64,000 nt of DNA from Theileria orientalis strain Shintoku (Eukaryota > Apicomplexa > Aconoidasida > Piroplasmida > Theileriidae). Below the pieces are notes generated by a model. The model was not told the origin of the DNA. It made no database searches and was given only the letters and a program-made list of their open reading frames with translations. Position numbers and translations under genes: made by a program. Each line of letters opens with the position of its first letter. Position 1 is the stretch's first letter. Shown here in pieces: positions 1 through 64,000 of this stretch. The stretch covers positions 1,922,001 to 1,986,000 of the forward strand of contig NC_025261.1 in NCBI RefSeq assembly GCF_000740895.1, read 5' to 3'.

Positions 1-1026
1 GACAGACACGTACCTGTCAGTGTTAAACGCACTAAAGCACTCGGCACTGGAGTGTAACCTCAAGTTGAACCTGAAGTGGATAGACTTTGCAGAATTAAAG
101 GGTAAGTCACCACATTTAAAGATTAGTTGTACACAATTGTATAATAGCGCTGATAGATAGTTAATATGTGGTATTATAGAAGCAGTTACAGCAGCATTAA
201 ATAAATACATTATAGAATACGGATCTAAGAAGTTTGAGGATAACTTTAAGGGCGTGGACGGAGTATTGATACCAGGTATAGGATTACGTGGTTAATAGGC
301 AATTTGAGTACTACAAATACAAGTGATAGTTGCCGATACTGTTAATACTATATACCATTAGTGATAGTTGATAATGCGTGTTGTGAGGTAGTGGTAATTG
401 CAGCATATTGACGGCTCTTAGGAGGATTTGGAACGAGGGGACTAGATGGGAAGAAGTTGTCAGTGAAGTATTGCAGAGATAAAAAGGTGCCGCTCCTGGG
501 AATATGCCTAGCACTGCAGCTGACAGTAGTAGACGTGGCACAGGAATTTGAACCAAAAGCATGCCACGGAGAAGACTCGTCAGTACCAGCAAAGTATCAC
601 GCAGTGTCGCTGATGCCAGAGTACGAAGGAAAAAATAATAAGGGAGCGTCAATGAGACTAGGAGCGAAAGAAACTAAACTTATCAAAGGAACAATAGCAT
701 ACGACCTCTACGACCACAAGGACGTGATAGTGGAAAGACACAGACACAGATACCAAGTAAACCCAGCATACGAAGAAAGACTGGAAAAACACGGAGTAGT
801 CTTCTCAGGAAGAGACCCAGTCCACAACAGAGTTAGCATACTGGAGTTGAAAGATCACCCATTCTACCTGTGCACACAGTTCCACCCAGAGTACACGTCG
901 ACGCCAATTAAACCAAGTCCACCATACCTAGGATTCATACTAGCATGTAAAAATAGACTTAAAGAAAGACTGGATAAAAACGGAGGAAAGCTACTGTCAG
1001 GATCGTCATACCACAAAGACAAATGA
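1..1026 (+). CDS. CTP synthase, C-terminal part (5' end outside window)
   Basis: CTP synthase makes CTP from UTP using glutamine as amino donor, the last step of de novo pyrimidine nucleotide synthesis in the cytosol. Seen here are the end of the synthase domain and the whole class I glutamine amidotransferase domain. The model is exons 1-101, 180-275 and 422-1026, with GT-AG introns of 78 and 146 nt whose phases join correctly. The join at 275/422 rebuilds the oxyanion-strand motif VLIPGGFGTRG. The nucleophile cysteine is in LLGICLALQ (near nt 505), and the catalytic His and Glu are in FHPEYTS (near nt 890-910). The gene ends with a short basic tail. The 5' exons lie outside the window, so this entry is partial at its start. 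Identification rests on several diagnostic motifs and is secure. Confidence 0.95.
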
Positions 1027-1783
1027 GTAGTTACAATATTAATAATAATAATAAAGTTAATGTTAATAATAATAGGAAAGTTAGCGTATGATGAAGAGAA
1101 TGAGCCAATGTAAGAAGGTTAAATAGTAAGAGTGTAAAATATCAAAATAATTGTATCCATGGAAATAGCATAACAGCTATAAAATAAAAATGTGGAAATG
1201 AGTAGAGACGCGAAGATACAAGGATTAAAAGAATATGGAGTATATAGAAAAAGTGAGGAAAGTTAGTAGGAAAAAAAGGAGTAAAACATAAATAGTATCA
1301 AAAAATAGGAAGAAACAGCATCGCAGATAGCTACTACAAGAGATAGAGACATTGAGAATACAAAGGAAAAAAAATAAACTTTAATATTTAATGTTTTTAA
1401 GAACGTAAATGTATATGTGTGTATAGTAAGAGTGATAGTATAAATATAAAAAGAGAATAATTGTAGTAAATAGTATTAAAACAAGTATAAAGTAAATAGT
1501 AAAAAATAAAAATAATGGAAAAATAAAAAAATAAATGGGAATTAATAGTAAGTAAAAATAAAAAAAGGGTAAAAAATAAAAGAAATTAATAAAAAAAAGT
1601 AAAGGTAAAATAAAAATAAATGGGAATTAATAGTAACAAAATATAAAAAATAATAATATAAAAACAAAAATAGAAACAAATAAATAAAAATAAAAAATGA
1701 AAATAAAATAAAATATAAATTAAATATAATATTGTGTGCAGATTGGGCATCATAACCTAGAATCATAACAAAGTAAAATAAAT
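1027..1783. other. AT-rich intergenic spacer
   Basis: Very A-rich on the + strand, with many short AAATAAA runs. No exon-like stretch, hairpin or long repeat was recognised. It must hold the CTP synthase 3' end and the promoter of the PA28 gene. Confidence 0.6.
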
Positions 1784-2978
1784 ATGGAAAAAAAATTAAA
1801 TGGAATACCAGTGGATAAAATTGATCCACTGGACCCACAAGTAAAAGATAAATATCAAATATTTAAAGAAGAAATCACTAAATCAGCATTGTTATCACTG
1901 AGGGAAAGGATTCCTCAAAAAATACTATATTTTAATAACATACTGGTAAAAACAAGTAGTTTAAAACAAAAATAACTTAGACTGAGTACTCTAAATCAGG
2001 CCTACTCTTCAACTCGGACGATTTAGATAAAGAATCATACCAAAGTATAAATAACCACAGCCCAGAGAGTAAAAGAACAAAGAGAGCACACGAGGAGGTG
2101 AGCGTCAAGAATAAAATAACTAATGGGCAGGCGAACCAAGTGTTGCCATCACACAAACAAATATTCCTAGAACTAGAGCAAATAAAGCTAGAAGCATCGG
2201 AGTTAATAGAAATAGTAAGAATATAAGAGATTAATAGGCAAAATAGATAAATAGGCAGATGAATAAATGAGTGCTTACCTTTATAGAACATATTTATGGA
2301 ATGATAAGAGCGTCAAAGCCACGGCCCCTGAGGCGTTAAGAAATAACACAACTCACACCCTGTTATACATCGAGTCTACGCTTAGATAGTTAAGTACACG
2401 GCAGCCAGTGACTAATTGGACGCACAGATCACTAACATTAAGCTGTGGATACAGCTTAACATACCGAGAATAGAGGACGGAAACAACTTCGGAGTGGGAA
2501 TACAGGAGGAGGTGATACAGGAGTTGACGCGAGTGGAGGACACTGCGTTCAACCTCTACGACTCGATAGTCAAGTACTACATGGCGAGGTAAGAGGAAGC
2601 TGATAAGCGCCCTTTAGAGCAAAGTTGACGACCAAGGTGATCAAGTACCCGAGTGTCAGCGACTACGTGGAGGTGAGTGAAGCTGCGCATAAGTTATTGC
2701 CACAATTAAGTGCTGCACATACGCCCAATCAGTGCCAGTTAACGCTGAAACCGCGTATCATAATTAACTCGCACTAATTGCTAAAATAGGCAATACGGGA
2801 GCTGGACGAGAAGGAGTGGATCCACATCAAAATAACGAAGGTGGACATGAGAAACAACTACAGCATGATCTACGACTTACTGTGCAAGGTAAGGACAAGG
2901 GATAATGACGATGCGCAGAACTGGGAAAAGGTGGTGAAGCCGAAGAGCGAGGACGGAAGATACAGAATGACATTCTAG
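1784..2978 (+). CDS. Proteasome activator PA28/REG family protein (six exons)
   Basis: PA28 proteins form heptameric rings that open the 20S proteasome gate without ATP. The model is exons 1784-1945, 1981-2214, 2428-2588, 2618-2672, 2790-2888 and 2919-2978, giving 256 aa. All junctions are GT-AG and phase-consistent. Exon 3 carries the family hallmark IPRIEDGNNFGVGIQEEV, which contains the activation loop. Later exons carry YPSVSDYVE, ELDEKEWIHIK and a C-terminal KPKSEDGRYRMTF that matches where family members end. Residues about 55-110 (exon 2) are a charged, poorly conserved insert, as in animal PA28. Introns of 35, 29 and 30 nt are very short. Apicomplexans usually carry a single PA28, most like REG-gamma. 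I do not assign a subtype. Confidence 0.9.
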
Positions 2979-3791
2979 ACTGAGAATAGGAGGCAGGCAT
3001 TAGCCACATTGGAAGGCAGGTAGATTGGATTCCAATAGCAGTAGTTGCTTGAGGCGCCAGTAACGAGTGAATATGGGACCGGAGGACACGAGTCTCAGGC
3101 ACCAACGAGTTGACGGGACGCGCGGTCAGCCAATCTGTTAACGTGGAACACTAACGATAAAATAGTGTAATAAGTATACACAAATAGGTATAAACACATA
3201 GTATCAATAAATAGTGGTAAAAAATGGAGAATTTTAAACATTTTTAGCCTAAAAGATGCTAATTAGACCTTATCATGGCTAGCTGCAGATAAATAAGACG
3301 AAAAATAAAAATATAAAAAATGATTCCATAAAAATATAAATTAAAATTAATTTTAATGTCTAAAAGAAGTATGATAGGAAGGTATTAAGTGAAACAAAAG
3401 AGTGGTAAGGTGAGCTGGATGTAAAAAATATATAGAAACAGTAAATCACCTATAAACAAAAAAAGAAAATAAAAAAGAAAAAAAAAGAAAAAAATTAAAT
3501 AAATTAAATAATATGCACAAATAATAATAAAAATTTGTGCAACGGTACCAATAAAAGAGAATAAAGTTAAATGAGAGTTACACACCCTATACACACAAAG
3601 AAAAAAAGTAATAAAAGCATGTTTAAAATAAAAATTAAAATAAAAAAGTAAAAAATAAAGATAAAAGAAGAGGAGAAAAAATAGGAGCATTTGAAACGAT
3701 GCACCTATGTTCCCATTTAATATGCCGATACAACAAATCAATAATTACACAAAAGCATTCATAATATTGTTAGATTCCAAATATTTACAAA
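2979..3791. other. Intergenic spacer with GATTCCA motifs
   Basis: No coding exon was recognised. GATTCCA occurs at 3028-3034 and 3322-3328. From about 3300 the sequence becomes strongly A-rich, leading to the next start codon. Confidence 0.5.
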
Positions 3792-4988
3792 ATGACTAAA
3801 ACAAGAGCACCATTATGTAGGTTTCGCCGCAAAAATAAAAATCAATTAAACGATAATATGGACCCAAATAACGATAACGGAATGGAATCCGAAGATGAAT
3901 TGAACGTAACAAACGAAAATGAAAATTATGAAAACTATACACAAAATGAATTAAATAATAACCATAATACAAATGAAACAAGCGATACGGAAGGTGAATG
4001 GGAAAATAAAATGAATGAAAACAATGAAGCCCCAAACCAAGAAAACCAATCGGGAAAAGGAGCAGAAACACCAAAAGGACAAGAAAACGGAGAAGAAGTA
4101 GAAGAAGAAGTGGGAGGAGAACAAGGAAAGGAGGAGACTCTAGATAACCTGCTCAATAAAATGAACTCAGAGGAGGTGGAGCTGGAGGATATCAGAAATC
4201 TGTCAATCACAATGGGAGAAAACTCGCAACTGTCAAAGTTGCAGACGTTCGTATCAAATAAGCTGACGGAGATGATCAAAAGAACAAGTCTGGGAGAGAA
4301 GTGCATGGACTCTTTGGCGCCACTGTGCCTGGGCGGCAACGGAGGAGAATGCGGTCCAATAGATAAGCTACTGGGCTGTTTCGCAGAAGGAGGAAACGGG
4401 GTAAACGAAAATGAACTGCAAGTGCCAGAAGCAGAGTCGTTCAGAGACCCGCCAACATTGCCATCAGGAATTAAGTTCGTGGACGATTTTAATAAACTGC
4501 TGGACAAATGGACAGAAGAAGCCTCTAACACACAGGGAGGACAAGGAACACCAGGAGCAAACGTATTTAAACTATTCAACCTATCGGCACTACTGAAGCA
4601 CCTGGGAGACCCAAGGTACGTGGAAATCCTAAACAAGCTGAAACTAAATAACCTCGAAAAAACCTGGGAACAGATACTGGGAGGAAACGGAGAGCAGGCA
4701 GAAGGAGCACACCTGGTGATGCATCCACTGCCAGAGCTGCCGAATCCAAAAGCAGTGTCAAACTGTAACACAAAGCTGGTGGACTTGCCTCAATTGGAAG
4801 ATAAAAACGTAGACGAACACGCCTTTAAGCTGTATTGGGCGTACACAAACACATGGCTGAGTAAGATGTTCGGCCCTTCATTTAAAAATACAAGCTTCCT
4901 CCAGCCCACGAGAAACTGGTACATGAACATGGAGAGAGCGTCGCAACTTTTCTTCCTAAGGTTGTCAAAAACACTGTGTTCAGCATAG
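3792..4988 (+). CDS. Hypothetical acidic Asn/Glu-rich protein
   Basis: Single-exon gene of 398 aa. I do not recognise the family. Residues 1-20 are basic (MTKTRAPLCRF...). Residues 20-125 are low complexity, rich in Asn, Glu and Gly. Residues 125-210 contain heptad-like leucines and several cysteines (CMDSLAPLC, CGPIDKLLGC). The last 80 residues look folded and aromatic-rich (KLYWAYTNTWLSKMFG, RNWYMNMERA). There is no signal peptide or membrane segment. The start was chosen at the first ATG (context ACAAAATGACT). A long open frame on the opposite strand (3935-4771) is a shadow of this Glu/Gly-rich region. It is probably a piroplasm-specific protein with no assignable function. Confidence 0.7.
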   Translation: MTKTRAPLCRFRRKNKNQLNDNMDPNNDNGMESEDELNVTNENENYENYTQNELNNNHNTNETSDTEGEWENKMNENNEAPNQENQSGKGAETPKGQENGEEVEEEVGGEQGKEETLDNLLNKMNSEEVELEDIRNLSITMGENSQLSKLQTFVSNKLTEMIKRTSLGEKCMDSLAPLCLGGNGGECGPIDKLLGCFAEGGNGVNENELQVPEAESFRDPPTLPSGIKFVDDFNKLLDKWTEEASNTQGGQGTPGANVFKLFNLSALLKHLGDPRYVEILNKLKLNNLEKTWEQILGGNGEQAEGAHLVMHPLPELPNPKAVSNCNTKLVDLPQLEDKNVDEHAFKLYWAYTNTWLSKMFGPSFKNTSFLQPTRNWYMNMERASQLFFLRLSKTLCSA

Positions 4989-5070
4989 ATGGATGCATGC
5001 GAACCCACCACAAGGAAGGCCGAGAGAGGTAAAACAGTAAGTCACAGTTCTAAAGAGCAAGGTTGAGTCC

Positions 5071-5217
5071 CTGAGTGTAGGTTTCTCTCGACACGGGAGA
5101 AACCTACTCTAAAAGGAGGACAAAGGGAGAAGAGATGGCCTAGGCACAGCGGAGCCTAGGAAAACTGGGATTCTGCCAGTTGCAACGGGGAGCCTTTGCT
5201 GGCGTAATCCGACAGTT
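5071..5217 (+). ncRNA. Candidate structured RNA (three strong hairpins)
   Basis: In an otherwise AT-rich gap this GC-richer stretch packs three helices. Helix 1 pairs 5077-5087 with 5097-5107 (11 perfect bp, 9-nt loop). Helix 2 pairs 5139-5145 with 5154-5160 (7 bp, 8-nt loop). Helix 3 is compound: 5163-5167, 5168-5172 and 5175-5179 pair with 5213-5217, 5206-5210 and 5199-5203, three 5-bp helices stacked with small internal loops. The strand shown is arbitrary because helices score alike on both. I found no match to U1-U6, U3 box A, the SRP helix 8 core or a telomerase template. RNase P/MRP was considered but its conserved blocks are not clear. It could also be a structured UTR of the upstream gene. 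Confidence 0.35.
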
Positions 5218-6141
5218 GAGAGTGCCCCTGAGCCCTAAAGTATAATCTAAAAGCTTTGGGCAAATTGCCAAAAAATAAAAGAAAAATAGCACTGTTGAAC
5301 ACACATATCCCCTTATCAGAAAACTAAGAGCCAGTGTAAGTGAATTTAGAAGGCCGAAAGGGATATTAAATGAACAAAATCGTATAATTTAAATGATAAT
5401 ATATCAATATATTTTTACTATTTGACCTCTAGTAAGTAGTTAAGTAGCTCTTTTTATAAGAATTTAGAGAAAGTGTCAGTTTTAACAATGTTATAAAAAA
5501 ATAAGAATAAATAGCCTAACGGATGAATCAGTGACAATTTTGCGTCTGTATGTGAAAACGGCAAACGGGTCTAAGTGATGTAACAGGAGCGCAAAACGCT
5601 TACTTAAACGTGAGCTTTCCAAACGCATTAATGACTATAAACTAATAAATATTAAACAAATAACAATGCTTTTACCAATATAGAAGCATGCTAATCGATC
5701 TGTAGATATTCGATAGACGTATACATGGAATCCATTAACCATAACTACACAAGTATATGTGATTTATAAAACATTAATTTATGAGTAAACGATTTTCTTA
5801 AGTCTTAGAATAATATCCACGTATATCCCATTAAAATATAAGCCTAAATTAAAAGCAAAAAAGATGAATTAGAGTACCCCGTACCTTACTACTTTGACAA
5901 ATATATATGCTACATAAGAGAATAGATGAGCGAGTAGACGAGTTGATACACAGACAACATTTTATATAAATAGACAGTAATCGAGTATAATGGCGCATCT
6001 ATATCGATAGTACGCGTAGGAGATGATAGTGGTAAATAAGATAATAACCTCAGTGGAATCCTCAAATATTTAAGACTGAACATAGCAGCACTAACTTTCA
6101 TTCGTAAAAACAGACCTTTCAGCCCTGAAAAAGGTTGCAAA
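5218..6141. other. Intergenic spacer upstream of the 6142 gene
   Basis: AT-rich with no exon recognised. TGGAATC (reverse complement of GATTCCA) occurs at 5726-5732 and at 6054-6060, the latter 82 bp before the next start codon. Confidence 0.5.
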
Positions 6142-7173
6142 ATGGGCAATTTATCGAATTCAATAGACCTCTTCGAGAAAAACGGCACCAATACATCAAA
6201 CAACTGCGAATTCAGGATAAAGAGGACCATGTACAAGGAGTCGTCGGACTTTGAGATAATAACGTACATCATCAGGTACAACAACACGTACCATTTCAGA
6301 GATAAGTCCCTCTTCAGCGTGTCAGTGGACGACTTCAACGACGTGACGGTCTTCGGCTATTACGATCCCTCGTCAAAACGAGACGTGTTGGACAAGGTCG
6401 AGGTGTACTACTCGATTTTTAAGCGCAGAAACCCGCTGGTTATAGTATTCACGACGCGAGACGGGAAGAAGCGGTTTTATTACTACAAGACCCTGTGCAA
6501 CAACCAGTACGTCTACCACACACTGCCGAACGAGCACTTCCGGGAGGAGGACCTGAAGAGTGAGTTGGTGAACGAGAACGACAGGGTTAACAAGACGCTT
6601 GTATTTAGGCTGGGCGGAGGCAACAACATCAACATTAAGCAGATTCCCGAGAGCGTCGACTATCAGCTGACGATTGGCAGGGGCGACAAGTTTAAGAAGG
6701 TGATGTTCGTCCCAAACACGGACACGAGCGAGGGAGGGAGCCCAGGCGGGCCATTCGTGCTGCACAACGACAACCTGTTCACCCTAAGGCCCAGGGGCTA
6801 CGGGATAAAAAACGAGATGAACGCATCGCACCTGGCGGAAATGGACAACCGGGAAATCAGCGCAGTCCGTATCTACTACAGCAAGTCAGGCAACGTGGCG
6901 CTGCTTGCCGAGTTTATCGAGAAGGGCGTCAGGCACCAGTACATTCGCAAGGACAAGGATGGCTACTACTGGGAGAAGGGCACGATTAACTACAACAACG
7001 AGTGCGACCTTGAGAACAAGCTGAAGCACGTGAAGTCCTACTCCGACAGCAACGACATAATAACCTACATTCTATACAGAACCGGAAGTCAAAACAGCTC
7101 AAGTTTCGAGCAGCAGGTTGACTCTTACAGCGACTCAGAATTCAGTCACGCCTCCTCCGAAACGAGCACTTGA
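6142..7173 (+). CDS. PL[IV]I-repeat family protein with N-myristoylation-like start
   Basis: Single-exon gene of 343 aa. It starts MGNLSNSID, a plausible N-myristoylation context (Gly2, Ser6), and lacks a signal peptide or membrane segment. Two repeat units are visible: residues about 82-150 (VEVYYSIFKRRNPLVIVF then a YYY motif) and about 245-315 (VRIYYSKSGNVALLAEF, QYIRKDKDGYYWEKG, ending in a Leu-rich helix). The second unit is clearly paralogous to the middle unit of the protein at 61489-63201 (YVRKDKFSTYW). Codons are GC-rich, unlike the AT-rich relatives at the right end. The tail is Ser-rich and acidic. The unit is reminiscent of large piroplasm lineage-specific families and distantly of FAINT, but I do not assign a named domain. 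It is probably a parasite-specific protein attached to the cytosolic face of membranes. Confidence 0.7.
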   Translation: MGNLSNSIDLFEKNGTNTSNNCEFRIKRTMYKESSDFEIITYIIRYNNTYHFRDKSLFSVSVDDFNDVTVFGYYDPSSKRDVLDKVEVYYSIFKRRNPLVIVFTTRDGKKRFYYYKTLCNNQYVYHTLPNEHFREEDLKSELVNENDRVNKTLVFRLGGGNNINIKQIPESVDYQLTIGRGDKFKKVMFVPNTDTSEGGSPGGPFVLHNDNLFTLRPRGYGIKNEMNASHLAEMDNREISAVRIYYSKSGNVALLAEFIEKGVRHQYIRKDKDGYYWEKGTINYNNECDLENKLKHVKSYSDSNDIITYILYRTGSQNSSSFEQQVDSYSDSEFSHASSETST

Positions 7174-8181
7174 TTTAAGCGGATTTAATTTTTTATTTTT
7201 TTAAATTACTAGTCACACTAGGCACTCTAATTTAAAGTATCATTAGAATGTTCGACATTAAGTTACACATAAACATAATTGTCTTTATTAAACTTTAGAA
7301 ATATACCATGTTTAGCACGTTCTTATTTATATTTATATATTTTCAATGAATTAGGTAAAATCGTTGTATAATAAGTAAGTTAAATTAATAGTAAAAACGA
7401 CAAAATAATAGATCTTTTTCCAAAAATTTTAATGTTCAACCGTATTCAAAAGTCAACAATCAAGAATTATCGGAGCCTACTAATATTTAAATAGATCCAG
7501 AATATTGTCGTTGTCTTATCAGTAACAGGTTGGTGAGATGTGAAATAAAATTTATGGAAAAAAAGCCCACTGGATAATGGTAAGTCTGGGGATCAGATTC
7601 AATAACGACTCACCTTTGTTTAACACAGGCAAGAGTATAGAAAAGAGTACTGGTAAAGGAACAGCTCTACAACCTTTATCAACTTTGGGATTAACTTTGG
7701 TGACATAAATGGACCAATTTATAAATGCCCTGGAGTTTTCAAGTATATCATTCCAAAATTTCTCAGAACTGTATAACAAATATATACCAGGTGACACTAA
7801 ATTCGAGATAAAACACTAAAACTCCGATTCAGCCACCAATAGTCGAAAAGAAGCTTTCATCTTAAGCACTTGTGTAAACTAAAAGATAAAAATAGAATCC
7901 ACACCCTTAAAATAAAAGAAACATTGATTTTAATAGTCATATTTAGTTTATAACAATATCTGATACACACCTACAAACTAAATATTAAAAATAGTGTTTA
8001 TAAATGGCACTCTACTGGTGTAACAATTTTATTAAATCCACACAAAATCTTAATGACGATGTACTTATGTATATATCCTTAGTATTTACTGAAAGTTTGT
8101 TTCATTTTATCATTTAATGTACAATATTAAATAGATGCTACATAATTAATGTAGTTTAAAAGCATATAATGAGTGTTATAA
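7174..8181. other. Gap with unresolved coding fragments
   Basis: AT-rich. Between about 7560 and 7819 both strands show protein-like fragments. On + there is a GTAAGT donor at 7581, an ACAG acceptor near 7630, and an open frame 7709-7819 reading MDQFINALEFSSISFQNF to a stop. On - there is an 81-codon frame without ATG. I could not build a consistent gene and leave it unannotated. Confidence 0.4.
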
Positions 8182-8658
8182 ATGTTTCGTAAGTGTACAA
8201 GGACGTTAATAGTCCGTTATTATTCAATCCAGTCAAAAAATATTAACATTTCAAACAATAATTCACGTGTCAACCATTTAAACTTTAAGGGGGAGTTAAA
8301 TACACATTTTGACCCTAAACAGGTGCCTAAGTTAGATGTGAGAGGATTTGAAAGGCACAACATAAGAAGGCTGCGACCTTTCATCAAATTCCTGCTGTTT
8401 CAGTCAATACCAATATTTATTTTGATGTTCTTGTACAAATACCTCGAAAACAAGAAGTTAGAGTCACTATCGGTAGCAGTAGAGCAAGATTTAATACCGC
8501 ACATTTTGAGAGTAATAAAAGGCTCTAAGTCGTTTTTGTTACTGGAAAAGGACTTAGTGTACATAGATATAACGGCAATAGATAGTAATCTGCTGGGATT
8601 TGACGGAAATATAAGGGATATAAGTCTCGAGAAGCTGCTGAATTACATAAGTATATAA
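8182..8658 (+). CDS. Hypothetical small single-pass membrane protein
   Basis: Single exon, 158 aa. The first 40 residues are basic and Ser/Asn-rich with few acidic residues (MFRKCTRTLIVRYYSIQSK), typical of a mitochondrial presequence. One membrane helix lies at about 74-93 (FLLFQSIPIFILMFLYKYL), followed by a soluble C-terminal domain with alternating hydrophobics (SFLLLEKDLVYIDITAID). The family is not recognised. The topology and presequence suggest a mitochondrial inner-membrane protein facing the matrix or intermembrane space. This is inference only. Confidence 0.65.
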   Translation: MFRKCTRTLIVRYYSIQSKNINISNNNSRVNHLNFKGELNTHFDPKQVPKLDVRGFERHNIRRLRPFIKFLLFQSIPIFILMFLYKYLENKKLESLSVAVEQDLIPHILRVIKGSKSFLLLEKDLVYIDITAIDSNLLGFDGNIRDISLEKLLNYISI

Positions 8659-8937
8659 TAGTTACAGACTTATAGTTTGTAGAGCACATATCTACGTATA
8701 TTTACGAGTAAAGTATACCATTGGCAATTATGGTAGTATAATGGCATTTAGGCAAGGATTTTGACTTCATAGGAGTTAAGTTCAAGTTAAACACGTCTTA
8801 TTTAAACTTGGCAAACAGTAGAGTCAGAGTTTTGTCATATAACCCGGAGAGGTAACCATGTAGAACAAGTGATATTTAGATATGGCTTTAAAAAGTAGTG
8901 GAAGTGTTAGTATTAGTATTATGAGTGGCCTGTAGAT

Positions 8938-9360
8938 GTGGCATTGACGACGTTTAGGTACTCGTATATCGTACTTGAGGGTGTGTTGAGCACCCGGGCA
9001 AACAACAACGGCGGCAGTAAGAATAGTAACGCCGCTGATAGTAGTAATCGTTCTGATAGAAATACAGCGGTTGGCGCTGACAACACACCAGACGACAGAA
9101 GTGAGTCCCCTAAAGGTACTGGCAGTCACAGCAGCTCTGGTGGTCTTGCAAATAGTGGCGACAAGGTGCTTTTTAACCTTCTTGTAGACAAAGTAACAGT
9201 AAAGTTCACAAACAGAACACTCAGCTCAGCAACAAGCACAACAGTAAAGAGCAGAGATGACAACACAGATGGAATCGGTGCAAACGATAAGGCTTACCTC
9301 AACGACACATATATATTCCGCAAGAGTGACGAAGGATGGGCTATCGAAGGGAAACAATAG
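8938..9360 (+). CDS. Unidentified gene, 3' exon (start not resolved)
   Basis: Open frame of 140 codons beginning with GTG, so it is presumably an exon. It reads LTTFRYSYIVLEGVLSTR, then a low-complexity Asn/Ser/Gly insert (about 9000-9160), then LFNLLVDKVTVKFTNRTL and YIFRKSDEGWAIEGKQ before the stop. A plausible upstream exon at about 8750-8851 reads DFDFIGVKFKLNTSYLNL and ends at GTAACC, but I could not join the two with consistent phase or find its ATG. The insert contains a 79-bp segment (9043-9121) identical to one in the YqgF-like gene at 25630-25708. The last 104 nt overlap, in another frame, the upstream part of the SR-beta reading frame. Function unknown. Confidence 0.5.
   Translation: MALTTFRYSYIVLEGVLSTRANNNGGSKNSNAADSSNRSDRNTAVGADNTPDDRSESPKGTGSHSSSGGLANSGDKVLFNLLVDKVTVKFTNRTLSSATSTTVKSRDDNTDGIGANDKAYLNDTYIFRKSDEGWAIEGKQ
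9043..9121 (+). repeat. 79-bp segment, copy 1
   Basis: Base-for-base identical to 25630-25708 and in the same reading frame in both genes, coding for a hydrophilic stretch that includes SDRNTAVGADNTPDDRSES. The flanking sequences differ. Confidence 0.95.
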
Positions 9361-10240
9361 GCACGTCTACGGAATACTGTTGGCAGTGTTGGCAGCAGTG
9401 ATGCTACTAGGCTTTGTGCTGAGGAGGAGGTCGAAGAAGTCAAACACAGTGGTGATCATGGGCCCAGTGAACTCAGGGAAGACGTGTCTCCTGTACAAGC
9501 TTGTCAACGGCCGCTTCCCGAAGACAGTGTCATCGCAGAGCGTCAACGTAGTGAGTCTGAGGACAAACACTAGCAACCAAGCAAACACCGCTGGTGCTAC
9601 TGCTAATAGTGGTACTGCAAGTACCGGTATTAGTGGTAATAACAGTATTGGTAATGTTAGTCGCAGTGCTAATAGTGGTACAAGTAATAGTAGTAACAGT
9701 AGTGGTAGTAACGGTACTGGGAGTGGTAGCTCTGTAACACTGGTTGACGTGAGTGGGAACGAAGACATCAGTTTGCACATGAACCACATCAACAATTGCA
9801 GAAAGTTCATACTGATGTTTGATTCGACAAACAGGAAGTCGTACAAGTTGCTAGTAAACGTACTGCTGCACCTGATAACACTGACATACTCAAGTAAGCC
9901 AAAAGGAACAGGAAGTAGGAGCAAGGAGAAATCAGGAGTAGGAAGTAGCGGAAGTAGAAGTATACTCTTAGTAGGAAATAAAAATGACATGTTCAACTGC
10001 AAAAACGTAAATGAAATGAATAAAATCATACTACTGGAGCTGGAGTTGCTGCTACAAAACTACTTCGTAAACAAAAGCTCACTGAATAACGCAGGAGTGG
10101 ACGTAAACCTGAACGAGTACCTGAGTAGCCTAAAAAACATGAGCAGTCTGAGTGACATCAAGGGCTTTGAAACAAAATTAGTGTCATATTCAGTGAAAAA
10201 AGGAGACCTCGAGGAAATAAAGAAGTACATAACAAGCTAA
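9257..10240 (+). CDS. Signal recognition particle receptor beta subunit (SR-beta)
   Basis: SR-beta is an ER membrane GTPase that anchors SR-alpha and couples nascent chains to the translocon. Visible are one membrane helix (GILLAVLAAVMLLGFVL, about nt 9370-9420), a basic RRRSKK stop-transfer, G1 GPVNSGKT, G3 DVSGNE, LFDST-like strand LMFDSTNRKSY, and G4 GNKNDM. An insert of about 45 residues rich in Ser, Gly, Asn and Thr sits between switch I and G3 (nt about 9560-9730). A second insert lies before G4. G5 is weak. The start is uncertain: the first in-frame ATG (9257) lies inside the preceding gene's frame, while the next that removes this overlap (9402) would cut the membrane helix. A missed exon or a sequence frameshift is possible. 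Confidence 0.8.
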   Translation: MTTQMESVQTIRLTSTTHIYSARVTKDGLSKGNNRHVYGILLAVLAAVMLLGFVLRRRSKKSNTVVIMGPVNSGKTCLLYKLVNGRFPKTVSSQSVNVVSLRTNTSNQANTAGATANSGTASTGISGNNSIGNVSRSANSGTSNSSNSSGSNGTGSGSSVTLVDVSGNEDISLHMNHINNCRKFILMFDSTNRKSYKLLVNVLLHLITLTYSSKPKGTGSRSKEKSGVGSSGSRSILLVGNKNDMFNCKNVNEMNKIILLELELLLQNYFVNKSSLNNAGVDVNLNEYLSSLKNMSSLSDIKGFETKLVSYSVKKGDLEEIKKYITS

Positions 10241-10671
10241 TATATGATTTAAAGAGATAAATAAATAAAAAAATAACAATATATAGTACATAATAGTGAT
10301 CAATAGGTAATTAAAATGAGTAAAAAGAAAATAATAAAAGAAAATAGAGTATAGGGGTGTGTCTTAACACATTAGATAAGATTCTTTGTCCATTTGATAA
10401 AAAAATTAGAAAAAAATAAAAAAAATAATAATTAATTCAATGTAAATAATAAATAAGTAAATTTGAAAGAAAAAAATAAACCATTTGCATCACATTGCAT
10501 CCTTAAAATACACATGAGGAATAAAACACAATTAAGGAGAGGTATTGGAAGGTAAATATAAAAAATAAAAAAGATGAAGTAAAAAAAAGGTAAATAAAAA
10601 AAATTGAAATAAAAAATAAATAAAAATAATACACATTAAAGAATAAAAGAAGATATAAGCACAGAAAGAAG
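10241..10671. other. AT-rich intergenic spacer
   Basis: A-rich on the + strand. No exon, repeat or hairpin of note was recognised. Confidence 0.6.
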
Positions 10672-12432
10672 ATGGATATGGACTACGTAAAGCAAATGTG
10701 TTGTAATTTACAACAACAACAGAAAAAAATAAATGAAACATATGAAGAATTAATGAACACATTAAATTTAAAAGAAAAAATAGAAGAATTAGAAGAAAAA
10801 ATAGAAATTAAAGAAAAAGAAATAAAAAAAATAGAAAAAGAAAAAAAAGAAAAGGAGATAAATATAGAAATAAAAGAAATAGAAATAGAAAATTATAAAA
10901 ATATATTAATGGAAAAAGAAATTGAAATAAAAAAAATAAAATATGAAATAGAAAAAGTAAAAAGTGAAAAAGAAAGAATGAAAAAAGTAGGAAACATAAT
11001 AATAGGAACACACAATCAGCAATTTATAAAATTATTAACAAATATGAATAAATTATTGGAATTTATAGAGTATTATACAATAAAAGAAGAAGAAGAGGAA
11101 GAAAATAGTATTGAAAGCAAAGTATATGAAATGAAAGACAATTGTAATAAGGGCTATGACACAATGTGGAAAGATGTAAGAGGTACAAATGGTGATAATG
11201 GAATAAATTGGTTAAATAGTAAGGGGAGTAGTGAAGGAAACACGACCACAAGTATGGCATCGAAGGGAGAAGGCACTATGACAACGAGTGATAGTAACAT
11301 GGCGAGTAAAAGCAGTTTAGAGTTGCTAGTGGACATAAACAGTAAGTTCGTAAAGGTGTCAGTGAGCGTAATGAAGCTGCTGTCACAACTGGACCACGAA
11401 ATACTAAACAATTACATAAACAACGAGGACGATGCGGAAGACATAGAGACTTACTACCAGATAATGAATGTGGACAGTGGCCTGAGAGAAAGTGATATAA
11501 AGACATCAGAAGACAGCAACAATGAGGTGAACGGTTGTATCAAAAATAACGAATATAGTAACAACAGTAATGGCAATAATGAAATGAACAACAGTTACTA
11601 CTGCTACAGTAAAGGCAACGGTGGCTATAACACTAACAACGACAATTACAACAATATAACCACCGATAACAACCATGGTTATGGCAACTACGATACTAAT
11701 TATGGTAGCTACAAAAGTAACAATATTTACTATTATCAGTTATCAAATATTAGGAATTATCAACCAGTTTATAGCACGCAACTAGCCGGCTGCAAATTAA
11801 CCAATAAGAACAGTAGAAGAGGTAATAGCAGTACGCATAGAGCAAATAGTAATAAATTAAATAAAGAAGATGGCAAGTTGCCAGCAGCCACAATATACGA
11901 AGCAAATAAGGGGAATGTAAAGAGGATTGTAACAACGTTCAGGCCTCAGTTCAACAGTCTGTTTCAACCAATACCACTACACAATAGCGGAAGCAGTAGT
12001 ATGAGTTGGAACAGAGACAATGTTAAATGCAATAGAACTATATTTCAACCAATAAATAGCTCCAATAACAGAAGTAACACAAGTTACAGCGAAGGCAGCT
12101 ATAGTAGCAGTTCAAGTACATACAGGGAGAGAAAGGAAGAAATAAATAAAAAAGTAAACAGAGATGGACAGTTAGATATGTATAACAGGGGAAATAAGGA
12201 GTTAAACATGGACCCGGAAGGAACAAATATGAAAGTGAGTCGAGGGGATGATGTGTGTAACAAAGAGAGGAAGGGAGACACACACGAAGTGAAAGGAGCG
12301 GAGGTGGAGGTGGAATACGAAAGGGAAGAATTGAAGGGAGACGAATGTTACTTTCAAGTGCTCGAGACTGAGTTAAAACTGGACAAATACAGCGAAGACG
12401 ACACACCAATACTCAAGCTGATGAGTATGTAG
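10672..12432 (+). CDS. Hypothetical coiled-coil, Asn-rich protein
   Basis: Single exon, 586 aa. Residues 15-115 are a nearly uninterrupted charged coiled coil made of Lys, Glu and Ile (EEKIEIKEKEIKKIEKEK). Residues 115-160 look folded. The middle (about 270-400) is extremely rich in Asn, Tyr, Ser and Gly (YNNITTDNNHGYGNYDTNYG), a prion-like composition. The last 150 residues are charged with acidic repeats. There is no signal peptide or membrane helix. I do not recognise a family. The layout would fit a cytoskeletal or RNA-granule scaffold, but no function is assigned. Codons in the coiled coil are very A-rich. Confidence 0.65.
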   Translation: MDMDYVKQMCCNLQQQQKKINETYEELMNTLNLKEKIEELEEKIEIKEKEIKKIEKEKKEKEINIEIKEIEIENYKNILMEKEIEIKKIKYEIEKVKSEKERMKKVGNIIIGTHNQQFIKLLTNMNKLLEFIEYYTIKEEEEEENSIESKVYEMKDNCNKGYDTMWKDVRGTNGDNGINWLNSKGSSEGNTTTSMASKGEGTMTTSDSNMASKSSLELLVDINSKFVKVSVSVMKLLSQLDHEILNNYINNEDDAEDIETYYQIMNVDSGLRESDIKTSEDSNNEVNGCIKNNEYSNNSNGNNEMNNSYYCYSKGNGGYNTNNDNYNNITTDNNHGYGNYDTNYGSYKSNNIYYYQLSNIRNYQPVYSTQLAGCKLTNKNSRRGNSSTHRANSNKLNKEDGKLPAATIYEANKGNVKRIVTTFRPQFNSLFQPIPLHNSGSSSMSWNRDNVKCNRTIFQPINSSNNRSNTSYSEGSYSSSSSTYRERKEEINKKVNRDGQLDMYNRGNKELNMDPEGTNMKVSRGDDVCNKERKGDTHEVKGAEVEVEYEREELKGDECYFQVLETELKLDKYSEDDTPILKLMSM

Positions 12433-12734
12433 GCAAGCACCATATAATGTGGTCGATTTATATTAAACATTGATGTTAGATAGAGTCTTCCGCAATAATT
12501 TAAGGTAATAAATGGTAGGTAGAAGGGTTTACAGCAAATTACGGCAACAGTGCCATTTGATAAGCCCAATATTAGCACCTAATAAGGTCCAAAATTTAAA
12601 ATACACAGCCCGTTATATTGCTATTTATAGTGTGTATAAGTTTAAAAAACAATCATTTCATATATTGAGAGGGTAGTACTGATAAAACGCCGATAAGATT
12701 TAAATATAGAGTCGGGGAAGAGAGTTGGCTGAAA
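12433..12734. other. Intergenic spacer
   Basis: Nothing recognised beyond ordinary AT-rich spacer sequence. Confidence 0.6.
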
Positions 12735-12932
12735 ATGAAATTGGAAAAAATAAAAGGAGACGCTGCAACAAATAACCTGGATATAGTATCAAACACGTTT
12801 CATCTAAGCATGGAATACCTGGAAAAACTGGTTAAGTTTGAAAATTTGGAAAAAAATAAAATAACAACAGAAGAACTGGTAAATAATCTGCTATTCAAGT
12901 GGATTCCATCGCAAATATTCCAAGATTATTAG
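12735..12932 (+). CDS. Small hypothetical protein, 65 aa
   Basis: Complete small frame from ATG (context GAAAATG) to TAG. It is mostly helical, amphipathic and charged (SMEYLEKLVKFENLEKNK, TTEELVNNLLFKW). There is no signal or membrane segment. Composition and start context favour a real gene. It could instead be one exon of a larger one, since a GT-rich tail follows the stop, but no acceptor or partner exon was found. Family unknown. Confidence 0.45.
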   Translation: MKLEKIKGDAATNNLDIVSNTFHLSMEYLEKLVKFENLEKNKITTEELVNNLLFKWIPSQIFQDY

Positions 12933-13307
12933 TACAAGGAAGAAAATAGAAGCAAATGTGTACAATAAAAGGAATTAAAAAGAGATAAGGACGTATTTAA
13001 TAACAATAAATTAAGATGAATATGGTGTAAGCCTCAAATAAAATGTAAACTAGGAAGGATAAGGTAGTAAAATGGTAAAAAGAATTTGTAAAATATAGAA
13101 AATAAATGAAAAATAAAGTTAAAATAGAATAAATACAAATACGTACAATAGTAAAAAGTCACCAGTGAAAACACATAAACATACACGAATCACTATAAAA
13201 AACACTTGAAACAAAGATATATTAGGTAAAATATAAATATAATACACGGATATAGAAAAAACAGAAGAATATTGTAAAGAAGGGAGAAAAGTAGATGAGA
13301 ATATAAA
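12933..13307. other. AT-rich intergenic spacer
   Basis: Nothing recognised. It separates the 65-aa gene from the ATP11 gene on the same strand. Confidence 0.6.
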
Positions 13308-13976
13308 ATGATAGTGACGAGGCCAAAACTGACCTTCAGTTACCCAAGTTCGAGGAAACTAGGAGACATTGTAAAGTTGAAGCTGCTGGAGAAGCTGCCG
13401 AGAAGGAGAATCATTGAAATATGGAAACAGAATTACGAAGAAGACACCTGGGTGTACACAGATTGCATTACAGGAGAGCAGTATGAACGAATCAACAGTA
13501 ACCAGAGACATAATAGAAACTTTATACTGCCAGTGAGAAAGGGAGTCGACAGATACTATAACCTGTTCAGCCAGTTCATATCGGATAAAATAGTGCTACT
13601 CACAGCACTAGAGAAGTATAAGCAGTACAGCAGTAAGATAGGAAGTGAGAGTGGTGGTGGCAAGGGCACCGTTGGAAAAGTAGCCTGTGGTGGCAGGGGA
13701 GTGGGAACCGCTGAAGTCAGCGATGGGACGCCTGACCTGGTGGTGACGATGTACGACGAGCTAAAGTCCACGCACGACCTGGTGCTGCTGAAGATGGACA
13801 TAGTTAATGACAAGGACATTGACAAGAGGGAGTCGGAGGTGGTGCTTGGCAACCTGCTCACCTTTTATACGGACTTCAACCTGTTCAGATGGGTGAGAAA
13901 GTTCAACAACACCCCAAGGGAATTTATATACACCGACTACATAAGGGAAAATAATAACATGTTTAACCTGAGTTAA
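13308..13976 (+). CDS. ATP11-family F1-ATPase assembly chaperone
   Basis: ATP11 (ATPAF1) binds free beta subunits of mitochondrial F1-ATPase and prevents their aggregation during assembly. The 222-aa product shows the family's order of blocks: an N-terminal KLGDIVKLKLLEKLPRRRIIEIW (compare 'L.DIVK...E.I..IW'), then RNFILPVRKGVDRYYNLFSQF (the 'F.LPL....GYEFF..QF' block), then a strand pair and a C-terminal LTFYTDFNLFRWVRKFNNTPREFIY (the 'LFY.......V..FN..P.EF.Y' ending). A Gly/Ser-rich insert at nt about 13640-13725 interrupts the core. No clear mitochondrial presequence precedes the domain, so a 5' exon or an internal targeting signal is possible. The start is the only upstream ATG in frame. 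Confidence 0.85.
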   Translation: MIVTRPKLTFSYPSSRKLGDIVKLKLLEKLPRRRIIEIWKQNYEEDTWVYTDCITGEQYERINSNQRHNRNFILPVRKGVDRYYNLFSQFISDKIVLLTALEKYKQYSSKIGSESGGGKGTVGKVACGGRGVGTAEVSDGTPDLVVTMYDELKSTHDLVLLKMDIVNDKDIDKRESEVVLGNLLTFYTDFNLFRWVRKFNNTPREFIYTDYIRENNNMFNLS

Positions 13977-14065
13977 GTTTAACCTAAGCTAATTATAGAG
14001 ATCTTTAACCTAAGCTAAGTATAACGTAAGCTAAGTGGAATAAGGAGTAAGTAATAGCGAGTAGT

Positions 14066-14334
14066 ATGTGGAGAAGAAGATTAAAATTTGAACGAGGATC
14101 AAGTCAAGCGAACCCGTTCACAACAGTTTACCTGATGAAAAAATGAGTTATTCACGGAGGACCAGAGGATATTAGTGGGATGGGAGTCCCTAATGTTAAT
14201 TAATTCAGAGCCTTGAAAAGGCGAGGAACTTTATTGGCCACATTAATAGATTGCACATTCAACTGGCGAAGATACATCAGCAATTCGCGAGAGTGAGTCA
14301 ACAGATAGGCAATGTTTCGCACCAGAGAAGTTAG
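14066..14334 (+). CDS. Candidate small three-exon gene, 70 aa (tentative)
   Basis: Exons 14066-14125, 14148-14174 and 14209-14334 join through GT-AG introns of 22 and 34 nt with consistent phase. The third exon has a convincing amphipathic helix (SLEKARNFIGHINRLHIQL then AKIHQQFARVSQQIGN). The first exon is basic (MWRRRLKFERGSSQANPF). The exon-2 boundaries are guesses, because the introns are at the lower limit seen in this window. The helix has SNARE- or BLOC-like heptads, but no family can be named. Confidence 0.3.
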
Positions 14335-15539
14335 ATGTATATGCACAAAAAATAGAGAAAGTTAAGCAAAGTCCATACGGTACATATGTCCAGTTTCATA
14401 AAACACATTAAATAGCTCCCGATATAGTGGATATTCCATTAAAAAATAACTAAGCTGGTCTGGTCGATTTTAAAATGATATGGCAGTTAAAAAGAGTGGT
14501 AAACACGTTGGTTTAGGTAGCTGATGAATATATTTAGAAACTAGACGAGCCATGAAATTACAGCTTTATTTTATCAGTGAACACAATTGAGTCGACAACT
14601 CAGATGTGTAAATTGAGATAATTAAATGGACATGGATTTAGTATGGAATCTCAGGGTACGGGCCAGTAGAATCTCAGAGATGGGGTTAATTATCACGACA
14701 TTAAATCCAATAGTCTCCATAAAACCTTTAAAATCATTAAAACATTCACACAATACAGTTTATTAAATCTACAAACGAATATATTGATAATTTATGCTAA
14801 AATAGGTAGATAGGCAGGAGTAGTATAGAAAGTCGGTGTGTAAAACATAAATATGTACATAATCAATGAATAAAATTAATTTCAATTTAAAACAAATTAG
14901 ATACAGATCGTGTGTATGTGATTTATGTTTGAAAATGGAACAACTAGCATATATAATTAATAACTTGCAGATTCCATGAGACATCGGTGAATTTGCGACA
15001 TCGTCTACACATTTCGCTGATTCCCGGTTTAATTTAAGATTACTGGAAAAAGTAGCTATGAGTCATCATAGAAAGTCAATTGATCAAATAAATTAATATA
15101 ATTAGTGCCAAGATGAGTACAATTTTACATTCATAAAGTTTTTCCACTCAAGGTTGCAAAAATCTGAATGAGAGAAAATGTATTTAATATGGAAAAAAAC
15201 AATAAGTACCCGATGCGTGAGAGTCTGCGTGTTGGATTAACATAGGAATGACACTAAATGATCAAGCGTTAGACGTATTAATGAAACAAATTGTCTAGAT
15301 AACAGTGGACCACGAGTCAAATAACTCAACCCTAAACGAACAGTGTTTTAGCAAAATTTAAGCTAAATTTAACAACCCATTCGATGTTCAATAATATAAA
15401 TGTATGCGTAATATGTGTTTATTAATAAAATATAGTCAATAGCTAGTCAAAAAGTTTCTCTCGAAAATAGTTGACAATTGATTTGCAGCAAGAATTTAGT
15501 TTTAATTTATTAAATATTTAAATACCGGTAAATATTAAA
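14335..15539. other. Long intergenic spacer
   Basis: No further exon was recognised. TGGAATC at 14644-14650 and GATTCCA at 14970-14976 lie upstream of the secreted-protein gene at 15540. Confidence 0.5.
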
Positions 15540-17597
15540 ATGAATTTTTTTAAAATTTGGTATTTAACAACGCTGAGTTTGATAGGTTTATCACGTACTA
15601 ATCCAAATGAACAGTCTGGAGTAGTATTTGATATTAAAAAAATAAAAGGTTCAAACTTTACAATATACGAAGGACTCAATGAAGCAATTGAAGGCCAAAC
15701 AACATACCAATTTGTACCAAAAGCAGGAACCAAAGTAGTAAAAGTAAAGAACGAAGATACATTGCTATGGAAGAAAGTGGATGAAACCTCAGTTGAGGAT
15801 ATCACACTATCGAATTCAGTTCCCTTCAGTTACTATTTTTCTGTAGGTATAGTTAACAAAGAAAGTAAAAAAAGTTACTTGTACTATAAAGTTTTGTACT
15901 CTATGTTTAATGACACTGGAATTGCTGAGCATTTTCATGCAATCTCCACAGTACATTTGAAATTAAAAACGTACAAAACGTTCGACATAAATAGTATCTT
16001 TGACTACAGATATTTAGATAAAAAACAAAAATATGCACCTAGTGAACTGTTAAATATCGTTGAATTTCAAGCAGAAGGTTTCGAGTACGTCGATATAATA
16101 ACTGACGGACAGACTGAACTATACCACGATAAAAAAATACAATTTATAACGTTAACACAAAAGAAATCTGAAAAGTATTTACTGAAGTTGAAAACGACAT
16201 CATACACGCATGTGTATTTCCAATACGACACGAAATGGAAAAGAATAAATCAAGAAGAATACAATAAGTTATTACCAAAAGAACTAAAGACATTTGATAT
16301 CGGGAGTTATAGTTCTGCAAAAGTAACAGATACCAAGCTCGACATAGGAAGCAAATTTAAACCTTATTCACAAGATAAAGCTGAATTCTTGACAGTTCCA
16401 ACTATGATACATCATTTTGAAAATTTTGAGGAGCTGTATGATGGATACGAACTGATATTCAAGGAGGCAATAAAAAGAGCCAAAATAATGGTATACAGAG
16501 GCAAAACAACAAATCAAATGATTGAAATAGTACATATGATAAAAAGAACTTTAGGGGATACTCCGGATTCAGAAGGCGAGGTTAATGGAAACCATTTTAA
16601 TTTGGGAAAATTAAACATTTATTTTATCAAAAAAGAAAATAAATGGACAAGGTGTGACCAATTAGAATTCTTAAATCAGTTTAAGAGGCTAGTGAACTCA
16701 AATTTGGAGGAATATAACGCAAAAGCACAAGGACAAATAGCTGAACTTGGTAAAATGACTAGTAGATGGTCTGCAGAGATAGAGGAAAGAACATTAAATG
16801 ACCACATTAATAACAATAAAAAGTCAATGGCAATAGTTTCAAGTATTAAACTAAGAGATACGGCTCATAGAAGAGAAATAACATTGGAGTCTCTTCTGAA
16901 AAATGACAAAATATATACGGAAAAGTCTAAGGAAAAAAAACCTACAACCAATGAAAGAGAAGAACCAATGCCCAAAAAGGAGCCTAAAATAAATACTGAA
17001 ATTCCAAAGAAACCTAAACAGGAACCTGATATAAGTTCAGAAATTCCAAAAAAACCTAAACAGGAACCTGATATAAGTTCAGAAATTCCAAAAAAACCTA
17101 AACATCAAGAAGAATTTCATGATGAATGGAAAATGGTACCATATACAAGAGGTGATGAATTTGAACCTAGAGAAAATCCAATTGATTCCGAGGATACTAG
17201 CAATGTGGGAGAAACAGATACTAGCAATGTAGGAGAAACAGATACTATTAATACAGGAAAACAAGATACCGGTAATGAGGAAACGCCCACCTCAAAAGAT
17301 AGTGGTCCAGAAAAAAAACAAAAACCAACAAAATTAGTAGAAGAGGAAGTTCGAAGACCATGGAATCCAATAAAACCAAACGAAGTTTTAAATAAACCCG
17401 AAGCAAGTAAGGGAACCATTAAAAAAAATGTTTCGGAAGAGGATGGTCAACTTAGAAGCGTAAAACCGGGGGAAGATACAAAACCAAAAGAAGTAAAAAA
17501 ATCAGAAAGCACTTTTGCTTTAAGTAAAGAAGAAAAGGGTGGGTTTTACACACAGTCATTTTTGTTGTTTTTGCCAATTTTGTTTTTAATAACTTAA
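15540..17597 (+). CDS. Secreted FAINT-like protein with GPI-like tail
   Basis: Single exon, 685 aa. The N-terminus is a signal peptide (MNFFKIWYLTTLSLIGLS). The C-terminus is a hydrophobic tail after a small-residue stretch (GGFYTQSFLLFLPILFLIT), which fits GPI attachment. Residues about 25-360 contain FAINT-type repeats with the usual strand-turn-strand 'kV...W' pattern (TKVVKVKNEDTLLWKKV; YTHVYFQYDTKWKRINQEEY). The distal third is a disordered Lys/Pro/Glu region with 14-aa repeats (EIPKKPKQEPDISS, nt 16998-17106) and 8-aa repeats (DTSNVGET, nt 17193-17240). The codon mix is AT-rich. FAINT proteins are Theileria-expanded secreted proteins, many delivered to the host cell. A GPI tail would instead place this one on the parasite surface. 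There is no catalytic motif. Confidence 0.75.
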   Translation: MNFFKIWYLTTLSLIGLSRTNPNEQSGVVFDIKKIKGSNFTIYEGLNEAIEGQTTYQFVPKAGTKVVKVKNEDTLLWKKVDETSVEDITLSNSVPFSYYFSVGIVNKESKKSYLYYKVLYSMFNDTGIAEHFHAISTVHLKLKTYKTFDINSIFDYRYLDKKQKYAPSELLNIVEFQAEGFEYVDIITDGQTELYHDKKIQFITLTQKKSEKYLLKLKTTSYTHVYFQYDTKWKRINQEEYNKLLPKELKTFDIGSYSSAKVTDTKLDIGSKFKPYSQDKAEFLTVPTMIHHFENFEELYDGYELIFKEAIKRAKIMVYRGKTTNQMIEIVHMIKRTLGDTPDSEGEVNGNHFNLGKLNIYFIKKENKWTRCDQLEFLNQFKRLVNSNLEEYNAKAQGQIAELGKMTSRWSAEIEERTLNDHINNNKKSMAIVSSIKLRDTAHRREITLESLLKNDKIYTEKSKEKKPTTNEREEPMPKKEPKINTEIPKKPKQEPDISSEIPKKPKQEPDISSEIPKKPKHQEEFHDEWKMVPYTRGDEFEPRENPIDSEDTSNVGETDTSNVGETDTINTGKQDTGNEETPTSKDSGPEKKQKPTKLVEEEVRRPWNPIKPNEVLNKPEASKGTIKKNVSEEDGQLRSVKPGEDTKPKEVKKSESTFALSKEEKGGFYTQSFLLFLPILFLIT
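16998..17106 (+). repeat. 42-bp coding tandem repeat (2.6 copies)
   Basis: Units 16998-17039, 17040-17081 and a partial 17082-17106 are nearly identical and encode EIPKKPKQEPDISS. The near identity suggests recent expansion by slippage. Confidence 0.9.
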
Positions 17598-18824
17598 TAT
17601 TGTACGATGCTTTAGAAAGATTTACACATTTTATTATAATCAATATATGAGATATGAAATTGTATATTTTTTAAACATTTGTTTTTTATTTCCTATTTAA
17701 AATTCATAAAATAAACTATTTGCCATATAATAGTGATAATTAACCCGACTTGTGATTCCACAGTGAAATGATTTAAATGAAATAATTTACACATGAAGTA
17801 ATTACGTTTTTTATCCATTAAATTTTTTGGAGTTGAAAAAAATTATAAATAAAAAAAAATTAATTTTCCAAAATTATATTAGATTGTTATTTAAAACTCT
17901 ACAAATTTGATCATCAAATTATATTTTTATTTGAATTAACACATTAACATTTCATATAATATAAACACATATATTTATTATGCATCATCAGTATTAATTA
18001 TGTCCTATAAATGTGGCATAAAATTTGTTTCTGGATTTAATTAGTGAATGTGTAATAATAGAAAATGTGTAAAAAGAAATATGCATTTAAAATTAAATTT
18101 AATGACAGAAGTCTAAGAATTAAAACTAATGAATCCAATAAATAAAAATGAACGTTACAAATGATTAAATTATTTTATACAGTTATAAATAATAGGTGTA
18201 TAGCTTATTTATCATTTAAATTATAAGCAATGTGGAAATTTTAAATTTTATCAAAGAATTGTATTTAGGATAACAAATAATTGGTTATAGTTAAAAAATA
18301 AATTAGAAAACATCAATGGACATTTTTGTGATATGTGCCCTCCAATGTTAAATATAGATGAACATGGGTTAACCATGGAACACATATCAGATAAAGTCAC
18401 CAAATACACGTTATTCTTTCCACACAAACACGTATTCCACGTATAAAATCTGAATAAACAATTAGGAAAGGCCCAGATTGGTCAAATGCAGAACAACTTG
18501 GAATCCAATCCCCACCCATGCCCCTGTAACCGTCACCGTTTGGCCAACATATTTTATACTTATAGCAGGCTACGCCATTGCATTTCTTTTGTATTATTCT
18601 TTTATAGGTTCGAGCACACGCTATATATCAATTTGCTAACTTATTTTAGGGAGACTATTAACTGTCTACCCCCTTATGGGACTTTGATAATTTGTACAAA
18701 GTTGCTATAAGATAGCAAGCAGTTGTTTCTAAACCTCTAATAATCAATAATAATACCGGATATTATTTAAAATTTTTAAAATTAAACTCAAATGCCTAAT
18801 GTTTAGTTAAATATTACTTTGTAG
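17598..18824. other. AT-rich spacer between two secreted-protein genes
   Basis: No exon recognised. GATTCCA at 17754-17760 and TGGAATC at 18499-18505, the latter 320 bp before the next start. Confidence 0.5.
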
Positions 18825-21800
18825 ATGTTGTTTTGCACCAGGTTATTGTATTTCTTTTTGTATACCTCGTTAATATATCGCACTGATATTGTTCTCTCAG
18901 ATCCCACATCTACTATCTCTTCTGATCCCAGCGGAGCTTCCAGTATTGTTGATTCCAATGCCTCTCCTACACCCACTACTGTTTTAAATCCCTCCGCTCC
19001 AATTCCTGGAGCGGCACCTACCTCCGGCGTCCAACCCATGACGGCCTCTGCTCCCCCTATGGGTCAGATTGCGACCTCGCCAATTGTGGCATCTGCTGCT
19101 CCTGTGACTTCTGGAATGGTACCAGGCGCCTCCGCTGCAGGAGCTCCTGTAGCAGGCGCTCACCTCGGTGCCCAGGTCGGCTCTGTGGCAATGGGCGCTC
19201 CCTTGGCAGGGGCCGCTGCCGTTCCAGGTGGTCTTGTCCAGGGAGCTCCAGTGGCCGCCCCGGTAGCCCACGCCGGTGGCCAGGTTGGCCACGTGGCAAT
19301 GGGCGCTCCCCTTGCCGCTCCTATGGCTCACGGAACTCCAGTGGCCGGTGCTTCAATGGTCCACGCGGCCCCTGGAGCCCAGGTGGCTCCCGGAACCCAT
19401 GTTGCCCCTGGAACAATGACTGGCCCCCCTGTCGTCGCTGCCCATTTCGCCGACCAGAATCCAGCCTCGGCTGGAGCTCCCTTGACGGCCGGCCTCGGAG
19501 CGGCCTCAATTCCAGCTCCAGTGGTCACGCCCATTAACATTGCCGCTCCTGTAGCAGGAACTCATGTAGCAGGAACTCATGCAGCAGGAACTCACCTCGG
19601 CGCCCAGGTCGGCTCTGTGCCAATGGGCACTTCCTTTGTGCCAGGTACTCCAATGGCAGGCCTTGGAGCCGCGATGGCCCCTATGGCCGGCCCCCAGGCT
19701 GGCCACGTGGCAATGGGAGCTACCCTTGCCGCCCCTTTTACTGCTCCTATGGCTGGAACCTCTCTCGCGGCCCCTGGAGCCCAGGTGGCCCACGGAACCC
19801 AGGTGGCTCATGGGTCCCATGTTGCTCATGGAACCACAGCCGGCGCCCATGTCGTCGCTGCCCATTTCGGCGACCTTAATCCATCCTCGGCCAGTGTTTC
19901 CGTGCCCGCACCAGGTACACATGTTGCTGCCCATACTCCCCCGGTAACGGTTCCCTTGACCCCTGGACCCGGGGTCTCGGTGCCTATCCCTGCCGAAGGA
20001 GCACACGCCGGTCATCTGGCTGGCGCTCCTGTGGCAGGCGCTACTTTAGATGGCGCTTCTCTGTCCGCTCCTTTGACTGGAGCCCTCGCTGGCCCCGACC
20101 AGTCCTCTCCGCTGAACCTCACCAAAATCAGCCTCGACATTAACGAGAAGGTATCGACAGACACAATTAAATACAGGCGCGATGATCCTAATAAAACTGA
20201 CATCTGGTACGCCCTTGACGGTTACATAATTAACGAAATCCGCGTCGGCAATAACAAAAGGTGGCCCCCTGAAGGCGAGGTCAAGGAGTGTAAGAAGGTG
20301 ATGTTTATAATTGACGCCGAGGGCAAGAAGACGCTGAGGGTGATATATCCGGAAGAGGAGGACGCGTATGACCCGGATAACCCGCCTGTTAAGACGGGTG
20401 CTGACGGTTCAGCTGGTGCCGGTGTTAGCGCTGGGGGTACAGCTGGTGTTAGCGCCGAAGCCAGCGCAGGTTCTGGTGCTCCGGCAACTGTGCTGACTGC
20501 CCCAATGGCCGGTGCGCCTCATGTGGATCCAAATCAGGTTATTGGAATGGGTCAGGGAATGCCGACGTCGGTTACTATTCCTTTGGCGCCCGAGACCGAT
20601 ACAGGTGCGGAGAGCGGAACTGACTTAGAAGCTTTACTCTCCGCAACGGACCCATCTGAAATTCCCCAGCACCATAGCCCCCCTGCATACAAACAAGACC
20701 AACAAGGTCAGGTTTATCTGGAATTTTCTGTACCCGATGATAAATCTGGTCAATCCGGTACCACTGCTACTAGCGGATTTACAGTCGAAGAGATTCACGC
20801 TACTCCCAGACATGGAAGAACAATCGAATATCATGACTCCGATGACGAAACGTTTCCACGTGACCATTTCGATGAGTCTCCTCTGGATATTACCACCTAT
20901 GTCACTCGCGTTGGCCGTCGGGTCGGAGCACTCGAGGAGAGGATGGACGCAGCCGAAGGCACGATCAAGCTGTTGACGATGACGCTGGACTACCAGCACC
21001 AGATCCTGGACTTCAAGAGGGAATTCGGCGACAAAAAGGCGCCGTTTGGCGCCGACCTTGGTACCAGGGCTAAATTCGCGGGCGTTACGGGCGGTTTTCC
21101 CAGATTTGGCGCCGACGGGTTCAGGCCGGCCACTTCTCAGATGTCCAAGGAGCTCGCTGTCACCGAGCACCCCTCGGATGTTAAGTTGTTGGTGATAGAC
21201 CCTAATGATGCCACCAAATTCGTTGACCTCGACACCAACAAGTACAAGGTGAAACAAGAAGGCGACGAGATCCATTACTTGTTAGACCCGGGTGTCGAGT
21301 GCAAGTTGGTCACATATCAGGCCAAGAGCGTGTGGAGTCACCGCAATTCCGACCCTCACCCTATTGGCGTTGTTTTTTACCCTGATGACGACAAGGTCGT
21401 GGTCGACTTTGTGGACGCGATCGTCATGTACGTGAAGAAGGGTGTTATGAGTAAGGAGGGCCTTGGTGCGGGCGAACGTGCCCAGGCAGGGCGAAAAGCA
21501 GTCGTCGACATTTCCCTGAAGGAGCTTGACTCAGACGGCGAGGATATCACTGAGCTTGTCAGCGCCCAGGATGTTGCCGACGGCGTGGGATCAGGTACGT
21601 TTGCAGTGGGCGCCCCCGTTGCCAGGGCATCAGCAAAGCGTGCCCTAGCCAGCGATTCCAGTGCCCCGTTAGCAGGTGCTCCAGTTGTTGCTAACGGTGT
21701 TTCATCGGGCGTTGTGGCTGAGGGCGTCGTGCCCAGTGAACCTGTCCCCAGTGAGGGCGCCCATTTAGCCGGTGCATCGGTTGTGGCTGATGCAGCTCCG

Positions 21801-22349
21801 TTAGCCAGTGCCTCTGTTCCAGCTGAGGCCGCCCAGGTAGCCAGTACTCCATTTGCCGGTGCTCCAGTTGTAGTCAATGAGGTAGCCCATGTAGCCGGTA
21901 CACCCGTTGCCGGTGCCCCGTTATCAGGTGCTCCCCTTGCAGGTGCACCGGTAGTAGTCAATGACATAACCCAGGTAGCTAGCGCCCATGTTGCCAGTGC
22001 CCCTGTTCCAGCTGAGGGCGCCCAGGTAGCTGGTACACCAGTTGCCGGCGCCCCGTTAGCAGGTGCTCCCGTCGCCGGTGCTCCCGTGGCCGGTGCCCCT
22101 GTTGTACCGGGTGCGAGTGTTGCAGCTCCTGCAGGACAGCCAGCGGCTGAAACAGCTCTTCCTACATCTGTACCTGCAGCACCAGCACAACAGGCTTCCG
22201 CAGCTCCTATCGCCCAAGCTCAACCTGCTGCTCAAACTGCAGCTGTACCAAATCACTCTGCCTCGCCAGTTCCTGCCGGACTGCCAAGCTCTCAATCCGC
22301 TCCTGTATCATCGTCTGAAGACCAATCCGAAGGTGCTCCTACTGTTTAA
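18825..22349 (+). CDS. Secreted FAINT-domain protein with Ala/Pro/Gly repeats
   Basis: Single exon, 1174 aa. A hydrophobic N-terminus (LLYFFLYTSLIYRTDIVLS) serves as signal peptide. Residues about 60-420 consist of degenerate short repeats such as PVAGAHLGAQVGSVAMGAP. Residues about 425-500 hold a FAINT domain with its signature LTKISLDINEKVSTDTIKY and DIWYALDGYIINEIRVG. A second FAINT-like domain lies at about 785-870 (DVKLLVIDPNDATKFVDL, SVWSHRNSDPHPIGVVFYP). The C-terminal part returns to APVAGAPLAGAP repeats and ends in a Pro/Ala/Gln-rich tail. The repeat region is very GC-rich, in sharp contrast to its AT-rich flanks. There is no membrane helix or GPI tail, so it is probably released. 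A collagen- or mucin-like extended structure is likely. Function unknown. Confidence 0.8.
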   Translation: MLFCTRLLYFFLYTSLIYRTDIVLSDPTSTISSDPSGASSIVDSNASPTPTTVLNPSAPIPGAAPTSGVQPMTASAPPMGQIATSPIVASAAPVTSGMVPGASAAGAPVAGAHLGAQVGSVAMGAPLAGAAAVPGGLVQGAPVAAPVAHAGGQVGHVAMGAPLAAPMAHGTPVAGASMVHAAPGAQVAPGTHVAPGTMTGPPVVAAHFADQNPASAGAPLTAGLGAASIPAPVVTPINIAAPVAGTHVAGTHAAGTHLGAQVGSVPMGTSFVPGTPMAGLGAAMAPMAGPQAGHVAMGATLAAPFTAPMAGTSLAAPGAQVAHGTQVAHGSHVAHGTTAGAHVVAAHFGDLNPSSASVSVPAPGTHVAAHTPPVTVPLTPGPGVSVPIPAEGAHAGHLAGAPVAGATLDGASLSAPLTGALAGPDQSSPLNLTKISLDINEKVSTDTIKYRRDDPNKTDIWYALDGYIINEIRVGNNKRWPPEGEVKECKKVMFIIDAEGKKTLRVIYPEEEDAYDPDNPPVKTGADGSAGAGVSAGGTAGVSAEASAGSGAPATVLTAPMAGAPHVDPNQVIGMGQGMPTSVTIPLAPETDTGAESGTDLEALLSATDPSEIPQHHSPPAYKQDQQGQVYLEFSVPDDKSGQSGTTATSGFTVEEIHATPRHGRTIEYHDSDDETFPRDHFDESPLDITTYVTRVGRRVGALEERMDAAEGTIKLLTMTLDYQHQILDFKREFGDKKAPFGADLGTRAKFAGVTGGFPRFGADGFRPATSQMSKELAVTEHPSDVKLLVIDPNDATKFVDLDTNKYKVKQEGDEIHYLLDPGVECKLVTYQAKSVWSHRNSDPHPIGVVFYPDDDKVVVDFVDAIVMYVKKGVMSKEGLGAGERAQAGRKAVVDISLKELDSDGEDITELVSAQDVADGVGSGTFAVGAPVARASAKRALASDSSAPLAGAPVVANGVSSGVVAEGVVPSEPVPSEGAHLAGASVVADAAPLASASVPAEAAQVASTPFAGAPVVVNEVAHVAGTPVAGAPLSGAPLAGAPVVVNDITQVASAHVASAPVPAEGAQVAGTPVAGAPLAGAPVAGAPVAGAPVVPGASVAAPAGQPAAETALPTSVPAAPAQQASAAPIAQAQPAAQTAAVPNHSASPVPAGLPSSQSAPVSSSEDQSEGAPTV

Positions 22350-22749
22350 ATTATAGCCCTAACGGCTATGTAAAATATATACTACCTAAAGTCCATTTTT
22401 AATGGCCCGAGTATGATATTGAATTATATAATTTAATGTAATATAATATTCAATACCTTCTATTTATACCCATTTTCGATTTATTTCACCTTTGCTCTCC
22501 AATTACACTTAAGATTATGTGTTTTGTATTTCGTTGGTGCCGTAAGTTTGATTTCGATTGCAGGCGCCTACTTAGCGTACGAGGTTCTATAGGATAAATC
22601 GTATTAACACTATCACATCCATTATCATTAACAAAAAAATGGAATAAAAACAACCCAAAAATCCAAAGAAATAAACATAATTGGCGAAAAGACAAATTAA
22701 AGTACACTAAACTGTTAAAGAAATCACATTGACAGATCTTTTAAAACAG
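22350..22749. other. Convergent intergenic region
   Basis: Lies between two convergent genes. It must contain both 3' ends. Nothing else recognised. Confidence 0.6.
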
Positions 22750-23772
22750 TTAACCATTTCCTCGCCTTATCTCTTCCCAAGTCCTATACCCATCCCTAGA
22801 CTCGTTGGAGCGTGAATCCAGCCCTTCAACAGGGTAATCGTTGGAACCTTGAGCAATGCTGGGAGGGTAACCAGGAGAGTAAGAGTTTGAATTGGTAGAA
22901 TAAGTGTCACTGGGTGAAGTACTAGCGTCACCACTAGTAGTGGTACCATGGGCGGTGTTGGAGGCAGCGTTGGCTGCGCCAGGAGTGTAAGAACCTGGTT
23001 TATAGGATGGTAGATAAATGGGATCCACGTAGTTCTGTTCGAGACTGAGCTCCTTGGTGCTCTCCAAAATCTTCCTGCTGGCGAATCCTGCGGGACCCGT
23101 GCTATCAAGCAACTAAGTTAAATGATCATTAAAATAGTAATTTATGATTTAACTAAGTAATATGTAATAGGCTTTAATTAGATTAACATATACCAATTAT
23201 CCCTATTTTGATATATATACTATGTAGCACGCAAGCATCAAAAGCTACCTTCAAATATATGCTTTTCCTGAGAGAGTTTATTGTAAAAGCAGATGTGTAT
23301 AGACCACCAAACACTGAAAACAGTCCTCTGGTCAACCGGTTGGGAAATAATTTAAATCTATAAGAACATTAATCAATTTAGCCTCTACTAATGGTTACCA
23401 GTAAAGGATATATAGTTTGAAATAATATATTGTTGTATAATGAAACAATACATACTAAATAGTATTAAAATTAAGCAATTCTAAGGCTAGAATCCTTTAA
23501 TTTAAACAAATATTATATTTTTAAGTCCAGTATACACACCATGGATATCTACTAAACTAGATAAGAAATTACCTATTGAGTAAAACATTGGTAAAAACGC
23601 CAGTAGAAACTCCAGTTGTGAGACAAATGGCAGTGGCAGTACGAAAATGTTTGCCTTCCTCGTGAGTCAAGTTCCTGGAATTGTCTGACAGCCATTTGGT
23701 CAAATGGCGCTCAAATATGCGCCACTCCTTGTCGCTGATATTGCGATCAGAAAGCTTATCCCTAAAGGGCAT
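22750..23772 (-). CDS. Hypothetical small membrane protein (three exons)
   Basis: Model, read on the minus strand: exons 23772-23573, 23327-23249 and 23112-22750, with GT-AG introns of 245 and 136 nt, giving 213 aa. The exon 1-2 junction gives TNVLLNRGLFSVFGGLYTSAF, a continuous pair of hydrophobic glycine-zipper-like segments starting at about residue 47 (TATAICLTTGVSTGVFTNVL). The N-terminal 45 residues are charged (MPFRDKLSDRNISDKEWRIF). The C-terminal 110 residues are a Ser/Thr/Gly/Pro-rich tail. There is no signal peptide. The exon 2 boundary is supported by reading-frame continuity rather than homology. It is possibly a mitochondrial or ER membrane protein. Family not recognised. Confidence 0.6.
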
Positions 23773-24130
23773 TCTTCAACGTGTAATGGCGCTGTAAAAA
23801 AGTGGAAGGTAGGAAGAAATGTTAAATTATGACAAACTAGTAAATTATGAGTTACAGACAATTCTTAGCAACAAATTTTAATACAATGTTATTATTAGTA
23901 TATAAAATATAGTAATAAAGGTGAAAAGGATACTTATTTAACTTATAACTAAAAAGAGCCGACCCAATAATATTTGACCAGTTAAGTGTGTATTAAACAT
24001 AAATTAAATTATTTTAATAAATGATTATTGCTATATACACATAATAATTACAATTTAATCTTATTTAGTTGATTTAAGTTGATTTAAGTGCCCCTAATAT
24101 AAACATTATGAAACAAGGATGTAGAGGTGG
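23773..24130. other. Divergent promoter region
   Basis: 358 bp between divergently transcribed small genes, AT-rich. It presumably serves as promoter for both. No motif stands out. Confidence 0.5.
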
Positions 24131-24393
24131 ATGAAGCGCAAAATCGACAAATCTGAGGTAATAAAGGAGAAAAAAGAGCCAAAAACCGAAACAAAACCAA
24201 GTCCATCGGATTCTAAACACAAACAAGGTTCAGAATTAACTATTTATTCACCATCGATGGGTACATAGTGTCTATTAGTTTTTAGTTAACTGAGTAAGTA
24301 GCCGCTAATTCATCTTCAGAGCTGCCTCTGGAATTTAAACCAGCAATTAAGTTCGTGCCTCCACAACTCAGGTCCAGGAATCTTCACCACTAG
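24131..24393 (+). CDS. Small hypothetical protein, 67 aa (two exons)
   Basis: Exons 24131-24260 and 24320-24393, separated by a 59-nt intron (GTACAT...TTCAG), join in phase. The product is a very basic, Lys-rich N-terminal half (MKRKIDKSEVIKEKKEPK) and a compact C-terminal motif (LEFKPAIKFVPPQLRSRN). Because the second exon reads so clearly as protein and the splice restores the frame, I consider it real. The KFVPPQ-R-RN ending looks like a conserved short motif, but I cannot name the family. It has no membrane segment. A nuclear or nucleolar role is conceivable from the charge. Confidence 0.55.
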
Positions 24394-24485
24394 CGCTCGA
24401 TAATTATATATATATAGAATCACACACATTTTAGAAGTGACTTTGAATAAATAACAAATAAGCTGGTAAATAGCCCAAGAAATGC

Positions 24486-25854
24486 ATGAATATATTGCCA
24501 CTAGGCTTTCACGTTATCCTAGTAAAGGCTTTACTAGCTCACTCGTACAGGTTGAAGCACGCGCAGCTAAAGGTAAGTGGCGTTCCCAAGACCGTACTGC
24601 TGAAGCCGACCATCAGCACTGACAGGAGTGTGTTCACGGCTGTCACTACCGCTAGCAGTAACGGCGGTAACTCTGGTTACAGTGCTAAGGCTCGCCCATT
24701 TAGGTTACCAAACACACTGTCGGTGGACAGTAAACTCGATTACAGCTGGCCAGTACTGTGTGTGGACCTGGGAACGCGGAACGTAGGTCTAAGCTTTAAC
24801 TACGAAGGACAGTTTGAGCTGTTCAAGAGCATTAAGTTTCTCAGCCACAGGCAACTCACAGCACGGATACTGGGGTTGGTAAACTATCTGAAGGAAAGGC
24901 ACCTCTTGGACAGGCTCGTGGTGGGCATAGGGTTCCCGTTCCTGCCGCCAAGTGGTAGCGACAGGTCAAACGGGCTGGAAAGTGCAGACCTAAGAATGCT
25001 TTTCCAGATTATATACACGCTCGACTACTCATACAGCCTCGCGCACTACCTCGACAGAGTATTCGGTCAAAAAAGCAACACCAGTGAAACGAGTAGGGGT
25101 GATGCAACTTTTAGTAGAAATAGGCCTTCAAAAGCGCCTGATCCCAATAACACTGTCACGACTCATTGTCTATTCTGTTCAATATTCAGTTCAGCAGGTA
25201 CTCCCGCCATCACCAGTGGCACTGGTATCACCGGCACTGCTGATAGTGATGGCCCACACGAGTTCAGTCAGTCCAGAACCGCTACACACCCTCTCTGCAG
25301 GATCACTGGCAGAACTTGCCTTCAAACGGTCGACTTGTCCAGCATGAACTACGTAGTTGTTGGCGTTTCTGAACACCTCAGCACGTACCAAACCGGTTCG
25401 CTTGCCAGCCCTATTAACACTACTGGCTGTGGTAGTGTTAATAGGGCTGAGGCAAGCGGAACCAGCTTGGCACACGGCAAAGGTGAGTAATTATGCATAC
25501 ACCCACCAGTTAGTTATGCACGCCCTCGATATACATTAACCCTTTTCAGCTAAGCAGTTTCTCAACAGGGACTCCCTCAGCTCACTAAACATCTACCACA
25601 ACCTGCTTGAGAGTGCCAAATCAGCCGACAGTAATCGTTCTGATAGAAATACAGCGGTTGGCGCTGACAACACACCAGACGACAGAAGTGAGTCCCCTAA
25701 AGGTACTGACAACACGGCAGTGGCCTGTGGACCCAGCCCATTCCTGGTGCTACCAAACAGGTCCAACATCTTCAGCGCGAAGACGAAGTACAACAACATT
25801 CTACTGTTCCGGCGAATCAAGGCACATTTGCTCTCGACCACTTTCATTGAATAA
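24486..25854 (+). CDS. YqgF/RuvX-like RNase H-fold protein (putative organellar resolvase)
   Basis: Exons 24486-25482 and 25550-25854 (67-nt intron) give 433 aa. Residues about 90-175 form a YqgF/RuvX-type RNase H fold: VLCVDLGTRNVGLSFNYEG carries the first catalytic Asp and the DxGTxxxG turn, followed by the helix LGLVNYLKERHLLDRLVVGI and the strand ending GIGFPF. In bacteria YqgF acts in 16S rRNA 5' processing and is related to Holliday-junction resolvases. A hydrophobic, then basic N-terminus (MNILPLGFHVILVKALLAHS) suggests targeting to apicoplast or mitochondrion. A long low-complexity insert (nt about 25070-25480) and the 79-bp segment at 25630-25708 interrupt the fold. The C-terminal half ends FSAKTKYNNILLFRRIKAHL, which may provide the rest of the domain. 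The later acidic residues could not be placed with confidence. Confidence 0.7.
25400..25457 (+). repeat. Inverted repeat inside coding sequence
   Basis: Arms 25407-25423 and 25432-25448 are perfectly complementary (17 bp, 8-nt loop). The helix extends as 25400-25406 with 25451-25457 after a 2-nt bulge. It lies in the low-complexity insert of the YqgF-like gene, close to its splice donor at 25483. Confidence 0.9.
25630..25708 (+). repeat. 79-bp segment, copy 2
   Basis: Identical to 9043-9121 and read in the same frame. See the finding on the shared segment. Confidence 0.95.
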
Positions 25855-26104
25855 AGAGACGCCAAATCGTCTGACTAATGTACTATATATTTGCACGTCC
25901 ACGCGTAGGTCCAGATACCGGTGTAAACGATGCAGAACTAATGAATGTTATATGCCACGTACCACGTGTAGTTTTAGTTAAATTATTAACAGTTTTACGC
26001 ATTGCGTTTAGTGAAAGCACTCAGTCCCATGGGCCAATTATGTGATCAAAAGCAGCATCCGGGAGCCAGTTGCCCGAAAGAGGCACTGGAGAGCTCCGAG
26101 GAGG

Positions 26105-29100
26105 CTAGTCCAGCGGGTTCGAACGCCGACTCGTCCCCCAAAGGTCGCCACTCAGGCTCGCGCCGACAGGGTTTGGGGCAGAAGTGCCAGCGGGAGGACC
26201 CGTTCCGAAGACGCTGCGGCCGCCGACTGTGCTGTTACTGGTGGATGAGGCGGAGACGCTACCGGCGCTCGTGCTGAAGATGGAAAGACCGCTGGAGTAG
26301 GCTGGGCCGCCGAAGAGGTTGCCGGAGCTCGAGCCGAAAATGCTGCTCGAGGAGACAGTTCCGGCGCTGCCGGCGCCCTGGCTGAACAGGGAGCTGTTGT
26401 CCGAGGTCGGGCTTGAGCCGAACAAGGAGCTGGAAGCTGTAAACGAGTTTGCCGCAAAGTTGCCAGCCCCCGTGAAGGAGCCGCGGGAAACTGAGCCACT
26501 TAATGAGGAGAACCAGCCGGATGAGCCGTCGTTTCCGCCAAAGGGCGAGCTGGTGCCGCTGCGAAAGGCGCTCGGGGACCCTGGTGCGAGCAGACTGCTG
26601 CTGGGGCCCAGGCTACCGGCGCCAGTTCCTGCGTTGCCACTCGAGTTGAAAAAGGAGCTGCCGAGGGCACCCGCAGAAACGCCAGCGCCGACGAAGCCGC
26701 CCACAACACCGGTGGCTCCTAGGGCTCCTGTGGTTCCTGTGGCTCCAGTTGCACTGAAGCCAGCGGTGGCTGGAAACGCACCTCCTAGCGTGTTCGCAGC
26801 CGTGCAGGCGCCCTGCGATGAGTTGAGTGCAATGTCCAGCAGCGACTTGTTCGTATTGAATCCGGCAAACGCCGAGGTGCCACTGGGCTCAGAACCCGCG
26901 TTCGCGCTGCCACCAATGCCACCAGAGGCCGCTCCGCCTGCGTTTGGCGTCTCGAGTGAGCTGGGCACCAGGTTATACCCTGACAGCAGACTCGCCGTCT
27001 GTCCAAATTTTACCTTGCCTGCCTCGCCGCCAGCGCCTCCAGGAGCAGAGGCTCCAACAGCAGCACTGGCGCTACAGCCTGGAATTGCGCTGGCACCAGT
27101 TAAGCTACTGTCAAGGACACTGGTTCCAAAAATACTGGGAACGGTAGTCTTGCCACCATCGCCTTTGTCAACACCGGTACCGATGCCGACTCCGGCGCCG
27201 ACTCCTGCGTTTCCAGAAGGAGAGGTACCGAGGCCAGCACTGGCACCCGTGGTCGCGCCACTAGCAGCACCGCCAACGCCAGTACCACTGGTGCCACTGG
27301 TACTACCACCTTTATTACTACTAACACTAGCTGTAAAAGCAACGCCGGTACCATTGGTGCCACTGGTACCACCACTGGCTGAACCACTACCACTACCACT
27401 ACTAAAATCACTAACAGTAGCACTAGTGACAGAGTTACCGGTATTTGTATGCGACCCAGCTGCAGTGGGAGCACTAAACGTTTTCGATGGTCCGGACGCA
27501 AATGCTCCAGTGGCTGTGGTAGCTGAACTTGTGCCGGCCACTTTACCTCTGCCTAAAGCCTTCTCTTTGCCCTGGCCCCCTGAGGTAAGGGTGGCACTCC
27601 TGTCTGACTCCGACGGCGCCACTCTCGAGCCAGGGAACAGGCTCCTGGGTGCGCTCTGCTCTGCGGCGGAGCCTGAAGGCAGATTGACGGTGCCACCTGA
27701 TCCCTTGAACAGCACGTCGTAGTTGTTGTACTTCAGCTTAGCCCCTCCGCGGAGCCCACTCGGGCCCTCGCCCAGAGCGCCACCTTGCGCTCCCAGGGCC
27801 CCGCTGCGCAGCCTCAAGTTGCCCAGTTCCGAGGTCAAGTCCAGCAGCGGCCTGTTGTAGAGGCGGACGATGTCGTCCACCAGGCGATCCAGCTTCCTCT
27901 CCACCAGGCTGCTGCTGCTCCTGCCAGCGCTGCTAACGCCGCCTACGACGGCCTTAGCAGGGCTGTCGGTCGGACTGGGCTCCGGCAGCTGTTCGCGGTA
28001 CTTGGGGAGCAACGTCTTGCTGGCGTCGCCTCCTCCTATTTCGTTGAACACCATCTGGTTGTGCACGTCTAGCAGCTTGTTCTCCAGGCCGTCGAAGCGT
28101 CTGTACAGGCTGTTCAGTGATGCGTTAATGTACGTCAGACTCGACTCTACCTCCTTCAGATTTTCCGCAGAGACTGACTCCATCGACTGCAGCTCCAGGT
28201 TGTCGAGCAGGTTGTACATTTTATCCATCAGTTCCTTGCCGCTGTCCTTGTCGTTTGCGTTCCCGTTAAGGTCAGCGGTGCGCGGCAACGGCGTCTCAGA
28301 CCCGCTGGTCCCTCCCTCGTTCGCGTCCACTGGGCTGCCTGGCGCGCTGATTTTGTAGAGTGCGTTTGCGAGGTCCTGCTGGATGTTCAGCAGCTTTTTG
28401 ATGATGAGGTTGTAGTCCTTCAGCTTGTCCAGCTTACAGTCGACGTTGTAGCCTCCCTTGATGCTATTGCTCACTCTGATCGGACTCCCGTCGCCGGCGT
28501 CGTATTCTGCGTCGAGGACTTGTTCGAGCGAGGCGTTAAAGTACTCCAGCGAGTTGCAGAGCGCCTCGTGCAACTTGAACTGCCTCTTGTCCTCCCGGTA
28601 TTCGAGGAAGCCTTCCTTGTAGTACTGCGCCAGGAACTTCTGGACGTCTGCGCTGGGAATCCTGTCGTCAGCTCCACCATCACCCTCTTTGCTACCACCT
28701 TTGTTAGCGGCAGCATTGGCATTAGTGCTGCCACTACCACCACTCTTACTACCATTACCAATACCATTACCAATACCGTTACCAATACCGTTACCAATAC
28801 CGTTACCAATACCGTTACCAATACCAGTATTATTAGTACTCTTGTTGCCAATACCTCCACCCTGATTAGTGCAAACGTTATCACCACTACCAGTTTTATT
28901 GCCAGTATTAATGCCACTACCATTACCACTATCACTACCACCTCCCTTAGCGACATCGCTATCCCCTCCACTACTGGTACTACTGCCACTCCTGCTGATT
29001 GACACATCCCTTTCCTTGTTATACAGTCCACACAGTATCTCCTCCTCCTTGTTGTCGGCCCCCAACACGTGCCTGTCCACGTAAAACATCAGTACCTCGC

Positions 29101-30673
29101 CGCTGTTGGTCGCCAGGCCCACGACGACTGGGTCCTTGAGCGTGGGCGTGTCCTCCAGCGAGTCGTTGCGATAAATCTCATTTTTGTAGTTGGCGTAGAC
29201 GAAGAGGTCAAGGACGTGGTTTTCGAACTCGTTGCTTCCCAGCGCGTAGCCCTCGGCCATCAGGAGCGCGTTGTACTCAGGCCCGCTACCGCCCTCACCT
29301 GCTGTGTCTGCCGTCGTCGCTCCCTGAACTAGCTGTCCATCGAAGTGCGTGGGCCTTTTATTTGCCTCCTCTGTGAATCCTCCGTTCACCTCCCTCAGCC
29401 TACTGTTGCTGGTTATGAGCACTGTCGTCGTCGACCTGTTTGAATACGCTATGAACAGGTCCCACTTTTCCACGTGCTTGAACGCGATCAGAATCTCCTC
29501 TTCGCCACTTTCGCCGTCAAAACGATCATCTTCGGCACTCGTGAAAAAGAACTCATTGTAGCAGTATCCCAGCGGCACCAGCTCCCTGCTGCCACTTCTT
29601 TCAACACCCAGGCTACATATCAGCACCAGGTTATCATCGTAGAATGGCACTATTATTCCCAGGAGCACTCTGTCATTAACAATGTGGCATCCCACCACGT
29701 CGTAATCTCCATTCAACGTTTCCGAGAGTGTGTCGTCCGACCCATCTCTTGCGTTTTTTATTGTTAGCTGAGATACCCTATTTCTATCCGCACCATTGCT
29801 ACCATCTGCACTCAAATCCACCAGATACATCTTGTCAGACCTTGTCACTATCAAAACTCTTTTGTTATCCACATTTCCCACAAGTCTTACTCTATCCTGG
29901 CTTCCGTGGCTCACTCCAATACCATTATGATGTGGCCCTTGACCTATCAACTTAGTCTCGAACATTGCCTCTCCTGTTCCCACATTTATCAGTGCCATTG
30001 TACCAGCTGCGTCTACGACAAACAACATTAGTGTTTCATTCTCACTCGTTACCCTGTACCACATTCTATTATCTTCTTTGTCAACACTGCCACCCCCTTT
30101 AAGAAGAGCACTGGGCTTACGGTATGTGTACAGATACGCGTGGCTAATCAAACTGTACACGTACATGCTACTATCAGTCTCAATCAACAGCACGTCCTCC
30201 AAATCAAGGCTACCACCACTACCGTTACCATTACCCCTATTACCACCAGTAATACCATTACTAGTACCACCAATACCGTTACCATTACCACTAGTATTAG
30301 TACTGGTACTACCATTACCACTGCCCCTTCTATTAACACTGTTCCTATTCATGTTTCCATTATTTCCATAATTGTTATCTGCTCTAGAAGTTGCACTGCC
30401 ACTGGCCATACTCACGATTCTTGCGCCAACATCCAGCGTCATCAACAAGTTACCTTCACTTACGCCCTTTTCGTCTATCACCCTCTGCAGGTGGTAGAAC
30501 TTGGCTACTGGCCCACCGTACTGTATCAGCACGTTGTACTTACCAACCACCAGACTCGACAGCGTGCCTTCAAGGCCGCCGTGCTCGTAACTGGAGCTGG
30601 GTACCACTAGCGCGTGCTGAAACTTCAGGCCTTGGACGTCCTCCAACTTTGCAAACTCCACTGGCGCATCCAT
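26105..30673 (-). CDS. FG-repeat nucleoporin, Nup214/Nup159 type
   Basis: Single exon, 1522 aa. Residues 1 to about 560 form a beta-propeller-like region of repeated strand blocks (QHALVVPSSSYEHGGLEG, VLIQYGGPVAKFYHLQRV, RVLIVTRSDKMYLVDLSADG), broken by Gly/Asn/Ser inserts. Residues about 680-960 are helical with heptads (NLIIKKLLNIQQDLANALYK, ASLNSLYRRFDGLENKLL), a likely coiled coil. Residues about 1050-1522 are Gly/Ser/Ala/Thr-rich with scattered FG dipeptides (SSLFGSS, SSIFGSS, GNLFGGP, SVFGTG). This propeller, coiled coil, FG order is that of Nup214/Nup159, which sits on the cytoplasmic face of the pore and serves mRNA export. Apicomplexan nucleoporins diverge strongly, so a different FG-Nup is possible. 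The start codon lies only 29 nt beyond the stop of the upstream reductase gene. Confidence 0.75.
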   Translation of the reverse strand: MDAPVEFAKLEDVQGLKFQHALVVPSSSYEHGGLEGTLSSLVVGKYNVLIQYGGPVAKFYHLQRVIDEKGVSEGNLLMTLDVGARIVSMASGSATSRADNNYGNNGNMNRNSVNRRGSGNGSTSTNTSGNGNGIGGTSNGITGGNRGNGNGSGGSLDLEDVLLIETDSSMYVYSLISHAYLYTYRKPSALLKGGGSVDKEDNRMWYRVTSENETLMLFVVDAAGTMALINVGTGEAMFETKLIGQGPHHNGIGVSHGSQDRVRLVGNVDNKRVLIVTRSDKMYLVDLSADGSNGADRNRVSQLTIKNARDGSDDTLSETLNGDYDVVGCHIVNDRVLLGIIVPFYDDNLVLICSLGVERSGSRELVPLGYCYNEFFFTSAEDDRFDGESGEEEILIAFKHVEKWDLFIAYSNRSTTTVLITSNSRLREVNGGFTEEANKRPTHFDGQLVQGATTADTAGEGGSGPEYNALLMAEGYALGSNEFENHVLDLFVYANYKNEIYRNDSLEDTPTLKDPVVVGLATNSGEVLMFYVDRHVLGADNKEEEILCGLYNKERDVSISRSGSSTSSGGDSDVAKGGGSDSGNGSGINTGNKTGSGDNVCTNQGGGIGNKSTNNTGIGNGIGNGIGNGIGNGIGNGIGNGSKSGGSGSTNANAAANKGGSKEGDGGADDRIPSADVQKFLAQYYKEGFLEYREDKRQFKLHEALCNSLEYFNASLEQVLDAEYDAGDGSPIRVSNSIKGGYNVDCKLDKLKDYNLIIKKLLNIQQDLANALYKISAPGSPVDANEGGTSGSETPLPRTADLNGNANDKDSGKELMDKMYNLLDNLELQSMESVSAENLKEVESSLTYINASLNSLYRRFDGLENKLLDVHNQMVFNEIGGGDASKTLLPKYREQLPEPSPTDSPAKAVVGGVSSAGRSSSSLVERKLDRLVDDIVRLYNRPLLDLTSELGNLRLRSGALGAQGGALGEGPSGLRGGAKLKYNNYDVLFKGSGGTVNLPSGSAAEQSAPRSLFPGSRVAPSESDRSATLTSGGQGKEKALGRGKVAGTSSATTATGAFASGPSKTFSAPTAAGSHTNTGNSVTSATVSDFSSGSGSGSASGGTSGTNGTGVAFTASVSSNKGGSTSGTSGTGVGGAASGATTGASAGLGTSPSGNAGVGAGVGIGTGVDKGDGGKTTVPSIFGTSVLDSSLTGASAIPGCSASAAVGASAPGGAGGEAGKVKFGQTASLLSGYNLVPSSLETPNAGGAASGGIGGSANAGSEPSGTSAFAGFNTNKSLLDIALNSSQGACTAANTLGGAFPATAGFSATGATGTTGALGATGVVGGFVGAGVSAGALGSSFFNSSGNAGTGAGSLGPSSSLLAPGSPSAFRSGTSSPFGGNDGSSGWFSSLSGSVSRGSFTGAGNFAANSFTASSSLFGSSPTSDNSSLFSQGAGSAGTVSSSSIFGSSSGNLFGGPAYSSGLSIFSTSAGSVSASSTSNSTVGGRSVFGTGPPAGTSAPNPVGASLSGDLWGTSRRSNPLD
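28751..28822 (+). repeat. 12-bp coding minisatellite (6 units)
   Basis: Six head-to-tail 12-bp units, accnttaccaat, coding for (GIGN)n on the minus strand within the nucleoporin. The last four units are identical. Confidence 0.9.
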
Positions 30674-30702
30674 TCCTCAACTTGCTGCGAACGTTTCACT
30701 GG

Positions 30703-32336
30703 CTAACGTGCCCTTACCGTGTACTTCGACTGCAGGTAACTCAATATATCTCTGTCCTCCAAAGTGTTGCCAATTGCAACTCCCCTGTCTCCCCTGACTC
30801 TTGAACCAGCACCTGCTGTGGCGCTGTCACTATCTGGCGCGCTCTCAAGCGTACTCGTTAAGAGGCCGCTTACGTATCGTGCCAAGTCCACTGACCTGCT
30901 GATCGTGTGATTCAAGTCTCCTCTGCCTCCCGACGTCAGCCACCCGTTGGCAAAGACTCTCCTGTTGTCCACCTGCCTCAGCAACTGTTTACTCAGGTCA
31001 CTCGGCTCGTAGCCTACGCACTTTACTAGCAAATTGCAGCGCCTGTTCTCCCCCTCTTCTTCGCAGTTGCCACCGCCGATTCCGCTGTTCGTGACTCTGC
31101 TGGCACCGACGAATCGCACCTGCTCAACGTTCCCCGATGCGTCGTTGACTGTCTCAACTACTCTCGAGTTAAACTTGAAATCAACTTCCACTCTCCTCTC
31201 TCCCGCGTCTTCCAAGCTTGCCAATGCTTCAAACAACTCCAACTTGCGTCTGAGCTGCCTGCTCGTGCCACCACTACTTAGCTCGTTACCTGTGCTACCT
31301 TTGCTACCTTTGCTACCGATGCCACCGATACTACCAGTGCTAACGGAGCTCACTGCGCTCTCGTCAATGCTCTCAACCTTGTATGAGTTACTCTTTATGC
31401 TCAGCAACTCTCTCAGCTCCCCGTTCGTGAACTTGGAGTCTATCAGCGAACTTCTTCCGAAGAGCGTTATCCTCTTCAGGCTCAGTCTTTTCAGAAGATG
31501 CAAAAACCTCGGGTTTATCTGACTCCTCTGGTCGCTCCTTTCCTCGTAGCTGCTCAGTCTATCCCAGTTGCCGCTAAATGCTCTTACGATATCTAGGGCC
31601 ACGTTTCCGTTCCCGATAATCCCTATTTCAACCTCCTTGAGCTGCGTCAAATGACTCAAGTACTCTTCTACTCTGCTACTTTTTGTTTCTTCGTTCTTGC
31701 AGCTTGTCACGCCCTCGACACTGGCGTTCCTGCTATCTACTTCGTATATCTTCAAGTCACTCGGCAATTCGCCCCGGTAACTCTGATCGTCCTTGTGATT
31801 GTAGTACTTTATCAGATCCAGGCCGTCGAACACTCCGCACTGCTCGTTTCTCACTCTCAGGAGCCTCGACTTTTCGGCTCCGCAGCAAAGGAAGATAAAT
31901 TTATAGAATTCCAGCAATTGTTCAAGTTTCAGCTGATTTCCCTAATTATCATCGTTAGCGGCCTTATTTATTCACTGACTGCCTCTCACTCAGGCTCATT
32001 CACCACTTATCTACTGTTAATGTGTACGACGTTAGTATCTGGTTACTGTTACTAAATATCTATTTAAACACAACAGGCATCAAACTCTATTTGCGACTTA
32101 ATGTGTAAATTTCTTACCACTTCTAAGCCTGTAAAAAACCTGTATCTGCTGTTGATCAGCGAAAAACAGCTGGAACGGATGGAAGGCTTGTCTGGCGCAA
32201 TCCCGTACCTGAACAGGCCAAAAAGCCTCTGAGATTTTTCAAAAAAGTCGATTTTTGAGCCCTTGACTAGGTTACTCAGATACTTCCCCAAGTACAAGCC
32301 GGAAGGTCCAGTTCCGACTATTGCTATTCGGGTCAT
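30703..32336 (-). CDS. NADPH:adrenodoxin (ferredoxin) reductase
   Basis: Adrenodoxin reductase passes electrons from NADPH through FAD to a mitochondrial [2Fe-2S] ferredoxin used for Fe-S cluster assembly. Exons, minus strand: 32336-32070 and 31932-30703, 498 aa. The N-terminus has the FAD dinucleotide fold (MTRIAIVGTGPSGLYLGKYL) and the family signature RYGIAPDKP. The second exon supplies FIFLCCGAEKSRLL and the NADPH-binding GIIGNGNVALDIVRAF. It ends RGVAIGNTLEDRDIL, matching the conserved RG..xGKPR...ML ending. A Ser/Gly-rich insert lies at nt about 31255-31380. The donor (GT|GTTTAA) is weak and was chosen by phase. No mitochondrial presequence precedes the FAD motif, so import may use an internal signal or an unseen exon. 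Confidence 0.9.
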
Positions 32337-32736
32337 ACAATCCCTAACTCGGTTAGGGCACTAAAACTGGAAATTAAGGGCCAAAGCCTTCGAATTCACT
32401 CACTTTAGCGATTTTACTGTATACAAACTTTTTCGTTTCTCAATAAACAATAAACAATAAGTGGGAGCCGTGGAATCCGGGTGCCACACATTTATTAATC
32501 AAACAATCTTATTTGCGATCAATCACTCAATAACTACTTTAATTACCGCAAATACTGGTTAAAAACTCATCTACACTGATCATATCAATTAACTATCCAC
32601 GATCCACTCCAAGTACTCGCGTATTCACACATACCAACTACATTAGCTAAACTTCAAAAGCGATCCTCAAACACCAGTGCAGAGGCACAGTTAACTGGCC
32701 TGGTTCCACCGGCGCTTAATTGAGGGCGCGCCGCCC
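32337..32736. other. Intergenic region upstream of the reductase gene
   Basis: 400 bp between two minus-strand genes. TGGAATC at 32471-32477 lies 135 bp upstream of the reductase start. Confidence 0.6.
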
Positions 32737-35700
32737 CTACAGCAGGAGGTAGTTGGCCGGGAAGACCGTGACCTCCCTCCTCGGCACCTCCACCTTCACG
32801 CCCCTGAACTTCACGGTGGGCACCTCGAGTCTGCCCTCCCTGAGCGGGATGAGCCTGAACTGCAGCTTGTGCTGCTTCTCCTCCGTCAGCTGCACGTTGT
32901 TGTTGACCACCAGCCCCTCGATGAACCAGCTCTCGTTGCTCTCGATCGAGTAGCTGAAGCTCGTGCTTTCCCTGCTGAGCAGGTGCAGCGCCACGTTGAT
33001 GGGTCTGGACACGAATGCGTACCCCGGGACCTTCATCACCAAGTCCGCCTCGACCGCCTCAGTCCGGTCTAACTGCTCCCCTTGGCCGCTTTCTTGGCCG
33101 CGTGCTCCCGACTCAGTGCCTTCCTCTCTACTCGTCCCCTTCCCTGACTCGCCCGTCCCTTCTGGCGTCTCTTCTTCCTCCTCGTCCTTGTCGTCTGAGC
33201 CGAATGCGTTCTCTGAGTCCACGGTCTGCAGACTTGCCGGGTCTATCAGGTAGAGCTGGTTGTGCGTCAGCTGCTGCAGCGACGACCTGTACTTGCGGTA
33301 CAGCGAGTAGTATATCTTGATCAGGTCCACTCCCTGCACAGCGCCACTTCCGGTCTCCGGAGCATCTTCAAGGCTGTTGCCACTGCCCATGGCCTTGTTG
33401 CCAACATTGGCAGCGTCCACGGCGCTAACCTCGTTGGCTTTGCCGTTGTCGTTGGCGTTACCGTTGGCCCTGTCAGGGTTGCCAACATTGACGTTGTCAT
33501 TTGCGTTTCCGTTGGCGTTTGCCTTTCCAGCGCTATTGGCCCTGTCCACGGCGGTAACCACGTCCGCGGTGCCAAGATTGACCACGTCAGCCGTGCCAAC
33601 GTTGACCATGAGGTTCGTGGGCGTCGTCGCCGTCGTCGACTGACTCGGCTGATACGCAATCTTGTAGATGCTATCGTGGTCCAGCAGAGTCGTGCCTAAA
33701 CGTAAATTAGCTTCTTCTAATCGAAATTTGCAACGACTACTAAACCCTAACTAACACGCACCTGCTATGATGTTGTTGTTGAGATAAATCTGGTGTATCT
33801 TAACCAGGTCCCTGTAGAGCACCTTCACGTGTATGTTTTTCATCCCCTTGGCCTCGCTCATCCTCAGGTCGAATATTTCCCTGACCTTGACTGGGTAACT
33901 CTTTCCTCCCACTGCGTTCGTGGTGCTGGCGCTGATGCTCCCCTTCGCGGCGGCGCCCTCCGACTTCAAAGGGGAGGCGCTGGCGGTCCCGCAGACGACT
34001 GTCGAGGTGTTCGTCAAACTTATGTTTAACCTCAGTCCGGCCTTCACTGCCCCTGAGTTCGTCAGGTCTGCGCATGTCGTGTTCGAAATACCGCAGTGGG
34101 TCCCTGTCCTGCCCTCCTTCTTTGCGAGGGTGGGATCGCAGAGCTTCAGGGGCACGCAGACGATCATCCTGGTCGTGAAGTTTGGCAGCTTTATTGCGCC
34201 CATGCTGCCGCCGGACGCGCCTCCGCAGGCTGCGCTGCTGCTGGACGCGACGCCCCCTGGCTGACCCTGGCCGAGGGCGATGTTGACGACCTTGTTGTCG
34301 AGGTTGATCACTGCCATGCCACTCATGTCCACCTCCAGCATGCTCCCTTCGGCGCCTCTCGCCAACTTGCCTGCACCCTCCCCCCTGCTCAATGCCGCCA
34401 CAACGTCGCTTCTCACCGTCGACATGTGCAGGTACAGTTGTCCCTCGAGCTTTTCGGCTGCCTTTTTCGTCAGGTGCACGTGCACGTAGTTGTAGCAGCT
34501 CGGGTACAGGCTCAGCGTCTTCACTGAGGAGCGCTTGAAGCTCTTGTTGAAGAGGTGGTCGTACTCGTTGCAGTTTGAGAGGCTGCACTGGACTCTGCGC
34601 TCTCCCTGCTGCCCTTCTTCTCCGTCCGAGTCTCTGGTGTCCCTTATGGTGCAGGCTTGCTTTTCGCCCTTCTGATGCTCCCTTTGCAGCATTTCCGTGA
34701 TCGTTTTAACTCCTGGTGCCACTGACCTTTTGACGGTGATGCTCCTCTCGGGTCCCCTTTCTTTGTCCAGCCTTCCCGTGCTCACGCTTGAGGTGCTCCG
34801 TTCCGTCGTTAGCGTCCTCGAGGTATCTGCGTTCGTCGTGTCAGTGTTCAGCAGCGTTTCCGTTCTCAGGTCAATTTGCAGCGCAGCCTTCCCTGGCCAG
34901 TCACTTTCTGTTGTCCTGTCCGTCTCTTCTCCTCCCAACGTGCTTTCGGGCCCTTCGAGCGCCTGCGCACTTGCGTTCGGCCTCAGGTAGTACGACCTGA
35001 GCACGTTCGAGTAGCTCTGGAGGTTGGAGAGCACAAAGTACCTGCTGCACCTCTCGATAATGGCCACCTTGTAATCTACTATCTGGTCCAGCATCTGGTC
35101 AATTGTCCTCATCAGACTCCCAGCGCTGCTGACCCCGCTGGGGTCGGGGTTAGCGGCGCTGCAGTGACTCTCTTCTCCTCTTTTGTCTGCCGTTATGTTT
35201 GCGTAGTGCAGGCGTATGCAGTTTTCATACATCGAGTCGATGTACACCTCCAAGCCTTCCTCGTCGTACTTTGGCCCCTCCGCGGCTGCGGTTACCGTCG
35301 TACTTCCACCGCTCTTCGCACTCGCCAGCTGCAGCACCAGCTTGTAGAGCACCAGGTATATGAACGACACGTACTTGTAGGGGTTTTCCGTGACCTTTAT
35401 GCCGTAGTATGACTTAACCACCCAGGATATGCTTCCGGACGCAGTAGCTCCTGTGGAGCTGCCCTTTGCCTGGCCGGACCCCTTCGAGCTACTGCTGGAA
35501 CTGCCCGTTTTAAAGATCGACTTGAGGAACCTGAACTTCTTCTTCTTTCCTCTCACCACTTCGCCCAGGTAGTTGTCGTCGGTGCTCGCGTCGTCGAGTA
35601 ATTCGCTGTTGAGCTTGTTCTCCAGATGCCTGATGAGCTCAATTGTTGTCAGCATCAGCCACTTGATTCTCCTCACTGCGCCACCGCTGGCTGTTACTGA

Positions 35701-37614
35701 GACTCCTTCGACGGCCGGAATCACGCTCTCGCCGCCTTCCGGGAATACCATAGTGCCGGCTGGGTAACTTGGGAGCGCACTTGTGCCTATGACTTGGAAG
35801 TAGACGTCGTTGATGAAGTTGTAGGTGAGCACCACGGGGAGGAAGAGCAGATTCTCAAAGGGCCCCGGTGCGTTAGTGCCCACGTTGGCGCTGCTCGGCA
35901 TCGTTACTACTCCCTCCAGGGCACTCGTAGTGGCTCTACTCACTCTTTCTCCTCCAACCAGGTCCTGCGTGTTCGTCGTGATCGTGTTAAGCATGAGCAG
36001 CTGCTTCGACAGGATGTAAAGCCTGTACCTGACGTAGCAGTACTTTGCGACTGAGGCTGCGTCGTCGGCCCCTGCAAGCCCTCCACTTGCAGAGCCCCTG
36101 CTCTGGCTCAGCGTGCTGTAGTACGCGCTGGAGTAACTGTTTAGCACGTTGTAGCTTCTGTAAAACTCCTCGTCCACCTTCGCCGCCTTGAACATGCTCA
36201 GCATTTTTCCAAAGTGCTCGTTGTAGAGCAGGAACTCGTAGAGCACTACGCTTTCCAGCGTCAGCTGTATTTTATAAAAGAGGTTGCAGAGGTTCTCCAG
36301 TGCCTCCACGAACTGCAGGTAGTTTCCCACCGTCAACGCGCTTATCCCCGAGCCTACACTTGCCGTATTCGCGGGTACTCCCTCCTTGTTTACTGCGCTT
36401 TCTCCGTTTTCGCCCGATGCAACAGTCACCTTCGCCCCTGAACGTGCGTTTGCTCCTGCCGTGCTTGCGCTGATGAATGGCAGAAACATCTTGTTCACGT
36501 TGATCAGGATGTAGAGGTACCTCTTGTTCAGACTCAGGTTAAGCAGCGTCCTCATCATCTTGTCGATTCCGCTTTCCTTGATTGCGTTCGTTATCACCGG
36601 CTCGGCGTGCTTATTCCCTGCGTTGTCGGCCGCATCCAGTGTTACTACTACTAAACGAGACCTCAGCTTATGTCTGAAGAGGCGCATCCTCATCTTCTCC
36701 AGGACCTTCCTGTCCTCCCCTTCCTTGCCTCCGGTCAGCATACTCAGGCCCAATTTACTCTTTCTTCTGTGCACTCCCTCCCTACTCCCTTCTGAGGAGC
36801 TGGCGCCACTTTTGTTCAAGAACGCTACGATTAAGAACTCCTCGTTCAACTTGTTTTCCATCCTCGTGGCGATAAACTCTTTCATCCTCGGCTTTATTTC
36901 CTCCTTATAGTCCGACAGTGAGCTTGGGGGTACCAGGAAGAGGTGCAGGTATGGGTAGTTTGCGTCCTTGGTGGCCATAGGCAGGCTCTCGTCTGCTCTG
37001 ACATGGTGGTCAGCATCTCCAGAGTAGGCCTCCGGGCTTTCACTGGCGACTTCCGGTTCTACCTCCTCCCTTGCCTCTTCCTCATCTTCCTTAGTAACCA
37101 CCTCATAGTCCGATCCCCCGTGGTCATCGGCGTCTTCTTTCCCCTTGCTGCCTTCCTCCTGACTCTTTGCCCCCTCGTACTTATCGTGCTTTTCCTTTCC
37201 CTTACAGCAGCGGTGCCCTTCGGCGGCGTCTTGAGTCTTCTTTCCTGCTGGAAGACCGACGTACTGGCACTTGACCGTCACGTGCAGGTCCTCGTGGCCC
37301 GTTCCCTTCTTCAGCTGTCCGTTCAAGCTTTCTAGCTTGAGGTTCCTTGAGAGTTTCAGGTCAAACCTCGTGAGGTACTTGAACAGGCACTCTGCTTGCG
37401 GCCACGCTTCAAAGTGATCTACGAATCTATGAGTCTCAACCTGCTCACCCTGGTAAGCGATTGTTATCGTGTCGTCAATCACTGGACTGCTGACGGCTAG
37501 CGAGCTCGTCGCGGTGCTCGATTGAATCCCAGATTGTAAAAGCTCAGATAAACCCTGTTCATCTCCGTGACTACCTGGATCCAACGTGCTTAGCAAATCC
37601 GATCTCGATTCCAT
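32737..37614 (-). CDS. TRAPP II complex subunit TRAPPC10 (Trs130-like)
   Basis: TRAPPC10 is a specific subunit of the TRAPP II tethering complex, a guanine-nucleotide exchange factor for Golgi and endosomal Rab GTPases. Exons, minus strand: 37614-33762 and 33695-32737, with a 66-nt intron (GTGCGT...TTTAG), giving 1603 aa. The N-terminal block YLHLFLVPPSSLSDYKEEI followed by EEFLIVAFLNKSG matches the family start, where a short acidic insert precedes it (nt about 37030-37230). The middle is helical. The C-terminal beta domain carries SWFIEGLVVNNNVQL and KLQFRLIPLREGRLEVPTV, the conserved ending. Several low-complexity insertions (Gly/Ser/Thr/Ala; an Asn/Ala/Asp run at nt about 33420-33600) enlarge the protein. 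It shares a divergent promoter with organellar uS14. Confidence 0.85.
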
Positions 37615-38159
37615 CCTTTAGATTATTTATACACCAGTTCCTTATTATACCGTGTATTTTTCAAAAATTGGTCACCTAAGAGTTACCTATTAATAATTTA
37701 CTGTCAAATATTTCCAATCAGATATAATCCAAATGTGTATCTAAATTTCCAATACTACATATAAACTAAATAGATTCCACCTTGTTTTGTATTTAAAATC
37801 GTGTTTTTAGAGAATTTATATACTACAAAGTCTATAGAACAGCGTATTTACTACAAATTGTGAGTTGGTGTGTATGATACAGAATTATATAGTACAGAGA
37901 GCAGTATAGTACAATTTTAAACAAACAAAGTGGTTAAATGATATTCATTAAATTACAATAAAAAGTTTAATCTACATTAAATTGGTCAGTTACACTTAAT
38001 TATAGATGATCCTGTAACCGATCATTAGATTCCATGTAGGGTCTCCAATTTAATTGATACATCTAAATAACCACTAAAACTCACTTTTTATCTTATGAAA
38101 AATGCTCTGATCACTCATGGTCTATTATTCAAAACGTAAATTATTAGATAAATGAGTTA
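37615..38159. promoter_or_regulatory. Divergent promoter, TRAPPC10 (-) and uS14 (+)
   Basis: 545 bp between two divergent start codons. GATTCCA is at 37773-37779 and 38028-38034, one nearer each gene. No other element was recognised. Confidence 0.5.
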
Positions 38160-39026
38160 ATGTACATTAATTTTTTGTTACTTTGTCTAGCCAAATGTGT
38201 AACTTCTTTCATCCATCATCAGCCCTGCTTTACCCACACCTCACACACACATCTTCTTAAAACCTATAACAAATCAGGTTCGGCCCTAAAGGCTTCGGGG
38301 GAAACTGCTGTAGACGACGCCAACGCCTTGATTGAGGATGAATACGGTCTTAAAATCCCCAAATTCCACCCAGACGTCGAAAAGGTTAAATCGCAACTGG
38401 TACATCATGGTCCGCAAATTCCAGGTGAACTGTGGCGAAGTCCCGAGCGCCCTGTGGGCTATTTCGGCAAGCGCAGACGTATCTACTTAGCTATTACCTA
38501 GTTACTACAGACACACAGCACTACCATTGCATTCGTCCCGGTTAAATATTGCAAACATGCTTTTCAGTCGACCCTGGCTCCCAGTTCGCCCCTGCTCGAC
38601 GCGCAATTGTGATCCGCGCCAGGCGACGCAAGTACATGGCCACCATCTATCGCCACGTGCGGCGAACGTACAAGCGGTACATCAAGGACTCGAGGACCAT
38701 CGGTGAGCTGCTTTACTGGCGGTACAAGCTTGACGCCTTGCCGAAGAATTCTGCGCCCACCAAGTTCCACAACTTCTGTCCCGTCTCAGGTATTTTACCC
38801 TCGTATCTAGTTGTCAGTTTCCTCCACTCCATTCACTGCCTACTACTTCGTTAATTAAACCCTCTATCACCCTCATTTTATCCTATTAAGTTTCTACAAA
38901 CTCTGTCTTAATTTCATTTCAGGTCGATTCAGGGCCTACTACGGCTTCTTTGGGCTAGGGAGACACCCTTTGAGGGAGTTCGTAAATTTGGGCTACGTTC
39001 CAGGGGTCAGACAGGCCAACTGGTAG
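38160..39026 (+). CDS. rpsN: Organellar ribosomal protein uS14 (apicoplast-type leader)
   Basis: Exons 38160-38478, 38568-38789 and 38923-39026 (introns of 89 and 133 nt) give 214 aa with consistent phase. The C-terminal 100 residues are a bacterial-type S14 of the small ribosomal subunit: KYMATIYRHVRRTYKRYIKD, LDALPKNSAPTKFHNFCPVSG, and the ending FFGLGRHPLREFVNLGYVPG then VRQANW (compare 'GLSR...RE....G.LPG..KASW'). The zinc-ligand cysteines of some S14 forms are absent, as in the C-minus class. The leader starts with a signal-peptide-like segment (MYINFLLLCLAKCVTSF), followed by a basic, Ser/Thr-rich stretch, which is the bipartite pattern of apicoplast import. About 60 additional residues precede the S14 domain. 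A mitochondrial destination is less likely. Confidence 0.88.
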
Positions 39027-39319
39027 CTCCACTATTTTTAATTCTGCTGAATTCATACATGTTATGCACATTTAAGCAATTACGCACTCACTAACACCTT
39101 ATATATATTTATGCACTTGGAGTAGTCTACTAACATATGGTGAAACATTATATTCACTTCATAAGTTATTGAATACAATTTAGAATTAGAAATGAATCAT
39201 GACAGATGGAAGAGTGAATTGAAACGTTAACCGGTCACTGAATTGACTAATGCTACACTGTCAACTCAGTGCCATTAACGCCAATTGATTAATATTACAA
39301 ATTTAAAAGGCCAGTTAAT
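39027..39319. other. Convergent intergenic region
   Basis: 293 bp between the uS14 and transporter 3' ends, AT-rich. Nothing else recognised. Confidence 0.6.
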
Positions 39320-40864
39320 CTAAACCTTTTTTAGGGTCACTGCAAATAGGCCAGAGCCATGGTATGCTGTTCCCAAAGGCACATCCTTGGTCTCCCTAAC
39401 AAACAGGAACACGTGGAAGACTGAGATGACTGATATTACAAAGAGCAGTATGTGGACGAACGTCTGATAAACGGGCAGTACGTACTCAATGAAGAAGAGC
39501 ACGATCCTGGCGCACGTCCAGCTTACGAACACGCAGAATGCAAAACCTGTGTTCCTCATCTGCGTGGGGAACACCTCTGCCAGGTACACAAATGTGAGGC
39601 CGCCGAGCCCTACTGCGTATCCTACCGTGAACCCGAAGTAGCCGACAACGGTGAGGGCGTGGGCCCACTTTGCGTTGTTTCCGAGGCGCCTCATGAAGAG
39701 CGCGAAGAACATGAACAGGGTGCTAATAACGGTGCCTGCCAGCATCAGGGTCCTGCGGCCGACCTTCCGGATAATGAAAGCAACTCCGAGTGTGGCCGCG
39801 AAGTTGACGAGAACTAGGCAGAATAAGAGGAAGGTGGTTCCGTAGGAGCGCCCCATGGCGTCGGCGAACACACTGGGTGCAGTCTCACTGAAGAAGGCGG
39901 GACCCACCACCTGGTGGCCACAGGCGAGGATGAATACTATGCAGATCGGCTTCAGGTACCCGGTCGTGTACATGGCCTCGAATAGGAAAATGTTGGGATG
40001 CTCCTTGGCTACCTCGGCGTCGCGCTCAAACTCCTCCAGCATCTCGTGTGCAAGGTCTGCGTTGTGCATGCCCTCGTTGCTCAGGGTGCCCGCGTGGACC
40101 ACCTGCTCTGCAGCATCAGGCTTCTCTCCGCTCTCAGGGTCTGCCTCGAGGCCACCGTACAGCTTCTTGATCAGCGCCATGGCCTCCTCGGTCATGCCGC
40201 GCTCTACCAGCTCGTAGGGGGTCCTGCTGCTGACAGCGAACAGGACAGCGAATGAGAGGAGTGCGAAAATGCCTGGCATCAGCTGCGCTCCGCGCCATAT
40301 TACCTTGTCCCTCATGTATACACGGTAGGTCTTGTCAACGAGAATGCGTCCGTGGATGAGCTGCCATAACCCCGTCACCAGGAATCCTGTGGACACGAAG
40401 AAGGGGAATATGAAGGTGAACCAGCTCCTCCACCTCGGGTGTGCCACTTCTATCAAGAAGAGCAGGGCCACTGCGCTGAAGCCGAACGCGAAGCCCATTA
40501 GCATGCGTCCTACGAAGAGCATTGCGAAGTGCACCGTGCATGCGGTAATGACTGAGGCGACTATGAACGCTGCGTTCGAGATCATCATTGCGGTCCTCCT
40601 CGACATCTTGTGCGAGAATGTGAGTGCTACGGAGCCTACGCCGGCGCCGATAAAGGTGCCGATGCCCATTAGGCGGAAGAATCCCACTGAGAGTCTGCAC
40701 GAGTGAATGTGCTCTTCGCGTGAGCACCAGCCGAGGTCGGCCACGATGAATTCGCGTGTGGTTTCCAGCGCGTTAATTCCCGTTCCATATGCGAGCGCCA
40801 TAAGAGCGGCTGCAGTGGCTGAAATGACCAAAAGGGGACTAACTTTACGCGATTTATGACCCAT
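39320..40864 (-). CDS. Sugar-porter-like MFS transporter
   Basis: Single exon, 514 aa, with about 12 hydrophobic helices, for example ISATAAALMALAYGTGINAL, MLFVGRMLMGFAFGFSAVA and AHALTVVGYFGFTVGYAVG. The first loop after helix 1 reads LETTREFIVADLGWC, close in layout to the Plasmodium hexose transporter loop (NTIKNFIV.EF.WC). The central cytosolic loop (nt about 40040-40190) and the RRTLMLAG motif after helix 8 (a degenerate form of the GRR motif) fit the sugar-porter family of the major facilitator superfamily. The C-terminus has RETKDVPLG, a variant of the family's PETKG. It is probably the parasite's plasma-membrane hexose importer or a relative. The substrate is inferred. GATTCCA lies 371 bp upstream (41235). 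Confidence 0.82.
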   Translation of the reverse strand: MGHKSRKVSPLLVISATAAALMALAYGTGINALETTREFIVADLGWCSREEHIHSCRLSVGFFRLMGIGTFIGAGVGSVALTFSHKMSRRTAMMISNAAFIVASVITACTVHFAMLFVGRMLMGFAFGFSAVALLFLIEVAHPRWRSWFTFIFPFFVSTGFLVTGLWQLIHGRILVDKTYRVYMRDKVIWRGAQLMPGIFALLSFAVLFAVSSRTPYELVERGMTEEAMALIKKLYGGLEADPESGEKPDAAEQVVHAGTLSNEGMHNADLAHEMLEEFERDAEVAKEHPNIFLFEAMYTTGYLKPICIVFILACGHQVVGPAFFSETAPSVFADAMGRSYGTTFLLFCLVLVNFAATLGVAFIIRKVGRRTLMLAGTVISTLFMFFALFMRRLGNNAKWAHALTVVGYFGFTVGYAVGLGGLTFVYLAEVFPTQMRNTGFAFCVFVSWTCARIVLFFIEYVLPVYQTFVHILLFVISVISVFHVFLFVRETKDVPLGTAYHGSGLFAVTLKKV

Positions 40865-42096
40865 ACTTTAAAAATTATATGATTGGGCAAGTGCTATTTC
40901 AAATATCAGAGCAGTGTCTACTAATGTTAGAAAGGCGTAAAACGTGTACCAGCCTACTTGTGATTCGTTGGTTGTTAATTGATGTTTACAATCAACTGAT
41001 TCAAATCGATGTAATTTAAATCGACAGTCTTTTAAACCAATTGAGAAAATGATATTTCCAAATTTAATCAATTTTCCAGGGCCAAAGCGATTAATGAGAC
41101 TAAAGACGGTCTAAAAGCAACCTAAAGATACAGTATGACGCAGTTTTACCTCTATTTTAGAGAAACGCCAATAAACGGTACTATTATCCAAGATGAAAAA
41201 CAAAGAACAAGTATCAACTGAGATCTGGTCCTGTGATTCCACAATCCTCAGATGGGTGGGGCTGGAAGGCTGATGTGTTAATCGTTTCAATTACTGTTCA
41301 CGCTTAACTTCCAATCATACCTTTGTAGGTCAGGTGAAACGTAAAATTTAAATTTGCACATTCTTGCCTTTATTATTTTCCACATTTGCCCTTTATTAAT
41401 CTCAATTCCCACCTTAAATCAATTTTCCCATGATACTAACCAATATCATCATTTACTTTTCAATTCTTCAACATTTTTGATCAAAAATTGTTACGGATCT
41501 TTAAAAACTATGAATTAATATTTTTATATAGAATCTTGACCTACTTATTTACTATTGAGTCAAGTTTGTCCAACTCACCATTTTCTTTCTTATTCCACTC
41601 CATTTTCCTCTGAATCTTTCTAGATTTTATCTTAAAATAAATATACAACATCCTGTTTTCTGTTTATATGATGTGTGTAGCATATTAAAATAATACTACT
41701 CACCTAACACACATGGACACACAATCAGTAAAACGCGCAATAATTAACTAAATCCATACATGATCGTGCAAATATTAGTATATAGAGTGTAATGGAATAT
41801 AATGTAATTAGAAGAATACTTTTAAAAGCCATTCAAAGTATGTAAGTAGTCTAAATGGTTAACAACGCCTAAGCCAATAGGGCTAAAGGTTAGGAGACTA
41901 CGTTCAAGTACGTCCAGTACAAAGAGTTCCGGATAACAAAAGGGTACCAAGGTCAGAAACTGAAGGGTACCTCATTATAAATCGAGAGTATAGAGGGATC
42001 AAAAAACAGAGGGCGAATGAGGACGTACGAAGTAGCACCTGTGACCTTATTGAGGAGTATGTAGACGAAAATACCCAATTGTAGGTATAGGGAAGT
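40865..42096. other. Long intergenic region with a possible small exon
   Basis: Mostly AT-rich. GATTCCA at 41235-41241. On the minus strand 41651-41541 is a 36-aa frame (FKIKSRKIQRKMEWNKKENG) containing a GTGAGT donor, with another donor-like GTGAGT at about 41704. It could be part of a small spliced gene, but I could not complete a model. Confidence 0.4.
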
Positions 42097-42871
42097 TTAT
42101 TTGCGGACTGTGGCTGCGACGGCAACTGCCACAACCAAGACGCAGCCGGAGGTGACCATGACTGCAATGGCGCCGACTGGCATTGATGAGTCCCTCTTGA
42201 CCTTCTTAACGCCAGCCTTGGTCTTCGTTTCCTTCTTCTCCTTCTTCTCGTCAGCCTTAATTGGAACGGATCCATCGTCCTCTCTGCGCTTGGCAGGAGC
42301 TTCGGCACCTAAAAAAGAATATAAGTTCAGGCAAAGTAAAAAGAAAGGAACAACTTAATAAACAAAAATAGTTAAGGAACTGAAGATGTCGTCGTAGGTA
42401 GCAATTATATAAGTCTATATGTTTAAAGAGAGTTATACCTCTGAGTTCGTTTCCACCCTGGTAGGTGTGCCAGCCGTCGGGGAAGCTGCCGATATTGCGG
42501 TCGAATATGTCCTCTTCCTCCTTCTTTGGCTTTGCTGGGACTACTCTAGCAGGTGTAGTTGTTCTGCCAGATGGAGCCTTTGGCGTTGCTGAAGCAGCTG
42601 GAATTACTCGAGCAGCTGGGATCACTTTACTTGAATCTCTGCTGTCGCTGATGTTAATATCAAAGTCGTCATCGGAGGGGTCAGCTTCGATCTTCTTTTC
42701 AATCTCAAAATCAGGCAGGGCTGATTCGTAGATGGTGGAGATGCCAGCATCAATGCCGGCATAGGAGTTTGAATTATTGGGTGTGCCAGCAGCTCCGGCA
42801 TCGTCGGAACGGACGAATTTGTGGCTCAGGGCAACCAAAATCAAGCCTTTCAAAAGAATAGGTGCGTTCAT
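42097..42871 (-). CDS. Secreted single-pass membrane protein (candidate surface antigen)
   Basis: Exons, minus strand: 42871-42439 and 42308-42097 (130-nt intron) give 214 aa. There is a signal peptide (MNAPILLKGLILVALSHKF, cleavage likely near VRSDD), then an acidic and Pro/Ala-rich ectodomain (residues 25-185; DPSDDDFDINISDSRDSSK, VIPAARVIPAASATPKAP), then a Lys/Glu-rich block and a membrane helix four residues from the end (GAIAVMVTSGCVLVVAVAVAA then TVRK). Signal peptide, low-complexity ectodomain and short-tailed anchor are the layout of Theileria surface antigens such as PIM/TaSP, but I cannot claim orthology from sequence alone. GATTCCA lies 96 bp upstream of the start. No enzymatic motif. 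Confidence 0.75.
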
Positions 42872-43114
42872 TGCTCAATAAGGTTTGTAAGTCTGGAGGA
42901 TGGAAAGTGGTGGGTCCAAGAGTAAAGTACGGAGTTATGCATGGGGTCGACCGCGAGTGAATGCTGGATTCCACTGGATCCCATCGTAACCGGCCCCAAT
43001 TAGCTCCCTTAAACGGCCTGAATGAGCATATTTCAGGCCGTATACGATGATATAGGCCCCAATTGCCCCGCTCGTTGGCCTTTTGGCGCTCTCCTCGCCC
43101 ACATGTGGTCTAAT
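42872..43114. promoter_or_regulatory. Upstream region of the surface-antigen-like gene
   Basis: GATTCCA at 42967-42973, 96 bp upstream of the start at 42871. The rest is unremarkable. Confidence 0.45.
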
Positions 43115-43524
43115 CTATATGTTTCCAGTGCAGGCCTCCGTGGTTTCCGCCAAGGCGCCTCCATCATACCCTTTGACATTAGCTCTGCCACCTTCTCCAT
43201 CAGTTATGCCCCTTTCTCCACTGTTACTAACACCTACCCTTGGCCCCTGGTGTCGACCTCCAATCCTTTTTTTACCTTGTCAATCTCTATGATTCTCCGC
43301 CCTGTTATGCTTATCGTTCTTACCAGTGTTTATTATCTATCGCCGCCCATATGTGTTAGCAACCATCTTTTATTATGTGTCTTACTTGCCACTTGTACGC
43401 TCCAATCTGTGAATGTGTTCTTGAACTCCTGCATTAGTACTCCAATCTTATCGTATATACTTTACAAAATCATACTTATTTACTTATCTTTGCTATCCCC
43501 TAGATATTTTACATTACTTTCCAT
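43115..43524 (-). CDS. Cryptic four-exon small gene, 82 aa
   Basis: Exons, minus strand: 43524-43484, 43459-43386, 43301-43238 and 43184-43115, with GT-AG introns of 24, 84 and 53 nt, all in phase. The product starts MESNVKYLGDSKDN, continues IYDKIGVLMQEFKNTFTDWS then VQVARRRIIEIDKVKKGLEV, and ends with a Gly/Ala-rich tail. The second and third exons read as a continuous charged helix. GATTCCA sits 21 bp upstream of the ATG. A 174-codon frame on the other strand (43022-43546) covers the same DNA but has an unnatural hydrophobic composition and I reject it. The last exon's acceptor is the least certain part: an upstream acceptor gives a 17-nt intron. Family unknown. Confidence 0.5.
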
Positions 43525-44171
43525 TCCTTTTGACTACACATTCTGATTCCATACACACTTGTGTATTATTCATTTATCCTCAGATTTATAAACCATTATA
43601 TACTATTTCATAACTATCTTATATCTATTAATCCACAAATCCACTAAATAATTAATCCACAAATCCACTTAATAATTAATGTATAAATCCACTAAATAAT
43701 TAATCCACAAATCCACTTAATAATTAATGTATAAATCCACTAAATAATTAATCCACAAATCCACTAAATAACCAATCAATCCACAAATCTACTAATCAAT
43801 CTGGTCATAGAAATCAAAATGTTGACTACAAACTCTCAACACTCCCACTTACAGTCTTTACTAGCCACGTCATCGGCGCGTATCAGCAGCTGTCTAAGTA
43901 CTAACTATCGCGTAATCTACTTTATTCTACACATTAGGTAATGTTGCTACATTCACCCCTGGCTGCTGTTTGCAGTGATAGTTTTGTGAAAGGGGACTGA
44001 CAGACATGGTAATAGCACTTTCAGCACTAAACAAAGCGTTCAACGTGATTGCGGGGTGAATTGCCTTTAGGTTGAATACTGGCATTGGGTGAGGGCCACT
44101 CGAGAGTGTAAGTGGCGTTGGGACATAGCGCCAGCCTTAGAGCCTAGCTAACAGGTGAACAAAGTCAGTTT
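43525..44171. other. Intergenic region with tandem repeat
   Basis: Holds GATTCCA (43545-43551) and a 24-bp tandem repeat (43629-43796). No exon recognised downstream of it. Confidence 0.55.
43629..43796 (+). repeat. 24-bp tandem repeat, six units plus partial
   Basis: Units start at 43629, 43653, 43677, 43701, 43725 and 43749, each close to taatccacaaatccactaaa followed by taat. Units 2-3 and 4-5 form an identical 48-bp dimer, so the array grew by dimer duplication. There are no spacers, so it is not CRISPR-like. Confidence 0.92.
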
Positions 44172-45991
44172 TTACAGGTCATAGACCCGGGTGAGCAGCT
44201 TTGCGACGGCTGCCTCAGTGTGTTTGTCCTCGAGGATGAACTTTGCGTGCCGCTTTACGAAGTCTGGCGCGTCGCCGACTGCGAACGAGTTGTTGAGCGC
44301 GTCCATGATCTCGATGTCGTTTTCGCCGTCGCCCACGAAGAAGAGTCCGTCGCTGTCTAGTCCGTAGTGTTCCATGAGTTTTTTGACTCCGAATGACTTA
44401 CTCACTTTGGGCGGCGTGATCTCCGTGAAGAGCTGGAAGATTGTGACCTTGGAGATGTGGTCCACTCCGTTTACGAAAGGCCCGAAGTTAGGCTCATTTT
44501 TGTAGAAGTAGATCATCACAGGGTCCACTTCCAGCAGATGCTGCGGCTCTATTTGCATCGGCTTGAAGAAGTTATAGAACAGGAAGAGCTTCGCCGTGAT
44601 CATTGCTGGGTCAGAGAGGCAGTAGTAGTTTTCCAGGTCGTAGAACAAAAACTCGCCTTCTGCTCCCTTCTCCTGAATGTATGCGAGCAGCTTCTTCATG
44701 TACTCCTTCGAGAAGGTCGTCTTGTGAATTACGTTTCCTCTGTGGTCGAACACCACTGTTCCGTTGTTGTAGACTCCCGGGTACCCGTTGTACGTCGTGT
44801 GCTCCATGATCAGGTCATTGAAGCCGTCGAAACTCGATCCAAATGACCTTCCTAAATAATTGTTAGTCCAATGTTTATTTCGTATCAGTGTTGTATTTTA
44901 TCTTCTTATCGTCCTTAATCGCACTACTCTCATACTACTAGGTTACCTGTACAAATGAGCGGGTGATACCCTGCCTGCCTCGCCTTCTCAAACGCCTTCA
45001 AATTCTTAACAAAGTACTTTGAGTTCATGCACAAGAACGTTCCGTCCAGGTCAATTGCAAAGTACTTAGGCTTTACGCTGGGCATGAACTTTTCCATGTT
45101 TGACGGGATCGTCGACTTTCCCTTTTCCGTCGTCAGCTTCGGCAGTATTGAATACAGTTTGTCCAGCTTATCGAAAAAGTCTTTTCTTGTGATTCGAATC
45201 CACTTGTTTCCGCTTCTGTACATCTTAATCCTCAGGAATCCCACGTCTTCCGAGCCGTCGATGTAGCATGATGGGCATGCTATTTTGTTTGTGGTTGCCA
45301 CTCCTGTGTCGGCAGCGTTTGCATACACGGCCGTGCTACCTTCTGAAGTGTTACCTTCGCTTGTGGTGGTGCTAGTGGTGTATGTTTTCGTCAATCCGTG
45401 CCCTAAAATGTAATTTTTTACTCACGCGTTGTATATAACCCTATCTAACATCTATGTTAACGGGAACCAGTATATATTTAATGGGTGCAATGCTATTATA
45501 AATATCATCTGATACATAAGAGAATCATAAATGGCAATATCGGCGGATACTTAGTGATATAATAGCACCAATAATGCCAATATCTGCTGCATATTGCCGT
45601 ATTGCTATGTACACCTAATATACTCGTGCTTACCATCGGTGGGCTTCGACCCCTTGGTGTCAGGCAGGGTGTACCCTGAGAAGCTCGTCGACGTAGTGCT
45701 GTCGCTACCGAAGCTCACGTCGCGCTTCGTGCCAGTCTGCCCTGTGAAAGTGCCGACAATGGTGCTGGGTTCACTGGTGACTATGTAGTCGATCATCTGG
45801 GCCCTCTCATTGTCTGAGAAGATCCAAACGTACTTGGCGTACGTTGACGTGCTCGATTGCCAAATGAAGTAATCTCCGTCCTTGATTGATGTGATTTTGT
45901 TTGTGTCGTAGCTGAAGAATATATCCAACGGCACGTTAGCCCAAAAATGGCTCGAGTGCGCGAGGTTTTTTGATGCGATGTCGAGCTCCAT
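44172..45991 (-). CDS. FAINT-domain / HAD (Cof-type) phosphatase fusion
   Basis: Exons, minus strand: 45991-45634, 45402-44947 and 44851-44172 give 497 aa, with all junctions in phase. The N-terminus (residues 2-75) is a textbook FAINT domain: ELDIASKNLAHSSHFWANV, ITSIKDGDYFIWQSS, AKYVWIFSDNERAQM. A Thr/Ser-rich linker follows, then a partial FAINT-like stretch (VGFLRIKMYRSGNKWIRIT). Residues about 240-497 are a HAD class IIB (Cof) phosphatase: motif I DLDGTFLCMN, motif II across the last junction ICTGRSF, the motif III lysine near FGVKKLMEHYG, motif IV VGDGENDIEIM. The catalytic Asp pair is intact. Cof enzymes hydrolyse small phosphorylated metabolites such as sugar phosphates. No signal peptide was found before the FAINT domain. 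The frame stays open upstream, so a 5' exon is likely missing. Confidence 0.85.
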
Positions 45992-46736
45992 GGCTATAAG
46001 CTTTCGTGCGTCTAACACAGGAGTTAGAACTGGGTAAATTTAATATTTACTGCGTGTGGGTGATTGATACGAGTTTCGGCAAGATCGTTTATGTTAATGG
46101 CTAAAATTGAAATCACGATATGGCCGACTATAGTGCCCGCGGATAAAGGTTAATTAAAACAGTTTGGGGATTATTTTTAAAAAAACAACTTGACAATCGA
46201 AGTAAATAAATAACAATTAAGTATTCCTAGGGTTTAACTTAAGTGATAAGAGGTGAGAAAGTAAGAAATTGGCAAATACGGATTTGCGACAAACAAAAAG
46301 TGAATGGTGACAGTGGGTATATCAAATAATTAACTGACAAAAGGTGAAAAAATAGCTGATAAATGAAGACTGGTGAGTTGAAAATGGAATTATAGTACAT
46401 ACAATAGATTATCTATGGCCCTTTGGTCCGTGGTAGTGTCGTCCAAAATGTGTGGCAAAGATTCTTAGAAGTACCGTCCCAATTTTTTAGTAAAGATAAG
46501 GGCAAAAATCGTTTATAAACGGGGGAAAGCTGTTAATCTGTGCAAAAGGAGATTGGTTAGCGGGACAGTCAGTGTGTTACTCTTCTCGAAATGGGCGATT
46601 TCGTGTATTCATTATTTCGCAGTTCTGCCGGGCAGTGTACCATTTTGTTTACGGACTCACCTATTGTTTAGACTTTATAAAATCGTGATTGCACATATCA
46701 GTATTTTCAAGAGTGAAATAAGGCAATAATCGGCCG
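45992..46736. other. Intergenic region (possible missing 5' exon of the fusion gene)
   Basis: The frame upstream of 45991 remains open for about 10 codons to an acceptor-like site, but no signal-peptide exon was recognised on the minus strand. Confidence 0.4.
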
Positions 46737-46913
46737 ATGTCGTTTGTCAGTAAATTGGGTTTCGACAAATTCTCGTACAATGGACCACATTTATTACATA
46801 ATTGTGGAATAGAACAATTTATTCAAGTGAAAATTACTGGTAAGTACCATCAAACCTCATATTTAGTGCCCGGAAGGTATCGATCAGGGGTTAAACAGCC
46901 ATTATATGCATAG
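46737..46913 (+). CDS. Spliced mini-gene, 49 aa (tentative)
   Basis: Exon 1 (46737-46839) starts at ATG and reads MSFVSKLGFDKFSYNGPHLL then HNCGIEQFIQVKIT. A GTAAGT donor opens a 27-nt intron ending ATTTAG. Exon 2 (46867-46913) reads VPGRYRSGVKQPLYA and stops. The phase matches and the canonical donor is strong. The intron is in the short class seen elsewhere in the window. Function unknown. A small organellar protein is one possibility. It lies head-to-head with the FAINT-HAD gene. Confidence 0.45.
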   Translation: MSFVSKLGFDKFSYNGPHLLHNCGIEQFIQVKITGKYHQTSYLVPGRYRSGVKQPLYA

Positions 46914-47267
46914 ATATATGTAAAAGGTGTCCGATTCACGAGTATTTTATCTATAGAGTATAGTAAATCTTAAAATTTTATGAAAATTGACCCAAATTTT
47001 GACCCAAAGGGCTCAAAATAACAATAAATACCATTGGTGCTAAATCTGATAAAAAATGAAGTCAGCAGCATAAGAATCCACTCCAGAAATACAAAAAATA
47101 TATAAATAAGCGCCGTCTCCAGGTGCTGAGTTTATTTCCGTCAGTGATGAACTGGCACAACTGGTTAAAGTTGCCTAAGGCCAAGCCATCCGCCACCCCA
47201 TCCATACTTCCACCACCCGTACACACTGTATTCACGAGCCTCTAGGCGGCCGCCCCCGAGATACTCC
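46914..47267. other. Intergenic region
   Basis: GC-richer near 47130-47267 and with scattered open frames on the minus strand just after the neighbouring stop codon, but no gene could be supported. Confidence 0.45.
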
Positions 47268-48431
47268 CTACTCTGAAGCGCTGTGGCCGTTCACGTGGTT
47301 GGCTTGGCCATTCATCTCAATTTCCATTTCGTCCTCAGTGCTACTCTCCTCCGTGGTTTCGTCCTCAGTACTAAAGTCTAAATCCATATCGACCCCGCCC
47401 TGAACAATTTAGTCAGATAACTAGTAAGGGTGTGTCAAAAACAGCCACTCAGCGCCTTTGCCACAAGTGCTTTTATGCCCTTATCCCTACTGCCTAAGAG
47501 GGCGAGGGACTTCGCACACTTACACTGGCAGTCAAGTTGAGAGTTACGACTGCACATAGACCGTCAACTAGTGGCTAAGTGAAGGCGGCTGCTACATATG
47601 TAGTCCATTCCTGTCTATCTGCCCTAAAAGTACCTGTTGATTCTGGCCAGGAACGACCCCCTGGTGCAGCTGCTGACTGTACTGGGAGTGTGTCTGCGAG
47701 TAGGAAATGTATCCCACAGGGTCCGTGTAGGTGAGAGAAACTCGGTCGAGCTGCCAAATGCCCTCCCTGACGACGAACCTCTGCGTCGTGTCCCTGCCCC
47801 AACGGTCAATAATGCGCAAATAAACGTAGAACTTGGCCTCCTCTGTAAAGTTGTCTAAAACATTCAGAAATTAAAAAAGGATGCGACGGTCGCGTCACCG
47901 GCAACTAGTCTGCTTGAAGCCCGCAGAGGCTTTACTAAATAAGTTTAAACGCTTCGGAGTACTTCTATCTATCTATCTGCGTCTAGCATAACTGGTGGAG
48001 GCAGAGCCTGCTTCCTGCGTAAACTTACGTGGAAAGCCCATCATTAAATTGTTACTCAGGGGCACCCTGGTGTTGTTGTACACGACAATCTTCTCGCAGT
48101 AGTCCGAGTTGTACTCGTAAAGCTTGTTGGCGCCCTGGTAAATCCCGTAGAAAAACGAATTGCCGTTTGGGATAATTATGTGGTAGTAGATGTCGTAGAA
48201 CTTGTGCAGCTCGACGATCAGCTCGTCCCTGTTGAACTCGTCCTGCAAGTTGACCAGGATCGGGTCTAGGCAGTGCGCGAACCTAATGCTGGGCCCCCTG
48301 CCCAAACTTCCACCTTTCAAAAAGCTGTAAAAAACCCTGCCGCTCCTTTTCCCAGTCCCACTGATACCACTTTCAATGATTTTCGTAAGCACGAAGTGGG
48401 TGAGACACAGAAATGTTACCGTTTTCCTCAT
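47268..48431 (-). CDS. Signal-peptide protein of unknown family (three exons)
   Basis: Exons, minus strand: 48431-48029, 47854-47634 and 47399-47268 give 251 aa, with all GT-AG junctions in phase. The start is the ATG of MRKTVTFLCLTHFVLTKIIE, a possible signal peptide. The upstream frame has no ATG. The body reads as a folded globular domain: NRDELIVELHKFYDIYYHII, SFFYGIYQGANKLYEYNSD, then across the exon 1-2 junction GFPHNFTEEAKFYVYLRI, then RDTTQRFVVREGIWQLDRVS. The C-terminal exon is an acidic tail (DLDFSTEDETTEESSTEDE). I do not recognise the family. The N-terminus could alternatively be the first strand of a cytosolic protein. TGGAATC/GATTCCA lies 141 bp upstream (48572). Confidence 0.65.
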
Positions 48432-49394
48432 CGACGATTTTACCTCAACCACTATCCTCTACCAAGACTTCTTGCCTACCCACGCATCAATTCTCTGATT
48501 CAGCTCAGTCACCTACCTTTAGACTTTTTTTGGGAGTACACACACATACACTTGACTTTACTTTCAGAGCTGATTCCATATATATTTTTCTTGACAAAAC
48601 TTTACTGAGAAATCTACAAGCTTTTTACCTATTACAAATTTTGCACTCTTAACTGTGTCACTAAAACACAATTTACAGTTTTTGCGAACTCTAATGGCTC
48701 TTAATAACAGCAAAATACTAATAACGCCGTTACAGTTTAAATTTCCAACTTTACTTCAAATGTGTATTGCGAATCCTCAATTACAATACTACACATGAAA
48801 ATAATTTTTTAAATCAAACTTTGAAACAACTCCGTTTTTAAAAAATTAACTAATATTTTACAATGTTATTCAATATTGATTCCGTGTCCAACTTATAAAG
48901 TGATCTAATTCTTCCACTTTTAGTGTCACTTCCTTTCGGCTGACTACATATATATCAATTATGTTTACTATAATCATTACTAATTTAATTATTATTTCTT
49001 TTATTATTTTACTTTTTATTATTTTTTTTATTATTTATTTTTAATAATTACTTTAAAATCCTTTTAACTTTATTTAATACTAATCTTAAATTTAGATTCG
49101 TTTTAATTTTAATCGACATCTTTTTTCCGCTTACTTACTATTTACTTTTTAGCTTTCTTACTTGTAATATCTATTGGCACTTTGCACTTTTTTTGTCATC
49201 TTACTTTCTATCGTCGGTCTTACCTTGGTAACACTCCTACCAACTCCGTTTCCTTCTTCCAAATCGGCTAAAATCCTCTCAATACGCTAACTATTCTACT
49301 GTACGCACTACTGTAATACGTCACTATCCATACATTTTACTTATTTGTTATATGCTCACTCCTATTTACCAAATATTCCTATTAATTGACAAAA
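48432..49394. other. AT-rich intergenic spacer
   Basis: GATTCCA at 48572-48578. T-rich tracts at about 48980-49120. No exon recognised. Confidence 0.55.
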
Positions 49395-51730
49395 TTAAAT
49401 CTTTTGGTACAACTGATGGTTAAACTTAACTATTATGATGGTCATATTGTCGCATCCAATTCCCTCTGACTCACTCGGGTTGTTGCTCAGGCACATGTCG
49501 CAGAGTTCTTCGCATATTTTTTCGAGGACTTTTCTTTCCTTCGCTCCGTCGCCCTCCATTCTTATGTTCGAGCCTGCTCCTCCTCCTCCCTTTTCAAACG
49601 AGTTACTCGATGATGCTAAGTCGAACACGCTTTCTCCGTAACTGCTGTTGGCTCCGGCTGTCTTTTCGCCACTCTTTGTCTTTGCCTTTACTTTCTTTCC
49701 CTCCTTCGCGTCCTCCCACTCTCCCTCTGTGTATAGCGTGTACTTGTAGTTAACGTAGTCTACCACCTGCTGGTTTGACTTGCAGTCCCATATTCCGTCG
49801 CATGCGAGTATGAGGAACTCGTCCTCCTTCGTCAGGGGCAGTATCTTAACGTCTGGGAATGATATGATTTTCTGTTCTCTGGTTGAGAGGCTGTTGTCCA
49901 GTTTGAATGAAAGGTCTCCCAGGCTGCGCGACAGGTTCAGGTTTCCGTCCACTCTTCCGTTGATCACGTAACCTCCTGCGTTTTTGATCCTGTTGAGCTC
50001 CGGCTCGTCTGTCGGCTTGTGGTCCACTGAGAGTGGCACTGCTACTTTGTTCCTGCTCAGGACGCATCTCGAGTCTCCTGCGTTTGCCACTATTAGACAT
50101 GGCACTGGGTCCTCCAACACAACTGCCACTACGCTCGTCGAGCCGCATCCCATTGCGTACAGCTCCGAGTTTAGTGCGTCTTCTGCTGTGTTTTCCGTTT
50201 CTAGCGCGTCAACTTCCATATTTGGCTGTGCGTTTTCCGTATTAGCTCTCAACGCTTGAAGGCCTGTATAATAGTTAATCGTTGTGAACAATTGATCATT
50301 ATTCGCTGGTTATAATTCAACTAAATGTAGTGATATCTATATACCGTTACGGGTTGTGGCATACATTAGTATTATCTAGTGTCAGTAGTACTAGCTAGTT
50401 TTATAACTACAAATACATGTTAGCTAACAAGACTAGAATTGGTAGTATCATGTAAGGATATGCGCGGTATTAGTATCAGGAGATGAAATAACGATTCGTA
50501 TTAGAATCGGATTAGTACATAACGAGTAAAGGTAACGAATAGACAAGAGCTACCTAGTACTTGAAATCTAATTAATTGATATCTAGTATCCATCTATCTA
50601 TCTAACATTATCAATAACGATTCTGACTAGTGTAGTTGGTTGTATGGTAAGAGGCTGCTTATTGTTATCATTAAAACCCTACCATCATCATCGGAAGGTG
50701 CGTTTGGAACTGCGTCTAGTCCCAGTTCCGTGTTTATCTCTTCCATCTCCCTATCTGACCCCTCAGCCTCAGTCGAAGAGTCCACTCCGTAGTAGGGTAT
50801 GCTGTCATACTTGTTAAGCTTCTCGGTGGTCTTCGCCACTCCCTGGGTCGTGCTCTGTGTTGCTTCCGCGCTATTAGAGTGGCTCGTTAGGTGGCCAACA
50901 CCAGCAGTGTTACTGGATGAGGCGTTACCAGACGCGCCTGAATACGATATGTTGTAACTGCTTGTCAACTGCTGAATTATGTCTATGGCGTGCTGGCGAT
51001 TCGTTATCTTTTCTGGCAACAGCACCTTGAACAGGTTATCTCCGCTCGACTTTTTGTTTGTGCTTATGAGGTGCAGCTGCTTATCCACCTCCGGCTTCTG
51101 CAGGTACTCGTCCAACTTCAGGAAGCTGTTCTCCAGCGCCCTGCCTATCAGGTGTGACTCGGGCGTTGTGGTGCTAAAGGTCGGCGTGTTCGTTCCTGAG
51201 GGGTTGACCGGCGTTTCCGCCGTGGTGTTGGTGGGCGTGGCTGTGTCCGTTGGCGTTGTTTCTGCTGCTTCGGTGGGGTTATCACTGTACTTAGCGACGT
51301 CTGAGCCGAGGCCCTGCGCCGTGGCTATCAAACTTTCCAGCTCGTTAGTGAAAATATACGAGAAGTTCTCTGAGACCCACCGACTCACGCAGTTCCCTCC
51401 GTGCCCGTCGAACACCCCGTATATGCTCCCCTTCAATTTGCCTGCGCTGCAGTCGCCGCCTTCGCTCTCGCCTGCTGCTGACAGCTGCTCGACGAAACTG
51501 TTTGCTCCCGACTTTCCGGAACTGACTTCTCCAGAGGCGGTGTTCGTCGGCCCTGGGGTCAAGTTCCCCGTTGTCTTAAATAGAAAATTCGGAAGAGTCA
51601 GATGTGCGTCTTCCATTGATATCCTCCAGCCCTGCATGGAGCTAGATCCGAAGATGGTGGGATCGAGCTTGAAATCTCCACCGTTTGAGGAGACCTTTTC
51701 GGTCCTAGGACTACTTAAGTGAGCTCCCAT
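49395..51730 (-). CDS. PP2C-type protein phosphatase (PPM) with predicted N-myristoylation site
   Basis: PP2C enzymes are Mg/Mn-dependent Ser/Thr phosphatases. Exons, minus strand: 51730-50683 and 50263-49395 (419-nt intron) give 638 aa. The start was set at MGAHLSSPRTEK, a myristoylation context shared with other apicomplexan PP2Cs, rather than an in-frame ATG 36 nt upstream. Motifs in order: SMQGWRISMEDAHLTL, YGVFDGHGGNCVSRWV (metal-binding Asp), YAMGCGSTSVVAVVL, VANAGDSRCVLSR, NLNLSRSLGDLSFK, EFLILACDGIWDC and, near the end, GCDNMTIIIV. All metal-coordinating aspartates appear present. A poorly conserved insert of about 250 residues (nt about 50690-51340), Thr/Pro/Ser-rich, splits the domain, and a shorter Gly/Lys insert precedes the last motif. 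It probably acts at the membrane. Confidence 0.92.
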
Positions 51731-53300
51731 TTGCAAACCTCTAATAAACAGATAGCGTAGGCGCATACAAGCAAGTCTTCAAGAGTACGCGCATCTAATA
51801 CCAATGTTTAAGTTACGATTTTCTTATTCAGCGAGTAGCACGATTTCAAATTTATCTCTTCAGTAAATACTAGACAATTCACAAATATATATATTTTAAC
51901 GGTTGTGTACGCAGGGAAGCCAAACTGCTTACGATGTCAAATTCACAGTACCTTTTCTAGAAACTCCTCGTTTATATTATCGATGCTTGTTTACACTAAT
52001 GGTAACTTGTTTTAAAACGAAACTGAAAATAAATAACAAATAGACTCAAATTATCAAAAAAAATAAATCTGGAACCAACTGCTTTTTAAAATTTAATAAA
52101 TCACAGTAAATGGTCTGAATTAACCTAGACAAGATTTTTTTCTTTATAACGGATACAATCGGTTAATAGGCGAAAATACCTGAAACCAGGGCGAAAAAGG
52201 TTAATTGGGGAACAAATTCACGAGTTTTCCGGTGATTCTATTAAAATATGTTCAACATTACATTTAAATCACGATCCAAGTTTGGAATCCAGTCACTGTA
52301 AGGATGTAACTACAAATGATCCTTATTAACGTGACAAAATCTACAAATCTACGATAAATTGTGGCAGCCCTTTCAAAATACCAGCAACGAAATAAAAATA
52401 CAATAATATCTAAGATAAATGAAAAATTTTTAATACAATTTTATAAAAATATCTAGGGTAAATCAAATAAAAGGAATTTTAAATGTTTGGCAATGGGGTA
52501 CCATGATGGAATCACTAACCATTCGATTAGTAACGTTTAATAGTGGAATTTATTTCATAATTTTCTAATGCCACTGTAATTATCAGCTTGAATACACTAA
52601 AGGTGCTGCGTTTGACTTATACTTGGCCGGTTATATCCTTGGGTTTTCATCTATACATTTTGAGTGTGGCTCAATAGGCCTCTGGTTTAATTACCCCCTT
52701 GAGTTACACACAAAACACTCATATTTATGAAAATTTTTATTAAAAGATCAATACACTTCAAAAATATTTATAGTTAATTCGAATTAGCACAGAAACAAAC
52801 ACCAGCCTGTTTATAAATAAGAAACATTTCTATGTATCAATATCAATATTATTAGTTAGTTGGTTATTTAAATAGTTACTTAGCGTATAAGTTAGAAAAA
52901 TAGCACATAGGCTAGTATGTTATCAAGTGCATAGTTCAGTTGAGTTCATGGTCTGTGTTCCATAAATATTTATGATAATTTATAATCATTGCCATTTTAT
53001 ACACTCAATTGATCTGTTAAACCAATTCGTGTCCTTTTTAAAAAATTTATCTCAAATTCGTGAAAGTTAGAAATGGAATCCACCCTGGGGGGTGTGCGAC
53101 TTTTTTTGGTGCTTGTCATAAAATTAAATAATTAATTTATAAAATATTTATTAAAATTGTATCATAGATTTATTAAGTTTTGATTTAAATGGTAGAAAAA
53201 ATTATTAATTGGTAGTCAAAGTGACAACAAATATTAAATAGAGTAAGGCCCCTAAAATACACAAACTGAGCAGATTTTAATACACAGAAGTGTTATAAAA
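51731..53300. promoter_or_regulatory. Long divergent intergenic region, PP2C (-) and PIG-F (+)
   Basis: 1.57 kb, AT-rich, no exon recognised. TGGAATC occurs at 52283-52289, 52507-52513 and 53074-53080. A G-tract (CCCTGGGGGGTG) follows the last copy. It is presumably the promoters of both genes. Confidence 0.5.
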
Positions 53301-54557
53301 ATGGCACACCAGTATTTGAAACGCTACTATAGGCTAGATCTCTACAGTTCCTGCATATTCCCGTTGTTCCTCTTTTATCAAATTCTCTTCTCAGACAACA
53401 CAAAGAGCGTAGACGCGTTGCTCAAGAAGATTGTGATAGTCCACATGTTTACAAACACAATAATGATCCTGTATCACGTGCTGGTCCTGCCATTTCTGGT
53501 GTTTGGGGGAAATTACAGGTTACTGGCAGTGCTGGCGAAGAGAATGTTCATGAGAAGAGTGGACTACGGGTCTTACCTGAGCAGTAAGTTAACGGGAAGC
53601 GAGGACCTACAGCAACAAAAGTCGATGAAAGTGGAAGTGGCCATATTCATAGTGCGCCACAGACTGAAGGAGAAGATGCATCTGCTGGCTCGCCTCTACC
53701 TGTACCTGCTGTTTCTAGTCTTCGTGCTGACAACCAACAACTCCCCAATATACCTGCTGAACTACGCATACATAAGTATGCTGTTCATAAGTGTCTACTT
53801 CGGAACGATAGTCCACTTCGTCCTACTCCCAAATTCGGACCAAATTGAAGGGTATTCACGCCACCTGGTTAACTCCAATAGCGGAGGATTAGGATTTCAG
53901 ACTTATTCAGCAGAAGGTATGTTGTTTTATTATTACCTTATGTATTTACCATTAGTATTCGGTAGTGGTTACATAATTGGCTACTAGTAATACTAGTTAC
54001 CACTAGTATTAATAGTGATAATGGTAGTTAGGTGCACACAATTGGTATATAACTAGTTGCCACTAATACCAGGTGTATACTAGGTGGAGGTAGATAGATA
54101 GTAATGGGAAGTATAATAGTAATCTGTATGTAAATGTGATAATAATTGTATAGGTTCTGGGTTAAAGAGCATTCTCAGCTCTGAAATGGATAAAAAGTTT
54201 ATATTGAACCAAGTAGAAGACAACATTGTGCTGAACTACGAACATAGCCCAATGCTATATAAGCTATGCATTATTCAAGTGGCGCTGGGCATATTCGGAG
54301 TGTGCTTCGGAAACTACCTGCTGCTGCTGGACTGGTTCCAGCTCTTTGCAAGGTTCCCAGTGACGACGTACCTAGGAATCTTCCTAGGACACCTGCTCTC
54401 ATCAGTGGCCTGTAACCTGGCAATCATGGGAGGAAAGGAAACCACTGGTAGTCTATCAAAAGGAAGGGAGTACAGTAGTAAGATGGAACGCAACGCCGGA
54501 GAAAGCGAAAGCGTAAAAAGGCCAAGGAGAGGATTCATTGAGTTTTTACTAAGTTGA
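53301..54557 (+). CDS. GPI-anchor biosynthesis protein PIG-F/Gpi11-like
   Basis: PIG-F is the multi-pass ER partner that stabilises the ethanolamine-phosphate transferases PIG-O and PIG-G in GPI assembly. Exons 53301-53916 and 54154-54557 (237-nt intron, phase restored) give 339 aa. Several membrane helices are visible (FPLFLFYQILF, MFTNTIMILYHVLVLPFLV, LARLYLYLLFLVFVLTT, YAYISMLFISVYFGTIVHFV, GIFGVCFGNYLLLLDW). The diagnostic part is the C-terminal GxxFGxxxxxLDW...FPVTTYLGIFLGHL, corresponding to the conserved 'LDWdrpWQ.WPi....Ga..G' of PIG-F. The Trp is shifted, and the middle loop is longer than usual. A basic tail follows. Identification is by topology plus this motif and is moderate. Theileria depends on GPI-anchored surface proteins, which fits. 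Confidence 0.7.
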
Positions 54558-55442
54558 CCTTGAAGGGGGAGACAACTAGTCCCAGAATAAAGGGATTGCC
54601 AGAGGAAAGCGCTCCAATACCAGTAAAAATATTAATATTTTATGAGGTATATAGATGATATTAATGATAATTAGTGTATATTCGTGGAAAAATAAGTTAT
54701 TGAATGGTAAAAAGTACATACACATCGGTACAGCAGGTGGCTTGGACGGAGGAGAGTAGTAATGGAAGACCAAATGGTAAAAAATAAAAAATAAAAAAGT
54801 AAAAAATTGTATTATATGATGAAAATTGGATAAATAGAAAGTAAATAGAAAAAATAAAAAGAAAATAGAAATAAAATAAAAAGAATAGACAGTAAAAAGA
54901 GCCCACGAAAACTACTCAAAAAATAGGAAAAAATATACACTAAAATAATAGGAATCTCAGTAGTTTTTAAGTAATAATTAATTATAGTAATATATTTTAA
55001 CATATGGAAGAGAAATTGAGAGGAAAAACAGACAAAAAGATAATTTAGGCAAACTGCTCACAGGTGCGCCGTCGTTACACCAACCTATGATGGAAATTTG
55101 CAAAAATTACGTCACTGCTATTGTAAAATTAAAATAATTTAACCAATATAATAGGTTAATTCATATACATAATTGTATAAATAAAAGTAAAGTGTGTAAC
55201 TCAATTTGAGGTAATACAATAATCAAAGTGTATGAAAGTGTATTTAAAAGAGTATAAAAGGCTCTACTTGTATGTAAATATGTATATTAAGCATTATAAT
55301 ATAATAAATAGGAAATAAGAAAATTATAAGTAAAAAAGTAAAATAGTATACGTGAAAGTGTTTAAAACTGTCTAATAGTTTAGTGAAAGAGTATGTAAAA
55401 TAGTAAAATTGATTAAAAAGAAGAGTAGAGAAGAGAAAAAAA
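54558..55442. other. AT-rich intergenic spacer
   Basis: A-rich on + with AAATAAAA runs. A poorly supported hydrophobic frame on the minus strand reflects T-runs. Nothing else recognised. Confidence 0.6.
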
Positions 55443-57731
55443 ATGATGGATTTATTACAAGAAACAGCGGGATATGTGGACTCGAGCGACTACGAGTACC
55501 AGCCATACGATATCTACGGCCCAAAAGAAGGTAAATACAAGAGCGAAAAGAAAGGATTGGGAAGTACGAAGTATAACATGGGTAACTACAACGAATTCAA
55601 GTATGGATTGAATGGAGGTAAAGCAAATGTGTATAAGAAGAGCCCCAAGGGGTCAGAGTACACAAGTAACGGAGGAAAGAGTAACAGCCGGAGTTCCAGC
55701 AACGTCACCAATTTGTATATAAATAGAGTCGCCAACAGTAAGCTGAACGGAGATCTGTACAGTAATAGCAGAAGCAATGCCAATAGCGAAACGATAACAG
55801 CAGGGTGGGAAGACACAGTGTACAGAGCAAAGGCAGGATTGAAGTCGCCGAGGTTCGGAAGGGAAGACCTGCCGATAAAGGCAGAAGATGCAGAGAAGTG
55901 GGTTACAGCCAGTAGAGGAGACGCTAGCACGAACAAGTTGACTAGAACTAGCAGAGAAATGTTCAACAGCATAGAGACGGTGGACAGCATGACGCCAATG
56001 AACGAGGCAACAAGCGACGCAGGAAGCGAATTCAAGTGGTGGTGCAAGAGTGACGGGCTTAACGTGAGCAGCGTAGAGAGTCCCAGCGTGTACAACTGGG
56101 AATCGTCGCTCAATGCGAGAGATGTCATGGTCGTCAACAGCGGCAACGCAGGCGAGACCAGCAGCAAAGTAAGTGACGCCCACAAGGAAGTTGTTAGCAA
56201 TGGGCTGGCGGATAAGAGCGATCCAGTTACAGTTGATACAACAGACTACCAAGCAGACGGATCCGTGACAAGCGAATTCACAGAAAGTCTCAGTGAAGAC
56301 AACGGCGACGCCAAGCTGAGCAACACAGCCAACCAAGGCAACGTCAGTTGGAAGAGCTGGACAGTTGAAGGCAACGAGTTGGAGGAACTAAGGACAAGAT
56401 TGGTTCAAAAACTGCTAAACAAGACAACGCCAACGAGTGGCGCCTCGGCTGATAGAGTTAATGGCGATGCAGCAAGTGATAACGGTGGTGTAACGCTGGG
56501 AGGTAGTAGCCAAGAGTCCGGATGGGATGAGCTATCGTACTACCGAGAAATGAATAAACTGCTCTTCGAAAAGCTTAAACTGGTGTTAAGTGGATCGAGC
56601 AGGCTGGAGTACAACCTGAGTTATGAATACATTACGAGTGTGCAAAACCACTTGCTCAAGGTGCACCAGTACATCAACGGAAACACAGCAGTGCCAAGCA
56701 CTGGAGACAAGACCAGTGCAGTAGCAGCTAAGGCTATGAATGCCACTACTCCGACACAAATGGATGAACTGGCAAATAAGGCGGAACAAGTGGAAGGGGA
56801 AGCCGGACAAAAACAATTGGAACAGGCCGTTGATGCCACCAGTCGCACCACGAACCTCGACGAGAACAAGGGCGAAGGTAATACCAAAAGCACGGAAACT
56901 GAAGGTCAGCTTGATAAAAGCTTGTTGGAGGACTACGAGAGACTGAAACAGGAAAACGAGGAGCTGAAGAGGACGGTCTCAAGTCTAAAGCTGTCACAAG
57001 TAGCAACGAGCAACATTAGCAGTGGAAGCCAGGATAAGAGTAAAAGTCCAAGCGTAAGCTCCGTGGAAAAGGAGACAGGCAGGGAAGAGGATCCCGAAAA
57101 GGTGGAACTTCTGGAGAAGCTCAAGGTGGTCCAGCAGAGCAAGGACAACTTGGAGGAGGACTTCAAGAAGACTTTGACGTACATGAGGCTGATGAAGGAC
57201 CGACTGAAGATGTTCAAGACTAACAGCACAGTGCAGCGTCAGAACGGAAGCACTCCAGTGACTGGATTTAACGGAGTAAATGCTCGCAATGGCCCCGTAT
57301 CCAACGGGTACCCAGGAGGATACGGCCATATAGGCAACACACAGCTTAAAAATGTTTCAGGGGGTCAGGGATTAGTTAACGGGCACTTAGCAAGAGCAAG
57401 CACTGCGACCGCCACATCCCCAGTAAATGTGACGCCACCCCTGGGACCATACGCCAAGCTGAACCCAGTAAGTTCCCCGGGCAACAATGTGGGCGTCGCT
57501 GAAAGGTGGAGCACGACACCGCCCAGAAGGATTAACACGGCTTTCAAGAAGGCCAACAGCCCCGAAAATGCAAAGGAGGGAGGAATTCAGCGTAGCAACA
57601 GCTGCGTGAGGTTCAATGAGACCAGCGAAATGTACATTGTGCCGAGGTCGCTGTCTGAGAACAAAACAATACTGGTAAACAACACAGGAAACAAGCTAAA
57701 CAGATTCTTCAAAATCTTTTCAAAAACGTGA
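55443..57731 (+). CDS. Hypothetical low-complexity / coiled-coil protein
   Basis: Single exon, 762 aa. The N-terminus (MMDLLQETAGYVDSSDYEYQ) is acidic and Tyr-rich. Residues 25-450 are mostly Ser/Asn/Gly/Thr-rich and disordered. Helical stretches occur at about 300-320 (ELEELRTRLVQKLLNKT) and 365-425 (YREMNKLLFEKLKLVLSG, YITSVQNHLLKVHQYI). A strong coiled coil lies at about 490-600 (EDYERLKQENEELKRTVSSL, KLKVVQQSKDNLEEDFKKTL). The last 100 residues are basic, with several S/TP sites (VTPPLGPYAKLNPVSSPG) and an RRINTAFKKA patch. There is no signal peptide or membrane helix. It is probably cytoskeletal or nuclear and phospho-regulated. No family assigned. The second ATG at 55446 is an equally good start. 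Confidence 0.65.
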   Translation: MMDLLQETAGYVDSSDYEYQPYDIYGPKEGKYKSEKKGLGSTKYNMGNYNEFKYGLNGGKANVYKKSPKGSEYTSNGGKSNSRSSSNVTNLYINRVANSKLNGDLYSNSRSNANSETITAGWEDTVYRAKAGLKSPRFGREDLPIKAEDAEKWVTASRGDASTNKLTRTSREMFNSIETVDSMTPMNEATSDAGSEFKWWCKSDGLNVSSVESPSVYNWESSLNARDVMVVNSGNAGETSSKVSDAHKEVVSNGLADKSDPVTVDTTDYQADGSVTSEFTESLSEDNGDAKLSNTANQGNVSWKSWTVEGNELEELRTRLVQKLLNKTTPTSGASADRVNGDAASDNGGVTLGGSSQESGWDELSYYREMNKLLFEKLKLVLSGSSRLEYNLSYEYITSVQNHLLKVHQYINGNTAVPSTGDKTSAVAAKAMNATTPTQMDELANKAEQVEGEAGQKQLEQAVDATSRTTNLDENKGEGNTKSTETEGQLDKSLLEDYERLKQENEELKRTVSSLKLSQVATSNISSGSQDKSKSPSVSSVEKETGREEDPEKVELLEKLKVVQQSKDNLEEDFKKTLTYMRLMKDRLKMFKTNSTVQRQNGSTPVTGFNGVNARNGPVSNGYPGGYGHIGNTQLKNVSGGQGLVNGHLARASTATATSPVNVTPPLGPYAKLNPVSSPGNNVGVAERWSTTPPRRINTAFKKANSPENAKEGGIQRSNSCVRFNETSEMYIVPRSLSENKTILVNNTGNKLNRFFKIFSKT

Positions 57732-58566
57732 AAAGTGCCATCGTTAAGCCTCTTAATATTAATTAACATTAACTTTTATGCTACATGTAGGATTGGGAGT
57801 GTTTTGGATTTGAATTTCAGCTTGCACATTTTGAAGTGAACATTGTGTGTGCAAATATATCCATTATAGGGCGGTTATGGGGTTTTGAAGCATCACAAAA
57901 TTTCCAATATGTAGTATATATGAATAAATTTACAAAAATAGTAAAAATCGACGATCTAATACCTGTTTCGAGTGAAAATTAACTATTTAAGTTGAATGTT
58001 TTCAACATCAACCATGATCGACAAAACCCAGTATAAAAGCAGACATTAAATGCCAATTTTAGTCATCACCAATAATTACATTATCTACAATAAAAATTTA
58101 AATTACATAAACTACCTAATTCTTTACTTTTAAATGAGTTATATCCATTTTTCATTTGACCAGTAACACACACAGACGATTAGATCTATTCTTAGAATTG
58201 TAAAATTTAGACACAATAACTATTGCTATGAGTACAATCACAAGTGTATTTCCATAAAATTCCAGATCCAATTGATTCCCGATGTAAAACTTATAGATCT
58301 TTAACATAATGTAGAATATAATTTGAGATGTCGTTTTTGCCATAACCCCAGTGTAATAAATGGAATCTTACTAGAATCCAGCACTTTTTTATATAGTTTA
58401 TTTAAGTGTTAAATTTATTTAAATCCATGAAATCTATCTGTTTGTACACAATTAGCTATTTTTTGTAATTTTATGTTCAGTTTAACCAAATTATATATCA
58501 ACTACACATCTGTTTAATAAATGTGTAACCAAATTTTGTAAATTTTTCAATATACTTTATTATTGT
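57732..58566. other. Intergenic region
   Basis: AT-rich. TGGAATC at 58361-58367, 206 bp before the next start. No exon recognised. Confidence 0.55.
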
Positions 58567-61146
58567 TTGTACATTAATTGTGTTATCAAAATGACAAAAT
58601 ATGAAGTACTAATATTTTTTGACAGTAAAAATGATTATTATGTTCCAAAAAGGTCAGATGTATTACCTGTTAAAATTATATCTAGCGTACCTTATGACAA
58701 AGTAAGCAGCAGGTTTAAAAAATATAGCCACAAAATACTTTATAAAGAACCTTACAAATCATATGAATATGATGTAAACATATATGATGAGAGAAAAAAG
58801 TTTGTTTGGGATTTATATCCATTTTGTTATTATCATCCTACCAGACAAGTTGAATCAGTTGAATTCTACTTTTCATTTGATGATACAAACAACGAAAATC
58901 CCTTGGTTGCAGGATTTGTTCAAAAAGATTTGACAGACACAGTATACTATAGGTATAATTTCTTAAAGGGTAGAAGAACTGCACATGGATTACCTTCTGA
59001 TGGATTGTTTAAAGCTGGTGATTTGTTAACAGTATTACTCCAGGAAAAATATAAAAACCAAAATAATATTTTAACATGTCCCAGGCTCAAACCATCAGCC
59101 GAATCAGCTAAATATCCTTCTGTAGGTACATATGCCAATAAAATAGCTGTTTCAAAAACTCAAGATTTAAAGTATGAGTATTTTGACAAATATGAACATA
59201 AATTCGAGGACACCTTGAAAATATCATCATTTTATATTAATGATGATAACAATTGTTTATACATAAATTGTCTAAACAAATTTAAAATATTTTTTTTGTA
59301 TTCTGTTGGATTTTATTTTCCAAAAAATAGCAATCTTAACACACCTCTTGTAATAAGTTTAGAAAACAAAAATGGGTCAAAAAATTATATTTATAATGAA
59401 ATAACTAAAAAAAACAAGGGGCAAGTAACAATAACTGAATTAAAGGAGATAAACCTAAGTAATTTAGAGTCCACATTGAAGAAAGAAAATGATAAAATAT
59501 ATCCGACCTTATCGTTTATGATTGAACAAAAAGAAAAATATAGTTACAGAATTAATGTATCAAACAAGGTTGATGATAATTTAAATGGCTTTAAAAAATT
59601 TATTCATGAAACTGTTACCGAATATAAAGATAAATCATCCGAAGTTTTATACAATGGTAAAACGTTGGTAGTTAAAAATAAAACAGAAAAAAATATAATT
59701 CAAAAATTAAGTGATTTAAAGGGAACTTTTACCTCTATTTGTGTGTTTTTCGGTACTAAGGATGATAACATACCTTTACTTATCCAGGTAATAAACTCGA
59801 ACACAGATATCAAAAACTATATTAAAAACAACGATGTTAATTTTTGGGAAGAAGTAGAAATTCAAGTTAGTGAAGAAAACATTGACCTATTAAATAAATT
59901 AAACGAAGTTCAGGCTAGCATATCTAAATCAGTGTCTATACTTATTGATACGAAAGATAATTATGGTTTAAGTGAATTGCAAAAAATACCTGGTTTTAGT
60001 GTTTCTGGATCACAGCCAGAAAATATAGAAGTTTCTGAAAATACAAGTTTAGATTGTATAAAGAATAAGGGATTTGAATGTTACAAGCACACTTTAAGTT
60101 CTTTATCTGATTCTGATTCGAGTTCATCAAATAATGACGTTGTATTAAAATTTTTTATGAAGATTTATAAAGATGAAAGTATTAATAGTAGCAAGTACAC
60201 CGAATTAAATTTATTTGACATCTCTGGAAAAACCAAACAATATATAAGCTATAATAAAGGTTTCGATATATTTAACGTTTATTTTTATGGACAAGACCCT
60301 AGACCTTTAATGATTTGTTATAATAATGCCTGTTACAGACCAAGTAGCATCGACGACTATTTTGAAAAATGGGTTCCAGTAAATGGAATAGACAAGTTTA
60401 ATTGTGAAGATAGTAATGAAATACTATTGGATTCTCTTAGAAGTATATTGTATAGCCTTAACCCAGTTCAACTTAATCATCAAATTGAAAGTACAGCGAG
60501 TGATACTACATATACAACACACACATTTTATGGTACAGAAAAAACCGAAATTAAAATTACTCTTTCTCCAGAAGATATGTCTTGCTATAAAAAATATACA
60601 CATACTCCCAGTAAAGAATATGTACTTGGAGAAATTTGTCATAACGAAAATAAATTATTTTCTGATTATAATGCTTATAAAGAATTAAATGGAAATGAAA
60701 CAAAATTTCCAGATAATGTTTTTGTATATTATTATTTATATGATTATAACCATGATTATCCACTGATAATTTCATTGGTGTTTAATAGTGGTAGAGGTGA
60801 CAGTGACGCTGTTACGGAATACTACGAATTGTCAGATAAAGACAATTTAAAATGGACTAAAATATCAGATACCTCCAATTTAAATGAACAGTCGGAACTA
60901 GAAAATAAATTAAAAAGGATAAGATATGGGTTGGGAATCAGTTATGATAAAAGCCCAGATAAACTCATTATCAAATCAGCAGAAAACTGTAAGGAAGATA
61001 GTGTCGCAGGAGCTGTTGCTGGAACTTTTAGCGTACTAGGATTGACCGGAGCTGGTGTTGGATTAGCGTATTACAAATTTCCTGAATTCTTTATTTCATT
61101 GTTCAGAAAAGTTCTCATTTGGACTCCGATACCAGTACATTATTAA
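58567..61146 (+). CDS. PL[IV]I-repeat family protein with C-terminal membrane helix
   Basis: Single exon, 859 aa, AT-rich codons. At least five diverged repeat units are visible, each with a strand ending in NPLVAGF, TPLVISL, IPLLIQV, RPLMICY or YPLIISL, followed by a tyrosine-rich strand, often a Trp, and a Leu-rich helix. Best-preserved unit: VFVYYYLYDYNHDYPLIISL ... EYYELSDKDNLKWTKIS ... LENKLKRIR (nt about 60715-60930). The C-terminus has a Gly/Ala-rich membrane helix (AGAVAGTFSVLGLTGAGVGL) and a short tail. There is no signal peptide. Either the first ATG or one 24 nt later (MTKYEVLIFF) is the start, the latter having an AAAATG context. It is related to the proteins at 6142 and 61489 and to large piroplasm-specific families. 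Function unknown. Confidence 0.7.
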   Translation: MYINCVIKMTKYEVLIFFDSKNDYYVPKRSDVLPVKIISSVPYDKVSSRFKKYSHKILYKEPYKSYEYDVNIYDERKKFVWDLYPFCYYHPTRQVESVEFYFSFDDTNNENPLVAGFVQKDLTDTVYYRYNFLKGRRTAHGLPSDGLFKAGDLLTVLLQEKYKNQNNILTCPRLKPSAESAKYPSVGTYANKIAVSKTQDLKYEYFDKYEHKFEDTLKISSFYINDDNNCLYINCLNKFKIFFLYSVGFYFPKNSNLNTPLVISLENKNGSKNYIYNEITKKNKGQVTITELKEINLSNLESTLKKENDKIYPTLSFMIEQKEKYSYRINVSNKVDDNLNGFKKFIHETVTEYKDKSSEVLYNGKTLVVKNKTEKNIIQKLSDLKGTFTSICVFFGTKDDNIPLLIQVINSNTDIKNYIKNNDVNFWEEVEIQVSEENIDLLNKLNEVQASISKSVSILIDTKDNYGLSELQKIPGFSVSGSQPENIEVSENTSLDCIKNKGFECYKHTLSSLSDSDSSSSNNDVVLKFFMKIYKDESINSSKYTELNLFDISGKTKQYISYNKGFDIFNVYFYGQDPRPLMICYNNACYRPSSIDDYFEKWVPVNGIDKFNCEDSNEILLDSLRSILYSLNPVQLNHQIESTASDTTYTTHTFYGTEKTEIKITLSPEDMSCYKKYTHTPSKEYVLGEICHNENKLFSDYNAYKELNGNETKFPDNVFVYYYLYDYNHDYPLIISLVFNSGRGDSDAVTEYYELSDKDNLKWTKISDTSNLNEQSELENKLKRIRYGLGISYDKSPDKLIIKSAENCKEDSVAGAVAGTFSVLGLTGAGVGLAYYKFPEFFISLFRKVLIWTPIPVHY

Positions 61147-61488
61147 AAATTAAGCCCATTTAATTAATATTAAATGGTTTACATTCTCAACTTAAGTGGG
61201 AAGATATTATTTTAATATGTTCCCAAGATTTTTAAATTTTTTTAAAAAACTTTATATTAACTAAAGTTTATATTTTACTTATCATATTGAAATTATATAA
61301 ATATATGATAGAACATGTATATATGAGTGTGTGTTACATTAAAAGTGTTAAATCTAATTTTGTTGTGAATGATTCAATTTACAAACTTTAAAACCCTTTT
61401 ACTACATTGAAATCCCATTTTCGTGTGTGAAACCCATATTTCAGGCATTAAAACAAAATGGTACATTTAAATCACAATATCTTACAGG
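61147..61488. other. Convergent intergenic region
   Basis: 342 bp between two convergent family members, AT-rich. Nothing else recognised. Confidence 0.6.
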
Positions 61489-63201
61489 TTATGTCAGCAG
61501 CTTAATAGTAGTCTGGTACCAGTAGACTCCATAAGAAATGCCACCAACAACACTCGAAGCAAGTACAGCTCCTATAGTAATTACAATTTTCTGCGATAAG
61601 GTCAGCCCATATTCTTCGTCAGGAACTTTTGGCTTCCCAGGGGGTACAGTTGGTGGACCAGGTTTAGAGGGAAAACCTGGAACAGTCACTGCCTTTTCTA
61701 AAATATCACAAGCCTCCTTTCTAAGTTCCTTAAATGTCTTAGGGACAGTTTTTCCTATTTCCTTTCCCCGTTCTTTACCCTTATCCTTTTCTTTTTCTGT
61801 TACCTTTTCTTTAATTGTTTTTTCTCTTGGAATTTTTTCTATCTGTTCCAGTCTCTCCTTTAAAACCTCTTCAGTTAGTACTATCAGTTTCCATTCCCTA
61901 GGGTCTTCGCAGGGTTTTGAAATATACATCATGTCAACAGTAGAGGTATCAGGCGGTTTAAGTGATGAAGCTTGTTGAAAAACAATTAAAAAGGGCGTGT
62001 CATCCTCCTTTTTTTCTTTATCTTTCAAAAAATATGCTTCCAAACCTTCTAATTGATGTGTAAATTCCTTACCATCTTGTTTTAAAATTTGTAAATTTAA
62101 AACAATATTAGGTTTAACACCTTTTCTTTTGGATGTGTGTGAATATTTTGAAAAGCCATCTTGTGTATTAGGCTTTTTATTATCGGTTATATTTTTAACT
62201 TCAACACAAAAATATTTTTCTTTTTTCTCTATAATGTATGTTAAGACATCATTTTCATCTGCTTTCTTCTTTATTTGATCTAAATTCTTACTGAGCTCGT
62301 TTTCATTCTTGTAATTATGTTCTTCTTTAACCCAGTAAGTACTAAACTTGTCCTTTCGTACATACTGGCTTTTGTCGTTACAAGAATCAATAAACTCAAC
62401 TAGATAACTAACATTCTCTGGTCTATTGGCTGAAGCAGTATAATACACAATTATACCATCCAATGCCTTATTTTCAACGTGTTTCAGAAAATAAGAATCG
62501 ATAAAGTTTTTTGGAACGGTAAATTCTTTAGAACAATCAAATTTATCAATATCAATTTGTGTATTATATTCAAATAAATCGGAATAATACACTTTACATT
62601 GACTACACCCTGATGTATAAATCGTTTTCTTGAACTTATTATCTTTCAATATAGGCTGTCGATCTTTATTTACACTCGTATTCGTCTTTTTTTCCAAAAT
62701 AAACGTTATCTTCTTACCCCCTGACTTGTTATTGTATTCTAATGGCAACTGCTCCTTAACTGATTTGCGAAAAGTTTGAGTTATGAAATCATAAGAATAT
62801 GCATAGGACCGAGTCTTTAGGTTACTATAAGTGAATCTGTAACCGTGAAAGTCTTTTGTAATGAATACAATGATCAAAGGATCATTAGGTAGAAGAGAAG
62901 AGTAATATACATTGACGGCCCTTATAATTTTTTTTTCACAAGTGCAATAGTAGCGAAATATACAATTTCCTTTGTTATAATAGTCAGTACCGGAACAAAT
63001 TGACACATTATAATAAGGATTTCGACCAATAAGGTCTCTTGATGGTTTCTTGTTATAGTTGATCCGATAATGTACCCTTTCAAAATTTTTACAAATTTTT
63101 GGGGTAATTCGACTAACTTTTAAAGTATACACGCCTTTTACTCGATCGGTACCATCCTTCTGGCCCAGATAAACGTAAACGCTGGATTCGGCCGCACCCA
63201 T
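61489..63201 (-). CDS. PL[IV]I-repeat family protein, N-myristoylation-like start and membrane tail
   Basis: Single exon, 570 aa. Starts MGAAESSVYVYLG (Gly2, Ser6), like the 6142 protein. Three repeat units follow: AVNVYYSSLLPNDPLIIVF at about 95, IIVYYTASANRPENVSYLVEF then YVRKDKFSTYWVKEE at about 245-290, and LEAYFLKDKEKKEDDTPFLI at about 390. The middle unit aligns by eye with the second unit of the 6142 protein. A Lys/Glu-rich charged linker (KEKVTEKEKDKGKERGKE) and a Pro-rich hinge precede a C-terminal membrane helix (VIGAVLASSVVGGISYGVYW-like; nt about 61500-61600). Acylation at one end and a membrane helix at the other would clamp the protein on a membrane surface. Codons are AT-rich. 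Function unknown. Confidence 0.72.
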   Translation of the reverse strand: MGAAESSVYVYLGQKDGTDRVKGVYTLKVSRITPKICKNFERVHYRINYNKKPSRDLIGRNPYYNVSICSGTDYYNKGNCIFRYYCTCEKKIIRAVNVYYSSLLPNDPLIIVFITKDFHGYRFTYSNLKTRSYAYSYDFITQTFRKSVKEQLPLEYNNKSGGKKITFILEKKTNTSVNKDRQPILKDNKFKKTIYTSGCSQCKVYYSDLFEYNTQIDIDKFDCSKEFTVPKNFIDSYFLKHVENKALDGIIVYYTASANRPENVSYLVEFIDSCNDKSQYVRKDKFSTYWVKEEHNYKNENELSKNLDQIKKKADENDVLTYIIEKKEKYFCVEVKNITDNKKPNTQDGFSKYSHTSKRKGVKPNIVLNLQILKQDGKEFTHQLEGLEAYFLKDKEKKEDDTPFLIVFQQASSLKPPDTSTVDMMYISKPCEDPREWKLIVLTEEVLKERLEQIEKIPREKTIKEKVTEKEKDKGKERGKEIGKTVPKTFKELRKEACDILEKAVTVPGFPSKPGPPTVPPGKPKVPDEEYGLTLSQKIVITIGAVLASSVVGGISYGVYWYQTTIKLLT

Positions 63202-63315
63202 TGCTAGGGTTTATGTACATAAAAACAATGCGATTATCATTCCTATTTTACAATTTATAATATATTTATAATTATGCGATAATTTAAAATAATTTGATTT
63301 CAATTACCGACAAAT

Positions 63316-63504
63316 TTGAATTTGACTAGACAATTATATGTTACATTAAGAAATAGAATTAATCCTCAAGGATTCTACAAATACCATAGTACAACCGGTC
63401 TATTCAATCGCGAATATGCGATAAATAGACCAGTAAGAGTGAGTTTTAGAAATCTAGAGGTCGTTGAGCCAGCACGCCGCTGGCGACAACGAAAACTATC
63501 ATAA
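63316..63504 (+). CDS. Small basic protein or 3' exon (start unclear)
   Basis: A 62-codon open frame without ATG: LTRQLYVTLRNRINPQGFYK then YHSTTGLFNREYAINRPVRV and SFRNLEVVEPARRWRQRKLS to a stop. Composition is protein-like and basic, reminiscent of small mitochondrial ribosomal proteins, but no family can be named. No GT donor with an upstream ATG was found between the divergent gene start at 63201 and this frame. The start may be a non-AUG codon or a sequence error. Confidence 0.35.
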   Translation: MNLTRQLYVTLRNRINPQGFYKYHSTTGLFNREYAINRPVRVSFRNLEVVEPARRWRQRKLS

Positions 63505-64000
63505 AATTATCATAAATAGATCAATATATATAAATATTAATATACAAATATATTACAACAAATATAAAATACACAAACTGAAGTAGTGAGGACCAAACTA
63601 GGGGATAGAATCCAGAGAGTGATAGAGATATACACAAGGCCCTAAGATCTCCAATTTAACACACATGCATAAATTATTCTACATAAACTACATCCTAAGA
63701 TTAAATTAATTTGTGAGTCATAGTTGAATTAAAAAAAATAAGAAAATTTCAATTTCTGAATTTTTCTTATGCCCCAAGCCATTGGTATGATCAAAATACA
63801 AGGTAAAACACTGTTTATAATTAAAATAACAATAGATTCCTATACATATTTATTATTTTTCTTAATTTGAACATAAATTTTATTTTAATTTGGCCATTTT
63901 TTTATTATTGTAAATCACACACTTGTTTGTGAGTAATTAATTTTTAAAATTACTATTAACTATATGAATTGTTTTGTTATCCTTTTCATCCGTCAAAATT
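63505..64000. other. AT-rich sequence at window end
   Basis: No exon, repeat or telomere-like sequence recognised. An incomplete motif copy (AGAATCCAG, near 63608) is the only feature noted. Confidence 0.5.

What the first reader, a model, noticed from the sequence alone, without database searches (positions are those of the whole stretch)
44172..45991. FAINT domain fused to an intact HAD (Cof-type) phosphatase
The first exon is a clean FAINT domain (ELDIASKN..., DGDYFIWQ, YVWIFSDNE). Later exons encode a complete HAD class IIB enzyme with DLDGTF, ICTGR and GDGENDIEIM. All three exons join in phase, so this is one gene. FAINT domains are known as Theileria-expanded secreted or host-directed modules of unknown function. 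Coupling one to a small-molecule phosphatase suggests a secreted metabolic effector or a FAINT module that positions an enzyme. The spliced junction falls exactly in HAD motif II.
Basis: partly seen in the sequence, partly recalled or inferred. Interest (0 to 1): 0.75.

Follow-up and report, generated by a model that had tools for sequence, protein, structure and literature searches.

The report
FAINT domain fused to sugar phosphatase
A cattle parasite gene joins a mysterious Theileria-specific FAINT domain to an intact-looking phosphatase; the fusion is conserved in a second Theileria species but, unlike most sampled FAINT genes, it shows no secretion signal, so it is probably an enzyme kept inside the parasite and could help reveal what FAINT does.

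Summary
The fusion is real. The window is Theileria orientalis Shintoku DNA. One three-exon minus-strand gene (45991-44172, 497 aa) encodes an N-terminal FAINT domain and a complete HAD class IIB phosphatase. A T. orientalis protein from another assembly (MACJ_001711) and a T. parva protein have the same architecture; a T. annulata protein, annotated only as a fragment, falls in the same 100%-supported clade. Intron 2 splits HAD motif II at one place in 7 of 7 own paralogues examined. FAINT membership is sub-threshold in Pfam (16 vs 20.7 bits) but firm with a profile from this genome's FAINT segments (35 bits; best of 43 controls 3.4). The domain probably continues into exon 2 (suggestive). 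'Secreted effector' is not supported: no signal peptide is visible, whereas 18 of 20 sampled FAINT ORFs and 16 of 32 related HADs show one, and the nearest solved relatives are Plasmodium phosphatases described as cytoplasmic. Most likely this is a parasite-internal phosphometabolite phosphatase with FAINT as a binding or regulatory module. A missed upstream exon is not excluded. Two of 20 sampled FAINT ORFs also carry an alpha/beta-hydrolase, so FAINT-hydrolase fusion may recur. The paper searches showed no discussion of the HAD fusion.

The parts
45634..45991 (-). exon 1: start codon 45991; main part of the FAINT domain (about residues 1-77), then Ser/Thr-rich tail
   Evidence: coordinates and phase; FAINT 16 bits (below cut-off); species-specific FAINT profile 35.0 bits; 87% identity to P0003, 31% over 80 columns to T. 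parva P0004
45403..45633 (-). intron 1, GT..AG, phase 1, 231 nt; lies in the Ser/Thr-rich stretch
   Evidence: the same junction is implied by annotated P0003
44947..45402 (-). exon 2: rest of the Ser/Thr-rich stretch, a W-x-x-I plus helix segment (possible C-terminal part of FAINT), start of HAD with motif I
45146..45232 (-). possible C-terminal segment of the FAINT domain (W + helix motif), inside exon 2
   Evidence: aligns to FAINT profile positions 94-130 in register, but E 1.4; 23 of 1000 shuffles scored at least as high (959 of 1001 rows got a score); suggestive only
45038..45052 (-). HAD motif I, D-L-D-G-T (nucleophile and acid/base aspartates)
   Evidence: columns D239, D241, T243 nearly invariant (90% or more) over 36 rows, some partial
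44852..44946 (-). intron 2, GT..AG, phase 1, 95 nt, splits the Gly codon of HAD motif II (ICTG/R)
   Evidence: donor at the same codon in 7 of 7 own paralogue exon pairs
44172..44851 (-). exon 3: end of motif II, cap, motif III Lys (44397-44399), motif IV GDGEND (44316-44333), stop
   Evidence: Hydrolase_3 99.4 bits; motif positions; 90% identity to P0003, 56% over 223 columns to P0004

Best explanation
A conserved gene of the Theileria lineage that holds T. orientalis, T. parva and T. annulata. It makes a parasite-internal (probably cytoplasmic) HAD class IIB small-molecule phosphatase of the Plasmodium HAD1/HAD2 type, in which a FAINT domain occupies the N-terminus; in half of the related piroplasm HADs examined (16 of 32) that place holds an SP-like start. 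Shown by sequence: the fusion, its presence in two species, complete catalytic motifs, no visible signal peptide. Inferred: the enzyme removes phosphate from sugar phosphates or similar metabolites by the usual aspartyl-phosphate mechanism; the FAINT domain binds a partner or ligand and so places or regulates the enzyme inside the parasite.
For: Fusion annotated in two further genomes (P0003, P0004). Clade with 100/100 support holding both T. orientalis rows, T. parva P0004 and T. annulata TA15565. D239, D241, T243, T273, K425, G447, N451 and D452 nearly invariant over 36 rows, some partial. Modelled with pLDDT of 90 or more at 218 residues (high blocks all from residue 221 on, the HAD part); closest to 2B30 (PvHAD2) and 4QJB (PfHAD1) by sequence and by fold. 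HAD-SF-IIB above its curated cut-off (52.7 vs 41.8). Exon 3 is 56% identical to T. parva P0004 but 25-34% to its long-matching own paralogues. No SP-like start in P0003 or P0004 against 18 of 20 FAINT ORFs with one. HAD1 called a cytoplasmic sugar phosphatase and HAD2 apparently cytoplasmic, both influencing central carbon metabolism (PMC6234871, passages). A FAINT protein that stays in the parasite is reported: TA11945 was detected within the schizont only (PMC11237503, passage).
Against: No activity or localisation data. The SP score is crude (it also misses P0014 and two window ORFs with real-looking signals), and an unseen upstream exon cannot be excluded without transcripts. 16 of 32 related HADs show no SP-like start either, so its absence is not special to the fusion on the HAD side. 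One of the 20 FAINT ORFs that is not cut by its locus end (L048) also lacks an SP-like start. TA15565 is annotated with only 186 aa, without FAINT and motifs I/II, so in T. annulata the gene may be decayed or wrongly modelled. The FAINT part was modelled at very low confidence (pLDDT 25-45). Motif I of T. parva reads DLDRT, not DLDGT.
Confidence: 0.55

Rival explanations
1. Secreted or host-directed phosphatase: an unannotated upstream exon supplies a signal peptide, so the protein leaves the parasite like most FAINT proteins and like the HAD paralogues with signal peptides.
For: Most FAINT proteins have a signal peptide (PMC2826314, passage; 18 of 20). 8 of 10 HADs of T. orientalis, T. parva and T. 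annulata other than the FAINT-HADs and TA15565 show an SP-like start. T. parva cluster HADs appear as Tp14, Tp17, Tp21-Tp23 in a table that I recall as one of known antigens (PMC7654785, passage). The frame is open for 48 nt upstream of the ATG and holds AG dinucleotides. One upstream ORF, 409 bp away, has a weak SP-like start and a GT[AG] donor.
Against: SP-like upstream ORFs with a donor are no more than about chance: 2 (any GT; shuffle mean 1.59), 1 (GT[AG]; 1.17), 0 (stricter; 0.32). The FAINT profile match begins at residue 1 in T. parva and the two annotated starts align. 18 of 20 FAINT ORFs carry the SP-like start in the same ORF as FAINT.
Confidence: 0.2
2. FAINT is a passenger: an accidental exon capture that is tolerated, contributing folding or stability but no function.
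For: FAINT is less conserved (31% over 80 columns) than HAD (56% over 223) between T. orientalis and T. parva. A large Ser/Thr-rich stretch sits in the T. orientalis protein and is mostly absent in T. parva. TA15565 lacks FAINT as annotated.
Against: The FAINT part is present on both sides of the T. orientalis / T. parva split and still scores above the Pfam cut-off in T. parva.
Confidence: 0.2
3. Gene-model artefact: two separate neighbouring genes joined by prediction.
For: No transcript data were available here; the Shintoku strain's own annotated protein did not appear in the three protein searches.
Against: Colinear fusion annotated in T. parva and in another T. orientalis assembly. Exon 2 carries linker, W-helix segment and HAD motif I in one frame. 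Phases and GC contrast fit. Intron 2 shared by paralogues.
Confidence: 0.03

Closest known systems
PvHAD2 (PDB 2B30) and PfHAD1 (PDB 4QJB/4ZEV), Plasmodium HAD-IIB phosphatases
   Same: HAD class IIB fold, all four motifs, best sequence and fold matches
   Different: The solved chains are about 300 aa and match only the HAD part (residues 228-499 of P0003); 23-27% identity in the fold match
Theileria HAD cluster genes (T. parva TpMuguga_01g01074, 01077, 01078, 01081, 01082 = Tp14, Tp17, Tp21, Tp22, Tp23; T. orientalis C1:2399981-2409601)
   Same: Same HAD-IIB family; own cluster shares the intron in motif II
   Different: About 300 aa where annotated singly, no FAINT, many with an SP-like start; on another contig; 25-34% identity to exon 3 in the long matches. 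That the T. parva and T. orientalis clusters correspond is my inference from family and chromosome number
FAINT / DUF529 proteins (SVSP, TashAT families)
   Same: FAINT domain
   Different: Mostly with a signal peptide; 18 of 20 sampled ORFs show no other Pfam family; here no visible signal peptide and a catalytic domain follows
FAINT + Hydrolase_4 ORFs in the same genome (L050, L054)
   Same: FAINT N-terminal to a hydrolase
   Different: Several FAINT-like units by eye, an SP-like start, alpha/beta-hydrolase instead of HAD; seen only as single ORFs

Membership tests
FAINT (Pfam PF04385) | score above curated cut-off 20.7 | tested here: not met
   exon 1: 16 bits, E 0.013; FAINT not listed for P0003 at E<=1; the T. 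parva orthologue passes with 21.5 bits
FAINT (Pfam PF04385) | homology to FAINT domains of the same genome | tested here: met
   profile of 118 own-genome segments (some from overlapping loci, none from this gene): exon 1 35.0 bits E 7e-10, P0004 33.3, P0003 32.3; best of 43 control proteins 3.4 bits
FAINT (Pfam PF04385) | C-terminal W + helix unit seen in extended FAINT domains | tested here: inconclusive
   exon 2 residues 57-85 in register, E 1.4; 23 of 1000 shuffles at least as high; BLASTP P0003 169-209 to L025, E 0.069
HAD superfamily, Hydrolase_3 / HAD-IIB | PF08282 and TIGR01484 above cut-off | tested here: met
   P0003 134.3 vs 20.9 and 52.7 vs 41.8; exons 2 and 3 also pass PF08282 apart
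HAD superfamily, Hydrolase_3 / HAD-IIB | four catalytic motifs: two Asp and Thr (I), Thr (II), Lys (III), GDxxND (IV) | tested here: met
   present in the window. That these are the defining motifs is established knowledge, recalled
Cof-type HAD-IIB (TIGR00099) | score above curated cut-off 137 | tested here: not met
   118.1 (P0003) and 108 (P0004): best-scoring NCBIfam model but below cut-off
Secreted Theileria FAINT effector (SVSP/TashAT type) | N-terminal signal peptide | tested here: not met
   with a home-made score only: 0.39 for P0003, none for P0004, 0.42 for the window ORF, against 2.0 or more in 18 of 20 FAINT ORFs; an upstream exon is not excluded
Sugar phosphatase of HAD1/HAD2 type | phosphatase activity on sugar phosphates | not testable with these tools
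   needs enzyme assay

The most novel reading that the evidence does not exclude
FAINT is a general accessory (ligand- or partner-binding) module that Theileria attaches to hydrolases: with SP-bearing alpha/beta-hydrolases (two ORFs in T. orientalis) and, in this gene, inside the parasite with a metabolic phosphatase. The FAINT-HAD would then be a FAINT protein of known chemistry that works outside the secretory route, a direct handle on what the domain binds.
Probability: 0.25. Interest if true: 0.7.

Novelty: new variant of a known kind. Interest (0 to 1): 0.5.

Why it matters
FAINT domains occur in more than a hundred proteins per Theileria genome (for example 142 in T. orientalis Shintoku, PMC9323827 passage) and their function is unknown. 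A conserved fusion to an enzyme with a well-understood reaction, apparently kept inside the parasite, gives an assayable protein in which the effect of FAINT on activity, partners and location can be measured. It would also be an exception to the rule of thumb that FAINT means secreted.

Tried and rejected
Rejected: that the fusion is a prediction artefact (two further annotations, phases, family intron). Rejected: that the neighbouring same-strand FAINT gene (about 48431-47268) is the recognisable source of exon 1; its FAINT shows no measurable similarity to exon 1. Rejected: that exon 1 alone holds a clean FAINT.

Led nowhere: fold of the FAINT part (pLDDT 25-45), so no fold is claimed for it; a PDB sequence search with one FAINT + Hydrolase_4 ORF gave nothing at E<=0.001. 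Paper searches. Nothing in their listings or in the passages opened discusses the FAINT-HAD fusion; only aimed at the alpha/beta-hydrolase fusion, and it listed 10 of 150 papers, 25 of 4,222. One search (Theileria + FAINT domain + phosphatase + hydrolase) found 0 papers. None of the 4 papers holds DUF529 together with haloacid dehalogenase; PMC2826314 holds FAINT and haloacid dehalogenase, in separate passages on separate families. The library lacks most subscription journals, and supplementary tables were not open to me.

Not done: transcripts; the T. annulata genomic locus; dN/dS; a wider census of FAINT ORFs. In one search, 37 rows were used. P0030, P0044, P0038 and P0023 were dropped by my motif filter; P0005, P0006, P0027, P0031, P0035-P0037, P0039-P0041 and P0045 were not put in; row 'Tequi10' is P0010 from an unnamed assembly, not T. 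equi. In one search one of 20 segments (L042) was dropped as too short. In one search one of four controls (P0002) got no score; the number printed for it means nothing.

Full report
What and where. The window is G000:C2:1922001-1986000 of a 9.01 Mb, 6-contig assembly. Its contig C1 is 2,746,313 bases long, the same length as the contig that carries P0029, named Theileria orientalis strain Shintoku, so the genome is taken to be that strain. The gene lies on the minus strand: exon 1 45991-45634, exon 2 45402-44947, exon 3 44851-44172, introns GT..AG of 231 and 95 nt, phases 1 and 1, 1494 nt with stop, 497 aa; exon GC 0.48-0.52, intron GC 0.32-0.33.

Is it one gene? Two further annotated proteins have the same architecture. 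T. orientalis MACJ_001711 (P0003, 499 aa, on a contig of another length than any here) matches exons 1, 2 and 3 with 87, 81 and 90% identity over their whole coded length. A T. parva Muguga protein (P0004, 423 aa) matches them with 31% over 80, 41% over 85 and 56% over 223 columns and has Pfam FAINT (21.5 bits, cut-off 20.7) followed by Hydrolase_3 (125.7 bits). The donor of intron 2 splits the same codon of motif II in 7 of 7 own paralogue exon pairs examined; six read G/GT and one A/GT; the acceptors were only read by eye. Two genes or a prediction artefact is therefore very unlikely. The Shintoku strain's own annotated protein did not appear in the three protein searches; why is unknown.

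The FAINT part. Pfam gives exon 1 only 16 bits (E 0.013), below cut-off, and does not list FAINT for P0003 at E<=1. A profile from 19 own-genome FAINT segments gave exon 1 17.0 bits and P0004 35.8 bits, best control 4.0; profile-profile alignment of the P0004/P0003 N-terminus to it gave P 1.1e-5 and probability 81.9. An iterated profile of 118 own-genome segments, none from this gene, gives exon 1 35.0 bits (E 7e-10 for 1000 sequences), P0004 33.3 and P0003 32.3; the best of 43 control proteins scores 3.4. So it is a FAINT domain, though divergent. Many extended FAINT segments in this genome go on to a W and a helix-like stretch (by eye). Exon 2 has such a segment (45232-45146) in register, with weak statistics: E 1.4, 23 of 1000 shuffles score at least as high for exon 2, 48 for P0003 and 74 for P0004, against 321, 364 and 678 for three controls (a fourth got no score). 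The AlphaFold model also places strands and a helix there, but with very low confidence. My reading is that FAINT is interrupted in T. orientalis by a Ser/Thr-rich insert that contains intron 1 and is mostly absent in T. parva; this is suggestive, not shown.

The HAD part. P0003 passes PF08282 (134.3 bits) and TIGR01484 HAD-IIB (52.7 vs 41.8) but not TIGR00099 Cof (118.1 vs 137). D239, D241, T243, T273, K425, G447, N451 and D452 are nearly invariant over 36 aligned rows, some of them partial. The nearest solved structures are P. vivax 2B30 (113.5 bits) and PfHAD1 4QJB (81.2 bits), also the top fold matches. Two FAINT-less piroplasm HADs tested, P0029 and P0007, are also nearest to 2B30 (80.7 and 89 bits). 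PMC6234871 (passages read) identifies 2B30 as PvHAD2, calls HAD1 a cytoplasmic sugar phosphatase and HAD2 apparently cytoplasmic, and says that both influence central carbon metabolism.

Family history. The genome holds a HAD cluster at C1:2399981-2409601 and one further copy at C1:1962732-1963618. In the tree (37 rows) the two T. orientalis FAINT-HADs, T. parva P0004 and T. annulata TA15565 form a clade with 100/100 support on a long stem; none of the 14 T. equi rows falls inside it. The fusion is thus at least as old as the split of T. orientalis from T. parva/T. annulata. TA15565 is annotated with 186 aa only, lacking FAINT and motifs I/II; its locus could not be read. PMC10598219 (Table 2 passages) lists TA15565 at 40.3 RPKM in attenuated and 92.4 in virulent transformed cells (log2FC -1.2, p 0.00083) without signal peptide or TM domain; since the model looks truncated, the last point is weak. 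T. parva chromosome 1 HADs appear as Tp14, Tp17, Tp21, Tp22 and Tp23 in a table of PMC7654785 (passage) that I recall as one of known antigens. PMC2826314 (passages) reports above-average dN/dS for a haloacid dehalogenase-like family and says that the majority of FAINT proteins have a signal peptide.

Secreted or not? With a simple hydrophobicity score and a threshold of 2.0, P0003 (0.39) and P0004 (none) have no SP-like start. Among the 32 other piroplasm HADs returned (P0001, P0002, P0005-P0034) 16 have one, and among the 10 of T. orientalis, T. parva and T. annulata other than the FAINT-HADs and TA15565, 8. Of 20 sampled own-genome FAINT ORFs, 18 have an SP-like Met in the first 60 residues, against 19 of 360 internal stretches; the FAINT-HAD ORF scores 0.42. 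Of the two exceptions one (L046) is cut by the locus end and one (L048) is not. The score is crude: it also misses P0014 (1.51) and the window ORFs at 15522 (1.66) and 18825 (1.86), which look like real signals by eye. Upstream of the ATG, 1,277 nt hold two SP-like ORFs with any GT donor (shuffle mean 1.59), one with GT[AG] (1.17) and none with a stricter donor (0.32), that is, about what chance gives. So a signal peptide is not visible, but a missed upstream exon is not excluded. A FAINT protein that stays in the parasite has been reported: TA11945, detected within the schizont only (PMC11237503, passage).

Is FAINT-enzyme fusion unique? No. Of the same 20 FAINT ORFs, 2 (L050, L054) also carry Pfam Hydrolase_4 above cut-off (40.8 and 30.4 vs 27), with an SP-like start and a G-Y-S-L-G motif; the other 18 show FAINT only at E<=0.001. 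The sample is small: the genome search scored 150 FAINT matches, itself a lower bound. The pattern suggests FAINT as an accessory module for hydrolases, which is the boldest reading kept here.

Verdict. It is a new variant of a known kind: two known domain families in an architecture that the paper searches (listings and some passages) did not show discussed.

Noticed in passing
L050:2171-4363 (+) and L054:1958-3955 (-), own genome contig C1: Two related ORFs with several FAINT-like units followed by a Hydrolase_4 (alpha/beta-hydrolase) domain with GYSLG, and an SP-like start: a second kind of FAINT-enzyme fusion.
   Followed up: partly
window about 47268-48431 (-): The same-strand upstream neighbour looks like a multi-exon gene (by eye) with an SP-like start and a FAINT domain (22.2 bits); its FAINT is not close to that of the FAINT-HAD.
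   Followed up: partly
own genome C1:2399981-2409601: Tandem cluster of HAD-IIB genes sharing the motif II intron; probably the counterpart of the T. parva chromosome 1 HADs listed as Tp14, Tp17, Tp21, Tp22, Tp23.
   Followed up: partly
P0005 and P0006 (T. orientalis MACK_000885, MACJ_000862): Annotated proteins with two HAD domains in tandem, possibly merged neighbouring cluster genes.
   Followed up: no
own genome C2:1998891-1999259 (-): Hydrolase_3 match (31.7 bits) inside a 1274-aa open frame about 33 kb from the FAINT-HAD; region fetched (L022) but not identified.
   Followed up: no
window 39320-40867 (-) and 49395-51778 (-): Flanking ORFs: an MFS sugar transporter (Sugar_tr 176 bits) and a PP2C protein phosphatase in two ORFs.
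   Followed up: no
window 18825-22349 (+): Secreted-looking 1174-aa FAINT protein made largely of Ala/Pro/Gly-rich repeats by eye.
   Followed up: no
window 42257-42874 (-): Small ORF with SP-like start (2.59) just downstream, no Pfam family.
   Followed up: no
T. annulata TA15565 (P0001): Lower transcript level in attenuated than in virulent transformed cells in one published RNA-seq comparison (PMC10598219); gene model looks truncated.
   Followed up: partly
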